Part shown: positions 1 through 64,000 of the stretch, one piece after another
How positions within the stretch are numbered: position 1 is the stretch's first letter
How the letters are laid out: every line of letters starts with the position of its first letter
NCBI GenBank assembly: GCA_016217735.1
Contig: JACRGQ010000067.1
Span: 1-64,000 of the forward strand
Direction: 5' to 3'
Length of the DNA stretch: 64,000 bases
From: Nitrospinota bacterium
GTDB lineage: Bacteria; Nitrospinota_A; UBA7883; JACRGQ01
The notes under the pieces: model-generated
The model's input: the letters and a program-made list of their open reading frames with translations, nothing else
Databases searched by the model: none
What the model was told of the DNA's origin: nothing
Program-made: the position numbers and the translations under genes

Positions 1-795
1 ATAGAGGATTACAGCACGGCCATCGATAAGGGGACGAAAAATGCCGCGATCTATTACTTGCGCGGAGCCGCTTACCAGGGGATTGGCGATTATCCGCATG
101 TGATCGAGGATTGCAACGCGGCGCTCAAGCTGGACCCGAAATACGGCGCCGCCTACTCCATGCGGGGGAATGCTTTTAGCGAGATTCAGGATTACCAGCG
201 CGCGGCGGATGATTTCAGCGCGGCCCTCAAGCTGGATCCGAAAGACGCCGAGATTTATTACAACCGCGGGTTTAACTATTGGATCATGGGCGATACCAAG
301 CGGGCGATTGCGGATTATAGCGCGGCGCTCAAGCTGGGGGCGAAGGAGGCAAGAATCTACTACTTCCGGGGCGCCGCCTACCGCGACCAGGGGGATAACA
401 AACATGCGGTCGAGGATCTTAGCGAGGCGATCAAGCTGGACCCGGAACGCAGGATCGCCTACAGCACACGGGGGAACGTCTACAGCGCCCTTGGCGACAA
501 GAAAAAAGCGATAGAGGATTACAGCGCGGCGATCGCGCTGGATGCCTCGGATGCCGCCACCTTCATCGCGCGCGGCGATCTCTACTTCGCCCTTGGCGAT
601 AACCAGCGCACGATCGAAGACCACAGCGCGGCGATTAAGCTGGATCCGAAGAATGCGGAAGCCTACGTCAGCCGGGGGAATGCCTACGGCGCCCTTGGCG
701 ATACCAAACGGGCTATAGAGGATTATAAAGCTGGGGCGCGCCTCGACCATAAACCCGCACAGGAATACCTGACATCCCAAGGTGTCAAGTGGTAG
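1..795 (+). CDS. TPR-repeat protein (5' end outside window)
   Basis: The reading frame is open at base 1, so the N-terminus lies outside the window. What remains is about 264 residues made of roughly seven consecutive 34-residue tetratricopeptide units with the pattern Y..RG..Y...GD...AIEDYSAAIKLDP. TPR arrays are protein-binding scaffolds; no catalytic domain or membrane segment is visible in this part, so the partner is unknown. Successive units are also similar at DNA level (the phrase gaggattacagcgcggc recurs), which suggests recent tandem expansion. The frame ends in TAG. A gap of over 400 bases separates it from the next gene, so it is probably the last gene of its unit. Confidence 0.85.
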   Translation: MEDYSTAIDKGTKNAAIYYLRGAAYQGIGDYPHVIEDCNAALKLDPKYGAAYSMRGNAFSEIQDYQRAADDFSAALKLDPKDAEIYYNRGFNYWIMGDTKRAIADYSAALKLGAKEARIYYFRGAAYRDQGDNKHAVEDLSEAIKLDPERRIAYSTRGNVYSALGDKKKAIEDYSAAIALDASDAATFIARGDLYFALGDNQRTIEDHSAAIKLDPKNAEAYVSRGNAYGALGDTKRAIEDYKAGARLDHKPAQEYLTSQGVKW

Positions 796-897
796 CACGT
801 TTCCTAAATTATAATCTCGTATTATCGCTTCAATTTTATCGGCACCATTTTTAAAGCTTTCATAGCGCTCTCCTTTTCAATCTGGGAGCAGGGAAAA

Positions 898-1011
898 GGA
901 ACAGCCCGTTGGGCTGATGAAGGACAGCAGTGTCCATCCCACCGAGAGGGAGGTGCTTGGGGAAAGAGAGCTTTGAGAATATGTCTGGCTCCCCGCGTGC
1001 GCGGGTATGAC
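898..1011. repeat. Degenerate copy of palindromic repeat family A
   Basis: The right end (about 965-1011) reads, on the opposite strand, GTCATACCCGCGCACGCGGG followed by AGCCAGACATATTCTCAAAG. That matches the ends of the elements at 5902-6044 and 54910-55028. The loop contains the CAGCCCGTTGGGCTGATGAA phrase also seen in those copies. It occupies much of the gene-free gap 796-1239. The rest of the gap up to the sigma-54 promoter is AT-richer and shows no gene. Confidence 0.6.
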
Positions 1012-1171
1012 ACGGGAGGCAGGCCCACCGAGATCTGTAGCTCCCCCTCCCTGATTGGTAGGCGTTTCCTTCGTTATGCCCCCAATTGAGGGGGTTGCCG
1101 TCAAATGTTTGTCGCCCGCTTAAATGTTAACCCGTTGTAATTGCTGATATTTCAAAAATATTTTTCTCGCA

Positions 1172-1187
1172 AGGCATGACCATTGCA
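1172..1187 (+). promoter_or_regulatory. Sigma-54 (-24/-12) promoter of the GGDEF-EAL gene
   Basis: The sequence AGGCATGACCATTGCA has GG at 1173-1174 and GC at 1185-1186, the exact 12-base offset of RpoN promoters, with TTGCA at the -12 box. Transcription would begin near 1198, about 40 bases before the ATG at 1240. An AT-rich stretch lies just upstream. An NtrC-type activator is encoded nearby at 4328-5737. The match is seen; the activator link is inference. Confidence 0.7.
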
Positions 1188-1239
1188 CTGAAATAGTCAA
1201 ATAACCGGCGTAAATTTATTTAGAGGGATAAACAGGGCC

Positions 1240-2997
1240 ATGAGGCAAATGTCATCGAATGTAAAGCGCCTGCCTGAAAGGGAAATGCCGTTAGATGTAA
1301 AGAACCTGCCTGATCTGGCCCTGAAGCTGGTGGAAAATGCGGCGGAAGGCATCCTGATAACCAAGAAAAACGGCGCCATTGTTTATGCCAACAACGCGTT
1401 TCTCCAAATATCCGGTTATTCCTTTGAAGAAACTCTCGGCAAAACACCGCGAATGCTGCAATCCGGAAAACACGGCCGCGAATTTTACCGGGAGATGTGG
1501 GACGACCTCAGCTTCAAGGGCGCGTGGCAAGGCGAAGTGTGGAACAAGCGCAAAGATGGCAACATTTATCCCCAGCGGATGTCCATAACTGAATTGGGGA
1601 ATCCCGAGAACGGGGGAGAGGTTTACTACGCCTCCATGGCTCATGACTTGACGCAGGTCAAGCATAATGAAGAGGAATTGCTGCACCGGGCGTACCACGA
1701 CGCGCTGACCAAGCTCCCCAACCGGCACCTGTTCATGGACCGCCTGGAGCAGGTGGTCAACCGCGCCGGACGCAAGCGGCTGAAGTTCGCCGTGATGTTT
1801 ATCGACCTGGACAATTTCAAGAATATCAACGACAGCCTGGGGCACCACATCGGTGACATTCTGCTGAAGGAAATTTCCCGGCGGCTGGTTCACTGCGCGC
1901 GGGACGTGGACACGGTTTCGCGCATCGGCGGCGATGAATTCACCATCATTCTGGAGGCGGTGGAAAAGGAAGAGGATATCGGCATTGTCGCCTCGCGCAT
2001 CCGGAAGCGGATGGCGGAGCCTTTTTCCCTGGACGGGAACGAATTCTATATCACCGTCAGCATCGGCATAGCGATTTACCCCGAAAACGGCGAAACCGCC
2101 GCGGGCCTGCTGAAGAACGCCGATTTGGCGATGCACCATGTAAAGGAAATGGGGAGGAACAACTTCCACTACTTCACGGAATCGCTGAACAGGAAAGCCA
2201 TCAACCGGATGGAGATGGAAATCCAGCTCCGCAAGGCGATAAAGAGCAGGGAAATGACCGCCCACTACCAGCCCAAGATCGATCTGCGCACCGGCAAAAT
2301 CATCGGGATGGAGGCGTTGGCCCGCTGGCCGGAATCCATCGGGAAATTCGGCGGACCGGCGGAGTTCATCCCCATCGCGGAGCAGACGGGGATGATCGTC
2401 GAGATGGACACCCTCATCATGGAAAAGGCGTGCAAGTTCACAAAAGAGATGAAGAGGATGTTCAACGGCAAAGCCGAATCACTCAAGGTCTCCGTCAACC
2501 TGTCGACCAAGAACCTCGACAGCCTGGACATCCTGAAAAACCTCATCGCCATCGTCGGCGATTCCGGGCTGGACCCAAGGGATGTCGAACTGGAGGTTAC
2601 CGAAAGCATTATCGTCCGCAACGTCGAGTCCGCGATAAACATCCTCAATTCGCTCAGCAAGCACGGTTTTTCCATTTCCATCGACGATTTTGGCACCGGC
2701 TACTCGTCGCTTTCCTATCTGACGAAGTTCCCCATCAGCATGTTGAAAATAGACAAATCGTTTGTGGACAACCTGGCGATGGAGCCGAATGCGCGCGCCA
2801 TCGCCAAGGCCATCGTATCCATGGCGCACGGCATAAACATACAGGCGATAGCCGAAGGGGTGGAAAATCCGGAACAGCTGGCTTTCCTCCGCGGCATAGG
2901 ATGCGACCAGTTGCAGGGGTATCTGTTCAGCAAACCCCTTTCCGAAGACGGGATGATGGATCTGATACAATCCGGCAGGATGCTGCCGTGCCAATGA
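1240..2997 (+). CDS. PAS-GGDEF-EAL cyclic-di-GMP signalling protein
   Basis: This is a 585-residue cytoplasmic protein with no membrane segment. An N-terminal PAS domain (about residues 25-135, with the NNAFLQISGYS signature) is followed by GGDEF and EAL domains. The GGDEF motif is intact (G230-F234) and is preceded by an RxxD inhibitory site (RDVD), so diguanylate cyclase activity is possible. The EAL motif (E358-L360), DDFGTGYSS and the IAEGVE region are intact, so c-di-GMP hydrolysis is likely too. Which activity dominates cannot be told from sequence. AGAGGG precedes the ATG. It stands alone behind a sigma-54 promoter, which suggests control together with motility. It converges with the DUF2905 gene, 7 bases away. 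Confidence 0.92.
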   Translation: MRQMSSNVKRLPEREMPLDVKNLPDLALKLVENAAEGILITKKNGAIVYANNAFLQISGYSFEETLGKTPRMLQSGKHGREFYREMWDDLSFKGAWQGEVWNKRKDGNIYPQRMSITELGNPENGGEVYYASMAHDLTQVKHNEEELLHRAYHDALTKLPNRHLFMDRLEQVVNRAGRKRLKFAVMFIDLDNFKNINDSLGHHIGDILLKEISRRLVHCARDVDTVSRIGGDEFTIILEAVEKEEDIGIVASRIRKRMAEPFSLDGNEFYITVSIGIAIYPENGETAAGLLKNADLAMHHVKEMGRNNFHYFTESLNRKAINRMEMEIQLRKAIKSREMTAHYQPKIDLRTGKIIGMEALARWPESIGKFGGPAEFIPIAEQTGMIVEMDTLIMEKACKFTKEMKRMFNGKAESLKVSVNLSTKNLDSLDILKNLIAIVGDSGLDPRDVELEVTESIIVRNVESAINILNSLSKHGFSISIDDFGTGYSSLSYLTKFPISMLKIDKSFVDNLAMEPNARAIAKAIVSMAHGINIQAIAEGVENPEQLAFLRGIGCDQLQGYLFSKPLSEDGMMDLIQSGRMLPCQ

Positions 2998-3004
2998 AGG
3001 CCTT

Positions 3005-3232
3005 TTATTTCCTTCCGAACAGCCAGAAGAGAAGGGTGAGGGCGAGCGAGATGATAATCGAGGTGGCGAGCGGGAAGTAGACGGTGAAGCTCTCCCGCTT
3101 GATCACGATGTCCCCCGGCAGGCGGCCGAGCCACGGCAGCTTGTTGCCCAGCAAGAGCAGCGCCACGCCGATGGCGGCTATCAGCAGACCAACGCCGATC
3201 AGCATTTTGGCGATTGGCGTTGCGTCACCCAT
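3005..3232 (-). CDS. DUF2905 small inner-membrane protein
   Basis: A 75-residue protein with two hydrophobic segments (about residues 10-27 and 52-70) around the conserved loop GNKLPWLGRLPGDIVIKRES, which is the hallmark of DUF2905. The biochemical role of the family is unknown. The chosen ATG overlaps the 3' end of the upstream gene by 8 bases, indicating translational coupling; an in-frame ATG nine codons further in (AKMLIGVG) is an alternative. The frame can be extended 43 codons upstream, but that part is a proline-rich shadow of the neighbouring gene. Confidence 0.8.
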   Translation of the reverse strand: MGDATPIAKMLIGVGLLIAAIGVALLLLGNKLPWLGRLPGDIVIKRESFTVYFPLATSIIISLALTLLFWLFGRK

Positions 3233-4325
3233 TGTCGGCGGGGCCGGGAGCGGGCGCGCCGTCATCGGGCGCGGTATCAGGGGACGGCGCGGTATCGGCA
3301 TCAAGCACGGCAACGGCGGCATCGGCGGACGACATCGTTTGGGTCTCGGCATTGGAATCAACCGTTGGGGCGGCTGGGGCAGGCGCCGCGCGGGGGTGGA
3401 TAAATACCGGAGTCATCTCGACGACATCCCAATAGCGCCCCTGAGCGCTCCCACGCTTCGCCAGTTCGGCAACGATGAGATCCAGGTTTTCTTTCTTCAT
3501 CAGGGTCCAGTCCGGCCCCAGCAGGCGGTCATCCGGCGCTTCCCCCACAATGCGGTGCAGCACGGTATCCGGGGGAAGCATCTCGATGAAATCGCACGCA
3601 AGGCTTACATATTCCTCGCGGCCGATCATCGGCAGCGTCCCTTCGTTGAACTCCTGTTCGAAGCGGCAGCCGCGCAGCACATAGAAGTGGTGGATGTTCA
3701 TCCCCTCGAATCCCATGCGGGATATGACCCGCATCGTTTCGCGCATCATCGCGGGCGTTTCGCCGGGAAGGCCGAACACCACATGCGGCGCGATGTGCAT
3801 CTTGGTTCCCATGAGGGCCATCACATTGTCGCGCGCTTCGGCCCAGCGCAGGCGCATGCCGATCCGCCGCAGCGTTTCGTCGTGCGTGCTGTGCAGCCCC
3901 AGTTCCAGCCAGGTGAACATCTGTTTCGACACGTTGCGCAGGAAGCGGGTCATCTCCGGCGTGAGGCAATAGGGGCGCGTCGTGATGTTCAGCCCGATCA
4001 CCTCGTTATCCACCGCGATCTCGTCCACCGCCGACTGGATGCTCTCCAGGGAGGTCAGCACCCCCGGCGCGGCGTGGATGTGGGCGATGAACTTGCCGAA
4101 CTTGAAACGCTGCCGCACCCGCTCCTTGGCGGCGGCCAACTGGGCGCCGACGGAAGTGGAGATCATTTCGTCCGGCGGCGCGGCGATGGTGCCGCCCGCG
4201 CAAAGCGAATAGCCCCCCTCCACGATGGTGCCCACGGTGGGTATCTGTACGGCTATTTTATGCACACGTTCGTCAAAGACCTTCTTCAGGTGTTTGCCGA
4301 GCGAATAAAACCTGTCTTCAGGCAT
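3225..4325 (-). CDS. YhcC-like (TIGR01212) radical-SAM relative lacking two cluster cysteines
   Basis: The 366-residue protein aligns along its length with the YhcC/TIGR01212 radical-SAM family: the YSLGKHLKK start, ITTRPYCL, WLELGLHSTHDETLRRIG, VFGLPGET, HFYVLRG and LPPDTVLHRI are all recognisable. The family's cluster site, CPNRDG...GGC.FC, is replaced here by IPTVGTIVEGGYSLC. The first two cysteines are Ile and Tyr, one residue is deleted, and only the last Cys survives. A [4Fe-4S]-SAM cluster is therefore unlikely in the usual form. A roughly 60-residue Ala/Pro-rich tail follows the conserved core. The ATG lies 2 bases after the upstream regulator's stop, so both are probably one operon. 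Function unknown; possibly a non-catalytic paralogue. Confidence 0.8.
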   Translation of the reverse strand: MPEDRFYSLGKHLKKVFDERVHKIAVQIPTVGTIVEGGYSLCAGGTIAAPPDEMISTSVGAQLAAAKERVRQRFKFGKFIAHIHAAPGVLTSLESIQSAVDEIAVDNEVIGLNITTRPYCLTPEMTRFLRNVSKQMFTWLELGLHSTHDETLRRIGMRLRWAEARDNVMALMGTKMHIAPHVVFGLPGETPAMMRETMRVISRMGFEGMNIHHFYVLRGCRFEQEFNEGTLPMIGREEYVSLACDFIEMLPPDTVLHRIVGEAPDDRLLGPDWTLMKKENLDLIVAELAKRGSAQGRYWDVVEMTPVFIHPRAAPAPAAPTVDSNAETQTMSSADAAVAVLDADTAPSPDTAPDDGAPAPGPADNG

Positions 4326-4327
4326 TG

Positions 4328-5737
4328 TTATTCCCCTTTGGTTTCCACTTTATAGGCGTTGAGTTTGTTGCGCAAGGTGCGTATCGATATGCCCAGCATG
4401 TCGGCCGCCTTGGTGCGGTTGTTTCCCGCTTTGTCCAGCGTGCCGAATATCAGCCGCCGTTCCATTTCTTCCACGGTCATGCCGGGCTCCATGTACGGCG
4501 CGGCCCCCTTGGGCATTTCGCGCGGGCCGCCCGATGCGGGCCGCGCCGGCGGCGCTTCGTCGCCCGCGGGGAGCATGAAGAGATCGGCCGGGCCGACCTT
4601 CCCGCCCCGCGCCAGCAGGACGGCGCGCTCCATCACATTTTCCAGTTCGCGGATGTTGCCGCGCCACCGGCATTTTTGCAAAATGTCCATCGCCTCCGCG
4701 GTGAGGCCGGTCACGTTTTTTCCCGCTTCGGCGGCGAAGCGGGCGGCGAAGTATTCGGCCAGCGGCTGGATATCCTCCTGCCGCTCGCGCAGCGGCGGAA
4801 TCACCAGCGGAATGACGTTCAGGCGGAAGTAGAGGTCTTCCCGGAATTTTCCCTGCCGGACAAATTCCTCCATCCGCCGGTTGGTGGTGGCGATCACCCG
4901 CACGTCGACGGCGACGGGGGCGGTTCCCCCCACGCGGTCGATCTCGCGCTCCTGCAGCACGCGCAGCAGTTTCGCCTGCACGGCGGGATCCATCTCGGAT
5001 ATTTCGTCCAGCAGGATGGTGCCGCCGTCGGCAAGCTCGAATTTGCCCGCTTTGCGGGCCATCGCGCCGGTGAAGGCCCCCTTCTCGTGGCCGAACAGCT
5101 CGCTCTCCAGCAGGGTTTCGGGAATCGCCGCGCAATTGATGGCCACAAAAGGGCCGTGTGCGCGGTCGCTCTTTTGGTGGATGAAACGGGCCAGCAGCTC
5201 TTTGCCGGTGCCGCTTTCCCCCTGAATGAGCACCGATGCGCGGGACGCGGCCGTCCGCTCCGCCATTTCGAGCATCTCCAGCATTTTTTTGTTTTTGGTG
5301 ACGATGGGGCGCTCTTTCGCGCGGGTGGCGCGGGCCGCGGGGCGGGGCGCGGCGGGGGCTTTGACGGTTTCCGCCCCTTCGCCTTCCAGCAGGCGCTTCA
5401 CCGTTTTTTCCAGCGTGTCGGCGGAAAACGGTTTCAGGAGATAGTCGGCCGCTCCCTTGCGCATCGCTTCCACGGCGGTTTCCATGGTGCCGTATGCGGT
5501 GATCAGCACCACCGGCAGGGCGGGACGCAGCGCCTTGATCTCGTCCAGAAATTCGAGGCCGCTTTTTTTGGGCATGCGGATATCGGTAACGACGAGACGG
5601 AACTCCCCCATCTCCAGCTTCATCAGCCCGGCCGCGGCATCCGCCGCCGGCTCCACGCTGTAGCCGGCGCGCTCCAGCGCTTCGCACAGCGCCTGGCGCA
5701 TGTTCCCGTCGTCGTCCACCACCAGTATGTCGGTCAT
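4328..5737 (-). CDS. NtrC-family sigma-54 response regulator (FlgR/FlrC-like)
   Basis: This 469-residue activator has three parts. The receiver domain (residues 1-120) carries phospho-acceptor D52 in VVTDIRMP and the acidic DDD pocket. The AAA+ sigma-54 interaction domain has Walker A GESGTGKE, the GAFTGA loop that contacts sigma-54, and Walker B GGTILLDEI. The C-terminal Fis-type helix-turn-helix is NRTKAADMLGISIRTLRNKL. It would remodel RpoN holoenzyme at -24/-12 promoters when phosphorylated. The start is fixed by AAGGA 5 bases before the ATG; an upstream in-frame extension is not needed. Sigma-54 promoters precede flgB and the GGDEF-EAL gene, so motility control is a reasonable inference. 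No cognate kinase is adjacent. Confidence 0.9.
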   Translation of the reverse strand: MTDILVVDDDGNMRQALCEALERAGYSVEPAADAAAGLMKLEMGEFRLVVTDIRMPKKSGLEFLDEIKALRPALPVVLITAYGTMETAVEAMRKGAADYLLKPFSADTLEKTVKRLLEGEGAETVKAPAAPRPAARATRAKERPIVTKNKKMLEMLEMAERTAASRASVLIQGESGTGKELLARFIHQKSDRAHGPFVAINCAAIPETLLESELFGHEKGAFTGAMARKAGKFELADGGTILLDEISEMDPAVQAKLLRVLQEREIDRVGGTAPVAVDVRVIATTNRRMEEFVRQGKFREDLYFRLNVIPLVIPPLRERQEDIQPLAEYFAARFAAEAGKNVTGLTAEAMDILQKCRWRGNIRELENVMERAVLLARGGKVGPADLFMLPAGDEAPPARPASGGPREMPKGAAPYMEPGMTVEEMERRLIFGTLDKAGNNRTKAADMLGISIRTLRNKLNAYKVETKGE

Positions 5738-5759
5738 ATTTCCTTTGGGTAAAGGTTTT

Positions 5760-5786
5760 CCCGCTTTCTTCCGTGAATAAAGCGGG
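5760..5786. repeat. Palindrome CCCGCTTT...AAAGCGGG, copy 1
   Basis: An inverted repeat, CCCGCTTTCTTC with arms closing on GAATAAAGCGGG, sits about 22 bases upstream of the NtrC-type regulator start. An almost identical palindrome is at 9469-9495, also just upstream of a gene, and both are preceded by TTTT. It may be a terminator-like or leader hairpin that has been copied. Confidence 0.6.
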
Positions 5787-5901
5787 GTAAACGCGGCACT
5801 ATCCCCCCGGGGCCGTGCCGGGAAATATTGTACTACTATGCGGGGCCGCATGGTTATCCACATTTGAAAGAAGGGACATCCCGGCGGGGCCGGCCTCTCC
5901 C

Positions 5902-6044
5902 TGTCATGCCGGTCTTGAACCGGCACCCAGAAATATTTTCAAAGCTTTCTCCATCGCTCCATAGGCTCATTGGACATGTTGGAGAGGGTGGATCAATTCG
6001 AAAGAGGGAATGGAGGGAGCTTTGAAAAAATGCATGGGGATGAC
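5902..6044. repeat. Palindromic intergenic repeat, family A
   Basis: The element begins GTCATGCCGGTCTTGAACCG, continues with CACCCAGAAATATTTTCAAA, and ends AGCTTTGAAAAAATGCATGG then GGATGAC. The ends are inverted copies of each other and of the ends at 54910-55028. The centre differs between copies. It lies in the gap between divergent ends of the regulator and spoVG units; no gene is seen in 5738-6104. Confidence 0.7.
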
Positions 6045-6045
6045 A

Positions 6046-6080
6046 AGAAAATAAAAAAGCCCGCCGGGCAAACGGCGGGC
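6046..6080 (-). terminator. Rho-independent terminator of the spoVG operon
   Basis: On the minus strand a GCCCGCCG/CGGCGGGC stem with a short loop is followed by TTTTTTATTTT, about 25 bases after the spoVG stop. This is a textbook intrinsic terminator closing the 6105-9309 operon. Confidence 0.88.
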
Positions 6081-6104
6081 CTGTATCGGGCGCGTTGCGT
6101 CCCG

Positions 6105-6416
6105 TTAGACTTCGTACGCCTCTTGATGGTGGGCCGGAATTTCGCGGGCCACCACGAACGAATCCCCGACAATTTTCCGGTATTCATCGAAAACATGGTC
6201 TTCCAGCTGCTTGCGGAAGCCGCTGTTGATGGGGTGGGCTATGTCCTGGTATTTGCCGTTTTTACGTTTGCGGCTGGGCATCGATACAAAAAGGCCGTTT
6301 TTCCCCTCGACGATCTTTATGTCCTTGATGACCAGCGCATTTTCGATTGTCAATGAAACGTAGGCTTTAAGGCGTTCGTCCTCCACCGTCCGGATCACAA
6401 CTTCCGTTATCTCCAT
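6105..6416 (-). CDS. spoVG: SpoVG-family RNA/DNA-binding regulator
   Basis: A 103-residue protein matching SpoVG over its length: MEITEVVIRTVEDERLKAYV, LVIKDIKIVEG, MPSRKRKNGKYQDIAHPIN. SpoVG family members bind nucleic acid and modulate gene expression; the name comes from Bacillus sporulation, but the gene is widespread in non-sporulating phyla. GGAGG precedes the ATG. The ATG shares its A with the ispE stop (TAATG), so the two are translationally coupled. It is the last gene of the operon, followed by an intrinsic terminator. Confidence 0.95.
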   Translation of the reverse strand: MEITEVVIRTVEDERLKAYVSLTIENALVIKDIKIVEGKNGLFVSMPSRKRKNGKYQDIAHPINSGFRKQLEDHVFDEYRKIVGDSFVVAREIPAHHQEAYEV

Positions 6417-7306
6417 TATTGTCCTCCCAGAAAAGAAGCCGCATGCTGCATATCCCCTTTTGGCGATGTTACCCTGCACCACCAAGGCCGCCGTGAAAGG
6501 GCGCGCTGCGCCGCCAATGCTTCCCGCCGGCTACTGAACAAAGCGAATACCGTACTCCCGCTCCCCGACACCATCACCCCTTTCCCGCCGGAGTCGATCA
6601 ATTCGCGCTTGATCCGATTCACCACGGGCCACGTTTCCAGAACGGCGTCTTCGAGGTCGTTCTCCAGAAACCGGACCGTATCTTTCAGTAAAAACCCCTT
6701 TTTATTGAAGATAGGATTCATTCTAAGTACGGTTGGTTTTTTTGTCAAACGTTCGTCATAAAGGCGATATACCATCGGGGTGGGTATTTTTACGCGCGGC
6801 TTCACCAGCAGGATGTGGAAGTCCGCCGCGGGGGGCAGGGGAGTAAGCCTGTCGCCAATGCCGGTGGCCCACGCGCGGGGGGCGGTCAGAAAAAACGGCA
6901 CGTCGGCCCCCAGCCCCGCCGCCAGTCCGCGCAGACGTTCGGGGGAGAGCCTGCAATGCCAGATATGGTTGAGCGCCATCAGCGCCGTGGCGGCGTTCGA
7001 GCTGCCGCCGCCCAATCCCGCGCCGCTGGGAATCTCCTTTTTCACCTCGATGCGCACGCCCGGCAGGCCGGGGCGCCAGAGAAGCTGCGCGGCGCGGTAG
7101 ACGAGGTTCTTTTTTTCCGGTATCGAGCGGTCCGAGCAGATCACCCGCACACGCCCCGACGGGTCGGGGCTGAAGGTGAGCGTATCGGCCAGTTCCAGCA
7201 TCTGAAAAAGGGTGGCCAGCGTGTGATAGCCGTCCTTGCGTTTGCCCGTAACCTTGAGGACGAGGTTTATTTTCGCCGGGCTTGCCACCGAGAGTTTTTT
7301 AAACAT
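6416..7306 (-). CDS. ispE: 4-diphosphocytidyl-2-C-methyl-D-erythritol kinase
   Basis: IspE phosphorylates CDP-methylerythritol in the MEP pathway for isopentenyl diphosphate synthesis in the cytoplasm. The 296-residue protein begins with SPAKINLVLKVTGKRKDGYH, carries the GHMP-kinase ATP loop PSGAGLGGGSSNAA (about residues 93-106) and the late GSGSTVFALF motif. Length and motifs are normal for the family. The start overlaps the DUF2304 gene by 8 bases and the stop overlaps spoVG by one base, so it sits within a tight operon. Confidence 0.96.
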   Translation of the reverse strand: MFKKLSVASPAKINLVLKVTGKRKDGYHTLATLFQMLELADTLTFSPDPSGRVRVICSDRSIPEKKNLVYRAAQLLWRPGLPGVRIEVKKEIPSGAGLGGGSSNAATALMALNHIWHCRLSPERLRGLAAGLGADVPFFLTAPRAWATGIGDRLTPLPPAADFHILLVKPRVKIPTPMVYRLYDERLTKKPTVLRMNPIFNKKGFLLKDTVRFLENDLEDAVLETWPVVNRIKRELIDSGGKGVMVSGSGSTVFALFSSRREALAAQRALSRRPWWCRVTSPKGDMQHAASFLGGQ

Positions 7307-7664
7307 CGCGGCGGCCGGCGCGTTCCTTTTCCTCCAGCCGGTTTTTCAGCAGCCCCACTTCCTGCACCAGCGCTTGCACCAGCTCCGAAAGACGGGTGAT
7401 GGCGACGCTCATGCCGAGCAGCAGCGTCAGCAAGAGGAAAATGAAAAAGACGATGATGGCGTTCGAGGTGAGGCCGAAGCCGAGCAGGTGCGCCAGCGCA
7501 TCCAGCCAGCCGGAGAAAAGCGCGGCCGCCAGCGACGCGAAGCCGGTGAAAAACCAGGTGAGGGCGTAGCTCTCCTTCAGCCGCTTGCGCCGGACCAACT
7601 CGAAAATAATGCCGATGAAACCGAGCGACACGAGAATCGAAATAATCCGCAGTTCCGCGTTCAT
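7299..7664 (-). CDS. DUF2304 membrane protein
   Basis: A 121-residue protein with three hydrophobic segments (about residues 7-23, 37-57 and 67-90) followed by a heptad-like LSELVQALVQEVGLLKNRLEE tail, the usual DUF2304 layout. Members are nearly always encoded next to a GT2 glycosyltransferase, as here (the GT2 stop lies 1 base upstream), and are thought to act with it at the membrane; the exact role is unknown. It overlaps the ispE start by 8 bases. Confidence 0.85.
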   Translation of the reverse strand: MNAELRIISILVSLGFIGIIFELVRRKRLKESYALTWFFTGFASLAAALFSGWLDALAHLLGFGLTSNAIIVFFIFLLLTLLLGMSVAITRLSELVQALVQEVGLLKNRLEEKERAGRRDV

Positions 7665-7665
7665 C

Positions 7666-8364
7666 CTATCTCCTTAACCGTTGCACCAAAAGGCCGATGG
7701 ATACTTTTACCACATAATAAAGCCCGGCAAACAGCCCGATGCTCGATACCCCCCCTTGCCGTCCGCGCATGACCACCGGCACCTCCGCGATGCGGCAGCC
7801 GTGCCGCGCCAACAGCACCAGCGCTTCCGGCTCGGGGTAGTCAAAGGGGTAGTCGGCGGAATAAATTTCAATCACCCGCCGGTCGGCCGCGCGGAAGCCG
7901 GAGGTCACGTCCCACACCCGCACGCCGGTGAGCAGCGCGATCAGGTGCGAGAAATAACGGATCACCTGCCGCCGCACGAAGAGCGATTTGAATCCCTCCA
8001 TGTCCGCGTCGACGAAGCGGGAGCCGACGACAAGATTGTTCCCTTCCGTCAATCCGGCCAGTAACTGTGGAATCTGCCGCGCGGGGTGCTGTCCGTCGCC
8101 GTCGCACTGCACGGCGGCCTCGAACCCGTTGCGCGCGGCGAACTTGTAACCGGTCTGCATCGCCACGCCGATCCCCATGTTCACCGGCAGGTTCACCACC
8201 CGCACACCCGCGTTTTTCGCCGCCGCGCCAGTGCCGTCGGCGCTGCCGTCGTTCACCACCAGGATATTTTCCGGCGGGAAGTGACGCTTGAGTTCCGCCA
8301 GCGTGGCGGGAAGGGCCTGTTCCTCGTTATAGGCCGGTACGATGATAAGCGTTCTGTTTTCCAT
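7666..8364 (-). CDS. GT2 glycosyltransferase (polyprenyl-phosphate sugar type)
   Basis: A 232-residue family-2 glycosyltransferase of the dolichol-phosphate-mannose-synthase type. It starts TLIIVPAYNEEQALPATL, then has VVNDGSADGT and the metal-binding QCDGDGQHPARQI. There is no membrane segment, which is consistent with dependence on the adjacent DUF2304 membrane protein. Likely role: transfer of a sugar from a nucleotide donor to a lipid carrier for surface glycan. The substrate cannot be read from sequence. One base separates it from genes on either side. Confidence 0.9.
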   Translation of the reverse strand: MENRTLIIVPAYNEEQALPATLAELKRHFPPENILVVNDGSADGTGAAAKNAGVRVVNLPVNMGIGVAMQTGYKFAARNGFEAAVQCDGDGQHPARQIPQLLAGLTEGNNLVVGSRFVDADMEGFKSLFVRRQVIRYFSHLIALLTGVRVWDVTSGFRAADRRVIEIYSADYPFDYPEPEALVLLARHGCRIAEVPVVMRGRQGGVSSIGLFAGLYYVVKVSIGLLVQRLRR

Positions 8365-8365
8365 G

Positions 8366-8851
8366 TCAGCTTGCGTTTATGTAGCCGCGTAAAAAATCCT
8401 TCAACCCCTTTGCCGTATCGGCATCCCCCGCCGATGCTTTACCGGCGCGGCGCAGCGCCGCCAGTTCTTTTCCGATGGCCGATTCCTCCAGCGCCACGGC
8501 GATGCCGGGGCGCGGATTTTTGATCAGCTCGCGGGCTATCTCAAGCTGGTGGTCGTTGAAGTGCTCGCCGTTCGCGGCGCGGCGGGGGCAGATCACCAGC
8601 GGCGTGCCATGCGCGCGGCAAGCGATCACCGTGCCGATGCCGGCGTGCGCCACAACCGCCGTGGCGGCGCGTATCATTTCTTCCGCCTTGTCATAGGGGA
8701 AAAACGGCTCCCCTTTCGCGTGAACCGGGCGGCATTGCGAAACGCCGGTCTGCATCACCACCTCTTCATCCAGTTCCGCCGCCAGCCGGTCCATTGCGGT
8801 TAGCAGCCGGTCAAACGGCTGGTCGTGATTTCCCACCGTCACATAGATCAT
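8366..8851 (-). CDS. PssE/Alg13-like glycosyltransferase subunit
   Basis: A 161-residue protein equivalent to the C-terminal half of a GT28/MurG-type enzyme: MIYVTVGNHDQPFDRLL, then AHAGIGTVIACRAHGTPLVI and the NGEHFNDHQLEIA signature. In exopolysaccharide loci such a subunit (PssE, Alg13 in eukaryotes) binds the nucleotide sugar and pairs with a membrane-anchored PssD/Alg14 partner, which is the gene immediately upstream. Its ATG shares an A with that gene's stop (TGATG), supporting co-translation as a heterodimer. Confidence 0.88.
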   Translation of the reverse strand: MIYVTVGNHDQPFDRLLTAMDRLAAELDEEVVMQTGVSQCRPVHAKGEPFFPYDKAEEMIRAATAVVAHAGIGTVIACRAHGTPLVICPRRAANGEHFNDHQLEIARELIKNPRPGIAVALEESAIGKELAALRRAGKASAGDADTAKGLKDFLRGYINAS

Positions 8852-9309
8852 CAGATCAGCCCTCCCCTATAAAGCGCGCGCGGGCCGTATTTCGCCAGCA
8901 ACGGTTCCCACTGCACGAGGAAGAGGTCGGTTATGGGATAGACGATGCGCCCGGTGAGCGAGGGGGTGGAAACCTGCGCGCTGCACTCCAGATATATGAG
9001 GCGGCAGCCAAAAAAGAACTTGGCAATATAAAAAACGGGAATGGCGATCTCGGCCCCGGTGGAAAAGATTATGCCGGGCCGCTCTTTCCAAAGAATGCCG
9101 AACACCTCCGCCCAGACGGTGAAAACGCGCAGCGGGTTATCGTGGAATTTTTTAATGCGGTGCGCGGGGGAAAGGCCGGCGGATGACGCCCCCTCATAGG
9201 TGATGAAGAAGGTGTCGTGTCCCTCGAACACTCCGCGCAGCGCGAGGATTTCGGTCAGATGTCCCCCGTGCGAACTGACCAGCGCTATCTTTTTTCGTTT
9301 GCCGTCCAC
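8851..9309 (-). CDS. PssD/Alg14-like glycosyltransferase subunit
   Basis: The protein starts IALVSSHGGHLTEILALRG and continues with FSTGAEIAIPVFYIAKF and IYLECSAQVSTPSLTG, typical of PssD/Alg14, the membrane-associated acceptor-binding partner of PssE/Alg13. The true start is uncertain. I take the GTG at 9309, nine codons before IALVSS, which gives 152 residues. The frame stays open to an ATG at 9396, but that start falls in a 22-base palindrome and adds a segment without family resemblance. First gene of the operon running to spoVG. Confidence 0.75.
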   Translation of the reverse strand: MDGKRKKIALVSSHGGHLTEILALRGVFEGHDTFFITYEGASSAGLSPAHRIKKFHDNPLRVFTVWAEVFGILWKERPGIIFSTGAEIAIPVFYIAKFFFGCRLIYLECSAQVSTPSLTGRIVYPITDLFLVQWEPLLAKYGPRALYRGGLI

Positions 9310-9370
9310 CGGGCTATTTTTGCACGGTTTGGCGTTTTGTTCCGTTACTTTCTTCCACCTCCGGGGGAAC

Positions 9371-9392
9371 GTACATGCTGGAGAGCATGTAC
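9371..9392. repeat. Perfect palindrome in the pssD-like leader
   Basis: GTACATGCT, GGAG, AGCATGTAC: a 9-bp perfect stem with a GGAG loop, upstream of the pssD-like gene. It could be an operator or a leader hairpin that presents GGAG in its loop. No T-tract follows, so it is not a terminator. Confidence 0.6.
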
Positions 9393-9407
9393 TCACCGAA
9401 AAAATGA

Positions 9408-9458
9408 TTCTTTAGGTGGGTACGGACTTTAGTCTGTACATTGGCGCAAAGCGCCAAC
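9408..9458 (+). repeat. Intergenic repeat family B, copy 1
   Basis: The phrase TACGGACTTTAGTCTGTACA followed by TTGGCGC AAA GCGCCAA recurs in inverse orientation at 62951-63002 with few differences, and in related form (GTAGGTGCGACTTCAGTCGC) at 43820-43912. It contains two nested palindromes. It sits in the divergent gap between the pssD-like and methyltransferase genes. Confidence 0.7.
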
Positions 9459-9468
9459 TGCGGGTTTT

Positions 9469-9495
9469 CCCGCTTTGTTCCGTGAACAAAGCGGG
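9469..9495. repeat. Palindrome CCCGCTTT...AAAGCGGG, copy 2
   Basis: A perfect 12-bp stem (CCCGCTTTGTTC / GAACAAAGCGGG) with a CGT loop ends 14 bases before the methyltransferase ATG. It is near-identical to the hairpin at 5760-5786. Confidence 0.65.
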
Positions 9496-9509
9496 ATAAG
9501 CTTTTCATC

Positions 9510-10199
9510 ATGGGCGGGCAAAAAGAAACTCAAAAGGAATGGTACAACGACAACAGGGCGCGCTGCTCGCTCGACCTCAAAGGCCTCAACAACGAAGTAC
9601 ACCTCTCGCGGTTCCGCGCGGTGCTCCCCTCCGGCGTCCGGTTCGACGATTCGCTGGAGGTAGGATGCGGCGACGGCTGGTACAGCGCGCGCCTGCGGCC
9701 GCGCATCGGCGTGGACATCTCATTCAACAGCGTAAAACAATTCGAGGGTCTGCGGACGCGCCTGATGGTGGCGGATGTGGAAAACCTGCCGTTCGCCGAT
9801 AACAGCTTTGATGTGGTCTACGGCTTTTCCATCCTGCACCACCTTGAAAACATCGGGCGCGGCCTGAAGGAAATCAACCGGGTGCTCAAACCGGGCGGCT
9901 GCATAGCCTTCGGCGGCGAGAACAGCGCGCTCTGCCCGATGAACTACGTCTTCCCAGTGTTGTACGGCAACTGGCACATCGAAAAAGGATTCCGGCGCAT
10001 ATCCCCCGCGAAAGTGTTGGCGCTGCTGAACGATGCGGGTTTTGCCGATTACCGCTACGCCACCGGCGGATTCGCCGTCTACGGCATCAACGAGCCGGTG
10101 ATGCGCGCCACCCGCGCGGTGGAATCGGTGGTTGAGAAATCGGCCCTGCTGCGCCGCTTCGCCGGTTTTCTCTACTTTTCCGCGAAAAAGGCCGCGTAG
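9510..10199 (+). CDS. Class I SAM-dependent methyltransferase
   Basis: A 229-residue soluble protein with the SAM-binding motif I LEVGCGDGWYS (about residues 49-59), acidic motif II GVDIS, motif post-I ADVENLPFADNSFDVVYG and ILHHLEN, i.e. a Methyltransf_11-type Rossmann fold. It lies next to glycosyltransferase genes, so a sugar- or lipid-linked acceptor in surface glycan synthesis is possible, but the substrate is not determinable. There is no clear Shine-Dalgarno; a palindrome ends 14 bases upstream. Confidence 0.85.
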   Translation: MGGQKETQKEWYNDNRARCSLDLKGLNNEVHLSRFRAVLPSGVRFDDSLEVGCGDGWYSARLRPRIGVDISFNSVKQFEGLRTRLMVADVENLPFADNSFDVVYGFSILHHLENIGRGLKEINRVLKPGGCIAFGGENSALCPMNYVFPVLYGNWHIEKGFRRISPAKVLALLNDAGFADYRYATGGFAVYGINEPVMRATRAVESVVEKSALLRRFAGFLYFSAKKAA

Positions 10200-10281
10200 A
10201 TTGTCCTCTACGGCGGATTCCCGTGGCGGTTTGTGCGCGGCTGGCTCCATTGCATTCCGCCGCCGCATATTTATTCCACCA

Positions 10282-10368
10282 CTCCTGTCATTCTGAGCCA
10301 TCGGCGAAGAATCGCTTTCCGGAAAGAGATTCTTCAGTCGCTAACGCTCCATCAGAATGACAGAGGAG
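10282..10368. repeat. Palindromic intergenic repeat, family C
   Basis: The ends CTCCTGTCATTCTGA and TCAGAATGACAGAGGAG are near-perfect inverted copies. Inside, GAAGAATC...GATTCTTC forms a second stem. Related elements are at 31235-31329 and at the edges of 43787-44054. The whole 87 bp could fold into one long hairpin. It occupies the gap between the methyltransferase and a convergent glycosyltransferase and may serve as a bidirectional transcription barrier. Confidence 0.8.
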
Positions 10369-10396
10369 GCTTTTCAACAATCGAATAACATGTTAT

Positions 10397-11413
10397 CTAC
10401 CGTATGCCGAGCACCTGCTTCGCCGTGAGGCGGTGGCGGTGCAGCAGCATCGCGGCGTCCCACATGCCGAGCCGCCGGGGATTTTTCATCCGCTTGCCAA
10501 GCATCTTCGGGATTCCGCGCGCCATATCCCAATAGGCCCGCAGGTAGACCTTCAAAAGTTCCCCCATCGATGTGTTTTGTTTGAATCCGTCGGTGGCGGC
10601 GTTGCCGCGCGAAAGATACCACGCCTGCAAAAAAAGCCGCCACGCCGTGGCGAATGGCAGCAGCGGAAAAAGGATCAGCGGGTAGTTTTTAAAAAACACC
10701 CAAAAATGGTTCCGCTCCACCCAATAAACCTTTTTCATCGAGAAGCGCCCGAAGGTCATGGAGTAGTAGTGGTGCACCACCGCGTTTTGCGCCAGCAGGC
10801 AGCGCCACCCCGCCATTTGGAGGCGCAGGCCCAGATCGCTGTCTTCGCAGTAGGCGAAGAAATCGGGATCGAAAAAACCAACCTCGTCCAGCGCGGCGCG
10901 ACGATACAGGCAGGCGCAGCCCGAGGCCATCAGCAGCTCACGCGGATACGCGGCCTTGGCCACCGGTTCCCCTTTTGCCACCTGCCGCGCCATACCGTCC
11001 AGCGCGGCCCCCATGCCGAGGCTGTCAAAGACTGCGGGATTGTTGCCATCGATAATGACGCTGGCGACCGCCCCCGCGCGCGGCTCGGCAATAGCGGCCT
11101 CCACTAAACTTTTCACCCAGCCGGGGGAAGCCACCGCATCGTTATTGATGAGCGCCACAATCTCGCCGCCGCCGGCGGCAATGCCCCGGTTGTTCCCTTC
11201 GGCAAAGCCGAGATTTTCCTCGAACCGTAAAAACTTCGCGCGCGGGAATTCTTTCGTCACCAGCCCGGCGATATCCTCTTCGCTGCCGTTATCGACGACG
11301 ATGATTTCAATGGCGGGCCATGATTGGGCGTACAGCGACGCGAGGCAGTTTTTCAAAAGCGCGGCGTTATTGAGCGTAACCACGACGACGGAGACGAGCG
11401 GCGTATCCTGCAC
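10397..11413 (-). CDS. GT2 glycosyltransferase (WbbL/rhamnosyltransferase type)
   Basis: A 338-residue family-2 glycosyltransferase. It begins PLVSVVVVTLNNAALLKNCL, has VVDNGSEED, the GGGEIVALINNDA metal-binding region and the GFFDPDFFAYCEDSDLGLRL acceptor motif characteristic of rhamnosyltransferase-like enzymes. A hydrophobic stretch (about 245-265) suggests membrane association. It starts with GTG behind AGGGGG, 9 bases after the gspF stop, so it is transcribed with the secretion genes although probably involved in surface polysaccharide. Confidence 0.9.
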   Translation of the reverse strand: MQDTPLVSVVVVTLNNAALLKNCLASLYAQSWPAIEIIVVDNGSEEDIAGLVTKEFPRAKFLRFEENLGFAEGNNRGIAAGGGEIVALINNDAVASPGWVKSLVEAAIAEPRAGAVASVIIDGNNPAVFDSLGMGAALDGMARQVAKGEPVAKAAYPRELLMASGCACLYRRAALDEVGFFDPDFFAYCEDSDLGLRLQMAGWRCLLAQNAVVHHYYSMTFGRFSMKKVYWVERNHFWVFFKNYPLILFPLLPFATAWRLFLQAWYLSRGNAATDGFKQNTSMGELLKVYLRAYWDMARGIPKMLGKRMKNPRRLGMWDAAMLLHRHRLTAKQVLGIR

Positions 11414-11422
11414 CCGGCCCCC

Positions 11423-12637
11423 TTACATCAGCAGGTCGTTGGCGGAGAAAATCGCCGTCAGCATCGAAACGACGACGAAAGCGACGCCGATGCCCATGGC
11501 GAGGATGAGCGCCGGTTCCAGCAGGGCGAGCATCCGCTTCACGGCGGTCTCCACCTCTTCGTCGTAGATGGCGGCCATCTTCAGCATCATTTCATCCAAC
11601 TGGCCGCTCTCCTCCCCCACCAATATCATGTGGGTGGCCAGCGGCGGAAAAAGTCCGCTCTCGGCAAGCTGCGCGCTGATGCGCCGCCCCTCTTTCACCC
11701 CTTTGGCGGTTTTTTCCAGCAGACGCGCGAGGACTTTGTTGGAGACCGTATCCTTGACGATCATCAGGCTTTGCATGATCGGCACGCCGCTTTGCAGCAG
11801 GGTGCCGAAGGTGCGGGTGAACTGCGCCAGCATCGTCTTGGTGGCCAGCGGCCCGAAGAGCGGCAGCCGCAGCACGACAGCGTCCCGCTTCACCCGCCCG
11901 GCGGGGGAGGCGAGCCATTGGCGGAAGCCGAAGGCCGCGCCGACGGCCGCCGCCAGCAGCCAATACCAATAGCCGCCGATGAAGTGGCTGAACCCGATAA
12001 GCATCCGGGTGGAAAAGGGGAGTTCGCCCCCCATTCCCTCGAAAATTTTGGCGAATTTCGGAATGACGTAGACCATCAGCACGCCGACCGCCACGATTCC
12101 CGCGGTGACGACCACCGCCGGATAGATGAGCGCGGAGCGGACCGATTCGATAAGCCGCATCCGGGTTTCAAGGAAAACGGAAAGGCGCTCGAATACCTTT
12201 TCCAGAAAGCCGCCCGTCTCGCCGGCGCGGACCATGTTCAGGTAGATCGGCGGAAAGCTCCCCTCCTGCTTCGCCAGCGCGCGGCTGAGTGTTTCGCCGG
12301 CGTGGACGTCCTTTTGTATGCTATTCACGATGGCGCGTCCGCTATCGGCGGACATCAGGTCACGCATGATGACAAGGCAGCGGTCCAGCTCCAGCCCGCT
12401 TTTCAGCAGCACCGCCATTTGCCGGGTGAAATCGAGCAACTCGCGCGCCGCCAGCTTTGCCGTGCGTCGGGGGAAGTACGAGGCGAGCGAACGGCGCTTG
12501 GATTCCGGCGCGATGGCGACGGGAAAAAAATCGTCTTTGCGGAGCCGCTCCACCACCGCCGCCCGGTCGGGCGCATCCATCACGCCGTTCACCACGCGGC
12601 CGTCCGGGGCGGTGGCCTGCCACGCGAACGCCGGCAT
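11423..12637 (-). CDS. gspF: Type II secretion inner-membrane platform protein
   Basis: GspF is the polytopic inner-membrane protein on which the secretion ATPase acts. The 404-residue protein begins with FAWQATAPDGRVVNGVMDAP, has two repeats of the T2SSF domain (LLDFTRQMAVLLKSGLELDR and LAQFTRTFGTLLQSGVPIMQ) and three hydrophobic helices (about residues 170-190, 220-240 and 370-395). Its ATG overlaps the gspE stop (TGATG). A longer in-frame extension upstream is a shadow of gspE. Confidence 0.93.
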   Translation of the reverse strand: MPAFAWQATAPDGRVVNGVMDAPDRAAVVERLRKDDFFPVAIAPESKRRSLASYFPRRTAKLAARELLDFTRQMAVLLKSGLELDRCLVIMRDLMSADSGRAIVNSIQKDVHAGETLSRALAKQEGSFPPIYLNMVRAGETGGFLEKVFERLSVFLETRMRLIESVRSALIYPAVVVTAGIVAVGVLMVYVIPKFAKIFEGMGGELPFSTRMLIGFSHFIGGYWYWLLAAAVGAAFGFRQWLASPAGRVKRDAVVLRLPLFGPLATKTMLAQFTRTFGTLLQSGVPIMQSLMIVKDTVSNKVLARLLEKTAKGVKEGRRISAQLAESGLFPPLATHMILVGEESGQLDEMMLKMAAIYDEEVETAVKRMLALLEPALILAMGIGVAFVVVSMLTAIFSANDLLM

Positions 12638-14316
12638 CAGAGCACCTCTTCGGCCGTCACGCGGGCCACCTCGCTCACCGAGGTGAGGCCGTCGCGCACT
12701 TTGCGCCAGCCGTCTTCGCGCAGGGTGCGCATCCCGGCGCGGCGCGCCTGTTCCTTGATGATGTGGGAGGAGGAGCGTTGGAGAATAAGGTTGCGCACGG
12801 CGTCGTCCACCACCAGCATTTCGTAAATGCCGAGGCGGCCCCGGTAGCCGGTGTGGCCGCATTCCTTGCATCCCTGCTCGCGCCATGCGGTGGCGCCGCC
12901 GGTCATCGCGCGGATGTTCTCCGGCGCGTTGTAGGGGCGCTTGCACGCGGGGCAGAGCACGCGCACCAGCCGCTGCGCCAGCACACCCGCCAGCGCACTG
13001 CTGATGAGGTAATGTTCCACCCCCATATCAAGCAGGCGGGTGACCGCCCCCGCGCTGTCGTTGGTGTGTACGGTGCTGAAGACCATGTGGCCGGTGAGCG
13101 CCGCCTGTATGGCTATCTCGGCGGTCTCGAAGTCGCGGATTTCCCCCACCATTATCACGTCCGGATCCTGGCGCACGATGGAGCGCAGGCCGTTTTGGAA
13201 CGAGAGGCCGATCTGCGGCCGCACCTGAATCTGGTTGATCCCCTTCATCTGGTATTCCACCGGGTCTTCCACGGTGATGATCTTTTTGTCCGGCGTGTTG
13301 ATTTTGTCCAGCGCGGCGTAGAGCGTGGTGGTCTTGCCGCTGCCGGTGGGGCCGGTGACCAGCAGCATGCCGTACGGTTTTTGGATTATTTCGTTGAACT
13401 GCCCCAACTCCCTTTCGGGGAAGCCGAGCGCGCCGAGGTCTATCACCACGCTGCCGCGGTCGAGGATGCGCATGACCACCCCTTCGCCATGCACGGTGGG
13501 AAGGGTGGAGACGCGCATATCGATATCTTTGCCGCCGATGCGGGTGCGGATGCGGCCGTCCTGCGGCAGCCGTTTTTCGGCGATGTTGAGCCGCGCCATG
13601 ATCTTGATGCGCGAGAGCAGGGCGGCGTGCGTTTTTTTCGGCGGCGCTTCCACGTGGTGGAGTATGCCGTCCACGCGGTAGCGCACGGAGACATCGTTCT
13701 CGAACGGCTCGATGTGGATGTCCGAGGCGCCGCGCTCCACCGCGCGCTGGATGACGAGATTCACCAGCTTGATGACCGGCGCGCCGGATGCGAGGTCGGC
13801 CAGGTGATCGGCGTCTTCCGCCTCTTCCTCCGGGCCTCCCTCTTCGTCCACGCGGCCGACGATGCTGTCCATCACCGAGGCCCCCTTGCCGAAGGCGCGC
13901 TCGACGGCCAGGTGCACCGTCTCTTCGGTGGCGAGGGAAACCTTCAGGTCGCGCCCCGCGCCGAGCAACAGCGCCTCGGCCAGCGGGATGGCGGCGGGAT
14001 CGCACAGCACCACCTCCAGCGTGTCGCCGGAAAGCCGCACGGGGTAGATGCGGTTCTCGCTCAGATAACGGTATGAGATTCCGGCGGCGGCGATATCGAA
14101 TGTGGAATCGGGCATCTCTTCGGGGCCGAGGCAGGGGATGCCGAATTGCCGGGCGATAAGTTTCAGCGCGTCCGTTTCGGCGATGTAGCCGAGCGCCACG
14201 GCGGTTTTCCAAACGCTCCGGTTCCCCTGGCTTTGCGCCTTGGCCGCCTTGAGCGCGTCGCCGGAGAGTTTTCCGGCGTCCAGCAGAGCCTGCTCGATGG
14301 CCCCCGCGCCGCTCAT
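12637..14316 (-). CDS. gspE: Type II secretion ATPase
   Basis: GspE hydrolyses ATP at the cytoplasmic face to drive pseudopilus assembly. The 559-residue protein has an N-terminal GspE/MshEN domain (about 1-140), then the ATPase core with Walker A GPTGSGKTTTLYAAL, Asp and His boxes around VEDPVEYQM and FSTVHTND, and a C-terminal zinc site CPAC...CKEC. It overlaps gspC-like upstream by 4 bases (ATGA) and gspF downstream by 1 base. A PilB-type ATPase is possible, but linkage to a GspC-like protein and the presence of gspG in the window favour type II secretion. Confidence 0.92.
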   Translation of the reverse strand: MSGAGAIEQALLDAGKLSGDALKAAKAQSQGNRSVWKTAVALGYIAETDALKLIARQFGIPCLGPEEMPDSTFDIAAAGISYRYLSENRIYPVRLSGDTLEVVLCDPAAIPLAEALLLGAGRDLKVSLATEETVHLAVERAFGKGASVMDSIVGRVDEEGGPEEEAEDADHLADLASGAPVIKLVNLVIQRAVERGASDIHIEPFENDVSVRYRVDGILHHVEAPPKKTHAALLSRIKIMARLNIAEKRLPQDGRIRTRIGGKDIDMRVSTLPTVHGEGVVMRILDRGSVVIDLGALGFPERELGQFNEIIQKPYGMLLVTGPTGSGKTTTLYAALDKINTPDKKIITVEDPVEYQMKGINQIQVRPQIGLSFQNGLRSIVRQDPDVIMVGEIRDFETAEIAIQAALTGHMVFSTVHTNDSAGAVTRLLDMGVEHYLISSALAGVLAQRLVRVLCPACKRPYNAPENIRAMTGGATAWREQGCKECGHTGYRGRLGIYEMLVVDDAVRNLILQRSSSHIIKEQARRAGMRTLREDGWRKVRDGLTSVSEVARVTAEEVL

Positions 14317-15038
14317 GGCGTCGCCGCCCCGCTGCCGTGCATCGATATATCCGGGCCGCGTAACGGCACCGGCTTGACGTGCTTTGCGCGCGATTCCAGC
14401 GAAGCGGCCGCCTCGTCGGCGTCCAACAGGTGGATCACCGTCCGCTTGCCGCTGGCGAGGCTGCTCACCTCGATGGAGGTCTCGTTGACCCGGTCCAGCC
14501 GGTAGTCGGCGATGATGTCCCCCTCGTTGAACGTCTGCGAGGCGAGTTTCTCCCCTTTCCCGGGGAGCGCCGCCACTTCATAAAAGCGGCCGTCTTCGGC
14601 CGGCTGCGCCTGCTTGATGCCGCTGATAACGAGGTCGGGCGCCACTTCGCGCCTGAAATATCTTTTCAGCTCGGCGTCGACGATGGCCAGCCGCCTCTGA
14701 TCCGTGATGATTAGCCCCAGCAGCTTGAGGTCCGGCACCGGCTCGTCGCCCGATTTGGCCAAACTGTCGGGCGGCGCAAAATCCTTGCGCTGCTTGCGGA
14801 AAATGTTTCCCTGCGCGATGGCGGGAGGCACGGCGGCGGGATTTTTTGGGGTGATCAGCGCGCCGGCTGTTTTTGCCGTGTCCGCCTTCACCCCCGTTAC
14901 AACGGCGACGGGGGTAACGGCGGTTTTGCCGATGCCGTAGGAGAGCAGCAGGATAACGGCCCCCGCCGCGCCGAGATAGTACTTCGGCGGTATCAGGGCC
15001 AGCCCTTTAATAAACCGGTTGTACGCTTCCTGCATCAT
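14313..15038 (-). CDS. GspC/PilP-like secretion protein
   Basis: A 241-residue protein with a short cytoplasmic N-terminus, one transmembrane helix (about residues 22-40), a proline-rich linker and a periplasmic domain with PDLKLLGLIITDQRRLAIVD and GDIIADYRLDRVNETSIEV. This is the homology-region fold of GspC/PilP, which links the inner-membrane platform to the secretin. No PDZ or coiled-coil domain follows, so it is a short GspC. It overlaps gspE by ATGA. A TATACG 7 bases before the second ATG hints at leaderless transcription, but this is weak. Confidence 0.8.
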   Translation of the reverse strand: MMQEAYNRFIKGLALIPPKYYLGAAGAVILLLSYGIGKTAVTPVAVVTGVKADTAKTAGALITPKNPAAVPPAIAQGNIFRKQRKDFAPPDSLAKSGDEPVPDLKLLGLIITDQRRLAIVDAELKRYFRREVAPDLVISGIKQAQPAEDGRFYEVAALPGKGEKLASQTFNEGDIIADYRLDRVNETSIEVSSLASGKRTVIHLLDADEAAASLESRAKHVKPVPLRGPDISMHGSGAATP

Positions 15039-15105
15039 CAGCCGTATAGTTTACCAGCATCCCCCGTTTGTGTGAAACGCGGCGGTTTTTCGACGCTTGG
15101 CCGGT

Positions 15106-16362
15106 TTACCGCCCGAGGGCGCGGCGGATGACCTCGGCGGTGGAGAGCACCTCCACCCCCGGCGCGAAGCGGCCCACCATGTCCAGAAGCTGCATCTCGC
15201 ACGAGGGGCACTCGGTCGCCACGATTTGCGCGCCGCTGGCCTTGATGTTCTCGGCTTTCCGCCGCCCTATCTCAACCGCGTCGCCGTAGTAGTCCGCCGA
15301 GAACGTCCCCGCGCCGCCGCAGCAGCGGTCGGCCTCGGCCATCTCGATGAACTCCACGCCCGGCAGCCGCCGCAAAATTTCGCGCGGCTCTTTCACCACC
15401 TTCATCCCGCGCGAGAGGTGGCAGGGGTCATGATACGTCACCTTCAGTTTCGGCCCGGCATGCTCCTTCACCGGCAGGCGGGCCAGCAATGGCCCCGCCA
15501 GCAGTTTTTGGAAATCGATCACCTTGCCGGAGAATTTATTTGTTTCGCCGCCCGGCACGAGATCGGGATAGACCTGCTGTAAAACGTCGCCGCAGGTGGC
15601 GCAGGAGGTGACGATGCAATCGGCGTCCGCTTTGGCGAAGAACGCCAAATTCCTCATCGCCATCAGTTCGGCGCTGGCCCGGTCGCCGGCGAAAAACGCG
15701 GGCGCGCCGCAACAGACCTCATCTTTAACAAGGACGACTTCCGCGCCGCAGAGAGTGAGAATGTCGATGACCGCTTTGCCCCCTTCCGAAAAAACCCAGT
15801 CGGCCATGCAGCCGGTGAAATAGGCCACACGCATCGTTTTTTCCCCTTTTGCGGAAAAAACATCCGGCAGCGTCCCTTTGAGGCTGCTGAAACGGAAGGC
15901 GGGTATCAGCTTTTTTTTACCGCCGTGTGTCATCTCCCTCATGCCGGGGAAAACCGGCGGAAGGAGTTTGAACAGCGTTGTTGCGGTTCCCATCGCCAAT
16001 GCCAGCAGCGGCATCAGCGCGCGGTTCGGCAGGATTTTGGAAAAAATGAATTTTGGGATGAAACCGAGGCCGCGCTTTTTCCGCATCTCGTCGCGGGCGG
16101 CGGTGATCACCTTCACCGGGTCGGCCCCGGCGGGACAGGCCTCCACGCAGGCCATGCAGGTAAGGCAGTGATCGAATGTGCGGGCCAGCGTATCCGTCGG
16201 CTCCAGTTCGCCTTCCAGCAACGCCTTCGCCAGCAGCACCTTGCCGCGCGCGGCGTCGTGCTCCATCCGGCTCAACTGGTACGTCGGGCAATCCGGGTGA
16301 CAGCCGCCGCAGAGGACGCACTTGTCGATAAGGTTTTTGTAATCTTTCAGTTCCTTGTGCAT
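15106..16362 (-). CDS. (Fe-S)-binding oxidoreductase subunit (GlcF/LutA-like)
   Basis: This 418-residue protein has two 4Fe-4S ferredoxin motifs near the N-terminus (CVLCGGCHPDCP, CLTCMACVEACP) and two CCG cysteine-rich domains (GCMADWVF..., EVCCGAPAFF, TSCATCG; then HDPCHLSRGM, DRCCGGAGTF, ECPSC). That is the layout of glycolate/lactate oxidase iron-sulfur subunits. The flavin partner (glcD) is not adjacent, so the donor is unknown. It probably passes electrons from a 2-hydroxy acid to the membrane quinone pool. A 31-base palindrome lies just upstream. Confidence 0.88.
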   Translation of the reverse strand: MHKELKDYKNLIDKCVLCGGCHPDCPTYQLSRMEHDAARGKVLLAKALLEGELEPTDTLARTFDHCLTCMACVEACPAGADPVKVITAARDEMRKKRGLGFIPKFIFSKILPNRALMPLLALAMGTATTLFKLLPPVFPGMREMTHGGKKKLIPAFRFSSLKGTLPDVFSAKGEKTMRVAYFTGCMADWVFSEGGKAVIDILTLCGAEVVLVKDEVCCGAPAFFAGDRASAELMAMRNLAFFAKADADCIVTSCATCGDVLQQVYPDLVPGGETNKFSGKVIDFQKLLAGPLLARLPVKEHAGPKLKVTYHDPCHLSRGMKVVKEPREILRRLPGVEFIEMAEADRCCGGAGTFSADYYGDAVEIGRRKAENIKASGAQIVATECPSCEMQLLDMVGRFAPGVEVLSTAEVIRRALGR

Positions 16363-16377
16363 TCTTTCAGGATAGCC

Positions 16378-16408
16378 GGATTTTTCATGGTGGAACCATG
16401 AAAAATCC
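16378..16408. repeat. Perfect 14-bp inverted repeat between cytochrome and Fe-S genes
   Basis: GGATTTTTCATGGT, GGA, ACCATGAAAAATCC. It is a perfect hairpin after the cytochrome stop and before the Fe-S gene start, both on the minus strand. There is no clear T-tract, so it is more likely an mRNA-stabilising or processing hairpin, or an operator, than a terminator. Confidence 0.6.
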
Positions 16409-16431
16409 GCAAACGCCGATTTAGGGAGATG

Positions 16432-16959
16432 CTACTGGCGGAACATCTCGTGGCAGGCGGTGCACTTGGTCAAAACGGCGTCGAGCGCCTTGAGCGACTT
16501 GTCGGCATCCTTCGTTTTCAAAACTTCCCCCAGGTCATCGGCGCTTTTATGGAAGTCGATGCCCATCGTCCGGAATGTTTCGTTCGGCATGTTGTCGCAC
16601 ATCTGTTTCATATGCGCGGTAAGCCCCAGCTTTTCGTGCGCGGTTTTGGAAGCCGCCGCGAAGTCTTTCGCGCCCATGTAATGAACGATTTCGTTCACCG
16701 CTTTCAGGTGCTCGCGCATGTTCGCCTTCTGGTGCTGCGCCATCATCGGCGGCAGGTTGAGCGGCGTGCGCGTATCGTCCATCATCTGGCCGCCCATCAT
16801 CCGGCCGCCGTGCATCGGCCCGCCCGGCATATCGTGCATCATGTGGCCGGAGTGCATGCCGCCCTGCATTGGTTGCGCGGTCTCCGCGGCGTGGCTGGTG
16901 CCGTAGGCGGCGAAAATGATGGCAACGGCTCCGAACAGATACAATATGGCACGTATCAT
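16432..16959 (-). CDS. Periplasmic c'-type cytochrome with Met/His-rich segment
   Basis: A 175-residue exported protein: signal peptide (about residues 1-24, ending SHAA), a Met/His/Gly-rich stretch at about 30-60 (MQGGMHSGHMMHDMPGG and onward), then an alpha-helical domain ending in a single haem motif CTACH near the C-terminus, as in cytochrome c'. The Met/His-rich segment resembles copper-binding tails of periplasmic metal proteins. Haem plus possible Cu binding suggests gas or metal handling; this is inference. GGGAGG precedes the ATG. Confidence 0.82.
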   Translation of the reverse strand: MIRAILYLFGAVAIIFAAYGTSHAAETAQPMQGGMHSGHMMHDMPGGPMHGGRMMGGQMMDDTRTPLNLPPMMAQHQKANMREHLKAVNEIVHYMGAKDFAAASKTAHEKLGLTAHMKQMCDNMPNETFRTMGIDFHKSADDLGEVLKTKDADKSLKALDAVLTKCTACHEMFRQ

Positions 16960-17030
16960 TAAAGACCTCCCTAATGTGGTGTTTCAGCCTGCTCTTGTAT
17001 AGATGCCGTATGCGGCAAAAGGTTTCAGGG

Positions 17031-17054
17031 AAAAAAGTCCCCGCGCCGGGGACC
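17031..17054 (-). terminator. Rho-independent terminator after gatB
   Basis: On the minus strand GTCCCCG GCG CGGGGAC is followed directly by TTTTTT, starting 3 bases after the gatB stop. A compact, strong intrinsic terminator. Confidence 0.9.
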
Positions 17055-17056
17055 GG

Positions 17057-18493
17057 TCAGCCGAGCTTTTCTTTCAGTATCTTGTTCACGAGGGCGGGGT
17101 TGGCTTTCCCCTTTGATGCCTGCATCACTTGGCCCACGAAGAAGCCCATCAGCTTCACCTTGCCCGACCGGTATTCGGCCACGTTGCCGGGGTTGGCGGC
17201 GATCACGCCATCAACGATCTTTTCCAGCTCGCCGGTATCCGAAATCTGCACCAGCCCTTTTTCGGCCACCACCTGTTTAGCGTCCTTGCCGGTCTGTTCC
17301 ATGCCGGCGAAAACGTCTTTGGCCAGCTTGCCGCTGATGGTGCCGTCCTTGATGAGTTCCAGCATCCCGTGCAGCATGGCGGCGGTGACGGGGCATTGCC
17401 CTATCTCCAATTGGCGCTCCTTCATGATGCGCAGCACATCGGTCATTATCCAGTTGCTGGCGGCCTTCGGGTCGCTCCCCATCTTGACCACGGCCTCGAA
17501 GTAGTGGGCCACCTTTTGGTCCACGGCCATCTGCACGGCGTCGTATTCGGGGATGCCGTATTCCTTCTGGAAGCGGGCGATCTTCGCGTCCGGCAGTTCC
17601 GGCAGGGTGGCGGCGATCTCGTTTTTCCACGCCTCGGAAACGCGCAGCGGCACGAGGTCGGGGTCGGGGAAGTAGCGGTAGTCGTTCGCCTCTTCCTTGC
17701 TCCGCATCGAGATGGTAATGCCTTTGGCGCTGTCGAACAGGCGGGTCTCCTGTATCACGCGCCCGCCGTCGTCGATGAGATCGCTCTGGCGCTCGATCTC
17801 GTAGTCGATGGCTTTCTGGATGAAGCGGAAGGAGTTCACGTTCTTCACCTCCGCCTTGGTGCCGAACTTTTCCTGCCCGAAGGGACGCACGGAGACGTTG
17901 GCATCGGCGCGGAAAGAGCCTTCTTCCATGTTGCAGTCGCTCACCCCCAGGTATCGCAGGATGGAGTGGAGCTTTTCAAGATAGGCCTTCGCCTCTTCGC
18001 TGTTGCGCATGTCGGCCTCGCTCACGATCTCGATGAGCGGCACGCCGGTGCGGTTCAGGTCCACATAGCTGTGCGCCGGATCGCCCAAATTTTCGCCGTG
18101 GATGTTTTTTCCGGCGTCCTCTTCCATGTGAATGCGGTGGATGCGGATGCGCTTGTGCGCGCCGTTCACCACGATGTCGATGTGGCCGTTCACCGCCAGC
18201 GGCAGCTCGTATTGCGATATCTGGTAGCCCTTCGGCAGGTCGGGGTAGAAATAGTTTTTGCGGGCCCAGCGGCTCACATCGGCCACGGTGCAGTTGAGGG
18301 CCAGCGCGGCGCGGATGGCCTTTGCCACCACCTCTTTATTGAGCACCGGCAGCACACCCGGCATGCCGAGGCATATGGGGCAGGTCTGGGTGTTCGGCGC
18401 GGCGCCGAATTCGGTGGAGCAGCCGCAGAATATCTTCGATTTCGTGTTGAGCTGGGTATGCACCTCCAGCCCGATAACCGGTTCGTATTTCAT
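17057..18493 (-). CDS. gatB: Asp/Glu-tRNA amidotransferase subunit B
   Basis: GatB is the kinase/transamidase subunit that converts Glu-tRNA(Gln) and Asp-tRNA(Asn) to the amide forms with GatA and GatC, which are not in the window. The 478-residue protein starts [20 protein letters not shown], contains CGCS and CPICLGMPG zinc-site motifs and the [12 protein letters not shown] signature, and ends in the YqeY tRNA-binding tail. No Shine-Dalgarno is present. A TTGATT-N17-TTTAAT promoter ends 8 bases before the ATG, so its mRNA is probably leaderless. Confidence 0.96.
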
Positions 18494-18501
18494 GGGTGCC
18501 T

Positions 18502-18530
18502 ATTAAACCGGGGTTCGGGGGGGAAATCAA
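18502..18530 (-). promoter_or_regulatory. Sigma-70-type promoter of gatB (leaderless)
   Basis: On the minus strand TTGATT (18530-18525), a 17-base spacer and TTTAAT (18507-18502). Eight bases then lead to the gatB ATG, which would place the transcription start at or next to the A of the ATG. Confidence 0.65.
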
Positions 18531-18609
18531 ATTGAAAACGACATCCGCCATGGTTGTTCCGAGGGGGGGGGAAATTTGGCATGGCGAAGGCGAACAGGGG
18601 GTGGACAAA

Positions 18610-18655
18610 GCGGATGCCGGTTTTGGGGAGGTTAAATCCAAAAACCGGTATCCGC
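18610..18655. repeat. Imperfect inverted repeat between gatB and a small gene
   Basis: GCGGATGCCGGTTTTGG and CCAAAAACCGGTATCCGC are inverted copies separated by 11 bases. It lies just after the stop of the 55-residue gene on the minus strand and may act as its terminator or as a barrier before gatB. Confidence 0.55.
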
Positions 18656-18664
18656 CGTCAGGAC

Positions 18665-18832
18665 TTAATTAAAGCTGAGTTCAAGGTGGCGGCGGAGGTC
18701 GGAAAAGGTTTCATGGGCCAGTTCTTCGGCGTTGGCCTGATCCGCTTCCAGCTTCCGCGCTTCATCGAGGAGGATGGTGATCAGCTCGCCGTGACTTCTT
18801 TCCAGCAACTTCAGCATATTTTCTTTAGTCAT
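18665..18832 (-). CDS. Small helical protein of unknown function
   Basis: I do not recognise this 55-residue protein. It is entirely helical by composition, charged and heptad-like (ENMLKLLERSHGELITILLD and ARKLEADQANAEELAHETFS), with no signal peptide or cysteine. The start is supported by GGAG 8 bases before the ATG; an in-frame ATG 10 codons upstream lacks this. A sigma-54-like element lies about 30 bases upstream. It is flanked by gatB and, on the same strand further upstream, pldA. Confidence 0.6.
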   Translation of the reverse strand: MTKENMLKLLERSHGELITILLDEARKLEADQANAEELAHETFSDLRRHLELSFN

Positions 18833-18858
18833 TTTTTTGTCTCCTGCACCTATGTATT

Positions 18859-18873
18859 TCAAGTCCTGTGCCA
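18859..18873 (-). promoter_or_regulatory. Possible sigma-54 promoter of the 55-residue gene
   Basis: On the minus strand CTGGCACAGGACTTGAAA has a perfect -24 box (TGGCAC) and TTGA at the -12 position with correct spacing. The normally invariant C of TTGC is A, so the match is incomplete. Confidence 0.35.
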
Positions 18874-19032
18874 GAGCGGATAAATGACGTTAAAATTTCC
18901 ATATCGTTGTTTTTATTGATTAATCTGGCTTGGTTTTATCCGGCCAGTCATCCCTTTGACGCCCGCGGGAGCCGTTGGCGGCGTCAACAATCCAGCAAGG
19001 TTTGCCGGTCACGGCACTTTTTGCCTATGGGT

Positions 19033-19857
19033 TTAACGGTTGATGGCAATGCCGAAGCCGTAGCGGGTGGAACTGCGGTTGTAATCGACCAGGCTTTCGC
19101 CGTAGCCGTCCCAGAACTGGAAAAAAATATCCATGTTTCCCATGAAGTGGTAGTTGATATCCACCTGCACACTGCCGTAATCCCATATCCGCCCCTTGCG
19201 GACGATAACGGCCCACTGCATCCAGTATTGGTTGAGGGTTATGGAAAGCTCGTTGTTCCCCTGATAGTCGCGGATGTCGGCGTTTTCGACGGCGCTGTAG
19301 GCGTACCACCACTTCAGCGCGGCGACGAGCGTTGTGAAGCCGAGGGGAAGTTTTTCCGGATCGTCGATCACGAGCCGGGGCTCCCAGTAGATGCGGTTCC
19401 AACTGCGCGAATCCGGCCCGTCGCGCCCGTTCGATTCGTGCTCGAACAGCCCGATCTTTCCCCAGCGCCAAATGCCGGAGCCGTTATCGGTGTAGTCCAG
19501 ATAAAATTCCGGGTTGTAGTTCGTTTCGCGGAACGGAAGGGAGGGGGCGGTGACGCTCCAGAGCGATTTTTGGGTATAGCCGAAATTCAGGCTCTTGCAC
19601 AGATGCTGTTTGATGCTCAATTGGTATTTGATGTAATTCATCATGCCGTCCGCCGCGTTCGGCGTTCCCCATTGGCCCATGAGGACATAGTTCCGCTTGT
19701 GGGGGTGGATACCCCACTCCTCGCTGGCCGGTATCAGGCCGTCGGCCACGCCGTCGCTTTTGCAAAAGTTGTAAAGGAACTCGGCCGGATCATCGGCGCG
19801 CGCGGCGGCGGGAGCCAGCAAAGCGGCGGCCAGAAGGAGGGAGAAAACCCGTTTCAC
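19033..19857 (-). CDS. pldA: Outer-membrane phospholipase A
   Basis: PldA is a beta-barrel serine hydrolase that degrades mislocalised phospholipids in the outer leaflet. The protein has a signal peptide (KRVFSLLLAAALLAPAAARA) and the family motifs YTQKSLWSV and FRETNYNPEFYL, the catalytic His and Ser in EHESNGRDGPDSRSWNRIYW together with the Asn of that motif, and the late QFWDGYGESLVDYN. The start is uncertain: I use the GTG 4 bases after the amidotransferase stop, because it gives a normal signal peptide. ATGs further upstream overlap that gene. Confidence 0.9.
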   Translation of the reverse strand: MKRVFSLLLAAALLAPAAARADDPAEFLYNFCKSDGVADGLIPASEEWGIHPHKRNYVLMGQWGTPNAADGMMNYIKYQLSIKQHLCKSLNFGYTQKSLWSVTAPSLPFRETNYNPEFYLDYTDNGSGIWRWGKIGLFEHESNGRDGPDSRSWNRIYWEPRLVIDDPEKLPLGFTTLVAALKWWYAYSAVENADIRDYQGNNELSITLNQYWMQWAVIVRKGRIWDYGSVQVDINYHFMGNMDIFFQFWDGYGESLVDYNRSSTRYGFGIAINR

Positions 19858-19861
19858 CGGA

Positions 19862-20569
19862 TTACCGTTCAAGAATCCAGCGCAAAAGGTTTTCATAAAA
19901 AGCATCGCGGTCTTTCAGCATGCGGGGGAATGAGCGCCGGGTTTCGGCCACGAGCTGTTCCCTGCCGCGCGCGCCCCGTTCGCGCAGCAGTTCGGGCAGG
20001 TACTCTTCGCCCCAGCCGCGCACGTCGGCCTCTTCCACTTCCGGATGGACTTGCAGCGCCAGCGCGTTGCCGTGGCGGAACGCCTGATTGGCGCAGGCTT
20101 CGCTCCGGGCGAGATGCGCCGCCCCTTTGGGGATGGCGAAGGTATCGCCGTGCCACTGGAAAACGGTAAGCGTTTCCGGCAGGCCGGCCAGCAGCGGCTC
20201 GCGCTTTCCTTCCTCGGTGAGCGTTACCGGCATCCAGCCGATCTCCTTCACGGGGTTTTTTGTCACCTTCGCGCCGAGCGCGCGGGCGATCATCTGGCCG
20301 CCGAGGCAAAAGCCGATCACCTTTTGGTTCTTTTTGATGATATCGCGCAGCAGCCGCAGCTCATCGCCGAGGAAGGGGTGCTTCTCCTCTTCGTACACGT
20401 TCATCGGCCCCCCCATGATCAGCGTCACGGCGTAGCCGTCGGCGGTGGCGGGGCATGGTTCCCCTTTGGAAAGGTCGATATCGTCGATGGTGAAGCCGTT
20501 GCGCTTCAAAAACTCCCCGAATGTGCCGGGGCTTTCGATGCTAACGTTTCTTAAGGCCAGGGCGCGCAT
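19862..20569 (-). CDS. Class I glutamine amidotransferase-like protein
   Basis: A 235-residue stand-alone type 1 glutamine amidotransferase (GMP-synthase-like family). The catalytic Cys lies in GFCLGGQMIARALGA, with MGGPMNVYEEE as oxyanion region and the His-Glu pair in QVHPEVEEAD. Such proteins often act as glutamine or gamma-glutamyl hydrolases; the substrate is unknown. It overlaps the 3' end of der by 29 bases and lies 4 bases before pldA, so all three are probably co-transcribed. Confidence 0.85.
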   Translation of the reverse strand: MRALALRNVSIESPGTFGEFLKRNGFTIDDIDLSKGEPCPATADGYAVTLIMGGPMNVYEEEKHPFLGDELRLLRDIIKKNQKVIGFCLGGQMIARALGAKVTKNPVKEIGWMPVTLTEEGKREPLLAGLPETLTVFQWHGDTFAIPKGAAHLARSEACANQAFRHGNALALQVHPEVEEADVRGWGEEYLPELLRERGARGREQLVAETRRSFPRMLKDRDAFYENLLRWILER

Positions 20570-22073
20570 GTTTCTTTACCTCCGATGTTTTATGGGGGCC
20601 GCGCTTCAGCTTGGCCGCCTTCGGGTCTTTACGCGCGAGGCGCTTGAAGCCGGTTTTTTCCCGCGCGGTTTCCTTGTGCTTGGCCGGACCCGGTTCGCGG
20701 CGCGGTTTTTCCTCCTTTGCGTGGCGGCCGGGGCGGTGGTCGAAGATGCACTTTATCGGCGCGCCGGTGAAGCCGTAGTCCTCGCGGATGCGGTTCATCA
20801 GGTAGCGGTGGTACGTCTCCGCCACACAGGCCGGCTTGCTGACGAAAAAGATGAACGTCGGCGGCGCCACATGGGACTGCGTGATGAAAAAGAATTTGGG
20901 CCGGTGGCCGCTCACGATGGGGGCGGGCACGCGCGAGGTCCAGGTGACGATCTTCCGGTTCAGCGGGCCGGTGTCTATCCGCTTGCGGTATTCCAGTTTC
21001 ACCTGCTCGATGGTCTCGAAGATGCGGTGCATCCGCTGCCCCGTCTCGGCGCTGACAAACAGCACCGGCGCCCAGGCGATGTGCTTCAGCTTTTCCTCCA
21101 AGTCGCGCTGGAAGCGGGCGGACGACATGGTGTCTTTTTCCACCAGGTCCCACTTGTTCACCAGGATGACGCAGGCGCGGTAATGATCGTTGATGATGCC
21201 GGCCACCCGCTCGTCCTGCATGGTGACGCCCTGCGTGGCGTCCAGCACCAGCAGCGCCATATCGGCCCGCTCGATGCTCTTGAGCGACATGATGATGGAG
21301 AATTTTTCCAGTTTCTGCGAGACGCGGTTTTTCCGCCGGATACCGGCGGTATCGATGAAGATGTATTCCTTGCCGTGGTATTTCACCGTGGTGTCCACCG
21401 CGTCGCGCGTGGTGCCGGCGATTTCGCTCACCACCAGCCGCTTCTCGCCCATGATGCGGTTGATGAGCGACGATTTCCCCACATTGGGCCGCCCCACCAC
21501 GGTGATGGTGATCGGGGCTTCGGCGGCTTCCTCTTTAGGCTCTTCCTCTTTGACGTAGCGCAGTTCGTCCGGCACCCCCTTGGTGAGCATGTCGGAAAGC
21601 TCGCCCAGGCCTATGCTGTGCTCGGCCGAAATCGGCACGATGTCTTCGAAACCGAGTTCGTACCAGTCCTCCAGCATGTCGCCCATCCGGGGGTTGTCCA
21701 CCTTGTTCACCGCCAGAACCACCCGCTTGCTGGTGCGGCGGAGAATATCGGTGATCTGCCGGTCGAGGATGCTGATTCCCTCCTTGCCGTCCACCACGAA
21801 GCAGATGACGTCGGCCTCTTCCACCGCCAGCAGCGCCTGTTCGCGTATCTGCTTGGTGATGATATCGTCCTGCGCCACCTCGATGCCGCCAGTGTCGATG
21901 ATGAGCGCGTTCACGCCGGAGAGATCGGCGTTGCCGAACATCCGGTCGCGCGTGACGCCCGGCATATCGTCCACGATGGCGTTGCGGCTGCGGGTGAGCT
22001 TGTTGAAGACGGTGCTCTTGCCCACGTTGGGCCGCCCGACGAGGCAGACGGTGAAAGACGGTTTATTAGCCAT
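20541..22073 (-). CDS. der: Ribosome-assembly GTPase Der (EngA)
   Basis: Der is a double GTPase needed for 50S subunit maturation. The 510-residue protein has two G domains, each with GRPNVGKS (residues about 12-19 and 192-199), DTGG and DTAG switch motifs, NKVD and NKWD specificity motifs, then a KH-like domain. The C-terminus carries a long lysine/arginine-rich tail (about residues 450-510), likely for rRNA contact. The start MANKPSFTVCLVGRPNVGKS is the family start; a longer open frame upstream is not conserved. No good Shine-Dalgarno; CATAAC lies 7 bases before the ATG. Confidence 0.95.
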   Translation of the reverse strand: MANKPSFTVCLVGRPNVGKSTVFNKLTRSRNAIVDDMPGVTRDRMFGNADLSGVNALIIDTGGIEVAQDDIITKQIREQALLAVEEADVICFVVDGKEGISILDRQITDILRRTSKRVVLAVNKVDNPRMGDMLEDWYELGFEDIVPISAEHSIGLGELSDMLTKGVPDELRYVKEEEPKEEAAEAPITITVVGRPNVGKSSLINRIMGEKRLVVSEIAGTTRDAVDTTVKYHGKEYIFIDTAGIRRKNRVSQKLEKFSIIMSLKSIERADMALLVLDATQGVTMQDERVAGIINDHYRACVILVNKWDLVEKDTMSSARFQRDLEEKLKHIAWAPVLFVSAETGQRMHRIFETIEQVKLEYRKRIDTGPLNRKIVTWTSRVPAPIVSGHRPKFFFITQSHVAPPTFIFFVSKPACVAETYHRYLMNRIREDYGFTGAPIKCIFDHRPGRHAKEEKPRREPGPAKHKETAREKTGFKRLARKDPKAAKLKRGPHKTSEVKKHARPGLKKR

Positions 22074-22192
22074 ATGGGAAGTTATGTTATCACTTTGCCG
22101 CGCCGCCGTGGTGTCTTTTGAGCGACACCCGCCCTGAACGGCCCGGAATGGCCGCCCACGGGCCGGTGCATGGAAAATCGGCTCCGGTACGC

Positions 22193-22198
22193 TATACT
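22193..22198 (+). promoter_or_regulatory. -10 box of the gene at 22206 (leaderless spacing)
   Basis: TATACT is followed by exactly 7 bases and then ATG at 22206, with no Shine-Dalgarno. The -35 region is weak. The spacing equals that at gspG, gpsA and the DUF4403 gene. Confidence 0.5.
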
Positions 22199-22205
22199 GT
22201 TTTCC

Positions 22206-22583
22206 ATGATGCCGATGCCGCGTTTCCCGGTCTCCTTCCGGGTTGCAGCCATGCGTCCGCTCCTTCTCTGCGCGCTCATCCTGTGCGCGGGCGCCGCTCC
22301 CCAGGCCCACGCCCGGCAAAAAGAGGTTGCCCGCCCGCCGGATAAGGAAGTCACCATTACCGGCGTCGTCGCAAAAGCGGCGGTGGACGAAAACGACAAA
22401 GTCATCGCCGTGGAAATCCAGGAGGAGTGGTTGGAAGGAACTGAATACTATCTGGTGAACGACGACGCCAAGGGGAACGAGCTTCTTGGGCTGGTCGGCA
22501 AGAAGGTGGAAGTGACCGGCGTTGTGGATGAGGATGAGGACGGCAACAAAATACTCACGGTAAAGTCGTTTTCGGTCAAATAA
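22206..22583 (+). CDS. Exported small protein, possible OB-fold
   Basis: A 125-residue protein with an N-terminal signal peptide whose hydrophobic core is MRPLLLCALILCAGAAPQAHA, then a roughly 85-residue domain: EVTITGVVAKAAVDENDKVI, LVGKKVEVTGVVDEDEDGNK, ILTVKSF. The GVV...V.VTG pattern resembles the bacterial OB-fold/DUF5818-like exported family, but I am not certain. The start is chosen from the TATACT-N7-ATG arrangement; ATG at 22251, directly before the hydrophobic core, is an alternative. Function unknown; probably periplasmic. Confidence 0.7.
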   Translation: MMPMPRFPVSFRVAAMRPLLLCALILCAGAAPQAHARQKEVARPPDKEVTITGVVAKAAVDENDKVIAVEIQEEWLEGTEYYLVNDDAKGNELLGLVGKKVEVTGVVDEDEDGNKILTVKSFSVK

Positions 22584-22601
22584 CGGCCGCCGCTTCTTAA
22601 T

Positions 22602-22631
22602 TTGACGGCGCTTCACCTAACTGTGTCTAAT
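22602..22631 (+). promoter_or_regulatory. Sigma-70-type promoter of gpsA-larB-larC (leaderless)
   Basis: TTGACG (22602-22607), 18-base spacer, TCTAAT (22626-22631), then 7 bases to the gpsA ATG. The transcription start would coincide with the start codon and no Shine-Dalgarno is present. Confidence 0.65.
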
Positions 22632-22638
22632 AGCGCAC

Positions 22639-23646
22639 ATGGAATCAAATAAAGCATCGGTTATCGGGGCGGGGGCCTGGGGCACCGCGATAGCGCGCCA
22701 CCTCGGCGGCAAGGGGGTGCCGGTCACGCTGTGGGCTTACGAGTCCGAAGTGGTTGATGAAATAAACAACGCGCATGTCAATTCCGCCTTTCTCCCCGGT
22801 TTCACGCTAAGCGGAAACATCACCGCCACCACGGACCTGGCGAAGGCCGCCGGCGCGGAGGCGGTCTTTTTTGTCGTTCCGTCCCACGTTATGGAAGGAG
22901 TCATCAAAAAGATGATCCCGCATCTCGCGCCCGATGCGGTCATCGTCTCCGCCACGAAGGGGATCGAGAATAACCGGCTGCGCATGCCGAGCGAGATTTT
23001 CGACGAGCTGCTGCCGCCCGCCGCGGCGCGTAGGTTGGTTTGCCTTTCCGGCCCCACCTTTGCCAAGGAGGTGGCGATGGGGCTGCCGACCGCCATCACC
23101 GCCGCCTCGCGCGACCCGGCGGCGGCGCAAAAGGTGCAAGATCTGTTGAGCGACCAGCGGATGCGCGTTTACACGCACGACGACGTTATCGGCGTGGAGC
23201 TGGGCGGCGCGGTGAAAAACGTCATCGCCATCGCCGCCGGCATCGCCGATGGCCTCAAACTGGGGCACAACGCCCGCGCCGCGCTCATCACGCGCGGCCT
23301 GGCCGAGATGGTGCGGCTGGGCAAGGCGATGGGCGGCTCCGAAGCGACCTTCGCCGGCCTTTCCGGCATCGGCGACCTGATCCTCACCGCCACCGGCGAT
23401 TTGAGCCGCAACCGCACGGTCGGCATGCGGCTCGGCGCGGGGGAAAGCATCGGGCAAATCCTCGGCGGCATGAAGGCCGTCGCCGAAGGGGTGCTCACCA
23501 GCCGCTCGCTGTACGAACTGGCGAAGAAAAAAGGGGTCGATATGCCGGTCTGCGCCGAGGTGTTCCGCGTTTGCCACGAGGGAAAAAATCCCAAGGAAGC
23601 GGTGGCGCAACTGATGGGGCGCAGTCTTAAGGGGGAGTTTTACTGA
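22639..23646 (+). CDS. gpsA: Glycerol-3-phosphate dehydrogenase [NAD(P)+]
   Basis: GpsA reduces dihydroxyacetone phosphate to sn-glycerol-3-phosphate for phospholipid synthesis. The 335-residue protein has the N-terminal dinucleotide motif VIGAGAWGTAIA, the substrate region VVPSHVMEGV, SATKGIE, LSGPTFAKEVAMGLPTA, and the catalytic-lysine segment GGAVKNVIAIAAGIADGLKLG, plus LSGIGDLILTATG. Length and motifs are normal. Its TGA overlaps the larB ATG (TGATG). Confidence 0.96.
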   Translation: MESNKASVIGAGAWGTAIARHLGGKGVPVTLWAYESEVVDEINNAHVNSAFLPGFTLSGNITATTDLAKAAGAEAVFFVVPSHVMEGVIKKMIPHLAPDAVIVSATKGIENNRLRMPSEIFDELLPPAAARRLVCLSGPTFAKEVAMGLPTAITAASRDPAAAQKVQDLLSDQRMRVYTHDDVIGVELGGAVKNVIAIAAGIADGLKLGHNARAALITRGLAEMVRLGKAMGGSEATFAGLSGIGDLILTATGDLSRNRTVGMRLGAGESIGQILGGMKAVAEGVLTSRSLYELAKKKGVDMPVCAEVFRVCHEGKNPKEAVAQLMGRSLKGEFY

Positions 23647-24422
23647 TGGACCGCGCGCATCTGGAAAAAATGCTGGCGGCGGTGAAGCGCGGAACGCTTT
23701 CGCCCCAAAGCGCGGCGGCTAAGATTGTGAACGAGCCCTATGAGGATATCGTTTTCGCCAAGGTGGATCACCACCGCGCGCACCGCCAGGGGTTTTGCGA
23801 GGTGATTTTCTGCGCCAGTAAAACCCCCGCGCAGGTTGCCGCCATCGCCAAAAAACTCCTTGCACGGAGCGACCGGCTGCTGGCCACCCGTGCCGACAAA
23901 AAGATGTACGCCGCCGTGAAAAAGGTGGCAAGGAACGCCGTCTATCACGCGCCGAGCGGCGCAATCACCGTCGAAAAGAAACCGGCAAAGAAAACCGGGC
24001 GCCTGTTGGTGCTCACCGCCGGAACCTCCGATATTCCGGTGGCGGAAGAAGCGGCGGTAACGGCATCCATCATGGGCCTGAACGTGACGACGATTTACGA
24101 TGTCGGCGTCGCGGGCATCCACCGGCTGCTGGATCAGCGCGATGCGCTGCAAGGGGCCGACTGCATTATCGTGGCCGCCGGGATGGACGGCGCGCTCGCC
24201 AGCGTGGTGGGCGGCATGGTCGCATCGCCGGTGGTGGCGGTGCCAACGTCTGTCGGCTACGGCGCGGCGTTCGGCGGCCTCGCGCCGCTGCTGGCGATGC
24301 TCAACAGTTGCGCCAGCGGCATCGCGGTGGTGAACATCGACAACGGTTTCGGCGCGGCCGCGATGGCCCGCCGGATTATCAAAGGGAAATATAAGGACAA
24401 AAATGAAAATCGCATATCTTGA
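23646..24422 (+). CDS. larB: Nickel-pincer cofactor biosynthesis protein LarB
   Basis: LarB carboxylates and hydrolyses NaAD to pyridinium-3,5-biscarboxylic acid mononucleotide, the first step of the nickel-pincer nucleotide cofactor. The 258-residue protein shows the family start region AKIVNEPYEDIVFAKVDHHR, the GFCEVIFCASKTP segment, and the PurE-like C-terminal domain with AGTSDIPVAEEAAVTA, YDVGVAGIHR and AAGMDGALASVVGG. Coupled to gpsA upstream and overlapping larC by 20 bases. LarE and the lactate racemase LarA are not in the window. Confidence 0.94.
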   Translation: MDRAHLEKMLAAVKRGTLSPQSAAAKIVNEPYEDIVFAKVDHHRAHRQGFCEVIFCASKTPAQVAAIAKKLLARSDRLLATRADKKMYAAVKKVARNAVYHAPSGAITVEKKPAKKTGRLLVLTAGTSDIPVAEEAAVTASIMGLNVTTIYDVGVAGIHRLLDQRDALQGADCIIVAAGMDGALASVVGGMVASPVVAVPTSVGYGAAFGGLAPLLAMLNSCASGIAVVNIDNGFGAAAMARRIIKGKYKDKNENRIS

Positions 24423-25563
24423 CGCGTTTTCCGGCATCAGCGGCGACATGGTGGTGGGGGCGCTGATCGATCTCGGCGTGCCGCTGGCCTATTTGAAACG
24501 CGAGCTGAAAAAAATCGATGTGCATGGCTACCGCCTTACCGCCGAGCCGGTGAAACGGAGCGGCATAGCCGCCACGCAGTTTGGCGTCCACATCACGAAA
24601 AAACAGAAGAGCCGCGATTACGCCGTCATACGCCGGCTCATCGAAACGAGCAAGCTGGACGCGGCGGTGAAAGAGACCGCGCTCCTCATATTTAAAAATA
24701 TCGCCGTGGCGGAGGCGAAGGTACACAACCAGAGCATCGAGAAGGTGCATTTCCACGAAGTGGGGGCGGTGGACAGCATCGTCGATATTGTTGCCGTGGC
24801 GCTTGGCTTCCACCGGCTCGGCATCACCCGCTTCGCCTGCTCCCCCATCCCGACCGGCGGCGGCATGGTGGATACCATGCACGGCATGATGCCGGTGCCG
24901 GCCCCCGCCACGATCCTGCTGCTCAAAGGGATTCCGCTGACGCCGGATGCCACCCCGATGGAACTGACCACCCCCACCGGGGCGGCAATTGCCGCCGCCC
25001 TCGCCGAAAACTTCGGGCCAATGCCGGCGATGAAGCCGCTGGCCGTGGGGTACGGAGCCGGAACGAAAATCCGGCAAGACCGGGTGCCGAACCTTTTCCG
25101 CATCGTGCTGGGGGAACCTGCGGGGCGCGGCAAGAGGCTGATGGTGCTGGAGACGAACATCGACGACGCCACGCCCGAAAGCCTCGGCTACGCGACGCTG
25201 AAAATTCTTGGCGCGGGGGCGCTCGATGTATGGGTGGCAAGCGTAACAATGAAAAAGGGGCGGCAGGCGTTCGTCCTTTCGGTGCTCTGCGATCCGCTGA
25301 AGGCGGCGGACCTGCGCAACCTGATGCTGGAGGAAACCCCCACGCTGGGTGTGCGGCAGTACGAGGTGGAACGGTTCGAACTGGAACGCAAAGTCATCAA
25401 GGTGAAAACGAAGTTCGGCGAAGTGCGGATAAAAGAAGCGCTCACCCCCGGCGGCCAGCGCCGCCTGAAACCGGAGTATGACGATTGCAAAGCGCTGGCG
25501 GAAAAAGCGGGAAAGCCGTTCGACGCCGTCTACCGCGCCGCCCTCGGCGCCGCCTTAAAGTAG
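24403..25563 (+). CDS. larC: Nickel-pincer cofactor nickel insertase LarC
   Basis: LarC inserts nickel into the pincer nucleotide in a CTP-dependent reaction. The 386-residue protein begins AYLDAFSGISGDMVVGALID and has KVHFHEVGAVDSIVDIV, TPTGAAIAAALAENFGPMP and ETNIDDATPESLGYA. The gene is one continuous frame, unlike the Lactobacillus larC that needs a programmed frameshift. AAGGAC precedes the ATG, which lies inside larB. Co-occurrence with larB suggests a Ni-pincer enzyme (LarA-type racemase or epimerase) elsewhere in the genome. Confidence 0.94.
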   Translation: MKIAYLDAFSGISGDMVVGALIDLGVPLAYLKRELKKIDVHGYRLTAEPVKRSGIAATQFGVHITKKQKSRDYAVIRRLIETSKLDAAVKETALLIFKNIAVAEAKVHNQSIEKVHFHEVGAVDSIVDIVAVALGFHRLGITRFACSPIPTGGGMVDTMHGMMPVPAPATILLLKGIPLTPDATPMELTTPTGAAIAAALAENFGPMPAMKPLAVGYGAGTKIRQDRVPNLFRIVLGEPAGRGKRLMVLETNIDDATPESLGYATLKILGAGALDVWVASVTMKKGRQAFVLSVLCDPLKAADLRNLMLEETPTLGVRQYEVERFELERKVIKVKTKFGEVRIKEALTPGGQRRLKPEYDDCKALAEKAGKPFDAVYRAALGAALK

Positions 25564-25604
25564 CCAACCCATTTCCCGGACTTGCAAATAATACTTCCGG
25601 ACCA

Positions 25605-25633
25605 TTTAAATCGCCAAAGTAAACCTGTATACT
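25605..25633 (+). promoter_or_regulatory. Possible promoter of the TonB-receptor operon
   Basis: TTTAAA, a 17-base spacer and TATACT preceded by TG. Transcription would start near 25640, giving a leader of about 30 bases that carries GGAGG before the ATG at 25672. The -35 match is poor. Confidence 0.35.
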
Positions 25634-25671
25634 TTCGTTGCATAAAGTCTTTCCAATTGGAGGAAGCGGCG

Positions 25672-27813
25672 ATGGTATTTAGTATCCGCATTGCGCGGAT
25701 TTTTTTGTTGTTGTCGGCAATGTTGCATTTTTCAGCCGTGGTTTCGGCGTTTGCCGGCGACCAAATGGCTTTCAATGGCGATGAATCAATGTTCTTCACT
25801 TCCGAGGAGATGAACTCCATAAGCGCGTTCCGGGCAAAACCGGTTCCGGAGTCGCCGGGCTTCATCACGGTCATCACCGCCAAAACCATCGCCGCGATGG
25901 CGGCAAAGGATATGGCGGATGTTTTGAATATCATCCCCGGATTTCATATCGCACACTCCAATTCCGCCGAAACCCAGCTCGCGGTTAACGGGCTTCAAAC
26001 ACCCTCCGATATCCTGGTGATGATCGACGGACACCGCTTCAACAATTTCCACGATGGAACCGCGTTTTACGACCTACCCGTGGACGGCATTGAAAAGGTG
26101 GAGGTCATCCGCGGCCCGGGATCGGCGCTGTATGGCACCAACGCGGTGGCGGCGGTCATCAACATCATCATGAAAAAGGCCCAAAACGGGCGCATCAAGG
26201 CCGGTGGCGGTTCTTTTAACACATGGAAGCTGAATGCCGGTTATGGCGATGTCCGGGAGGGCGACCGGATATCGGCCTTCGCCGAGTTGTATGACACCGG
26301 CGGCGGCGATGCCACCATCCCGTGGGACCGCCTCTCCAACAACACCGCCGCCGCGCCCTATTCCAAAGCGCCCGCGATGATGAAGGGAAATCAGCGGAAA
26401 TTGATGGGGGACGTCCAGTGGGATCATGGGGAGACAAATACCAGGTTCGCGTTTTACAACGATGACCGCGGGCCGGGGTTTGCCTATCAGAACATCGTGG
26501 CCGATGGTTCGCATTACTCCTCCAGCTACTTTTCCCTCGATATCTCCCGCCCGTGGGGAAGTGAAAAAACCGTGTTGGTGGAACCCCGGCTGTATGGCGA
26601 CCTTTGGATGGTGGAGAAAAAAATCCAATTGTATCCCGATGGCTACACCGACAACCGCGACCTGAATGGGGATGGGCAGCCGGAATATTTCCAGAACGGC
26701 ATGATGCTCCAGAAAAAATACGATGTGCTTACCGGCGGTTTCGAGCTGCGGGGCCGCTCCATGATCGGGGACGACAATTACCTCACCGTCGGCGGGGTTT
26801 TTGAAGATTCAAGCATACGCAACCCGCGGGTGTTGACCAGCTATGCCGGTGAACCGGACGTGGGCGCCGTTCCCCAAGGGTATTTGGCCAACTGGAACGG
26901 TTATACGTTTCCGTCGAGATCCCGCAACATCCACGCCGCGTATCTCCAGGACGATTGGACGCCCAGCCGGTACTTTAATCTGGTGGGCGGCGTCCGTTAC
27001 GACCATTACAGCGATTTCGGCGATACCGTCAACCCGCGGGCGGCCATGGCTTTTTATCCGCTTGCCGGACTCGACATCAAGCTGCAATACGCCACCGCCT
27101 TCCGCGCTCCGACGTTCAGGGAGCTTTATGACGAGACCGATTTGCAGTTCGCGGGCAACCCCTCGCTAAAGCCGGAAACAATCGAAACGCTGGAGGCGGG
27201 GATCGGTTATACCTATGCGGCGAACAGCTTTGTGCGCGTTAACGCGTACCGCCAAACGTTGAGCGATTACATCACCACGCTGTTCAACACATCGCTGGCG
27301 GCGATCACCCGCTTCGAGAACGGCGGAAAACTGGAAATAAACGGCGCGGGAATCGAGGCGAAACACACCTTTGAATCCGGAACGTTTTTCATGTGGAACG
27401 CATCCCTCTTTAACGCGAAGGATGTCGTTTCAAACAGTTATCTGACGCAGGTTCCGCAACTGCGGGGCAATGCGGTGCTGGGCGTGTATCTGCCCGCCGG
27501 GTTTAACGGCACGCTCACATACGGTTATTTCGGAACGGCAAAAGCAAATGCCCGCACTTCGCAGGAAATCATTCTGGGGCGGGCCGACGTGGAAGGCCCG
27601 TTCAACATCGTGAACCTGGCGTTATCGAAAAAGAACGTGCTGCGGGGCGTAAACGTCAAACTGTCGGCCTTTAACCTGCTCAACGCCGATTACCGGGAAA
27701 TCTATTCCGACACCCGCCACCGGCTTCCGGCGGTTCCTGATATTGGCGCCGCAAAGAACCATATCCAGACCAGCCAGCGCATATTCCTTTTTGAACTGGA
27801 AAAGGAGTTTTGA
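25672..27813 (+). CDS. TonB-dependent outer-membrane receptor
   Basis: A 713-residue outer-membrane transporter with a signal peptide (about residues 1-28), a plug domain with ADVLNIIPGFHI, VMIDGHRFNN, IEKVEVIRGPGSALYGTNAVAAVINI, and a beta-barrel with RAPTFRELYD, LKPETIETLEAG and the C-terminal aromatic residue (LFELEKEF). The plug resembles vitamin B12/colicin-receptor types. The substrate is not evident. GGAGG precedes the chosen ATG; the frame is open 30 codons upstream but without a ribosome site. It heads a four-gene unit with a lipoprotein, a binding protein and a sensor kinase. Confidence 0.92.
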   Translation: MVFSIRIARIFLLLSAMLHFSAVVSAFAGDQMAFNGDESMFFTSEEMNSISAFRAKPVPESPGFITVITAKTIAAMAAKDMADVLNIIPGFHIAHSNSAETQLAVNGLQTPSDILVMIDGHRFNNFHDGTAFYDLPVDGIEKVEVIRGPGSALYGTNAVAAVINIIMKKAQNGRIKAGGGSFNTWKLNAGYGDVREGDRISAFAELYDTGGGDATIPWDRLSNNTAAAPYSKAPAMMKGNQRKLMGDVQWDHGETNTRFAFYNDDRGPGFAYQNIVADGSHYSSSYFSLDISRPWGSEKTVLVEPRLYGDLWMVEKKIQLYPDGYTDNRDLNGDGQPEYFQNGMMLQKKYDVLTGGFELRGRSMIGDDNYLTVGGVFEDSSIRNPRVLTSYAGEPDVGAVPQGYLANWNGYTFPSRSRNIHAAYLQDDWTPSRYFNLVGGVRYDHYSDFGDTVNPRAAMAFYPLAGLDIKLQYATAFRAPTFRELYDETDLQFAGNPSLKPETIETLEAGIGYTYAANSFVRVNAYRQTLSDYITTLFNTSLAAITRFENGGKLEINGAGIEAKHTFESGTFFMWNASLFNAKDVVSNSYLTQVPQLRGNAVLGVYLPAGFNGTLTYGYFGTAKANARTSQEIILGRADVEGPFNIVNLALSKKNVLRGVNVKLSAFNLLNADYREIYSDTRHRLPAVPDIGAAKNHIQTSQRIFLFELEKEF

Positions 27814-27815
27814 CA

Positions 27816-28679
27816 ATGAACCGGAAAAACATGGGCCGATTATTAACCGCCGCATTGATGATGGGAATGACGCTTTTCACCCTTCAGGCATGCGGAAACC
27901 TGAATGTTAAAAACAACGATGAAAAATATGCGCCCTATACCGACGCTACCGTTATAGGGAGCATTAAATACGAGCTAACCACGCACTATTCCTCGATGGC
28001 AAGCTGCCAGACGGGTTTGGGAACCCTCGTTGCGGATACTATGGTGTGGAAAACGAACGCTGATTTTGCCGTTGTAAACGCTGGAACCGTCCGGTTCAAT
28101 CCGCCCGATCCGGCGGGCGATAATCTCCACGCCGGTCTTATTACCAAGGGGGATGTGGCCAAGTTCCTCCCCTATGACAACCTGAGCGGCATTGCCCCGG
28201 CCACCAATCCGGCAACCATTGTTACCGTGAGCCTCAGCGGCGCCGTGATAAAAGAGATGCTCGAAAACAGCTTCAGCCGTATGCAGCCGGATGGCACGCC
28301 GGGCGCCAGTTACGGACGGTTTTTGCAGGTCTCCGGCCAATTGCAGGTTTTTGCCGATGTTACAAAACCCGTCGGTTCCCGCATTACCGCGGTTAACTTT
28401 AAAACCTTCAATCCCGATACGACCACCCCGATTGATCTTGCCGACACCACCAAGCTGTATCGCATGGCCGTGCTGAAGAAATACATAAAAAACGCCCCCG
28501 GTTTTGCGGATTACGATAAATATTGGGATATCCTTGCCAAGGGGTCCAATGTGGTGGATACCAATATTTACCTCTACGACGCGATGGTCGAGGTCTTTTT
28601 AAAGTTTTCGCCTTTGGCATCTGGAGATCCATCCAACTGCTCCGACCCAAATCTGAACCTGGTCATTACCCATCAGTAA
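27816..28679 (+). CDS. Lipoprotein with 5'-nucleotidase C-terminal domain only
   Basis: This 287-residue lipoprotein has a signal peptide ending in the lipobox LQAC. It contains the substrate-binding C-terminal domain of the 5'-nucleotidase/UshA family: LGTLVADTMVWKTNADFAVV, NAGTVRF, GDVAKFLPYDN, VTVSLSGAVIKEMLENS, and the GRFLQVSGQ aromatic region. The N-terminal metallophosphatase domain is absent, so it probably binds rather than hydrolyses a nucleotide-like ligand. AAGGAG precedes the ATG, 2 bases after the receptor's stop. It may present ligand to the receptor or sensor; this is inference. Confidence 0.82.
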   Translation: MNRKNMGRLLTAALMMGMTLFTLQACGNLNVKNNDEKYAPYTDATVIGSIKYELTTHYSSMASCQTGLGTLVADTMVWKTNADFAVVNAGTVRFNPPDPAGDNLHAGLITKGDVAKFLPYDNLSGIAPATNPATIVTVSLSGAVIKEMLENSFSRMQPDGTPGASYGRFLQVSGQLQVFADVTKPVGSRITAVNFKTFNPDTTTPIDLADTTKLYRMAVLKKYIKNAPGFADYDKYWDILAKGSNVVDTNIYLYDAMVEVFLKFSPLASGDPSNCSDPNLNLVITHQ

Positions 28680-28726
28680 GAGGCTATAGGAACAAAGGCG
28701 TGCTGTATGTTGCCGGGGAGGTGCTA

Positions 28727-29662
28727 TTGTCCGCTAATATGCGCTTTCATCGCATCTTAGGGATATTGGCTTGCCTTGCCATAACCGCCGCCGCGCCGGC
28801 TTTTCCGGCGGAAATCGCCATTCTCGTATCGCAAGATATTCCCCCGTATAAACAGGCCGTTTCCTCATTTGCCGCCGGCGTGGGCAGGGTAACAATCTCC
28901 ACCCATGACATGAACGGCGATGTGGCCGATGGAAGGCATTATCTCGAGGGCGCGGCGAACGGCGGCGCGCGGTTGATTGTGGCTGTTGGAGCCAAGGCGA
29001 TGGCCGCCGCCGCCGATTTCGCGGAGCGCCTGCCCGTGCTGACGCTCATGGCGCCGGAACCCGCAAAAATTCTGGGATACGGCAGTTTGGGTTTCGGCAT
29101 CACGCTGAGCCCCAACCCGGCCGATCAATTCGCCCTTTTGCATGAGCTGCTCCCGGAAGCGAAAACAATCGGCGTGATTTACGGCTCCGGGATTTTATCG
29201 GATGAATTGACCGACGGCCTGACGGCGGCGCGCGCCCGGTACCGGCACCGGTATCGGGTTGTGGAAGAAAAGGTCTCTTCGCCGGACGGGGCGCCGGGCG
29301 CCTTCCGCCGCGCGGTGGAGGCTTCCGATGCGATATGGCTGGTGTTTGACGAAACGGTGGTGACGGAACAATCCATAGAATATCTTTTTGCATTGGCCCT
29401 GGAAAAAAGGATTCCCGTCATCGGCTTTTCCAAAAAAACCGTCCAAAAGGGGGCGCTGTTCACCGCGTTTTCCGATTACGGCGATATCGGCGCCCAAGCC
29501 GCGATGCTTGCAAAAAAGGCGCTGGCGGCAACAGCGCCGGCGGACATCGGCTATCTGTATCCCGAAACAGGCGGATACTACGTCAACCGGCGTATCGCGG
29601 AACACCTGAAAATTCCCCGGATCAAGCGCTTTGGGGGCGTGTGGGTGGAATACTATGAGTAA
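28727..29662 (+). CDS. ABC-type periplasmic substrate-binding protein (TrpX/DUF534 type)
   Basis: A roughly 311-residue exported protein: signal peptide (ILGILACLAITAAAPAFPAE), then a two-lobed binding fold of the ABC_sub_bind family (EIAILVSQDIPPYKQAV, RLIVAVGAKAMAAA, LLPEAKTIGVIYGSG, VPVIGFSKKTV-like IPVIGFSKKTVQKGALFTAF). No permease or ATPase is adjacent; instead its 3' end overlaps a sensor histidine kinase by 8 bases. It may therefore be a ligand-sensing partner rather than a transport component. The start is TTG at 28727, 6 bases after GGGGAGG; ATG at 28739 is the alternative. Confidence 0.82.
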   Translation: MSANMRFHRILGILACLAITAAAPAFPAEIAILVSQDIPPYKQAVSSFAAGVGRVTISTHDMNGDVADGRHYLEGAANGGARLIVAVGAKAMAAAADFAERLPVLTLMAPEPAKILGYGSLGFGITLSPNPADQFALLHELLPEAKTIGVIYGSGILSDELTDGLTAARARYRHRYRVVEEKVSSPDGAPGAFRRAVEASDAIWLVFDETVVTEQSIEYLFALALEKRIPVIGFSKKTVQKGALFTAFSDYGDIGAQAAMLAKKALAATAPADIGYLYPETGGYYVNRRIAEHLKIPRIKRFGGVWVEYYE

Positions 29663-31244
29663 ATTGATGAAATTCAATCCTCACGGGCTGCGGTTTTATT
29701 TCGCCATCCGCCTGGCTCTCGTTTTCCTGCTTGTGGCCGCCATCATGATCTACACCGCCTTGTCCTATATTTCGGCCACGACGGTTGAGAACCATATGAA
29801 TCTCGCGCAGGTGTTGGCGGAAGAAATTGCCGTGAACAGCGAATACGGCTTCCTTACGGGCGACAAGGTGATATTGGGGAAAATGCTGGAGGGGGTAAAG
29901 CGCCAAAAAAACGTCGCATATGCCGCTATCGTTGAGAAGGAAGGAACCGGGGGGATTTTATACGAGTTCTCCCGGGGAGGGTATCACCCGCAACCGCTTG
30001 CGCCGTTGCCGGCCGCGATCCAAAAGGAAAAATTCTCCTTTGGAAAATATCGCATGGTGGTCGGCGTCACATGCCCGGTGTATGCCGCCACTTCGCCGAA
30101 TGATGCCGAGTCATTGCTTTTTGAAGGCGCGGGGGAACCGCCGCCCCGGAAGGCAAAGACACTGCGGGGGGCGGTCCGGGTTTTTATTACGCTTGATGAT
30201 GACCGTGTTGAAATTGGCCGGTTGAGCGCGCTGGTTGTCACCGGTGTCGCCGCCGGGCTTTTGCTGTTGGTGTTCATGCTGTACGCCATGTTGTCCAGAC
30301 AGGTCATTGGGCCTTTAGACGAGTTTATCCGGGGCGTCCGCGAGATCGAGGAGGGAAACCTGGACTACCGCATCCCGCTGCGATCCAGGAGCGAAATCAA
30401 AAAATTGGTGGAGGCATTCAACGATTCGGTGGAAAAACGCCAGCATGCATTAAAGGAGTTGTCCCGATATTACGAACAACTTGAGGAACTGGTCATCGCA
30501 AGAACCAGGGAATTGCAGACCGCGCGGGACCAAGCCGAGGAGGCGACGCGGCTAAAAGACAAATTTGTCACCGCCGCTTCCCACGATTTGCGTTCGCCCA
30601 TTGCGTCCTTGCAAGTACTTATCCGGCATATGCAAGGGCGGCCTGAAATCCAGGTCAATCCGGAAACCAAAAACGTGTTTGCCGCCGCCCTTAAAAACAC
30701 CCAGGGCCTGTTAAAACTGATAGACGCTTTGCTGAATTTAAACCGTATCCAAATGGGCAAGTTCACCTATCGTTTTGGGGAGTGCGATGCCGCCAGAATC
30801 GTGACAATCGCCATCGAGCCGCTGCAGGCCCTTGCGGACGCCAAAAATATCACCATACATAACTTCCTAAAGCCGGGACTGACTATAAAGGCGGATGAGG
30901 CTCTTTTTGTCCAGGCAATCCAGAATCTTGTTTCCAACGCGATAAAATTCTGCGAATGTGGAGATGGGATATCGATTGCGGGTGAAATGACCGACAAAGG
31001 ATTTGCGTTAAACATAAAGGATACCGGCATTGGCATTCCGCCGGAAAATCTTGAACGGCTTTTTGCCGGCAATATAATTCAAAGCGTGCCGGGGACCGCG
31101 GGGGAATTGGGAACCGGACTGGGGTTGCAATTCTGCCACGAGATCATCAAAGCGCATGGGGGACGAATCACCGTTGAAAGCACGGTTGGAGAAGGAACCG
31201 CTTTTACCATTAGCATTCCGGCGGAGCCGCTCCGGTCATCCTGA
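29655..31244 (+). CDS. Membrane sensor histidine kinase
   Basis: A 529-residue kinase with transmembrane helices at about residues 16-38 and 185-210 flanking a periplasmic sensor region. A HAMP domain follows (PLDEFIRGVREIEEGNLDYR), then a HisKA domain with phospho-acceptor His310 in AASHDLRSPIASL, and a HATPase domain with N box LVSNAIKF, G1 DTGIGIPP and G2 GTGLGLQF. No response regulator is next to it. The stop codon lies within an inserted family C repeat (31235-31329), so the last few residues derive from the repeat. It overlaps the binding-protein gene upstream. Confidence 0.93.
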   Translation: MSKLMKFNPHGLRFYFAIRLALVFLLVAAIMIYTALSYISATTVENHMNLAQVLAEEIAVNSEYGFLTGDKVILGKMLEGVKRQKNVAYAAIVEKEGTGGILYEFSRGGYHPQPLAPLPAAIQKEKFSFGKYRMVVGVTCPVYAATSPNDAESLLFEGAGEPPPRKAKTLRGAVRVFITLDDDRVEIGRLSALVVTGVAAGLLLLVFMLYAMLSRQVIGPLDEFIRGVREIEEGNLDYRIPLRSRSEIKKLVEAFNDSVEKRQHALKELSRYYEQLEELVIARTRELQTARDQAEEATRLKDKFVTAASHDLRSPIASLQVLIRHMQGRPEIQVNPETKNVFAAALKNTQGLLKLIDALLNLNRIQMGKFTYRFGECDAARIVTIAIEPLQALADAKNITIHNFLKPGLTIKADEALFVQAIQNLVSNAIKFCECGDGISIAGEMTDKGFALNIKDTGIGIPPENLERLFAGNIIQSVPGTAGELGTGLGLQFCHEIIKAHGGRITVESTVGEGTAFTISIPAEPLRSS

Positions 31245-31329
31245 GGCGCGGGTTTTGTCGTACTGGGCGCGGCGAAGTATCTCTTTCGGGAAAAGGATTC
31301 TTCAGTCGCTGACGCTCCTTCAGAATGAC
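31235..31329. repeat. Palindromic repeat family C, overlapping a gene end
   Basis: It begins GTCATCCTGAGGCGCGGG and ends GATTCTTCAGTCGCTGACGC then CTTCAGAATGAC, closely matching the right half of the element at 10282-10368. The histidine-kinase stop codon (TGA, 31242-31244) is part of the left end, showing insertion at the gene's 3' end. Confidence 0.75.
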
Positions 31330-31461
31330 GGATATGCTTAATGGAAGGCAAATTCGATGAAATAAATTCGGGCGGCGGCGGGGAAAAACGTTACTCTCTC
31401 CAAGCCGTCACCGCCCGCGAAGCGCGGGGCCGGGGCCTACGCCATGCCCGGTCAAAACCGC

Positions 31462-31767
31462 TTATACCTGCATCCTCATAACTTCCTGATATGCGTCGAT
31501 CACCTTGTTGCGCACCTGCACCGTCATGCGGAAAGCAATATCCGCTTTTGAAAGGGCTATCATCGTTCCGTGGATGTCCTTGTTCTCGCCGCTGACCAGC
31601 GCTTCGATGGATTTATCGGCGTCGATCTGGAGATTGTTCACTTCGTCCATCGATTCCTTCAGCGCGTCCCCGAAACTTTTGCCGGTGGTTCCGCCGGTAT
31701 GCGCCGATTTAAGGCCGAGGTCGGCACCCAGCGGCTTGAAATTCGTGTTAAGCCCGGTGATTTTCAT
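31462..31767 (-). CDS. fliE: Flagellar hook-basal body protein FliE
   Basis: FliE joins the MS ring to the proximal rod. The 101-residue protein has the family C-terminus GENKDIHGTMIALSKADIAF, then MTVQVRNKVIDAYQEVMRMQV, and FGDALKESMDEVNNLQ in the middle. It follows flgB by 10 bases under the same sigma-54 promoter. The usual flgC between flgB and fliE is missing here, and no fliF follows. Confidence 0.94.
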   Translation of the reverse strand: MKITGLNTNFKPLGADLGLKSAHTGGTTGKSFGDALKESMDEVNNLQIDADKSIEALVSGENKDIHGTMIALSKADIAFRMTVQVRNKVIDAYQEVMRMQV

Positions 31768-31777
31768 CGTCTATTCC

Positions 31778-32197
31778 TTATCGCACGTCGGTGATAGCCG
31801 ATTTTATGATGCTGCCACGCTTGTTCATCGCGGTGATCGCCGCGTCGTAGGCCATCTGCGTTTCTGAAAACGCCGTAACCTCTTTTTCCATGTCCACGTT
31901 GTTGCCGTCGATCCGCCCCCGCGTCAAATCGACGTCGGTTACTCCCTGGATGCCCTTGATATCCTGCATCGGAGCCCCGAAGTGGCCGGCGTGGGTGGCC
32001 TTCAGCGGCATGGCCGAGCCGTCCACCGCGCCGCGCAACACGCTTTCAAATTCAAACCGCGACGCCTTGAACCCGGGGGTCTCGGCGTTGGCGATATTGG
32101 CGGCATGAACCGACGCCTTCTGGGCGTTGAGATCGAGCGACCTTTTCAGCAGCGCCGGTGTGCGGTCGCTAAACAGTACCGAGTTGATAAGTCCCAT
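31778..32197 (-). CDS. flgB: Flagellar basal-body rod protein FlgB
   Basis: FlgB is a proximal rod subunit exported by the flagellar type III system. The 139-residue protein has the rod-protein N-terminus LKRSLDLNAQKASVHAANIA with the NxxNxxTPGFKA-type motif (ANIANAETPGFKA), and the FlgB-specific C-terminus GNNVDMEKEVTAFSETQMAY. Both termini are helical, as needed for the rod. AGAGGA precedes the ATG, which lies about 14 bases after the predicted transcription start of the sigma-54 promoter. Confidence 0.94.
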   Translation of the reverse strand: MGLINSVLFSDRTPALLKRSLDLNAQKASVHAANIANAETPGFKASRFEFESVLRGAVDGSAMPLKATHAGHFGAPMQDIKGIQGVTDVDLTRGRIDGNNVDMEKEVTAFSETQMAYDAAITAMNKRGSIIKSAITDVR

Positions 32198-32222
32198 AAT
32201 ATTTCCTCTTGCCTGTCAAAGG

Positions 32223-32238
32223 AGCAAGGGATGTGCCG
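32223..32238 (-). promoter_or_regulatory. Sigma-54 promoter of flgB-fliE
   Basis: On the minus strand CGGCACATCCCTTGCT has GG and GC exactly 12 bases apart (32237-32236 and 32225-32224), with GGCAC and TTGCT boxes close to consensus. Upstream, 32240-32290 holds short inverted repeats (TTGATCAACATATTGATAAA; ATGGC...GCCAT) that could bind the activator. Confidence 0.85.
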
Positions 32239-32286
32239 TTTGATCAACATATTGATAAATATGGCACATGGCTGTTATGCCATGCC

Positions 32287-32333
32287 AAAAAGGGCGTCAA
32301 ATCGGAAGGATTTTCCCCAAATTTTTGACGCCC
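32287..32333 (-). terminator. Terminator of the DUF4403 lipoprotein gene
   Basis: On the minus strand GGGCGTCAAA and TTTGACGCCC form a 10-bp stem with a 22-base loop and are followed by TTTTT. It lies 7 bases after the DUF4403 stop and isolates it from the flgB promoter. Confidence 0.75.
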
Positions 32334-32339
32334 TCCGGG

Positions 32340-33767
32340 CTACTTCCACGCCACGGCGGCGGTTCCCTGCACCACGATGTCCGCCCGAAACCCTTTCCGG
32401 CCCATGAAAAAGCGGCGCACATACAGCTCTTTCACCTCCGCCCGCAGGGTGGCGTGTTCGTCCAGCGCGATGTTGAGCGCCTGTTCGATTTTCCCCCTGG
32501 CGTCCTTCAGCCCGGTATCCATCCGCCACTGGGCCTGCTTGCGCATCTCCGCGCGGAAATCGTCGTGCAGCAGCCATTCGGCGGCGGTGTGCAGAACGTT
32601 CTCGGTCTCCAGCGTGTAGTCGAGCTTGTCCAAAGACAAAAGCCCCTTCGCCTCGTCGTAGACCGGCTCTCCCATGAAATAGATGACGCCGTCCACATCC
32701 CCTTTCAGCCCGAGCTGTATCACGCAGCGCTCCTTCGACGGGTAAATCGTCACGCCGGTAATAGTCACCCGGCGCTTGCCCAGAACCACCGGCTTTTCCG
32801 CGAGCCGCCGGTGGAGCTGCTCCGCCGCCGCGTCGAAATCCAGTTCCGCCTTGAGCGCCACGCGGAATGTGCCGTTCCCTTTGGGTCCCGTTTTCAGCTC
32901 CGGCAGCGGCAGGACGCCGGGCGCGGGCATTTTCCCCCCCGCCAGCGCGGGGCTGCCCGCGATGCCGATGCCGGTGGCAAGCCGGTCGCCGGCGCCGTCT
33001 ATGGGGGTCACATATATTTCGCGCGGATTCGGCAGCAGCCATACATCCTTCTCCAGCCGCAGCGGCGTCTGCATCCGCTTCCAGGCCTCCTCGGCGGTTT
33101 TTTTGAAGTCGGCCGCCGCCGGTATCCGTTCGTCGATCAGTTTCGCCGCCTCTTCCAGCCGGGGGCGGACGTTGCCGTCAACCGCGCGGGTGATATCGAA
33201 ATTGAGCGCCGTCACGCCGCAGCTGTTGGGATAGAGGTTCGGCAGCAGTTTTGTTTTGGAGCGCACCTTCCAGTCCGGGGCCCAGGCGAGCGCGGTCTCC
33301 ATGCTGAAAACGGCCTCGCGCGGGGCTTCGCCGCCGTCGCCGCATTGGCCAAACTGCATCCAGGGCGGATTGCCCCCCGCCAGAAGCCCGGCCTTGAGCC
33401 GGTGCGCCACCGCCAGCGAATAGTGGAGGCGCACGGTAATCGTCACCTTGTTCCCGGCGAGGTTCGCCTGCAACGGCCCGCGCCAAACACGGTACTTCAC
33501 TCCCACGTCCCCCACGGGGCTTGTGCCGACGGTTTCCCACCCTTTGCTGTTGAATTCGAGCGGAACCTTTTCCTCCACCTTCCGCAAAATGGGATCCAGA
33601 TGCACCGTCACCGGAATTTCAATCGCGCTCTCCTCCGGCGGAAGGTCCGGCTCCGGCGCTTCCGCTTCAAAAGCCGGCTTCGGCACGCCAAGCCCGCCGC
33701 CGCACCCCGCCGCGCAGGCGAGCAACAGGGCGCAGAGAACCGCCGACGGGGAGGAATCGCGTTTCAT
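32340..33767 (-). CDS. DUF4403 family lipoprotein
   Basis: A 475-residue lipoprotein (signal peptide with lipobox AAGC, near residue 22) that matches DUF4403: IEIPVTVHLDPILRKVEEKV near the start, paired DFDAAAEQLHRRLAEKPVVL, and LENVL-type TLETENVLHTAAEWLLHDDF. Members are outer-membrane-associated proteins with tandem TULIP-like modules, possibly lipid-binding; the function is unproven. No Shine-Dalgarno; a perfect TATAAT ends 7 bases before the ATG. A terminator follows the stop. Confidence 0.85.
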   Translation of the reverse strand: MKRDSSPSAVLCALLLACAAGCGGGLGVPKPAFEAEAPEPDLPPEESAIEIPVTVHLDPILRKVEEKVPLEFNSKGWETVGTSPVGDVGVKYRVWRGPLQANLAGNKVTITVRLHYSLAVAHRLKAGLLAGGNPPWMQFGQCGDGGEAPREAVFSMETALAWAPDWKVRSKTKLLPNLYPNSCGVTALNFDITRAVDGNVRPRLEEAAKLIDERIPAAADFKKTAEEAWKRMQTPLRLEKDVWLLPNPREIYVTPIDGAGDRLATGIGIAGSPALAGGKMPAPGVLPLPELKTGPKGNGTFRVALKAELDFDAAAEQLHRRLAEKPVVLGKRRVTITGVTIYPSKERCVIQLGLKGDVDGVIYFMGEPVYDEAKGLLSLDKLDYTLETENVLHTAAEWLLHDDFRAEMRKQAQWRMDTGLKDARGKIEQALNIALDEHATLRAEVKELYVRRFFMGRKGFRADIVVQGTAAVAWK

Positions 33768-33774
33768 CCGGTGA

Positions 33775-33780
33775 ATTATA
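33775..33780 (-). promoter_or_regulatory. -10 box of the DUF4403 gene (leaderless spacing)
   Basis: On the minus strand TATAAT, then TCACCGG (7 bases), then ATG at 33767. No ribosome-binding site is present and the -35 region is poor. The arrangement is the same as at gspG. Confidence 0.6.
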
Positions 33781-34089
33781 CCCCGGCATCCCGTTCTTCA
33801 TCCCGGCGGGATGCTCATGCGCGCCCCCGGCCGGCGCGGGAGATTTCCCGCGCCGCGATTGATAACCGCACACGGCTGTGATACGCTGTGAAACTGTCAG
33901 GAGTAATGGGATATTATATATCCACATAGGGTGGCGGCCGGGCAAAAAGTGGGCTGCATTATCGCAAATTGGTAGTAGAATGCGGGCGTTAATTATTCTG
34001 CCCGCCCCGGAAACGGGCGGACGGCGCTTTGCGGGGGATGGGGCAATTTTGCGGTTTCTTCGCCGGCATTTTTTCGGAGATTTGAGGGG
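33781..34089. other. Gene-free divergent gap
   Basis: About 310 bases between the divergent DUF4403 and cytochrome genes. I see no convincing gene or RNA. It contains TATTAT and TAGAAT hexamers that could be -10 boxes for the downstream cytochrome-cyclase pair, and GGAG at the end as its ribosome site. Confidence 0.5.
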
Positions 34090-34413
34090 ATGGGGAACCG
34101 GTTCGGCATCACGGCGGTCACGGCATTCGCGTTGACCCTTTTTATGGCGGCCTGCGCCACCGGCGATGTTGAGCGCGCCTTCGACCCGAAAACCGCGGAA
34201 AAGGATTCGAACAAAATCATCATCAGCTACTGCATGAGCTGCCACACGCACCGGACGTTCGATGCGGCGGCCCATGTTCCCGCCGCGCAAGAGCGCCATG
34301 CCGGTACGGCGCGCGCGCGCGCAACGGAGTGCCGCGCCTGCCATACCTATTCAGTGACCTGGATGGGCGACGAGGTGCGCGGCACGCACTGGCCGGCCGC
34401 GAAGGAACCATGA
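34090..34413 (+). CDS. Small dihaem c-type cytochrome lipoprotein
   Basis: A 107-residue lipoprotein: signal peptide with lipobox MAAC (about residue 22), then two haem-binding motifs, CMSCH and CRACH, about 35 residues apart, with extra histidines (HTHRTFDAAAH) that could ligate the haems. It is anchored at a membrane facing the periplasm and is probably a redox carrier or sensor. GGAG and GAGGGG lie before the ATG. Its stop overlaps the next gene's start (ATGA), so it is co-translated with a diguanylate cyclase. Confidence 0.83.
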   Translation: MGNRFGITAVTAFALTLFMAACATGDVERAFDPKTAEKDSNKIIISYCMSCHTHRTFDAAAHVPAAQERHAGTARARATECRACHTYSVTWMGDEVRGTHWPAAKEP

Positions 34414-35795
34414 AGGGGCTGGCGGACCGCTTTAAAGTAGCCATCATCGGGATGGGTAAAGGAGGTCTGCCGCTGGCCAAGATGTTCGCCGAAGACCCCG
34501 ATATAGAAATCGTGGGGGTTTCGAGCCGGAGCCAGGATGCCCCCGGCATCGCATGGGCGAAACAGCACGGCATCTTCACCACTCCCGACTTCAAGGAACT
34601 TTTCATCAAACTCCCCCGCATCGACATCGTCATCGACGCCACCGGCAATCCGCACGTGGGCGCTTTCCTGAACGACCTCAACCGTCCCGAAACCGAAGTG
34701 GTGAAAGGGATGACCGCCAACCTGGTCTGGCGGATGGTGGAAGAACGCGAAGCGCGGGAACAGGCCGCCAAGCGGACGCTGGAAGAGCAGATGCTGCTCT
34801 ACAACATCGGACTCATGCTGGCGAACGCGGAAAAATCTGATCATGCCCTTAAGCTGATCGTGGAAGCGGCGATGGACCTGCTGGAAATGGCGGCCGGCTC
34901 CGCCGCGCTCTTCGACGAAGAGAAGGGGGAGATGCGGATGTCCGTGGTCATGGGGTTCCGCGGCGACAAGCCCCCCCTGCACGCATGGAAGGTGCGGCCC
35001 GGCGGGCTGACCGCCCACATCCTTTCGAACAGCCAGCCAACCGTCATCGAAGAACTGGAAAATAATCCGAAGTTCGATACGTCCCACCTCAAGGACCAGG
35101 GGTTCCGCTCGCTGGTGGCGGTGCCGCTGAAGGCCGAAGGGAAAATCGTCGGCATCCTGTATGTGGACGACTTCCGCCCGCGCAAATTCACCGCCCGCGA
35201 ACTGAGCCTGATGGGGCTTTTGGGGGCTTTGGCCGCCAGCGCCGTGGAAAAAGTGCTGATGCTGGAGCGGGCGGAGGAAATGGCCGTGACCGACGAACTG
35301 ACAAAGGTCTACAACCACCGGTATTTCGTGCGGACGCTCCTGACGGAGCTCAAGCGCGCCGAACGCTATGGAGAGCCGTTGGGGCTTTGCATGATCGACG
35401 TGGATCACTTCAAAAAATTCAACGATACCCACGGCCACCTGAAGGGGAACGAGGTGCTGATCGAAATCGCGAAAATCATGCGGATAGCAATGCGCGAAAC
35501 CGATATCGTCGCCCGTTACGGCGGCGAAGAGTTCGCCGTCATCCTGCCAAAGACGGGCAAAGACCATGCGATGGCGCTTGCCAACCGCCTGCGCGAGGCC
35601 GTTGAAGAAGGCAGATTCCCGGGGGCCGAACTTCAACCGTTGGGGAAGCTGACGGTCAGCATCGGGATAGCGGCGTATCCGGATGACAGCGCCACAGCCG
35701 ACAGCGTGTCGGAAATCATCGAGCTGGCCGATCAGGCGCTCTATCAATCAAAATCGGCCGGACGCAACCGCGTTACGGCCTGCCATGATAAATAG
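34410..35795 (+). CDS. Rossmann-GAF-GGDEF diguanylate cyclase
   Basis: A 461-residue soluble protein with three domains. Residues 1-110 form an oxidoreductase-type NAD(P)-binding Rossmann domain (VAIIGMGKGGLPLAKMF, with GxGxxG; IVIDATGNPHVGAFL). A short coiled linker leads to a GAF domain (about 130-285). The GGDEF domain follows with G371-F375 as GGEEF and the inhibitory RxxD site RETD five residues before it. It should make c-di-GMP, possibly in response to NAD(P)(H) and a GAF ligand. Coupling to a dihaem lipoprotein by a 4-base overlap suggests redox input. The domain reading is firm; the input is inference. Confidence 0.88.
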   Translation: MKGLADRFKVAIIGMGKGGLPLAKMFAEDPDIEIVGVSSRSQDAPGIAWAKQHGIFTTPDFKELFIKLPRIDIVIDATGNPHVGAFLNDLNRPETEVVKGMTANLVWRMVEEREAREQAAKRTLEEQMLLYNIGLMLANAEKSDHALKLIVEAAMDLLEMAAGSAALFDEEKGEMRMSVVMGFRGDKPPLHAWKVRPGGLTAHILSNSQPTVIEELENNPKFDTSHLKDQGFRSLVAVPLKAEGKIVGILYVDDFRPRKFTARELSLMGLLGALAASAVEKVLMLERAEEMAVTDELTKVYNHRYFVRTLLTELKRAERYGEPLGLCMIDVDHFKKFNDTHGHLKGNEVLIEIAKIMRIAMRETDIVARYGGEEFAVILPKTGKDHAMALANRLREAVEEGRFPGAELQPLGKLTVSIGIAAYPDDSATADSVSEIIELADQALYQSKSAGRNRVTACHDK

Positions 35796-35813
35796 CGGGG
35801 GAAGGGGCGGGGC

Positions 35814-36200
35814 TCAGTGTCCGCGCTTCGCGGCGTAAACCGCCTTTATCTTGTCGCGCAGTTCCAGCGGATTGAACGGTTTCAGGATATATTCGTTCGC
35901 CCCCAGCTTGAGCCCGTTCTGGATGTCCTCTTCGTGGCCGCGCGCGGTGAGGATCATGATGACCACGTCGTCGAATTCCCCGTGCTGGCGGATTTCCTTG
36001 AGCACCTGAAAGCCGTCCACCTTCGGGATGTTGATGTCCAGCACGATCACCTGGGGCCGTTCCTTGGCGACCAGGGCGACCACTCCCTCGGAATCGTTCT
36101 TGGTGACGCAGGCCAGCCCTTCGTCCTGCAGCAAATAGGATATGCCGCGGGTGACGTAGTACTCGTCGTCGACGATAAGAACCGGCCTGGTGTTTTCCAT
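35814..36200 (-). CDS. Single-domain response regulator
   Basis: A 128-residue receiver-only protein (CheY/Spo0F-like): acidic pocket VDDE, phospho-acceptor Asp in VIVLDINIPKVDGFQV, the switch Thr in MILTARGHEED and the conserved Lys in EYILKPFNP. With no output domain, it probably relays phosphate or acts on a partner protein. The start at 36200 is chosen because a TTGCGT-N18-TATAAT promoter would start transcription about 6 bases upstream; in-frame ATGs at 36215 and 36236 lie at or before that point. It converges with the cyclase gene. Confidence 0.88.
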   Translation of the reverse strand: MENTRPVLIVDDEYYVTRGISYLLQDEGLACVTKNDSEGVVALVAKERPQVIVLDINIPKVDGFQVLKEIRQHGEFDDVVIMILTARGHEEDIQNGLKLGANEYILKPFNPLELRDKIKAVYAAKRGH

Positions 36201-36213
36201 ATATTCAGCGGAC

Positions 36214-36243
36214 ATTATAACAGCAGGATTTATCATTACGCAA
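36214..36243 (-). promoter_or_regulatory. Promoter of the receiver-domain gene
   Basis: On the minus strand TTGCGT (36243-36238), 18-base spacer, TATAAT (36219-36214). Predicted start near 36207, leaving a leader of about 6 bases before the ATG at 36200. Confidence 0.6.
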
Positions 36244-36265
36244 AGCGGACCAAATTCAGCCGCCC

Positions 36266-36955
36266 CTAATTTTCCACCGGCGGCCCAAACGCCGAAACCG
36301 GCGGCAGATCCACCTCCGCCACGCGGGTAAAATGAAACTCCGATGCGCCGTTAATTGTCACGCTGAACGCGCCCTTTTCTTCACCGTATGCAAACTCGAA
36401 CCGGGCGGGCGCCGCCGCCGGGCGGAGCAGCACAAGGCTTTTGATCCGCCCGCCGGGATAGAACTCCCAGCGGCGCTTCACCCCCTCCCGTTCGTGCCGC
36501 AGCGCTCCGTTTGAATAGCGCAGTTCCCCCTCGCGCAATACGGCGGGATCAAGGCAGGGAGGGAAATTATCGATAAAATCTTCGGCCCAATACCGTTCCC
36601 CCCCCAGGCGGATCGGCGCGCCGGCGCGGCGGGGGAATGTTTCACGCGCCCCGTGGGCCGGCGAAGCGTAAAAGAGATTCTCTTCGTCGGCGGTGGCGAG
36701 AAACCAGACGCTCCCCAGCGCATCGCTCAATGTCAGGCGCAGCCGCGCCGGCCGCGAGACCAGCAACGCCGCCCGCGCGGCCAGCCGTTCGCCGCCGACT
36801 TTGATTGTGGCGCGCCCGGTCATCAGCACATGGGGCGCGCAGATGTTTTGGGATAGCAGCGGGGCAAGCTCTCCGGCCGAAGGAGGGGCGGCGGGGGGTG
36901 TGACGATGGCGCACGAGACAAGAAAAAGCGGCAAAAACGCGGCCAGTCTTTTCAT
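36266..36955 (-). CDS. LolB-like outer-membrane lipoprotein (tentative)
   Basis: A 229-residue lipoprotein with signal peptide MKRLAAFLPLFLVSC (lipobox LVSC), then a mostly beta-strand domain: LMTGRATIKVGGERLAARAAL, RLRLTLSDALGSVWFLATAD, and a late FEFAYGEEKGAFSVTINGAS. Size and strand pattern resemble LolB/DUF4292 lipoprotein-localisation factors, but no diagnostic residue was identified, so this is tentative. GGGAACGGG precedes the ATG. It follows the TPR lipoprotein on the same strand. Confidence 0.6.
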   Translation of the reverse strand: MKRLAAFLPLFLVSCAIVTPPAAPPSAGELAPLLSQNICAPHVLMTGRATIKVGGERLAARAALLVSRPARLRLTLSDALGSVWFLATADEENLFYASPAHGARETFPRRAGAPIRLGGERYWAEDFIDNFPPCLDPAVLREGELRYSNGALRHEREGVKRRWEFYPGGRIKSLVLLRPAAAPARFEFAYGEEKGAFSVTINGASEFHFTRVAEVDLPPVSAFGPPVEN

Positions 36956-37191
36956 CCCGTTCCCGAAATTGGAAATGATAAACGTATATCCATCGCATTG
37001 CTTTTCAGATATGAAACGACCGGCGCCTTTTTGACAGATGATCAAAAAAGCGCGTTTCCAATTTCGGTCCGGGACAAACCCGATGATGGATTTTCCCGCG
37101 TTTTCCGGAAATTGCGCCATGCCTTGCGCCACCCGCGCCAGAAATTCCACCTTCAGTTTGGAATCCGGGTTTCATGCCATCACCGTCGGCG

Positions 37192-39411
37192 CTACTTCGT
37201 CCCCTTTGCCTTGACGCGCGCATCATCCAGTTTTTTCAATACGTTGGGGTTGCTTTTCACTTCCACCGAAACGGCGAAGGCGGCCGCCGCATCGTCGAAA
37301 TTCCCGAGGGCGTAGTGGATGTCCCCCAGATGCTCGTAAACCGTGGCGTCCTTATCCTTCGTGTTGGCAATCGCTTTTTTAATAGTGGCAAGCGCCAACT
37401 CCTTTTTCCCCTGCCGGTGGTATATCCACGAAAGGGTGTCGAGGTAATACCCGTTGTCCGCATCCATCTCCAGCGCGCGATGAATAAGCTGCAGCGCCTC
37501 GTCCAGATTGCGATTCTGCACCGAGTAGAGGTACGCGATGTAGTTCAGCGCGTCGCCGTGGTTGGGGTTGATCTCCAGCACCTTGCGCATCGCCGCCACG
37601 CACTTGTCGTATTCCTTCATCTTTTCGTATGTGGCCCCCAGGTGGAAAACGTACTCGGCCCGGGTGGGGGCCAGCTCTATCGCCCGGTTCATGCTTTTCA
37701 CCGCCGCGGCGTAATTCTCCTTTTTCACGAAAATCACCCCCATCAGGTAGTGAAGTTCGGGGTCGTCTTTCTTCAAAAGCATCGCCTTATCCAACATCGC
37801 CCGCGTATCGTCCAGCTGTCCCAGCTTCTCGTAAATGCCTCCCATGTGGACATATATCTCGGCGGCCGCGGTATCGTCCGTCCCCCCCTTGATCATATCC
37901 CCCCACACCACCAGGGACTCCTTGAACATCCCCATCTCCTCGTAAATCCGGGCGATGTAGTACGGCGCCGTCTCATTGGCGGGGTCTTTCAGTTTCACCA
38001 GCTGGAATTTTTCCAGCGCCTCTTTCCATTCGCCGCGCTGGAAGTAAAGCAGCCCCATCTTGAGGGCCAAATCGATGGTGCCGGGATCGCTCTTTTCGAT
38101 CTCCTTGTACACATCCAGGGCTTCGCCGTAATCTTTTTTCATCAGATAGGCGGTGGCGAGCCGCTGCTGCACCGTTTCGTTTTTGGGGTCCTTTTCCAGG
38201 TATTTTTTGTAGATGTCGATGGCAAGGTCGTATTTCGTCTGCGCCAGATAGACCCAGCCGAGCGTTTCATACGCCTTGGTGAAGGTGGGGTACTGCTGAA
38301 TGAGGATGGTGAGAAATTCCTCCGCCTTGAAGTACAGCTTCATTTCCACATAAACGCGCGCGAGGTAGAAAATGACCGCCTGCGACTGCGGCTCTTCCTT
38401 AAGCGCCTGCAGCAGTTCCCGCTCGGCGTCCTCGTAGCGCTTCATCTCCAGATAGTTCACCCCCAGGTTCAGGCGGATGTCGGTGCGGGTGGGGGCCAGT
38501 TCAAGCGTCTTGCGGAGATATTTTTCCGCCTGCGTGTAATTCTTGAAGCTGTGATAGATACCCCCCAGCAGCGCGTTGAGCTGCACATGGTTCGGATCAA
38601 TGACCAACCCCGCTTGGGCGGCGTCCACCGCATCGCGGTATTTCCCCATCGCCAGCGAAATGCGGCTCATATCCAGGTAAACGGAGAGCGCGTTGGGGTC
38701 GGCCTTCTTGGCTTTGTTCAGTTCCTCCAGCGCTTCGGGGAGCTTGTTTTCATTTATCAGCATCTGCGCGCTGAGATAGTGGGCATATCCCTCCCGCTCC
38801 GCCCCGGCCTTGGCCGCCGCATCGGCGGGAGAAGCCGCCCGCGGCTCCCCTTCGGCCGCTTTTTCCGCCACGGGGGGCCGCGGCGCGCCATGGGGCTTGC
38901 CGCCCGATGCGCACGCCGCCAGCATCGGCATGATGCAGGCCGCGGCCGCCACCGCCGCAAGTTTCCTTCCGCGGCGCGCGCCGGCGCGGAACAGCCGTTC
39001 CAGCGAGCCCTTTAATTCCGGGCCGGCGGCCACCGCCACCGCCGCGTCTATCCTCTGCTCGTCGGCCGCAGCGAGGGGCGCGTCCGCCGGCTCTTCGGCG
39101 GCGGGGGGGAACGGCATTGCCGGCCGCTCGGCGAATTTCACGGTTATGTTTTGCACGTTGTTCGTATCTCCAATGACGTTGCGCGTTTTTTCCAGCACTT
39201 GCAGGCGGGCGTAGTCCAGCGGCGCGAGAAACGCGCGGTCGTGGACATGAATCACCAGCGTGTTTTTGGCGATATACGCGGGACTGCACACCGCCGCCAA
39301 TTGCTCGCCCACAATCGCGGGCCAGCGCGCGCTGATCTTGGCGAGGGTGGAAAGGCTTTGCAGCCTGACCGACTTGAGGGCGCGGTCCAGCGCGTCACGC
39401 AAGGGAATCAC
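37192..39411 (-). CDS. DUF721 (DciA-like) domain in frame with a TPR lipoprotein
   Basis: One uninterrupted 739-codon frame. Residues 1-95 match DUF721/DciA, the DnaB-helicase loader-like family (LSTLAKISARWPAIVGEQLA, NTLVIHVHDRAFLAPLDYAR). Residues 146-167 are a full lipoprotein signal: RRGRK, a hydrophobic core, then LAAC with Cys167. From about residue 208 run some fourteen TPR units. A cytosolic replication domain and an exported lipoprotein cannot both work as one chain, so either two genes lie in one frame, with the second starting at GTG 39039 or 39033 behind AGAGGA, or this is a true fusion. The first start is GTG behind AGGAG. Confidence 0.85.
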   Translation of the reverse strand: MIPLRDALDRALKSVRLQSLSTLAKISARWPAIVGEQLAAVCSPAYIAKNTLVIHVHDRAFLAPLDYARLQVLEKTRNVIGDTNNVQNITVKFAERPAMPFPPAAEEPADAPLAAADEQRIDAAVAVAAGPELKGSLERLFRAGARRGRKLAAVAAAACIMPMLAACASGGKPHGAPRPPVAEKAAEGEPRAASPADAAAKAGAEREGYAHYLSAQMLINENKLPEALEELNKAKKADPNALSVYLDMSRISLAMGKYRDAVDAAQAGLVIDPNHVQLNALLGGIYHSFKNYTQAEKYLRKTLELAPTRTDIRLNLGVNYLEMKRYEDAERELLQALKEEPQSQAVIFYLARVYVEMKLYFKAEEFLTILIQQYPTFTKAYETLGWVYLAQTKYDLAIDIYKKYLEKDPKNETVQQRLATAYLMKKDYGEALDVYKEIEKSDPGTIDLALKMGLLYFQRGEWKEALEKFQLVKLKDPANETAPYYIARIYEEMGMFKESLVVWGDMIKGGTDDTAAAEIYVHMGGIYEKLGQLDDTRAMLDKAMLLKKDDPELHYLMGVIFVKKENYAAAVKSMNRAIELAPTRAEYVFHLGATYEKMKEYDKCVAAMRKVLEINPNHGDALNYIAYLYSVQNRNLDEALQLIHRALEMDADNGYYLDTLSWIYHRQGKKELALATIKKAIANTKDKDATVYEHLGDIHYALGNFDDAAAAFAVSVEVKSNPNVLKKLDDARVKAKGTK

Positions 39412-39558
39412 AGTCCTGCTCCTATAATCAGTTTGGTTGGGCTATTAGAACATGAAATGCGCGGAAGGCTCAAGAATACATGCAACCCGGCCCGGGAACG
39501 CCGAAACGCGGCACAATGGCGATTGAAAGCCCCGCTCCCCTGCCGCTGGATTTGGAAA

Positions 39559-39894
39559 TCAGCCCTTCTTCAGCGACTGGTCCATCCAGTCGAGGTAGGC
39601 GGGGAGGCCGGCGGTGATGGGGAGCATGATGATTTCCGGCACCTGATAGCTGTGCAATTCTTTCACGGCGGCCATCAATTGCGGGAAAAATTCGCTGCGC
39701 GTTTTGACGATTATCTGCGCCTCTTCCCCCTTTTCGGTTTTTCCTTCCCATGTGTAGATGGAGGTGACGCCGGGGATGATGGAGCAGCAGGCGGCCAGTT
39801 TTTGATCGACGAGCGCGAACGCTATTTTTTCCGCCACTTCTTTCGAGGGGGCGGTGATGAGGCAAAGGGCGTAGTCGCTTACGGCGCAGTTCAT
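39559..39894 (-). CDS. cutA: CutA1 divalent-ion tolerance protein
   Basis: A 111-residue member of the trimeric CutA1 family: ALCLITAPSKEVAEKIAFAL, KLAACCSIIPGVTSIYTWEG, AQIIVKTRSEFFPQLMAAVK, HSYQVPEIIMLPITAGLPAYLDW. The family is linked to copper tolerance, but the molecular role is unsettled. The ATG overlaps the stop of a small membrane protein gene (ATGA). Confidence 0.94.
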   Translation of the reverse strand: MNCAVSDYALCLITAPSKEVAEKIAFALVDQKLAACCSIIPGVTSIYTWEGKTEKGEEAQIIVKTRSEFFPQLMAAVKELHSYQVPEIIMLPITAGLPAYLDWMDQSLKKG

Positions 39895-40091
39895 TTTTTT
39901 GGCTCCTCCACACGTTCGCCGGTTTTCATCACAAGGAAGTAACCGGCGTAAAACTCCACAAGGCCGATGGCTGTGTCCTTCATCATCTTCGCCATATCGG
40001 GGGTGCCGAAAAAGGATAAAAAGGCCATCGCCACATAGATGATCCCCAAAAGCTGAAGCGCACGCCCCAGCATGAACACAACGCCACTCAT
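39891..40091 (-). CDS. Small two-helix membrane protein
   Basis: An unrecognised 66-residue protein with two hydrophobic helices (about residues 4-26 and 41-52) and a charged C-terminus (ERVEEPKK). GGAGGG lies 5 bases before the chosen ATG. It overlaps cutA by 4 bases, so the two are co-translated. Function unknown. Confidence 0.65.
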   Translation of the reverse strand: MSGVVFMLGRALQLLGIIYVAMAFLSFFGTPDMAKMMKDTAIGLVEFYAGYFLVMKTGERVEEPKK

Positions 40092-40129
40092 TCCGTTCCG
40101 GCCCTCCGATCCCTTCATTTGCACATAAT

Positions 40130-40204
40130 CATCCCCTCCTTCGCAAGGAGGGGATACAGGGGAGGTTTTTAACCCCACCTGCACCTCCCCTTGCAAAGGG
40201 GAGG
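40130..40204. repeat. Twin G/C-block hairpins after rimO
   Basis: ATCCCCTCC TTCGC AAGGAGGGGAT and CCTCCCC TTGCAAA GGGGAGG form two strong hairpins in the gap after the rimO stop. They may terminate rimO transcription or belong to a small repeat family; no T-tract is obvious. Confidence 0.6.
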
Positions 40205-40214
40205 AAATTAATCT

Positions 40215-41501
40215 TTAAACGGGGTGCGCTATCAGGTCGTAGTCCATCGCCCCGGTTATTGTTACCTTAATTATCTCACCGGGGGCGGCTTCACACTCGT
40301 CTAAAATCGTTTCGCCGTCCACCTCGGGCGCCTGCGTGGCGAGCCGCCCGATCAGCAGCCGGTTTTCATTGTCGTACCGCTCGACCAGCGCGTCGAATGT
40401 TTTCCCCAGTTTTTCCTTGTTCTTCTTTTTCGATATCGCGTTCTGCGCTTTCATCAACTGCGCTTGGCGTTTTTCTTTTACCTTTTCCGGCACGTCATCG
40501 GCGAAGGCGGCCGCCCCCGTTCCCTCCTCGCTGGAGTAGGTGAAAACCCCCACATGGTCGAACTGCGCTTCCTTGACGAAGTTCAGAAGATTGTCGAACT
40601 GCTTCTCCGTTTCGCCGGGGAAGCCGACGATGAAGCTGGTGCGAATCGCCCCGTGCGGCATTTTCTCCCGTATCCGTTTCATCAGCGAGCGGATATCGGC
40701 GCTGGTCTCCTGCCGCCCCATCCGTTTCAACACCGCGTCGTCGTAATGCTGGAACGGCACGTCGATGTACGGCGTGAACGGCGGGCCGGACGCGATCATG
40801 TCTATCATCGCGTCGGTGATGAGCGTGGGATAGAGGTACATCACCCGCAACCACCCTCCTTGCAATTCTTTCAAATTCTTCAAATCTTTCAAAAGCTCCA
40901 CGAGGCCGTTTTTCTTCCGCAGATCGGCCCCGTAGCGGGTGGTATCCTGCGCCACGAGGACCAATTCGCGGATGCCGATGGCGAGAAGTTCTTTCGCTTC
41001 CGCGATGACCGCTTCCGGCGGGCGGCTTTTCAGCGGGCCGCGGATGGCGGGGATGGAGCAGAAAGAGCAGGCGTTGCCGCATCCCTCGGCGATTTTGAGA
41101 TAGGCCGACACAACCCCCGGCTGGGTGACGCGTTTGATGTTGTCGGTGCGGTAGACCTCTTTGGTCGATTCGTCCGAGATGGCCAGCAGGTAGTCGATCT
41201 CCGGGATGTCGCTTTGCAGTTCGGCCTTGTAGCGTTCCACCATGCAGCCCATCACGGCCAGCTTTGCGCCGGGCCGCGTCTTTTTTATCTCGGCCAGATT
41301 GAGGATGGTGTCGATGGTCTCGCGCTTGGCGGCATCGATGAAGCCGCAGGAGTTCACCAGGAGGCAGTCGGCCTCTTCGGGGTTGTCGGTGATGGTGCAT
41401 CCCTGCTGCTGCAGGATGGCCAGGATTTTTTCGCTGTCCACCCGGTTCTTGGCGCAGCCGAGCGAAACCATGTGCAGCCGCATGTTGCGCAGATTTTTCA
41501 T
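40215..41501 (-). CDS. rimO: Ribosomal protein S12 methylthiotransferase
   Basis: RimO is a radical-SAM enzyme that methylthiolates an Asp of ribosomal protein S12. The 428-residue protein has the N-terminal UPF0004 domain with three cluster cysteines (MVSLGCAKNRVDSE, LLVNSCGF, VMGCMVERY), the radical-SAM motif CGNACSFC, and a C-terminal TRAM domain. SAIRGPLKSR-type IPAIRGPLKSRP favours RimO over MiaB. No Shine-Dalgarno; TATAAT ends 6 bases before the ATG, so the transcript is probably leaderless. Confidence 0.95.
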   Translation of the reverse strand: MKNLRNMRLHMVSLGCAKNRVDSEKILAILQQQGCTITDNPEEADCLLVNSCGFIDAAKRETIDTILNLAEIKKTRPGAKLAVMGCMVERYKAELQSDIPEIDYLLAISDESTKEVYRTDNIKRVTQPGVVSAYLKIAEGCGNACSFCSIPAIRGPLKSRPPEAVIAEAKELLAIGIRELVLVAQDTTRYGADLRKKNGLVELLKDLKNLKELQGGWLRVMYLYPTLITDAMIDMIASGPPFTPYIDVPFQHYDDAVLKRMGRQETSADIRSLMKRIREKMPHGAIRTSFIVGFPGETEKQFDNLLNFVKEAQFDHVGVFTYSSEEGTGAAAFADDVPEKVKEKRQAQLMKAQNAISKKKNKEKLGKTFDALVERYDNENRLLIGRLATQAPEVDGETILDECEAAPGEIIKVTITGAMDYDLIAHPV

Positions 41502-41507
41502 GCGGAG

Positions 41508-41513
41508 ATTATA
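41508..41513 (-). promoter_or_regulatory. -10 box of rimO (leaderless spacing)
   Basis: On the minus strand TATAAT, CTCCGC (6 bases), then the rimO ATG. There is no recognisable -35 and no ribosome-binding site. Confidence 0.55.
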
Positions 41514-41576
41514 GCGCGAATTTCCGGGGAAGGATTTAGGCGTCTTTAAAAATGAAGCGGCCCGAAAAAGCGAGGG

Positions 41577-41605
41577 TTGCCAGCATGGCCCGATATGCTT
41601 ATAAT
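41577..41605 (+). promoter_or_regulatory. Promoter of tRNA-Val
   Basis: TTGCCA (41577-41582), 17-base spacer, TATAAT (41600-41605). Predicted start about 41612, 7 bases before the tRNA. A near-consensus sigma-70-type promoter. Confidence 0.85.
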
Positions 41606-41618
41606 GTGCTCCTTAATC

Positions 41619-41693
41619 GGGCGATTAACTCAGTGGTAGAGTGCTTCCTTCACACGGAAGAAGCCGCAGGTTCAAATCCTGCATCGCCCACCA
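41619..41693 (+). tRNA. tRNA-Val (anticodon CAC)
   Basis: Full cloverleaf: acceptor GGGCGAT/ATCGCCC, D stem ACTC/GAGT, anticodon stem CTTCC/GGAAG around TTCACAC (anticodon CAC), T stem GCAGG/CCTGC with TTCAAAT, and an encoded CCA. It reads GUG. TTTTT follows shortly after the 3' end. Confidence 0.95.
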
Positions 41694-41784
41694 TTTTTCC
41701 TTAATACTAAATTCAACGCGGTCTTCCGCATCACGCCATTCATATATTTTTTTGTGCGATGCGGGATTTGAAGCCCGATTCCGC

Positions 41785-43764
<1,980 letters not shown>

Positions 43765-43786
43765 TTCTCTCCCTCTTGTACCATGC

Positions 43787-44054
43787 CATTCTGAGCCGTT
43801 GGCGAAGAATCCCTTATCGGGGTAGGTGCGACTTCAGTCGCACATTGGCGCGGAGCGCCAAGAGAGAGGTCGGCCCTGCGGGCCGATTGTGCGGCTAAAG
43901 TCGCACCTACCCGGAAAGAGATCATTCGCCCTTAAAGGGCATTTCCGCGGCGGTTTGTTTACACTTCGCTACGCTCGTGTCAAAATGCCGGAACACCCGC
44001 CGTTGGCGGCTGTCCGCATTTTTTCCGCCGCTCCTTCGCTACGCTCAGGATGAC
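43787..44054. repeat. Composite palindromic repeat inserted upstream of acs
   Basis: The ends are CATTCTGAGCCGTTGGCGAA and CGCTACGCTCAGGATGAC, family C-like inverted termini. Inside, 43820-43912 is a family B-type palindrome: GGGTAGGTGCGACTTCAGTC at one end, GACTTTAGCCGCAC-related sequence inverted at the other, with TGGCGC GGA GCGCCA and GGTCGGCCC TGC GGGCCGATT nested. The duplicate acs start at 46383-46552 lacks this block, so it looks like an insertion. It accounts for most of the gap 43765-44192. Confidence 0.7.
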
Positions 44055-44078
44055 ACACGCATAACCTGTATCCCTGCC

Positions 44079-44121
44079 GAAAATCATAATCCCGCGCGGT
44101 TGGTATGAAAAGCCCAAACTT
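44079..44121. repeat. Original of a duplicated acs-upstream segment
   Basis: GAAAATCATAATCCCGCGCG followed shortly by TGAAAAGCCCAAACTT recurs at 46510-46552 with slight change in the middle. Together with the duplicated acs 5' end it marks one ancestral duplication. Confidence 0.75.
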
Positions 44122-44192
44122 CCCCTCAACCTCCGGCTAACGATTGATTGTCATGCCCCGGGCATCCAGGCTTTATTCTTTTGGGGAAAAAC

Positions 44193-44495
44193 CTACGCCG
44201 CGCTCCGCGCTTTTACCTGGCGTTCTATGAGGTCTCCGGCGCGGTCGATGGCGGTATCCATTTCAAAGCGTTTTTGAAGATTGAGCCAAAACCCGGCGGA
44301 CATGCCAAAATAACGCCCCAAGCGCAGGGCTGTGTCGGCGCTGATGCCGCGCTTGCCCAGAACGATCTCGTTGACGCGGCGCGGCGGCACCGCGATGCCT
44401 CCCGCCAGCGCACGCTGGCTGATCCCCAGCGGCTCTAAAAATTCCTTAAGCAACAGCGTGCCGGGATGCACCGGCTTGAGTTTATTTTTCGACAT
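44193..44495 (-). CDS. higA: HigA-type antitoxin
   Basis: A 100-residue XRE-family helix-turn-helix protein of the HigA/VapI type: KPVHPGTLLLKEFLEPLGIS, then QRALAGGIAVPPRRVNEIVL and GISADTALRLGRYFGMSAGFW. It would neutralise HigB and repress the locus. GGAGGCGG precedes the ATG. It follows higB by 17 bases, the toxin-first order typical of higBA. Confidence 0.93.
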   Translation of the reverse strand: MSKNKLKPVHPGTLLLKEFLEPLGISQRALAGGIAVPPRRVNEIVLGKRGISADTALRLGRYFGMSAGFWLNLQKRFEMDTAIDRAGDLIERQVKARSAA

Positions 44496-44513
44496 TTTTT
44501 ACCGCCTCCATCA

Positions 44514-44795
44514 TCAGTGGTAATCGCATATCTCCACATCAGCGTCGTTCCCGTTTTCCCGGCGGAAACATATCCGCCGCTGGCCGTTGATCCGGATACC
44601 CCATTGTCCCCTTCTGTTGCCGCCCAAGGCCTCAAGCCTATTGCCGGGCGGAAGCCGCAGATCGTCTATCCGCTCGGCGGCATCCAGCATGATAAGTTTT
44701 TCAAAAGCCCGTTGGGCCAGGGAATCCGGGAATTTTTTAACCCTTCTTCGCTCAAAGATTGCCTTTGCGTCCTTGTCCTTGAAATTCCGTATCAC
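44514..44795 (-). CDS. higB: HigB-type mRNA interferase toxin
   Basis: A 93-residue RelE-superfamily toxin that would cleave translated mRNA on the ribosome. It shows IRNFKDKDAKAIFERRRVKK, RLPPGNRLEALGGNRRGQWG, IRINGQRRICFRRENG and the terminal VEICDYH, all close to HigB. The start is the GTG that gives the family N-terminus MIR.F; an in-frame ATG six codons upstream (44813) is possible. No good Shine-Dalgarno is visible for either. Followed by higA. Confidence 0.9.
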   Translation of the reverse strand: MIRNFKDKDAKAIFERRRVKKFPDSLAQRAFEKLIMLDAAERIDDLRLPPGNRLEALGGNRRGQWGIRINGQRRICFRRENGNDADVEICDYH

Positions 44796-44878
44796 AATCG
44801 TATATTGGCACATGTAACGGTACCCGTATATATTATGCGGCTCAAAATAGCAAGAAGCCGAGAGCGCGAAAGAATGGG

Positions 44879-44926
44879 AAAAGAACTTTGAAAATATTTC
44901 CGGGTGCCGGGTCAAGACCCTCATTC
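44879..44926. repeat. Half copy of repeat family A
   Basis: TTTGAAAATATTTCCGGGTG then CCGGGTCAAGACCCTCATTC corresponds to one end of family A elements (compare 55000-55028). It sits between higB and the hydrolase gene. Confidence 0.55.
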
Positions 44927-44928
44927 CC

Positions 44929-46071
44929 CTACTCTAATTCCTTCCCCATCACCATTTCGGTAAGGGCCAGCGTCTTCAATTCAATCTCCGGATCCCGGTA
45001 GTAATGGTCCAAGCCGGGTTCGAGGATGATAAGGGAATCCGGGATTATTTCATGCGCTAACAGCGTTAGGCCGTCATTTGGACCGCGAGGACTGAGTTCT
45101 TGGTACCTGGCTCTTACATCATCCGATACTTGTCCCGAAAGTGGAACGGCCACATATTGCACTTTGAGAAGGCCGGCGGGGAAGCGTAACTTCGCGAAGC
45201 GCGGGGAAGCGGTTCCCACGGCCAACTCGGGAACGACGGACGAATCAATTCCCTGTATCCAGAGGACAAACTTCGCAAGCCACCACTTGGGCCACAGGAG
45301 CGCATTATCCGCCAGATAAGTGCCTCTCAAAATGCCGCCAACGCTTACCCATGCCTTAACTATTGACACATCGGATTCTGAAATGAATCCTCCTCCGAGA
45401 GCGACAGACGCATCGGTGCTTCCTTTACTGGTGCTTACTAGAATGATCTTCTTTTGTTTTCCAAGGTGCCGTCTAATGCTAGAAACAATAATTTGCGCGT
45501 TGGCGGCGACTCCGCCATCTTCAAGGGTTTCTATCAGTTCAACGTCAAATCCCGACTCCGCGAGTTTTTTCATAGGCTTTGAGAAATCGGCTCCCGTTTG
45601 CCTGTCGCTTTTATAATGGAATCCGGGCACAAAAAGAATTTTGTATTCCTGATTTTTTCCGGACGGAGAATGGCCCCCTCTCCTTATCCGATCGAGTATC
45701 GCCAAGAACTCTTGGTTCGCCAGGCGGTTCGCGGAAGACGATAGTACCCCGTTGATGAATATTAATGTGGCATAATCCACGGAGAAGGAAACCGCAAGTC
45801 TTTCCAGACCCTCTTCACTAAAGCCGCCATCCCCGCGTAGAGCGCCCGCACGGTATCCAGCCTGAAACGAGCTGTCATTTAACAATGAAAACAGCTCGGC
45901 GGCCTCCCGCGAATCCACCTCGGTCTCCATAAAACGGTCAACCATGTATCCTCTTACTTTTATGGGTTGCGCTTCCGATTCGCCAATAAAAAATGGAAGG
46001 AGAAGACTTGGAAACAAAATGCTGAAAACGGCCTTCGTCAGCGGGCCGGCGGTGTTGTTACTTTTTTTCAA
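44929..46071 (-). CDS. Exported alpha/beta-hydrolase-like protein
   Basis: A 380-residue protein, TTG start, with an N-terminal hydrophobic signal (AVFSILFPSLLLPFFIGESE). Features: ILFVPGFHYKSDRQTGADFS, KIILVSTSKGSTDASVAL, WVSVGGILRGTYL, and a late EPGLDHYYRD. The STSKG/STD segment is placed like a nucleophile elbow but is not a classical GxSxG, so hydrolase activity is uncertain. Base composition is visibly less G+C rich than its neighbours, and it is flanked by higBA and a recombined acs/vapC remnant, which suggests acquired DNA. Confidence 0.65.
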   Translation of the reverse strand: MKKSNNTAGPLTKAVFSILFPSLLLPFFIGESEAQPIKVRGYMVDRFMETEVDSREAAELFSLLNDSSFQAGYRAGALRGDGGFSEEGLERLAVSFSVDYATLIFINGVLSSSANRLANQEFLAILDRIRRGGHSPSGKNQEYKILFVPGFHYKSDRQTGADFSKPMKKLAESGFDVELIETLEDGGVAANAQIIVSSIRRHLGKQKKIILVSTSKGSTDASVALGGGFISESDVSIVKAWVSVGGILRGTYLADNALLWPKWWLAKFVLWIQGIDSSVVPELAVGTASPRFAKLRFPAGLLKVQYVAVPLSGQVSDDVRARYQELSPRGPNDGLTLLAHEIIPDSLIILEPGLDHYYRDPEIELKTLALTEMVMGKELE

Positions 46072-46273
46072 GAATCACGAATTCCATGAAATCGGGGACA
46101 CGGTTGAAATCAAGTTTTGCATTATGCGATATTTTCAAAATGATCTCCGTTTAGCACCTTCCCCCCATGAGAAAAACAATACGCGCCCCGGTAAAAATAG
46201 TCAAATTATTTACCCAGATACGGCATGGCCGCCGATTTTCAAGCCCCGCGCATCCACTAAAGCGCGGTGGTTG

Positions 46274-46483
46274 TCAGCGCGTCCCGTCTTTTAAGTGCGG
46301 GCCGGGAACGCGCGCGAATTCTTTTGTGTTGTTGGTGACGAGCGTACTGCCCAAACTCAAGGCGCGGGCGGCGATAAGCATGTCCAGCGAACCGATGAAT
46401 GTGTGTTCGCTCTGGTGCTTGTGCGGCGCGAAGACGCGCTCTTCGGTTTGCATGGAAACGATGGTCTTTTTGGTCTCGGTCAT
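46274..46483 (-). pseudogene. Chimera of acs 5' end and vapC 3' end
   Basis: A 69-codon frame. Residues 1-33 ([20 protein letters not shown] to IGSL) copy the Acs N-terminus; the DNA at 46383-46483 matches 43664-43764 over 101 bases with few mismatches. The rest, DMLIAARALSLGSTLVTNNT then KEFARVPG, is the C-terminal part of a VapC PIN-domain toxin, including the DxLIAA acidic site. The join is exact and in frame, and the acs-type start and ribosome site are kept, so it could be translated. PIN activity is unlikely because the first half of the domain is missing. Confidence 0.85.
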
Positions 46484-46509
46484 ATCTCCCCCTACGGATG
46501 CGTCCGTGT

Positions 46510-46552
46510 GAAAATCATAATCCCGCGCGATGCGGTTGAAAAGCCCAAACTT
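46510..46552. repeat. Copy of the acs-upstream segment
   Basis: Matches 44079-44121. Here it lies 27 bases from the chimeric start codon, whereas in front of the real acs it lies over 300 bases away because of the inserted repeat composite. Confidence 0.75.
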
Positions 46553-46561
46553 GCTGAGGGA

Positions 46562-46592
46562 TTGTCATGCCGGGCTTGACCCGGCATGACAA
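46562..46592. repeat. Minimal family A palindrome
   Basis: TTGTCATGCCGGG, CTTGA, CCCGGCATGACAA: a perfect 13-bp stem made of the terminal motif of family A and its inverse. AAAAA follows at a short distance, so it may also stop transcription. Confidence 0.7.
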
Positions 46593-46671
46593 AGCAAAAA
46601 TCCCCCCGGATTTATTTGCCCCGTGGCGAAGTATGAGATAATCTTTGCGGCAACCTGGAGTCTCAACATAT

Positions 46672-47916
46672 ATGAAGAATTTCACATGGCCGCTTGTGGC
46701 GGCATTGTTGATTTGCGCCGCGCCCGCCGCCGTGCGGGCGGAGGAGGAAGCGCCGTTCCCCTTTGAGATGGCGCCGGAAGGCAACATCCTTGACGAGCCG
46801 GAGAAAGCCGTCGCCCCGCCGCGCCTGGAAAGTCTCCTCAGTCTCGAAATGCGGGTGGCGCTCATCCGCGCCGCCTCGTCCGCCACTCTCGCCGGCGAGG
46901 GGAACCTGCTCATCACTTCCGCCGAGAGCGGCGCGCGCCTCAACACCGGCGATCTCCAAACTATTACCGTCCAGCGCAGCCCGCACGGCATCCGCATCAA
47001 CACGCTCGTTTTCCCCATCCGCTCCATCCGGGTGGAATCGCCGGACGGCATTATCGGCATCAACGGCAAGCGTTATCGCGGCTACATTGTTTTGTGGGAT
47101 AACGGCAAGGGAACCTTCGACGTGGTGAACCACGTCATGCTGGAGGATTACCTTCGCAGCGTGGTGGCGGCCGAGATGCCGAAATCGTGGCCGGTGGAAG
47201 CCCTGAAAGCGCAGGCGGTTGCCGCCCGCACCTACGCGCTTTTCCGGCGGCAGGAAATGAACGAAAACTACTTCGATCTGGAAACCACCGTGATGGATCA
47301 GGTATACGGCGGCGTGGCCAACGAAGACCCCCGCACCGACAAAGCGGTCAGCGGCACCGCCGGGATGATCCTGATGTACAAGAATCAGGTGGCCCGCACC
47401 TTCTTCCACGCCAACTGCGGCGACCGCACCGAGGATGGAGTCGAAGTCTTCCAAAAGGTGAGTGTGCCGTATCTCAAATCGGTGCCGTGCGAATACGGCA
47501 AAAAATCCCCCTATTACACATGGCAGATCGGCGTGCGGATGAACGAGATCGAGGCGGCCCTCGCCCGCGCCGGGCTTCACCGCGGCAAAATCGCATCGCT
47601 TGCCACGCAAAGCCGCACGAAGACCGGGCGCGTGAAAACGCTTGCCCTGCACAACGGACGCAACGTGACGATGGTGGACGCCGTCGCTTTCCGCCTGGCG
47701 CTCGGCCCGGCCCGCCTGAAAAGCACCCGGTTCACCATCCAAAAACAGGGCACCATGGTCACATTCAAGGGAATCGGTTACGGTCATGGCGTGGGTCTCT
47801 GCCAGTGGGGAGCCAAGGGGATGGCGGACGCCGGACGCCGCTTCGGCGATATTTTGGGCAAGTACTATCCCGGCGCAACCGTCGCCGTCAATGTTCTCGC
47901 TTCCGTGCCGGAGTGA
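46672..47916 (+). CDS. SpoIID/LytB-domain protein (exported)
   Basis: A 414-residue protein with a signal peptide (about residues 1-23). The SpoIID/LytB core contains YRGYIVLWDNGKGTFDVVNH, LEDYLRSVVAAEMPKSWPVE, ALKAQAVAARTYAL and the C-terminal GIGYGHGVGLCQWGAKGMA. SpoIID is a peptidoglycan lytic transglycosylase acting on denuded glycan; the catalytic Glu in AAEMPKSW is present. In a non-sporulating diderm it probably remodels septal or side-wall glycan. GGAG lies 11 bases before the ATG. Its stop is within the queA ribosome-binding region. Confidence 0.9.
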   Translation: MKNFTWPLVAALLICAAPAAVRAEEEAPFPFEMAPEGNILDEPEKAVAPPRLESLLSLEMRVALIRAASSATLAGEGNLLITSAESGARLNTGDLQTITVQRSPHGIRINTLVFPIRSIRVESPDGIIGINGKRYRGYIVLWDNGKGTFDVVNHVMLEDYLRSVVAAEMPKSWPVEALKAQAVAARTYALFRRQEMNENYFDLETTVMDQVYGGVANEDPRTDKAVSGTAGMILMYKNQVARTFFHANCGDRTEDGVEVFQKVSVPYLKSVPCEYGKKSPYYTWQIGVRMNEIEAALARAGLHRGKIASLATQSRTKTGRVKTLALHNGRNVTMVDAVAFRLALGPARLKSTRFTIQKQGTMVTFKGIGYGHGVGLCQWGAKGMADAGRRFGDILGKYYPGATVAVNVLASVPE

Positions 47917-47919
47917 GCC

Positions 47920-48939
47920 ATCAGCACGCGGCTGGCCGATTACGATTTTCCGCTGCCGCCGGAACTCATCGCCCGATACCCCGCCGATAAACGCGACCGG
48001 TCGCGCCTCATGCGGCTCGACCGCGCCACCGGCGCAATCTCGCATCACACCTTCGCCGATCTGCCGGAACTGCTCAATGGCGGCGATACCCTCGTGCTGA
48101 ACGAGACCCGCGTGATCCCCGCCCGCGTTTTCGGCACAATTCCCGCCGGAGCGGAAATCGAGATGCTGGTTGTCCGGTTCGACGCGGGCGAAGTCGTCGC
48201 CATGGTGCGCGGCCTCAAAAAACTCAAACCCGGAATGCGGATTGATTTTGGCAATGGGCTGAGCGGGGAATTTCTGCGGCGCGAAGGGGAGATGGGCGTT
48301 TTCCGGTTCGCGTTGCCGGAGGAGGCGGTCAAGGAATGGCTCCGCGTTCACGGCGCCATTCCGCTGCCGCCGTATATGGAGCGGGAAGAGGAACCGCTCG
48401 ACCGCGAACGGTATCAAACCGTTTTTGCGGCGAAGGACGGCTCCTGCGCCGCCCCCACCGCCGGACTCCATTTCACGCCGGAGCTTTTGGCGCGGTTGGC
48501 GGAAAAGAAGGTTTTGCGGGAAAAAATCACTTTACATGTGGGACCCGGCACGTTCAAGCCCATTACCGAAGAAGACATTACCCGCCACGCCATCGACCCC
48601 GAATACGCCGACGTGCCGCGCCCGCTGTTTGACCGCCTGCTGGATGCAAAGCGGCGCGGCGGGCGCGTGGTGGCGGTCGGCACCACCGTCACCCGTTCGC
48701 TGGAGGCGGCGGCGCGGCACGGCGGCGAATTCAGCGGCCCGACGGGGCTTTACATATCGCCCGGCTTCGAGTTCCGCGTGGTGGACGCGCTCATCACGAA
48801 CTTCCATCTGCCGAAATCGTCGCTGCTGGTGCTGGCCGCCGCCTTCGCGGGACGCGAACGGATTTTGGCCGCCTACGCCGCCGCGGTGCAAGAGCGCTAC
48901 CGCTTTTACTCCTACGGCGACGCGATGCTGATTATCTAG
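47920..48939 (+). CDS. queA: tRNA queuosine ribosyltransferase-isomerase, apparent AUC start
   Basis: QueA transfers the ribose of SAM to preQ1 in tRNA to form epoxyqueuosine. The 339-residue protein shows the family start TRLADYDFPLPPELIARYPA, then SRLMRLDRATG, RVIPARVFG, PLPPYMEREEEPLDRERYQT, AAPTAGLHFT, LHVGPGTFKPI and TNFHLPKSSLLVLAAAFAG. The conserved N-terminus has no ATG, GTG or TTG; it begins ATC AGC ACG 3 bases after the spoIID stop, with GGAG 6 bases upstream. The first ATG (48010) would remove the essential DYDFPLP segment. An AUC start, or a mutation or error in an ATG, is the best reading. Confidence 0.9.
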   Translation: MSTRLADYDFPLPPELIARYPADKRDRSRLMRLDRATGAISHHTFADLPELLNGGDTLVLNETRVIPARVFGTIPAGAEIEMLVVRFDAGEVVAMVRGLKKLKPGMRIDFGNGLSGEFLRREGEMGVFRFALPEEAVKEWLRVHGAIPLPPYMEREEEPLDRERYQTVFAAKDGSCAAPTAGLHFTPELLARLAEKKVLREKITLHVGPGTFKPITEEDITRHAIDPEYADVPRPLFDRLLDAKRRGGRVVAVGTTVTRSLEAAARHGGEFSGPTGLYISPGFEFRVVDALITNFHLPKSSLLVLAAAFAGRERILAAYAAAVQERYRFYSYGDAMLII

Positions 48940-49092
48940 ACATGGCGGAACAAATTTTTTTATTGCATTTATTCTTATTTGTCGTAGCATTCAACATTAA
49001 GATGATATCCACGATATCAAGCCTGACATTTCCCGATGCGGGCGCTATTCTTTTTTCTCAACCCATCAACCATTTAAGGGGAAACCATCGAT

Positions 49093-49656
49093 ATGTTCGC
49101 CGAGCCTGACGGCCAAAAGACCGCTCTCGTTCAACCGTTCAACGACAATGGCGCGCTGGACGCGTGCCGCGATTGCTCCGGCGCAAAGTGCTGCGGGAAC
49201 ATAAAGCATGGCGGCACCATCGAGCCTCCGTTCCTGACGTCGTTCGACGTGGCGCAGATCGGGAAATTCACGGGGCTGCACCCGGATGTCTACTCTGAAA
49301 TCGTCGTGAATCCCCACACCGGCAACGAGGTGCGCTTTTTAAAAACCACCTCCCGCGAGGGGTGCCATTTCCTGAATGAGGGGCGCTGCACCATCCACGA
49401 TCACCGGCCGATCGACTGCCGCCTTTTTCCGCTGGACTTGAAAATGGTGGAAGGGGAGCTGACTTGGGTTATTTATAGCTACAATCACTGCGAACTGACG
49501 GCGCGCGACATGGCGATCCTCGCCAAGCAGATGAAAACGGCGCTTGCCGCGCTGGGAAGCGAGACCGAGGATTATGCCACCGTCCCGGTGCCGGGCATGA
49601 AAAACATCCCGTTCAAGGTTGTGGGACGGGCATTGGAAAAGCCGGTCATCGTATAA
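49093..49656 (+). CDS. YkgJ-family cysteine-cluster protein
   Basis: A 187-residue soluble protein with the YkgJ/UPF0153 zinc- or iron-binding cluster: CRDCSGAKCCG near residues 25-35, REGCHFLNEGRCTIHDHRPI and DCRLFPLDL. The family probably binds Fe-S or Zn; the function is unknown. AAGGGG lies before the ATG. A 150-base gap after queA holds only AT-rich sequence. Confidence 0.85.
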   Translation: MFAEPDGQKTALVQPFNDNGALDACRDCSGAKCCGNIKHGGTIEPPFLTSFDVAQIGKFTGLHPDVYSEIVVNPHTGNEVRFLKTTSREGCHFLNEGRCTIHDHRPIDCRLFPLDLKMVEGELTWVIYSYNHCELTARDMAILAKQMKTALAALGSETEDYATVPVPGMKNIPFKVVGRALEKPVIV

Positions 49657-49728
49657 TATCCGCGCCATCTGACGTAGCGCGCAAATGACGCGGGTTGTCC
49701 GCTTTTTTGAATCTCCGCTTTCCCACCC

Positions 49729-49858
<130 letters not shown>

Positions 49859-49943
49859 GTTATAGGCTTTGGTCGGCGGCTGGTGATGCCGCGCGGCCTT
49901 GTGGGCGCATTTATCTTTATGAAACAGGACTGTCCGGTTTTTT

Positions 49944-50033
49944 TGGCGGAGAGGGGGAGATTTGAACTCCCGGTACGGTTTCCCGTACAACGGTTTTCGA
50001 GACCGTCGCCTTCAACCGCTCGGCCACCTCTCC
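49944..50033 (-). tRNA. tRNA-Ser (anticodon CGA)
   Basis: Class II tRNA: acceptor GGAGAGG/CCTCTCC, anticodon loop CTCGAAA (anticodon CGA), variable arm TACGGGAAACCGTA identical to the neighbouring tRNA-Ser, encoded CCA. Reads UCG. Confidence 0.95.
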
Positions 50034-50043
50034 ACTATAAAAA

Positions 50044-50121
50044 TGGTGCGCCCGAGAGGATTTGAACCTCTGACTTTCAGAACCGCAATCTGACGTTCTA
50101 TCCGGGCTGAACTACGGGCGC
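50044..50121 (-). tRNA. tRNA-Arg (anticodon GCG)
   Basis: Acceptor GCGCCCG/CGGGCGC, D stem GTTC/GAAC, anticodon stem TCAGA/TCTGA around TTGCGGT, so the anticodon is GCG; T stem AGAGG/CCTCT; encoded CCA. Most bacteria read CGU/CGC with an ACG anticodon converted to ICG by TadA, so a genomic GCG is unusual. First gene of the tRNA operon. Confidence 0.9.
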
Positions 50122-50152
50122 ATAATGACCGGCTGCATTTCCGGAAGCGGTA

Positions 50153-50181
50153 ATGATACATAAAACCGCCCTAAAGGGCAA
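50153..50181 (-). promoter_or_regulatory. Promoter of the tRNA-Arg/Ser/Ser operon
   Basis: On the minus strand TTGCCC (50181-50176), 17-base spacer, TATCAT (50158-50153). Predicted start near 50146, about 25 bases before tRNA-Arg. Confidence 0.7.
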
Positions 50182-50341
50182 ATAAATCCGCGCATCAAAA
50201 AGCCCCTTTCGTATTACCATGCAGATATGGAGCACCGCGCGGCGGCTGACCGCATTTTAGCAATCTCCCCTGCCTGGGGGATACCCGCCTTTTGGCGCGC
50301 TTCGGGGTGCGCGGAAAAGCGGCTGTTTATCCCGCTGACGG

Positions 50342-51973
50342 ATGGATGAACCGATGATGCCGCGCAAGGGATGGGCGGTTCTCGCGGCGATGTTCCTGTG
50401 CGCCTGCGGCCAAACTTCCAGTTCGCTCCCTGGCGGAGGGGGAGGCAATGGCGGTGGCGGCTTGTCCCCCACCGGTTCCTGTTATACCGCGCCGTCCCGC
50501 ACGTCGTCGGGCGGCGGGACCACCATCCTTTCCGGCACCGTTTATTACGAAGACCGCACCTACGATGCCACCGGCTTCACGGGCGTTGCCTGTCTGCCGG
50601 TGCGCAATGCCGCCGTCGAGCTGGTGAGCGGCTCCGCCGTGGCCGCCGCCGCCACGACCGATGCCGCCGGCGCCTACAGCCTCACGCTTCCCGCCGCGGG
50701 CACCTATTACGTCCGGGCGCTCGCCCAAAGCGGGGCGGTGTATGCCGCCGTGGTGAAGGATGAGCTCGACAGTTCCACTTACGCCGTCCGTTCGGCGGAT
50801 ATCGCGGCGGCGGGCGGGGATACCTGGAATGTGACCCTTTCCGCCGGGATGACGGGGGCCGGTTCCGCATTCAACATTTACGATAACCTCGTCAAGGCCC
50901 AGTCGGTGTTGCTGAAATACGCTCCCGCCGCAACGCTGCCATCCCTGACCGCCTATTGGCACACCGGCAAAACCACCGGCACCTACTATTCCCTTTCCGG
51001 CGGAGCGCATCGGTTGGATATTCTCGGCAGCGCCTCCGATTCCGATGCGTATGACGACAGCGTGATTCTTCACGAGATGGGACACTACGCCGCCGCCGTC
51101 TTCTCGAAAGACTCTTCCGGCGGCGGCGCGCACGGTCTGACGGGACACTACGATATCCGGCTTACATGGAGTGAAGGATGGGCCAACTTCTTTTCAAGCC
51201 TGGTGAAGGCGGAGTTGGGAGAGCCGAATCCCCATGTGTATGTGGATACCAATGGCGGCAGCGGCACCGGCAGCGTCACGCTCGGGTTCACGTTTGAAAT
51301 CGATACCCCGTCCTTTGCCTCCCTTACCACCGGAGCCGACAACGAGGTGGCGGTGGCGAACGTGCTTTGGACTATCTACAGCGCCGGAGCCGCGCCAAAG
51401 CTGGGGCTTGGGTTTGCCGATATATGGACCGATGTTACGGGAGGACTCAAGGCCGATACATACGTCACCTTCGAGGGGTTTTACGACCATTGGGCCGCCG
51501 CGGCGGGGCATCCCGCCGGTCAACTCGACCCGCTGCTGGCGGCGCGCGGCATCAAGTATCTCGCCGATGCCTATGAACCGGACAACAGTTCCGCCGCCGC
51601 GCGGGCAATCGTCTCCGGCGCCGCCGGCGAGGCGCACACCTTCTTCGGCGCGGGAGATGCCGATTGGTTCAGCGTCGCCGTCACCAATGGCACGGCGTAC
51701 ACGTTCTTCACCAGCGCGTTGGGGGACGGGGCCGACACGTTGATGACGCTCTATGATACGAACGGCACAACGCAATTGGACCAGAACGACGATGAAAGCG
51801 CCAGTTCCCGCGCCTCGCGGATTGCATACACGGCCACCGCCACAAAGACGGTTTACCTGAAGCTGGAGCCGTACCGTCCCCTTATCAATGGCACAGACAT
51901 CGCGTATAGCACCGGTTCCCCCTGGCCGCCGCAGATAGTGAAATACGGCTACTACACGTTCACCGTTCAGTGA
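50342..51973 (+). CDS. Lipoprotein zinc metalloprotease with PPC domain
   Basis: A 543-residue lipoprotein: signal peptide with lipobox LCAC, a Gly-rich linker, a carboxypeptidase-regulatory-like beta-sandwich (about residues 60-130), then a metalloprotease-like domain with the zinc motif HEMGH in VILHEMGHYAAAVFS and a downstream Glu in WSEGWANFFSS, the gluzincin-like arrangement. The C-terminal third (about 425-540) is a bacterial pre-peptidase C-terminal (PPC) domain (ADAYEPDNSSAAARAI, GDADWFSVAV). Probably surface-exposed or released, acting on proteins. An in-frame ATG at 50354 is also possible. Confidence 0.8.
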   Translation: MDEPMMPRKGWAVLAAMFLCACGQTSSSLPGGGGGNGGGGLSPTGSCYTAPSRTSSGGGTTILSGTVYYEDRTYDATGFTGVACLPVRNAAVELVSGSAVAAAATTDAAGAYSLTLPAAGTYYVRALAQSGAVYAAVVKDELDSSTYAVRSADIAAAGGDTWNVTLSAGMTGAGSAFNIYDNLVKAQSVLLKYAPAATLPSLTAYWHTGKTTGTYYSLSGGAHRLDILGSASDSDAYDDSVILHEMGHYAAAVFSKDSSGGGAHGLTGHYDIRLTWSEGWANFFSSLVKAELGEPNPHVYVDTNGGSGTGSVTLGFTFEIDTPSFASLTTGADNEVAVANVLWTIYSAGAAPKLGLGFADIWTDVTGGLKADTYVTFEGFYDHWAAAAGHPAGQLDPLLAARGIKYLADAYEPDNSSAAARAIVSGAAGEAHTFFGAGDADWFSVAVTNGTAYTFFTSALGDGADTLMTLYDTNGTTQLDQNDDESASSRASRIAYTATATKTVYLKLEPYRPLINGTDIAYSTGSPWPPQIVKYGYYTFTVQ

Positions 51974-52279
51974 TCAGTTAAAAGGGCCGCCGAAATCGCC
52001 GCCGCGCCAGGTGAAACCGCCCCCCGCGCCGCCCATTCCTCCCATCCGGCTGACGATGAGCATCAGCAGCATCGGCACAGCCACCAGCACCAGCCGCATC
52101 AGGAAAATAAGCGTCAGCCCGGCGATAAGGCAGAGTACGGATGTCCCGAGCACCAGCGCCTGGAACAGCGGCGTATATTGCGTTGCGGCCAGCAGCGAGT
52201 AGTGCATATAAAATCCCGCCGCGGCCAGCGCGGCAAGCATAATGCCGGCCGTGCGCAGGAATCCAAGTATGATTTTCAT
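51974..52279 (-). CDS. Small membrane protein with Gly-rich tail
   Basis: An unrecognised 101-residue protein with two hydrophobic helices (about residues 7-26 and 38-75, the second possibly two helices) and a glycine/methionine-rich tail (RMGGMGGAGGGFTWRGGDFG). GAGG precedes the ATG, 14 bases after the alcohol dehydrogenase stop, so the two are likely co-transcribed. It converges with the metalloprotease gene with no gap. Function unknown. Confidence 0.65.
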   Translation of the reverse strand: MKIILGFLRTAGIMLAALAAAGFYMHYSLLAATQYTPLFQALVLGTSVLCLIAGLTLIFLMRLVLVAVPMLLMLIVSRMGGMGGAGGGFTWRGGDFGGPFN

Positions 52280-52293
52280 GATGTGTTCCTCAA

Positions 52294-53295
52294 CTATGCC
52301 ATACCTAGAACCGCGGCCCCGTTTATTTTGCCCTCCTTGAGCTTTTTGAGGGCCAGCGGCGCGTCCTTGAACGGGAAAATTTCTACGTCGGTCTTCACCG
52401 GCACGCGCGATGCGGCGCGCAGCAGCCCGGCGGCGTCTTCGCGCGTGAAAGCGGTGACGGAGCATATTTTCTTCTCATGGAAAAGGTGTTTTTCGTAATC
52501 CATCGCCGGGATATCGTCCACGTAAATCCCCGCGAGGGCGAGCGTTCCCCCTTTATCCAATTTTTCCATCGCGGCGGGAATAATCGCTCCGGCGGGAGTG
52601 AAGGAGATCGCCCCGTCCAGGGGCGCGGGGGCGGTCTCTTCCGCCGTGCCGGCCCACGTTGCGCCGAGCGCCAGCGCATGCCGCCGGTGTTCCGCGGAGC
52701 GGGAAAAAACATAGACCTCCGCCCCTTGGTGCGCCGCGACTTGCAGCGTGATGTGGGCCGACGCGCCAAAGCCGAACAGCCCCAGCCGTTGTCCGGCCTT
52801 CACGCCGCTGGCTTTCAACGCGCGGTAGCCGATGATGCCGGCGCAGAGCAGCGGGGCGGCGTGGGCGTCGTCGAACGACTTGGGGATTTTATAAACGTAT
52901 TCAATGCGCGCCACCATGTATTCGGCATAGCCGCCGTTGCGGTGCAGTCCGGTAAAGCGCGCATGGGCGCAAAGGTTTTCATTGCCACGGCGGCAATACG
53001 CGCATTCGCCGCAGGTGGCGAAAAGCCACGCCACTCCCACACGGTCGCCCACTTTGAACGTCTTGGTGCCGGTTCCGGCCTCCACCACGCGCCCCACCAC
53101 CTGGTGGCCGGGACCGATAGGCAGCACCGGCGCGGCGATCTCCCCCTCCACCGTGTGAAGGTCGGTGCGGCACACGCCGCAGGCGGTCACTTCGATCAAA
53201 ACTTCCCCCGGCAGCGGCACCGGCAGCTTCAGCCGCTCAAGCTTGAGCGGGTTCCCCTCCAGCGGTCCCGGCTTGCGCAATACCCATGCTTTCAT
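52294..53295 (-). CDS. Zinc-dependent alcohol dehydrogenase (AdhA-like)
   Basis: A 333-residue medium-chain dehydrogenase. Catalytic zinc ligands lie in CGVCRTDLH and GHQVVG; the structural zinc loop is CGECAYCRRGNENLC; the nucleotide site is LGLFGFGASAH. The sequence GLHRNGGYAEYMVA and APLLCAGIIGYRAL resembles AdhA-type alcohol dehydrogenases. It would oxidise primary alcohols with NAD(P). No Shine-Dalgarno; TAGAAT ends 6 bases before the ATG. It diverges from fabI with overlapping promoters. Confidence 0.9.
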   Translation of the reverse strand: MKAWVLRKPGPLEGNPLKLERLKLPVPLPGEVLIEVTACGVCRTDLHTVEGEIAAPVLPIGPGHQVVGRVVEAGTGTKTFKVGDRVGVAWLFATCGECAYCRRGNENLCAHARFTGLHRNGGYAEYMVARIEYVYKIPKSFDDAHAAPLLCAGIIGYRALKASGVKAGQRLGLFGFGASAHITLQVAAHQGAEVYVFSRSAEHRRHALALGATWAGTAEETAPAPLDGAISFTPAGAIIPAAMEKLDKGGTLALAGIYVDDIPAMDYEKHLFHEKKICSVTAFTREDAAGLLRAASRVPVKTDVEIFPFKDAPLALKKLKEGKINGAAVLGMA

Positions 53296-53301
53296 GCCGC
53301 C

Positions 53302-53307
53302 ATTCTA
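53302..53307 (-). promoter_or_regulatory. -10 box of the alcohol dehydrogenase gene (leaderless spacing)
   Basis: On the minus strand TAGAAT, GGCGGC (6 bases), then ATG. The -35 region would overlap the fabI -35, so the divergent promoters may compete. Confidence 0.45.
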
Positions 53308-53326
53308 CACCGGGCGGCGGCGAGGG

Positions 53327-53355
53327 TTGACCTTTCCCGCTTATTACGTTACTTT
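53327..53355 (+). promoter_or_regulatory. Promoter of fabI
   Basis: TTGACC (53327-53332), 17-base spacer, TACTTT (53350-53355), then a leader of about 22 bases with AAGGAG before the fabI ATG. Confidence 0.5.
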
Positions 53356-53383
53356 TGCGCTTGGTTAAAGATAAGGAGACGCC

Positions 53384-54193
53384 ATGACCTACCCGTTATC
53401 GCTTCAGGGAAAAAACGCGCTCATCTTTGGCGTGGCAAACGACCGCAGCATCGCCTGGGGTATCGCGGAAGAGCTGCACCGCGCCGGGGCGAACCTTGCC
53501 TTCACCTACGCGGGTGAGATACTGGAAAAGCGCGTCCGCCCGCTGGCGGAGTCGGTCGGCGCCACGTTCGTCGAGCCGTGCGACGTTACGAGCGATGAGC
53601 AGATCGAAAAGGTCATGGCGGCCTTTAAGGAAAAAGTCGGCCGCCTCGACATTCTCATCCACGCCGTCGCTTTCGCCGACCGCGAGGACTTAAAGGATCA
53701 TTTTTACACCACCAGCCGCAAAGGGTTCGCCATGGCGATGGACATCTCGGTTTTCTCGCTGGTGGCCATTACCCGCGCGGCGCTGCCGCTGATGGAAGGG
53801 GGCGAAGCGAGCGTTTTGACCCTTTCCTATTACGGCGCGGAGAAGGTGGTGAAGAGGTACAACGTGATGGGGGTGGCGAAGGCGGCGCTGGAAGCGTCCG
53901 TGCGCTACCTCGCCAACGACCTCGGCCCCAAGGGGATACGCGTGAACGCCATATCGGCCGGGCCGATCAAAACGCTGGCCGCCAGCGGCATCGGCGATTT
54001 CCGCAGCATGCTCAAGCACCACGAAAAAACCGCGCCGCTCCACCGCAACGTTTCGCAGGAAGAGGTGGGGAAGGCGGCGCTGTATCTCTGCTCGCCGCTC
54101 GCGTCCGGCGTCACCGGCGAGATCATGTATGTGGATTGCGGCTACAACATCATGGCCAGCGTTCCCGCCGAAGAAGCGGCCAAGGCGGAGTAG
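53384..54193 (+). CDS. fabI: Enoyl-[acyl-carrier-protein] reductase (NADH)
   Basis: FabI catalyses the last step of each fatty-acid elongation cycle. The 269-residue SDR protein has the N-terminal cofactor segment [20 protein letters not shown], the catalytic Tyr-x6-Lys within [38 protein letters not shown] and [19 protein letters not shown] lies before the ATG. It is followed, 4 bases after its stop, by the mfnB-like gene. Confidence 0.96.
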
Positions 54194-54197
54194 CCAC

Positions 54198-54902
54198 ATC
54201 AAAACGCTCATCAGTGTCATCAACGCCGGGGAGGTGAAAGAGCTTCCCCGGATGCCCGATTTTCTCGATCTGAAAGACCCGCATGGCGGCTCGCTCGGCA
54301 TGCCGATGCTGGCCTCGATAGAGGCGGTGCGCGCCGCCGCGGGGGACGCCGTCACCCTTTCCGCCGCCATCGGCGACGCCGCGTATGAACCGGAATTCTA
54401 CGCGCAACGCGCGGTGGACGCCGCGCTGGCGGGGGCCGATATCGTGAAGGTGGGGCTGAAGGACGTTTCGGCGGAGCAGGCGCCGTGGTTTTTGTCGGCC
54501 ATCCGCCGCTCGCTTGACGCGCGCGCGCCGTATACCCGCATTGTCGCGGGTTTCTACGCCGACCTGATGGATGACGCCGCGCTCAAAAAATATCCCGCCG
54601 CCGCGCAAAGCGCCGGGGTGTGGGGCTGCCTTATCGATACCTACGACAAAAGCGGCAAACGGCTGGGGCACTATTGCGGGCCGGAGACGCTGGCCGGATT
54701 TACCGCCGACTGCCGCGCGCGCGGCCTGAAAAGCGCGTTGGCCGGGGGATTGATGGAAGGGGATCTGATCTGGCTGGACGAGGCGGAGCCCGACATCGTC
54801 GGCTTCCGCTCCGCCGTGGCCAAGGGGAAGCGCCACGAATCCGGCATCGACCCGAAAAAAGCAACCGGCATCTTTTTCGCCGTCGACCAGCTCAACCGCT
54901 AA
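54198..54902 (+). CDS. MfnB-like (DUF556) furan-phosphate synthase, apparent AUC start
   Basis: A 234-residue TIM-barrel protein homologous to MfnB, which makes (5-formylfuran-3-yl)methyl phosphate from two glyceraldehyde-3-phosphates in methanofuran synthesis. Key residues are in place: Lys in DFLDLKDPHGGSLG, Lys in GADIVKVGLKD, Asp and Lys in CLIDTYDKSGK, and the late SALAGGLMEGDL and DIVGFRSAVAKGKR. The family start K.L.SV is preceded by ATC, not ATG; GGAG lies 7 bases upstream and overlaps the fabI end. No other start codon fits. Other methanofuran genes are not in the window, so the product's use is unknown. Confidence 0.85.
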   Translation: MKTLISVINAGEVKELPRMPDFLDLKDPHGGSLGMPMLASIEAVRAAAGDAVTLSAAIGDAAYEPEFYAQRAVDAALAGADIVKVGLKDVSAEQAPWFLSAIRRSLDARAPYTRIVAGFYADLMDDAALKKYPAAAQSAGVWGCLIDTYDKSGKRLGHYCGPETLAGFTADCRARGLKSALAGGLMEGDLIWLDEAEPDIVGFRSAVAKGKRHESGIDPKKATGIFFAVDQLNR

Positions 54903-54909
54903 TTCCCTT

Positions 54910-55028
54910 GTCATTCCCGCGAAAGCGGGAACCCAGACATATTTTCAAAGCTTCCCCCATCGGCCCGCTAGGGCTGATGAAGAGAGCTTTGATATTATTT
55001 CTGGGTCCCGGGTCAAGCCCGGGATGAC
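54910..55028. repeat. Best copy of palindromic repeat family A
   Basis: Starts GTCATTCCCGCGAAAGCGGG, then AACCCAGACATATTTTCAAA; ends AGAGCTTTGATATTATTTCT, then GGGTCCCGGGTCAAGCCCGG and GATGAC. The two halves are imperfect inverted copies around CGGCCCGCTAGGGCTGATGA. The terminal motif resembles the ATTCCC-N8-GGGAAT repeats (dRS3) of Neisseria. Located between mfnB-like and LtaS-like gene ends. Confidence 0.85.
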
Positions 55029-55081
55029 AGGGAGAAGCATTGGGAAAGAGCTTTTTTAGGTGACGAGGACAAACTTCCGCG

Positions 55082-56944
55082 TTACCGCGCCCAGCGGTTT
55101 GATTTGAGGAGGTCGAAAGTTATCTGGTTTTCGGCCAGCAGTTCCTTTTCCAATCTGTCGAAATAGCCTGGCGGGGCGGTTCTTTCGGAGTAGCCGGTTT
55201 CCAGCCGGTTGCGCAGCGAATGGGTGAGGAAGCCTTTGTCGGTGATGATGCCGACCACATCCCCCTCGCTGCAAAATGCGCGCTGCTCCGTTTTGCGGAA
55301 GAGCGAATCCCCCATCGCGGAAAAAGAATCGCCGAAGCCGAGGAGGTCGATGATGGTCGGCAGGATATCGAGTTGGCTGCCGACGGTGCCGATCACCCCC
55401 GGCTCCCTGAAAATTCCCGGCGCGTAAATGACGAGCGGCGTGTTGAATTTTTCCCGGTACCCGCCGCTTCCGTTTCCGTAATGCACCTGCGCGTGGTCTG
55501 CGGTGAAGATGAAAACGGTTTTGGCGAACCACGGCTCTTTTTCAGCCGCGGCCATGAATTCCCCGATGCTCCAGTCGGAATAGCGGAGGGTGTTCAAAAA
55601 CCCCTCTTCGCTTTCGGCGGCGGGGGCCTTTAAATCCCACCGTTTCCCGAGGGGGGGGTAGGGGGTGTGCGTGGTGCCGGTGAAGAGGTACGCGATGAAC
55701 GGTTTTTTCGCCTTGTCGAGCCGCGCTTTTAAAAACATCAGCGTTTCATAGTCCCAGCCGAATTTGCTGGCGGTGTAGTCGGGGTAGTCCAAAAGCCGGG
55801 GGTAATCCTCCATGCCGTAATATTCCGCGAACCCGGCGGCGCCGGCGATGGCGTCCACCATGAACGAGCGGCGGCGGGATGCCTGCAGGAAAACGGTTTC
55901 GTAATCGTGGCGGCGGGCGATCTCGCCCAATTTGGAAATGGCGGATACCTCCAGCCCGAAGCCGAGCGCCGGGATGCCGTTCACCGGAGGGACGCCGGTG
56001 ATGGTGGCCTGTATGCCGGTGATGCTCCGCTGGCCCGCGGCGTAAAAGTTGGTGAATTTCATCCCGCCGGAAGCCAGCCGGTCGAAGTTCGGCGTCACCT
56101 GGTAATTGTTGTGCCCGAAGCTGTCGATGTATTTCACCCCCCAGCTTTCCATCAGGACGAAGACGATGTTATGGCCGGTCGGCGCGGCGGCAAAGCGTTT
56201 TTGCATGGGGTATTCGCCATCGGGCAGGTTGAGCGCCACTTTCGCCTCTTGCGGCGGCATGAGGTTCAGGTTGGCGCGGCCGGCGTGGCGGATGGAATGG
56301 TAGGCGGTGAACGCGCCGTTGAGCATGAGGTTTCCCAGCGCCGTGTTGCCGCGCGAGAAGGCGTCGATGATGCCGAGCGGCTTGTCCGATACGCTGCCGC
56401 GTATGCCGAGGAAGAGGACGATGGTCAACAGCAGGAAATTAAGCGGCGCGTTTTTGGGGGCCTTTTCGGGGCGGTGCAGTATCTTTTTCCAGAGCAGGGC
56501 GGTCGCCGCCGCGAAGAGGGCGAAGACAAGCAACTGCGGCAGGTAGACGGTGAAGGCCATATCGAAGATGTAGTGGATGTCGTTGCGCAGCAGCAGCAGT
56601 TCGGTGGCGGTGTGGCGGCGCACTTCGCCGAAGTAGGCGGTATCCCCCGCCAGCAGCAGCGCTCCGCCCAGCAGGATGGCATACGCCGCCCATCCCCACG
56701 CTTTTGTCCATTTCGCGCCGCGAAAAAACGCCCCCGGCAGGTTCATCATTACGAACGGAAGGGCAAGAAAGGTGAGGGAGATGGAGAGGTCGAACCGGAT
56801 GCCCTCGGCGAAGCCGTGGAGAATTTGCAGCGGGGTAAGTTCCGCGAAGTAGGGGCGGTAGGCCAGCAGGAGGCCGATCCGCGCAACCGAAAAGACCGCC
56901 AGCGCCATCGCGGCCAGCAGCAGGGTTTTTTTCAGGCGGCTCAT
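55082..56944 (-). CDS. LtaS-like membrane sulfatase-family phosphoglycerol transferase
   Basis: A 620-residue protein with five N-terminal transmembrane helices (within about residues 5-190) and a large extracytoplasmic alkaline-phosphatase/sulfatase-fold domain: NIVFVLMESWGVKYIDSFGH, FTNFYAAGQRSITGIQATIT, YLFTGTTHTPYPP, IFTADHAQVHYG. This is the lipoteichoic-acid-synthase/OpgB layout, whose members move phosphoglycerol from phosphatidylglycerol to a glycan and release diacylglycerol. In a diderm the acceptor could be periplasmic glucan or LPS. The next gene upstream, 1 base away, is a diacylglycerol kinase homologue, which fits recycling. Confidence 0.88.
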   Translation of the reverse strand: MSRLKKTLLLAAMALAVFSVARIGLLLAYRPYFAELTPLQILHGFAEGIRFDLSISLTFLALPFVMMNLPGAFFRGAKWTKAWGWAAYAILLGGALLLAGDTAYFGEVRRHTATELLLLRNDIHYIFDMAFTVYLPQLLVFALFAAATALLWKKILHRPEKAPKNAPLNFLLLTIVLFLGIRGSVSDKPLGIIDAFSRGNTALGNLMLNGAFTAYHSIRHAGRANLNLMPPQEAKVALNLPDGEYPMQKRFAAAPTGHNIVFVLMESWGVKYIDSFGHNNYQVTPNFDRLASGGMKFTNFYAAGQRSITGIQATITGVPPVNGIPALGFGLEVSAISKLGEIARRHDYETVFLQASRRRSFMVDAIAGAAGFAEYYGMEDYPRLLDYPDYTASKFGWDYETLMFLKARLDKAKKPFIAYLFTGTTHTPYPPLGKRWDLKAPAAESEEGFLNTLRYSDWSIGEFMAAAEKEPWFAKTVFIFTADHAQVHYGNGSGGYREKFNTPLVIYAPGIFREPGVIGTVGSQLDILPTIIDLLGFGDSFSAMGDSLFRKTEQRAFCSEGDVVGIITDKGFLTHSLRNRLETGYSERTAPPGYFDRLEKELLAENQITFDLLKSNRWAR

Positions 56945-56945
56945 G

Positions 56946-57851
56946 TCAGGCGCAGACCTTTATGGCGCCGGCGCGGGTGATGGTGAATGCGCGGATGGCG
57001 GCGAAACGGGCCGAATAATCCTCGCCATCCGCTTGCAGCGGCACCGCTTCGGTGAACGTGAACGTGAGCGGAGCGTCGAGCGTTGCGGCGGCGGGGGCGA
57101 TGCCGGGGATGAAGCGGCTTAGCGTCAGCCGCAGGAACGCCCCCTTGCCGGGGAGCTTCATCAGTTCAATCCTGCCGTCGTCCGGTTTTCCCCCGGTGCC
57201 GAAACGCGCGCCTCCCGCATACCACGCGATATTGCAGACGATCACCGACAGCGGCGCGCCATCCGTCATCGGCGCCCGTTTGCCGTGGAACAGGAGCGCC
57301 CATCCCCCCACCAGCACGAACAGCATTTTCTTGGCCAAGGCGAAGCCGAAAAAACCGGTTTGCTCCAGATGCTTGAGCGCCGTTTGGTAGAGCGAGAGTA
57401 TCCAGCCGTCGAAGCCGAAACTGACGTAATTGGTGAACAGCAGCTCGCCGTTGAGCGTCCAGACGTCGATTGCGCCGAACGACGGCGCGGCGGCTATTTT
57501 TTGCAGGTGGGCTATCACGCTTTTCGGGCGCGGCCCCAGTTGCCGCGCGAAATCGTTGCCGGTGCCGAGCGGAAAAACCGCCAACGCCGTTTCCGGCGCG
57601 TGCCGCACGATCAAGTCGGCCATCTGATGCACCGTGCCGTCGCCGCCGCAGACCAGCGCGACATCGCACGTTTTGAGCGCCTCGATGACGGCGGGTATGC
57701 CGTCGGCGGTGGCGGGGGTGGCGCATATCGCCGTCACGCGGTTTTTCAGCAGCGGGTCGTGCGCCCGCGCGTCCGCCAGCATCCGCAGAATCCGCGCCCC
57801 TTTGCCGTGTCCCGATGTGGGGTTGACGAAAACGCCGATCCGTTTTTTCAC
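56946..57851 (-). CDS. Diacylglycerol/lipid kinase (DgkB/YegS family)
   Basis: A 301-residue DAGK_cat-family kinase: VFVNPTSGHGKGARILRML at the start, CGGDGTVHQMADLIV (the GGDGT nucleotide loop, about residues 68-72), FPLGTGNDFARQLG, then NYVSFGFDG. It would phosphorylate diacylglycerol to phosphatidate. It starts with GTG and has no clear Shine-Dalgarno; TAAAGT lies 7 bases upstream. One base separates it from the LtaS-like gene, whose reaction releases diacylglycerol, so the pair probably forms a lipid-recycling unit. Confidence 0.88.
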   Translation of the reverse strand: MKKRIGVFVNPTSGHGKGARILRMLADARAHDPLLKNRVTAICATPATADGIPAVIEALKTCDVALVCGGDGTVHQMADLIVRHAPETALAVFPLGTGNDFARQLGPRPKSVIAHLQKIAAAPSFGAIDVWTLNGELLFTNYVSFGFDGWILSLYQTALKHLEQTGFFGFALAKKMLFVLVGGWALLFHGKRAPMTDGAPLSVIVCNIAWYAGGARFGTGGKPDDGRIELMKLPGKGAFLRLTLSRFIPGIAPAAATLDAPLTFTFTEAVPLQADGEDYSARFAAIRAFTITRAGAIKVCA

Positions 57852-58071
57852 GCTTTAGACTTTAGCGCGGTTTCGGGGGTTTCGGCAGCAATTTATTGCG
57901 CGCGGCGGCGGGGAAGGGAGGCGCATGGATTTATTAATCCGCGCCGGAAAAAACCGGACAGCGCGAAGCGGTGTTCCGCGTTTTTCACACGAACGAAGTG
58001 AAGTGTAAATCCCCTTTAAAGGGGAAAAATGATGGATTTGGCGGCGGTGTGCGTGTAAAGTACCGCTGAAT

Positions 58072-58746
58072 ATGATGCTGAATCCAAGCGACATTTACAC
58101 CAAGCCGCGCCTTGAGATGGTGGAGCAGCAGTTGGTGCGCCGCGGCATCCGCGACGAGCGGGTTCTCGGCGCGATGCGGCAGGTGCCGCGCCATGCGTTC
58201 GTGGACGAAGCGCTCAGCTTTAAAGCGTACGAAGATTATCCCTTGCCCATCGGCGAGAAGCAGACCATCAGCCAGCCATATATGGTCGCGGTGATGACCG
58301 AATTGCTGGAGTTGAAAGGAACCGAAAAGGTGTTGGAGATAGGCACCGGCTGCGGCTATCAGACGGCCGTTTTGAGTTTGCTGGCGGCGCAGGTATACTC
58401 GATAGAACGTATCGGCCCGCTCCTTTTCAAGGCGCGGAAAACGCTGGAAGGGCTGGGCATACACAACGTCGCCCTCAAAGTGGGGGACGGCACGCTGGGG
58501 TGGAAAGACTTTGCCCCCTACGATGCCATTTTGGTGGCGGCGGGTGGGCCGGAAGTGCCGAAACCGCTGCTGGAACAACTTGCCGCCGGGGGGCGGATTA
58601 TCATCCCGATTGGCGGCGAAATGGGCCAGATGCTGAAACGGGTCACCCGGACGCCGCGCGGTTTTGAGGAAACGGCCAGCACCCCCTGCACGTTCGTGAA
58701 ACTGGTGGGGCAGTACGGCTGGCGGGAAAACGGGGATATCGAATGA
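58072..58746 (+). CDS. pcm: Protein-L-isoaspartate O-methyltransferase
   Basis: Pcm methylates isoaspartyl residues in damaged proteins so they can revert to aspartate. The 224-residue protein has MVEQQLVRRGIRDERVLGAM, VPRHAFVDEA, the SAM motif VLEIGTGCGYQTAVL and FAPYDAILVAAGGPEVPKPL. An ATG one codon downstream is an equally good start; no ribosome site is evident. The stop overlaps purM by 4 bases (ATGA). Confidence 0.94.
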   Translation: MMLNPSDIYTKPRLEMVEQQLVRRGIRDERVLGAMRQVPRHAFVDEALSFKAYEDYPLPIGEKQTISQPYMVAVMTELLELKGTEKVLEIGTGCGYQTAVLSLLAAQVYSIERIGPLLFKARKTLEGLGIHNVALKVGDGTLGWKDFAPYDAILVAAGGPEVPKPLLEQLAAGGRIIIPIGGEMGQMLKRVTRTPRGFEETASTPCTFVKLVGQYGWRENGDIE

Positions 58747-59786
58747 GCAACGAAAAAATCACCTACAAGGACGCGGGGGTCGATATCGACGCCGGCACGG
58801 AATCATTGCGCCTTATCAAGCGCCATGTCGAATCGACGGTGAACAAAAACGTCCTCTGGGGGCTTGGCGCTTTCGGGGGGATGTTCGATCTTACCGACAT
58901 CGTGAGAGAGTACAAAAAGCCGGTGCTGGTGCAAAGCATCGACGGCGTCGGCACCAAGCTGATGGTGGCCAGCATGGCGGAAGACCACAGCACCATCGGC
59001 ATGGATATCGTGAATCACGGCTGCAACGACGTGCTCTGCCAGGGGGCGAAGCCGCTGACGTTCCTCGACTACGTGGCGATGAACCGGCTGCTCCCCGCGC
59101 AGATGGAAGAGATATTGCGCGGCATGGCCGCCGCCTGCCGCGATGCGGGCGTGGTTATCCTGGGGGGCGAGACCGCCGAACTTCCCGGCATGTATCAGGC
59201 AAAAGAGTACGACGTGGCCGGCATCATCACCGGGGTGGTGGAGCGGGATGAAATCGTAAACGGCCGCACACTGGCCGCCGGACAGGTTCTCATCGGCCTC
59301 GCCAGCAACGGGCTGCACACCAACGGCTACACGCTGGCGCGCAAGGTCTTCTTCGACATGGCGAAACTGGGCGTACACGACGCGCCGAAAGGATTCGACC
59401 GGAGCGTGAAGGACATCCTCCTCGCGCCGCATGTGAATTACGCCAACGCCGTATTGGCCTTTTTGAAAAAAACGAAAGTGCATGCCATCGCCCACATCAC
59501 CGGCGGCGGCTTCAAGGACAACATCGTCCGCGTGGTGCCGGAAGGCAAGCGGCTGACCGTTAAGCGCGGCACATGGCCGGTGCTGCCGGTGTTCGGTTTC
59601 ATCCAAAAGACCGCGGGCGTGGCGCAGGAGGAAATGGAGCGCGCCTTCAACATGGGTATCGGTCTGGTGCTGGCGGTGGACAAAGCGGACGAAAAGACGG
59701 CGCTGGATTTTTTTAATGCCAACGGCCACGCGGCCTACAGCATCGGGCTTGTCGCCGACGGCCCGCGCGGCGTCGACGTGGTGTAA
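58743..59786 (+). CDS. purM: Phosphoribosylformylglycinamidine cyclo-ligase
   Basis: PurM closes the imidazole ring to AIR in purine synthesis. The 347-residue protein begins ITYKDAGVDIDAGTESLRLI, has DGVGTKLMVASMAEDHSTIG, CNDVLCQGAKPLTFLDY, GGETAELPGMY, GLASNGLHTNGYTLAR and AHITGGGFKDNIVRVVP, with normal length. Translationally coupled to pcm. Confidence 0.97.
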   Translation: MSNEKITYKDAGVDIDAGTESLRLIKRHVESTVNKNVLWGLGAFGGMFDLTDIVREYKKPVLVQSIDGVGTKLMVASMAEDHSTIGMDIVNHGCNDVLCQGAKPLTFLDYVAMNRLLPAQMEEILRGMAAACRDAGVVILGGETAELPGMYQAKEYDVAGIITGVVERDEIVNGRTLAAGQVLIGLASNGLHTNGYTLARKVFFDMAKLGVHDAPKGFDRSVKDILLAPHVNYANAVLAFLKKTKVHAIAHITGGGFKDNIVRVVPEGKRLTVKRGTWPVLPVFGFIQKTAGVAQEEMERAFNMGIGLVLAVDKADEKTALDFFNANGHAAYSIGLVADGPRGVDVV

Positions 59787-59808
59787 GGCATCGCACTTTA
59801 GCCGAAAA

Positions 59809-59897
59809 TGGTGCCGGGAGCCGGAATCGAACCGGCACAGGCGTTTCCACCCGAGGGATTTTAAGTCCCTTGCGTCTACCAATTTCGCCATCCCGGC
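59809..59897 (-). tRNA. tRNA-Leu (anticodon TAA)
   Basis: Class II tRNA: acceptor GCCGGGA/TCCCGGC, anticodon stem AGGGA/TCCCT with loop CTTAAAA (anticodon TAA), long variable arm, T loop GTTCGATTC, encoded CCA. Reads UUA. Confidence 0.95.
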
Positions 59898-59912
59898 AAG
59901 GGAACAGTCAGA

Positions 59913-59941
59913 ATTGTACACGGCGGGGAAGCTTTAAGTAA
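59913..59941 (-). promoter_or_regulatory. Promoter of tRNA-Leu
   Basis: On the minus strand TTACTT (59941-59936), 17-base spacer, TACAAT (59918-59913). Predicted start about 10 bases before the tRNA. Confidence 0.6.
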
Positions 59942-59984
59942 AAAAAAAGGGCGGCTGTTGTACGGGCGGGTTTAAAACCCGCCC
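59940..59984 (-). terminator. Possible terminator of the MCP-hemerythrin operon
   Basis: A perfect palindrome GGGCGGGTTT/AAACCCGCCC (59964-59984) lies about 20 bases after the hemerythrin stop; GCCGCCC and a run of nine T follow 15 bases further on the minus strand. The hairpin and T-run are not adjacent, so the call is tentative. Confidence 0.4.
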
Positions 59985-60006
59985 CTGCGGCAAACCTGTC
60001 CCCGCG

Positions 60007-60393
60007 CTATTTAGCCAAAATATGTTTGGCGATTTTCGCGTCTTGCAGTTTGATGTGGTTCAGCAGCCAGTCTTTCAGGAACCACATCAGGTTCGCTTCA
60101 AGGCCCGGTTCCTTGGTCTGAAAACGCTTACTGTAGCCGAGCACTTCCGCCACCAACTCGGCGTGAAGCTTCCGGTGCCCATCCAGCCCCGGGTAGCCAT
60201 GCCGCTCCTGCAGACGCTCTTCGTCGGCGAAATGGGTGATGGTATAGTCGACGAGTCCCTGCAGCACCTTTTCGGTTTCGGCCGCGGTGCCGGTTTCCAT
60301 CGAGGCGTGCAATTCGTTTATCAGTTCCACCAGCCGCATATGCTGCCGGTCAACTTCCGAAATGCCTATTTCATAGTCCTCTTTCCAACTTAT
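60007..60393 (-). CDS. Bacteriohemerythrin, apparent AUA start
   Basis: A 128-residue non-haem di-iron oxygen-binding protein: ISWKEDYEIGISEVDRQHMR, then LVELINELHASM, HFADEERLQERHGYPGLDGH and NHIKLQDAKIAKH, which supply the usual His, Glu and Asp iron ligands. The first ATG (60339) would drop the WKEDY...DRQH segment including the first His ligand. The family N-terminus is preceded by ATA at 60393, with GGAGAGG 5 bases upstream and the MCP stop just before. No ATG, GTG or TTG fits. It is coupled to an MCP, which suggests O2 delivery or oxygen-related taxis. Confidence 0.88.
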   Translation of the reverse strand: MSWKEDYEIGISEVDRQHMRLVELINELHASMETGTAAETEKVLQGLVDYTITHFADEERLQERHGYPGLDGHRKLHAELVAEVLGYSKRFQTKEPGLEANLMWFLKDWLLNHIKLQDAKIAKHILAK

Positions 60394-60417
60394 GTAGGCC
60401 TCTCCGTCCGCCGTTAT

Positions 60418-62253
60418 TTAATGCCCTTCGCGTTTGAGGTCTTCGCCCGTAATGAGGCGGGTGAGATCGTTCACATGGTCATACAGGGTTTCCGCCTGCG
60501 CGTTCAGCTCTTCCGCCGCGGCGGCCGATTCCTCGGCGGTGGCGGCGTTCTGCTGCGTTACCTTGTCCATCTGGGAGACCGCCTGATTGACCTGTTGCAC
60601 GCCGTTCGACTGCTCGGTGCTGGCAATGGCGATCTGGGCAACACCGCTTCCCACTTTTTTCGTCGATTCGGATATTTTTTCAAAGTTCTCGGCGAGTTTT
60701 TTCACTATTCCCTCGCCATTGCCCGCCTGCCGCACGGCGTTTTCTATGAGCGCGGCGGTATCCTTGGCGGCGGTGGCGGAACGCTGCGCCAGATTGCGCA
60801 CTTCCTCGGCCACCACCGCGAAGCCTTTGCCGTGTTCGCCGGCGCGGGCCGCTTCCACGGCGGCGTTGAGCGCCAGCAGGTTGGTCTGGAAGGCGATCTC
60901 CTCGATGACCTTGATGATCTTGGATATTTCGCCCGACGATTTTTTGATGGATGCCATGGACGACTCCATCTCCTTCATGGCGGCCGCCCCTTCCATGACA
61001 GTTTGTTCGGAATTTTTCATGGCGCTTGCCGCCTGCGTGGCGTTTTGGCTGTTGGAGGTGCTTGTTTCGGATATATGCTGCAACGAAGCGGCGGTCTCTT
61101 CCAGAGATGATGCCTGCTGGGTGGCGCCGCTGGCCAGCGCCTGGCTGGCGTTGGAAATTTCGGCGGAAGCGCTGGCGATCTGGCCGGAGCCTTCGATCAA
61201 CCCATGAATAACCACATTGATGGGCTGGATCACCTTGCGCCGCACGAAGAACAGGACGAATAAAAACACCGCCACGGCAAAGGCGAGCAGGCCGGTGTTC
61301 AGAATCATGGTATTGCGGGCTTTCGCGCCGATCTCGGTGGCGGCTTCGGCCGCCAGTTCACCGATGGTGTTGGATATGGCGAGGCCGGTGTCTATCGCCT
61401 TGGTGGCGCGCGTTATCCATTCGCCGCCGTTTACCGGGTATGGCTTGCTCTCGGCGTTGGCGGTGTACACCTGTTCACGCAGTTGCTGGTAGGAGCCTAA
61501 AAATTCCTTTTCAAAAGCGTCGATGGTGGCCACAAGTTTGGGCGGTGTGGAGGAAAGCGTTTTCAGGGCCAGCACCTGCGCCGCGGCGTTATCCACGATG
61601 GAGCGCCACGCCTTCAGCGTTTCCACCTGCGCGGCGGGAATCGGCTCGCCGGCGGCTATGCGTGAGCCGAGGGCCGCCCGCTCGCGCCCCGCATATTCGC
61701 ACAGCGTGGCGGCGTTGGCCCGCACCACCGAGTTGTAATACAGCACCTGCTCGCGTTGGTCGCGCGGCGAGAAGATGGTGTTGCGCAACGCAAATTCGGC
61801 GTCAATGTTTTTGGTGGCGGCCTTCACCCAGTCGGGTACCGCCATCCCCTTTGATTTCACGCGCGGACGGCCATCCCGCAAATCCTTTAAGGTGGACTGC
61901 CAGGCGGAAAGCTTGCTTGCCACGTCGGCATCCTTTTCCAATTTTAAAAGGAGTTCAATCTCTCTATTGGCCTCATCGGCATCGGCGTCCCCCTTGCTCC
62001 CCAACTCGGCGTATCTGGTTAACAACGCGTCGGCGGGTTTGTCGCTCCCCAAAATGGTCGCGCCCACCCCGCGCTCTATCGCCTGCCAGCCGGCGGCGGC
62101 GTTCAGGTGTCCCGCGGCGCGTTGCATGATGTCATAACGCTTCGCCATCCCGCGTTCGCCGCGGGCCTGGTCGATGAGGAACAGGGCGAGGACGAGCGAA
62201 ACGAAGAGCATGAGCGTGAGCATCGCGGTCATCTTTGCCTGGAGGCTTTTCAT
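60418..62253 (-). CDS. Methyl-accepting chemotaxis protein
   Basis: A 611-residue transducer: transmembrane helix at about residues 9-28, a large periplasmic helical sensor (about 30-305) resembling nitrate/nitrite-sensing (NIT-like) domains with [20 protein letters not shown], a second helix near 315-337, HAMP-like linker, and the signalling hairpin with [40 protein letters not shown]. No C-terminal pentapeptide tether. GAGGAG precedes the ATG. It is followed by a hemerythrin gene 24 bases on, suggesting a shared role in redox or gas taxis. Confidence 0.93.
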
Positions 62254-62431
62254 AAACCCGGTCTCCTCAGTCTAAGGGTATAACAATCGGTTAAAATGCA
62301 ACGTGCCGTGTCAGGTTGCCGCGAACGAAGTTTTCGGCGCACTCCCCACGTACGGCTTCTCCCCGAACAATAATAACGTGTTTTTGCGGCGGATGCCAAT
62401 ACCGGATTTAATTAACAGGGAGCGGATAAGG

Positions 62432-62437
62432 TATAAT
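62432..62437 (+). promoter_or_regulatory. -10 box of gspG (leaderless spacing)
   Basis: A perfect TATAAT, TCCCCGG (7 bases), then ATG at 62445. No ribosome-binding site. The -35 region is only AT-rich. Confidence 0.6.
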
Positions 62438-62444
62438 TCCCCGG

Positions 62445-62867
62445 ATGGATATGAAACGCGGAACCGTTACCGCCAGCGGCGGCTTCTCGCTGGTTGAGCT
62501 GCTGATCGTGATGGTGATCCTCGGCCTTTTGGCCGGACTGGTGGGTCCCCGCCTGTTCAAGCATGCCGACACCGCCAAACAAAAAGACGCGGCGGTGCAG
62601 ATCGGCATGTTTGAGGAGGCGCTCGATCTCTACCGGCTGGAACACCACAAATATCCCTCCACCGAAGAGGGGCTGGCCGCCATCAAGCCGTACCTGAAAA
62701 AAGACCTCCCCGCCGATCCGTGGGGGAACAGCTATCATTACAAAGCCCCCGGTGATAACGGCCGCGAGTACGACATCGTCAGCAACGGCGCCGACAACGC
62801 GCCGGGGGGCGAAGGGATCAACGAAGACATCGTCAGTTGGAAATCGCTCGGCAAATCCGGCGGGTAA
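62445..62867 (+). CDS. gspG: Major type II secretion pseudopilin
   Basis: GspG is the main subunit of the periplasmic pseudopilus. The 140-residue prepilin has a short leader cut by PilD/GspO before Phe in SGGFSLVELLIVMVILGLLA, with the conserved Glu at +5, and the GspG core KQKDAAVQIGMFEEALDLYR, YPSTEEGLAAI, LPADPWGNSYHYKAPGDNG and the calcium-loop region YDIVSNGADN. It stands alone, about 47 kb from gspC-like/gspE/gspF. Confidence 0.95.
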   Translation: MDMKRGTVTASGGFSLVELLIVMVILGLLAGLVGPRLFKHADTAKQKDAAVQIGMFEEALDLYRLEHHKYPSTEEGLAAIKPYLKKDLPADPWGNSYHYKAPGDNGREYDIVSNGADNAPGGEGINEDIVSWKSLGKSGG

Positions 62868-62880
62868 CCGCCCTTTCCCC

Positions 62881-62950
62881 GTCATCCCCGCGAAGGCGGG
62901 GATCCAGAAATAGTATCGAAGCTTCCCTCATCGGCCCGTTGGGCCGACTT
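62881..62950. repeat. Half copy of repeat family A
   Basis: GTCATCCCCGCGAAGGCGGG then GATCCAGAAATAGTATCGAA, GCTTCCCTCATCGGCCCGTT match the left half of the 54910-55028 element; the right half is replaced by a family B copy. Confidence 0.7.
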
Positions 62951-63002
62951 GTTGCCGCTTCGCGCCAATGTACAGACTAAAGTCCGTACCTACCTAAAGA
63001 AA
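62951..63002 (-). repeat. Intergenic repeat family B, copy 2
   Basis: Inverse of the segment at 9408-9458: on the minus strand TTCTTTAGGTAGGTACGGAC, TTTAGTCTGTACATTGGCGC. It abuts the half copy of family A and the comM remnant. Confidence 0.7.
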
Positions 63003-63022
63003 TTCTTTTCCCGTCAGGCGAG

Positions 63023-63076
63023 CTACAATCCCCGTTCGAGCGCGCGGTACTGGATGGCCTCCGCCATATGCTCCGG
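63023..63076 (-). pseudogene. 3' remnant of comM/yifB (Mg-chelatase-like ATPase)
   Basis: On the minus strand 17 codons and a TAG encode PEHMAEAIQYRALERGL, the very C-terminus of ComM/YifB proteins (EHIAEAIQYR.L.R). A stop codon directly precedes the segment and no more of the gene is present upstream, so the gene has been deleted or displaced. The remnant is flanked by repeats, which probably mediated the loss. Confidence 0.7.
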
Positions 63077-63129
63077 TTAACCCCGTATCCCCGCTGAATC
63101 ACCTTGGTTGATGAACAGTCACCAACCGT

Positions 63130-63477
63130 CTACAGGTGTTCCATCCCCCATTTTTTCAGCGCAACGATAACCTGCTTTAAATGCATTCCCTTTTCGGTCA
63201 ATTTATATTCAACGCGGGGGGGGATCTCCGGAAATATCTTTTTTGAAACGATCTTGTGCTTTTCCAGATGCCGCAGCCGGTCAGTGAGCGTTTTGGGATT
63301 TATATGATTAAGGGAGCGGCGCAGGACTCCGAAACGCTTGGGGCCGCCCATAAGATCCCTTAGAACCAGCATGGTCCATTTTCCATCCAGAATTTCCAGG
63401 GATCGGCGCACCGGGCAATCGGAAGCGCACGCGGCATCATATTTATTTTGCCGTGATTTTTCCTTTAAAATCGCCAT
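63130..63477 (-). CDS. HxlR-family transcriptional regulator
   Basis: A 115-residue winged-helix regulator with the HxlR signature: DCPVRRSLEILDGKWTMLVL, RDLMGGPKRFGVLRRSLNHI, NPKTLTDRLRHLEKHKIVSK, VEYKLTEKGM. The N-terminal Cys of CPVRR could sense redox or electrophiles, as in YodB/QorR types. GAAAGG lies 6 bases before the ATG. It diverges from an outer-membrane protein gene, a likely target. Confidence 0.93.
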   Translation of the reverse strand: MAILKEKSRQNKYDAACASDCPVRRSLEILDGKWTMLVLRDLMGGPKRFGVLRRSLNHINPKTLTDRLRHLEKHKIVSKKIFPEIPPRVEYKLTEKGMHLKQVIVALKKWGMEHL

Positions 63478-63518
63478 CTAATACCTTTCATGACCATTAG
63501 TTACCTTTTCGCCACTAC

Positions 63519-63546
63519 TTTACATTCTATATCAGGACGTTATAAA
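63519..63546 (+). promoter_or_regulatory. Promoter of the outer-membrane protein gene
   Basis: TTTACA (63519-63524), 16-base spacer, TATAAA (63541-63546). Predicted start near 63553; AAGGA follows before the ATG at 63579. It lies in the 100-base divergent gap where an HxlR operator would be expected. Confidence 0.6.
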
Positions 63547-63578
63547 TGGGTCAATTAACTTAAAAGAAGGAACGGATT

Positions 63579-64000
63579 ATGTTGAAATTTTTCAAGGTCG
63601 TCTTGATGCTTGCCCTTTTGCTTTTCCCGGCGATTCCGCCGAATGCCGCCGTGGCGTCCGGGATTTCGATAGAGACCGATCCCGTGACATTTCCGCTAAG
63701 CGGATATGCCCTTCATGCTTTCTATCGGCCTGAAGGTATCAGTAGGTTATCCATTGGGGCCGGAACCTATTCGTTGAAGTTGCCGGATATTTTTATCGGC
63801 ATGAACAGTAACAATAGTGACAAAGGGTGGTCCGCCAGGATAAACGGGGGCGCCTCCCTGTTCGTCGAATATGACCTGACGGAGGAAAAGGATACCCCGT
63901 ACGCCGGGCTCCAATTGGGTTCGCAGGAGTATCGGATTGAGAACGGAGGAGCAAGCTCATCATTTGCAATTTTTCTTGCCATGCTTTCCATTGGCTATCG
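63579..64000 (+). CDS. Putative outer-membrane protein (3' end outside window)
   Basis: The frame is open to the window edge (140 codons seen). It has a signal peptide (about residues 1-25: VVLMLALLLFPAIPPNAAVA), then alternating strand-like segments such as YALHAFYRPEGISRLSIGAG and GGASLFVEYDLTEEKDTPYA, suggestive of a beta-barrel. AAGGA precedes the ATG. I do not recognise a family. Divergent from the HxlR regulator. Confidence 0.65.
   Translation, partial: MLKFFKVVLMLALLLFPAIPPNAAVASGISIETDPVTFPLSGYALHAFYRPEGISRLSIGAGTYSLKLPDIFIGMNSNNSDKGWSARINGGASLFVEYDLTEEKDTPYAGLQLGSQEYRIENGGASSSFAIFLAMLSIGY

Follow-up and report, generated by a model that had tools for sequence, protein, structure and literature searches.

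Conserved AUC and AUU codons as probable starts of queA in a family of uncultured Nitrospinota

Introduction

Where does translation of queA begin in a Nitrospinota genome in which no ATG, GTG or TTG stands in frame between the stop codon of the upstream spoIID-like gene and the conserved N-terminus of QueA? The locus lies in a stretch of 64,000 nucleotides analyzed as a whole (hereafter "the window"), for which a sequence-only reading had proposed initiation at AUC, had seen the same pattern in two neighboring genes, and had considered regular use of AUH starts to be new. As a kind, such starts are already known: infC, the gene for IF3, has an AUU, AUC or AUA start that is disfavored by IF3 and is autoregulated, pcnB of E. 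coli starts with AUU, and further non-canonical starts are those of Staphylococcus aureus cvfC1 and ccpN and of Streptomyces sigR. What is new here are the genes, queA among them, and the Nitrospinota lineage.

Results

The queA start site in the window

Positions 47900-47950 read ...TCCGTGCC GGAG TGA GCC ATC AGC ACG CGG CTG GCC GAT TAC GAT TTT CCG, and the ATC at 47920-47922 is the sole in-frame start candidate ahead of the conserved QueA N-terminus. The features of this site are as follows.

46645..47916, + strand: spoIID-like gene upstream of queA (PF08486; ORF start taken mechanically)
47910..47913, + strand: Shine-Dalgarno (SD) GGAG of queA, 6 nt upstream of the ATC and directly abutting the spoIID stop
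47920..47922, + strand: predicted ATC (AUC) initiation codon of queA, the only candidate with a correctly spaced SD; the homologous codon is ATC or ATT in 9/10 family genomes (G005 less certain)
47920..48939, + strand: queA coding sequence, tRNA preQ1 S-adenosylmethionine ribosyltransferase-isomerase (PF02547, E 1e-120; 1vky, 1yy3, 1wdi)
48010..48012, + strand: first canonical in-frame queA codon, ATG; its use would cost queA 30 codons at the 5' end and with them the conserved N-terminus

The spoIID TGA (47914-47916) is in frame with queA, with 3 nt between it and the ATC. The PF02547 match spans profile positions 2-322 of 322 and begins at residue 5 after the ATC with no stop between, while solved QueA structures (1vky, 1yy3 and 1wdi) align from residue 3-6. 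Together, these two alignments indicate that the stretch between the ATC and ATG 48010 is part of the QueA protein, and they bear out the earlier claim that starting at the ATG would delete the N-terminal segment. The GTG at 47913, found in the window genome only, does not share the queA frame.

Conservation of the start and its surroundings

We then read the homologous start codon at the QueA loci of relatives, among which G000 is the window genome and G000-G003 form one genus. The start is ATC in all four genomes of this genus, and the ATC of the three others refutes a base-call error or private mutation. Elsewhere in the family, the codon is ATC in G004, ATT in G006, G007 and G008, and ATG in G009; in G005 it is probably ATC, an ATG 5 codons further in being the second possibility. 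The codon begins with AT in all 10 family genomes, and in G000-G003, G004 and G006-G008 the 15 codons preceding the QueA N-terminus include no canonical start. Outside the family, a canonical start was found within 15 codons at every one of ~95 queA loci from many phyla. Three further records (L102, L103 and L104) have queA starts matching those of G002, G008 and G004, respectively, and come from separate sampling projects, with Nitrospinota among the titles. Overall, the role of the AUC or AUU codon as the start of queA, as first proposed for the window, appears well supported by this comparison.

In the QueA tree the family is monophyletic (100/99), and G009, the genome with ATG, is nested with G006 (97/84) and G004 (99/97). 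This placement makes a reversion the simplest account of its ATG, with a single origin of the queA AUH start at the root of the family. The ATG of G009 also implies that a weak queA start is not essential.

The surroundings of the codon recur as well. The GGAG noted 6 bases before the ATC is confirmed in the window, and 9/10 family genomes, all but G004, have a GGAG 5-8 nt ahead of the queA start. The spoIID stop could be located in nine genomes; its offset from the queA start there is -6, -5 or +7, such that it begins 5-6 nt before that start or overlaps queA, as fits a translationally coupled pair. The stop itself is TGA, TAA or TAG, depending on the genome, and spoIID shares the frame of queA in the window's genus, G007 and G008, and is in a different frame in G004, G005 and G006. 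Since an ATH codon, a GGAG and an abutting stop recur in independent family genomes, this layout is more than chance. No conserved RNA structure was evident around the queA start, where folding energies varied widely, from -4 to -21 kcal/mol.

Initiation machinery

The sequence-only reading had pointed to IF3 residues that inspect the start codon as a possible site of change. Aligned to E. coli IF3, the IF3 of the lineage matches over both domains and displays no clear fidelity change and no obvious loss; variation at the positions of E. coli R99 and R129 is found among the IF3s of other bacteria too. The initiator tRNA is likewise ordinary, with a CAU anticodon and a GGG/CCC stem (GGGCTCATAACCC). 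A normal initiator tRNA and a two-domain IF3 alignment make a general relaxation of start selection unlikely.

Frequency of AUH starts

To estimate how common such starts are, we compared orthologs between 1.41 Mb of the window genome and 0.57 Mb of its sister G003, a partial-genome survey in which we looked for third-position coding conservation that extended 4 or more codons upstream of the first canonical start and was headed by an ATH codon and an SD. Of the 251 complete coding ortholog pairs compared, queA alone gave a clear AUH case. A scan of 1148 coding genes in the single genome gave two more candidates, a receiver-domain gene and cobJ, both upheld in relatives, and genome-wide there was no strong signal of enrichment of SD-preceded ATH codons before the first canonical start. 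Thus, as far as this partial genome survey reaches, AUH starts appear confined to a few genes, the rest of the genome using canonical starts, and the expected regular use of such codons did not hold up. Extrapolated to full genomes of the genus, the survey leads us to expect about 10-20 AUH genes.

Other genes of the window's genus and family

The two neighboring genes were an mfnB-like gene and a hemerythrin-like gene, located as follows.

54187..54193, + strand: GGAG followed by the TAG stop of the upstream enoyl-ACP-reductase-like gene, an arrangement as before queA
54198..54200, + strand: predicted mfnB-like ATC initiation codon, after queA the window's other conserved AUH start
54198..54902, + strand: mfnB-like gene, 4-HFC-P synthase family (PF04476)
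60007..60417, - strand: hemerythrin-like gene, with the start-homologous codon ATA at 60417-60415

For mfnB the proposed pattern was recovered, with ATC in G000, G001 and G003, ATT in G007 and ATA in G008; the start is ATG in G005, G010 and most outgroups of the class. An in-frame ATG at 54129 lies inside the upstream gene in the window genome, and in G003 a stop cuts that route off. For hemerythrin, the claim failed: the ATA is private to the window genome, the relatives having ATG (G003 and G001) or GTG/ATG (G002), and we therefore rejected it as a third conserved case.

The receiver-domain gene (L264:5788, G000:C63) has an AUH start in all nine family genomes that hold it (ATA in G000-G003; ATC in G007 and G008; ATT in G010, G006 and G004); six outgroups of the class have ATG. 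In the window's genus its ATA overlaps the TAG stop of an upstream aminotransferase, so that ATG would be disfavored there on this ground also; G007, with ATC, is without such an overlap. In most genomes, the mfnB and receiver-gene starts lie at, beside or just after an upstream stop. The infC gene itself starts with AUC in five family genomes and apparently with TTG in the window's genus (L052-L061), which apparently implies loss there of the usual codon of IF3 autoregulation.

Discussion

Proposed role of the weak start

The position of the AUH codon, its conservation, the layout around it and the normal initiator tRNA are direct observations. Building on these, we propose, with a probability of about 0.6, that the queA AUH codon is a gene-specific, conserved weak start, which throttles QueA, ties its synthesis to translation of spoIID, and is probably sensitive to IF3. 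The ordinary initiator tRNA, charged with fMet, would read the AUC or AUU, and the GGAG, abutting the spoIID stop or overlapping it, would place a ribosome at the queA start. With this arrangement, initiation would fall mostly to ribosomes that have just finished spoIID, coupling queA to SpoIID translation. IF3 would disfavor the codon because of its imperfect pairing with the CAU anticodon, and a low QueA output that is sensitive to initiation conditions would be expected to follow. Within the family, mfnB, the receiver-domain gene, cobJ and infC may use the same device. A more speculative extension, which we regard as doubtful, is that queA, mfnB and the receiver gene, together with infC, form a set through which IF3 level or initiation stringency co-regulates queuosine modification of tRNA and metabolism.

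Alternative explanations

Drift is the main rival to throttling. An SD of good quality and coupling to the upstream stop may suffice for initiation, in which case AUG was lost in an ancestor and AUC and AUU have drifted since, with no regulatory role. The conserved spoIID-queA layout, the return of G009 to ATG, and the mfnB and receiver-gene starts that likewise lie near upstream stops in most genomes would all fit this explanation, which we consider possible, if on the unlikely side. Against it, the other 250 surveyed ortholog pairs contain no clear AUH start, and three genes have kept ATH in several genera despite ATG being a single mutation away. At queA, normal selection for AUG is clearly absent or overridden. 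As for selection against ATG, with 27-51% G at fourfold sites of the family queA genes, the lack of a third-base G in ~15/17 gene-by-genus cases is no more than moderately improbable (a rough estimate of p 0.01, for cases that are not fully independent), and this scarcity is suggestive without being conclusive. If start selection had instead been relaxed lineage-wide through an altered IF3, initiator tRNA or ribosome, AUH starts would be ordinary, and the gain of AUH by several genes in the family, where class outgroups have ATG, could be taken in that sense. However, AUH starts are rare and recur in the same genes, the initiator tRNA is normal, and IF3 aligns well, its variation at R99 and R129 being found elsewhere, all of which makes such a relaxation very unlikely.

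It is also very unlikely that QueA is made by a route that bypasses the AUH codon. A SpoIID-QueA readthrough fusion could draw on the spoIID stop being in the queA frame in the window's genus, G007 and G008, but the differing stops and the out-of-frame spoIID of G004, G005 and G006 rule it out as a general route. A frameshift from GTG 47913 was rejected, that GTG being private to the window genome, as were a start at the internal ATG 48010, which would remove conserved QueA sequence, and one at CTG 47932, a codon missing from G005-G009 and 18 nt away from the GGAG. Finally, a sequencing or assembly error or a mutation private to the window genome was conceivable when, before comparison, the codon had been seen in a single MAG; eight further genomes, of which some stem from clearly separate projects, carry a codon of this class at the equivalent position, and the chance of such an error or mutation is negligible.

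Relation to known systems and significance

Like infC, queA combines a conserved AUH start with a good SD, and the family's own infC has AUC in five genomes; unlike IF3, QueA is not an initiation factor, which leaves no direct feedback loop. The likeness to pcnB would be that of a weak start limiting an RNA-processing or RNA-modification enzyme, in another gene and lineage. In S. aureus, the AUU start of cvfC1 and the AUA start of ccpN give ~10-30% of the output of AUG (PMC13009471). These are, as in queA, conserved non-canonical starts of ordinary genes, but they have a strong, extended SD, whereas queA has a plain GGAG abutting an upstream stop. In Streptomyces, IF3 represses sigR through a GUC start (PMC5472188). 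That start is likewise non-canonical, conserved in a genus-level group, and part of a translationally coupled pair; it differs in being GUC rather than AUH, and in spoIID-queA the weak start belongs to the downstream gene. Extra IF3 in E. coli reduces initiation at non-canonical codons and also re-initiation without an SD (PMC2268962).

With these cases, the short list of AUH starts gains examples that are conserved in evolution and come from an uncultured lineage, and they show that such starts can be detected by comparative genomics. Gene finders limited to ATG, GTG and TTG would cut short QueA, MfnB and other proteins of the lineage or misplace their starts. As QueA modifies the translation machinery, a queA start that is weak and IF3-sensitive would link tRNA modification to initiation stringency.

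Further candidates

The cobJ/cbiH gene (L068:13363-14151, - strand, G000:C26) has an ATT start behind AAGGAGG that overlaps the end of cbiG, and 7/7 family genomes, as well as two other families of the class, have ATT behind AAGGAG. This start sits within the cbiG reading frame, which continues to a TAG, and with an ATG at this place cbiG would acquire a TGA. We thus did not retain the cobJ AUU as a regulatory codon, since the overlap alone may explain it and probably forces it. In one genome of another family (L304, G018:C318), cobJ is 80% identical to that of the window's genus, compared with 60-68% for other outgroups, which would reflect transfer or a binning error.

The private change of the hemerythrin start from ATG to ATA perhaps marks another weak start or a decaying gene. 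Separately, upstream of the ATG for a CxxCH heme-motif protein, a run of 16 codons reaching back to a stop (L222:6237-6288) hardly differs between G000 and G003, the few changes being confined to third positions; this stretch is possibly a further non-canonical start or a leader element.
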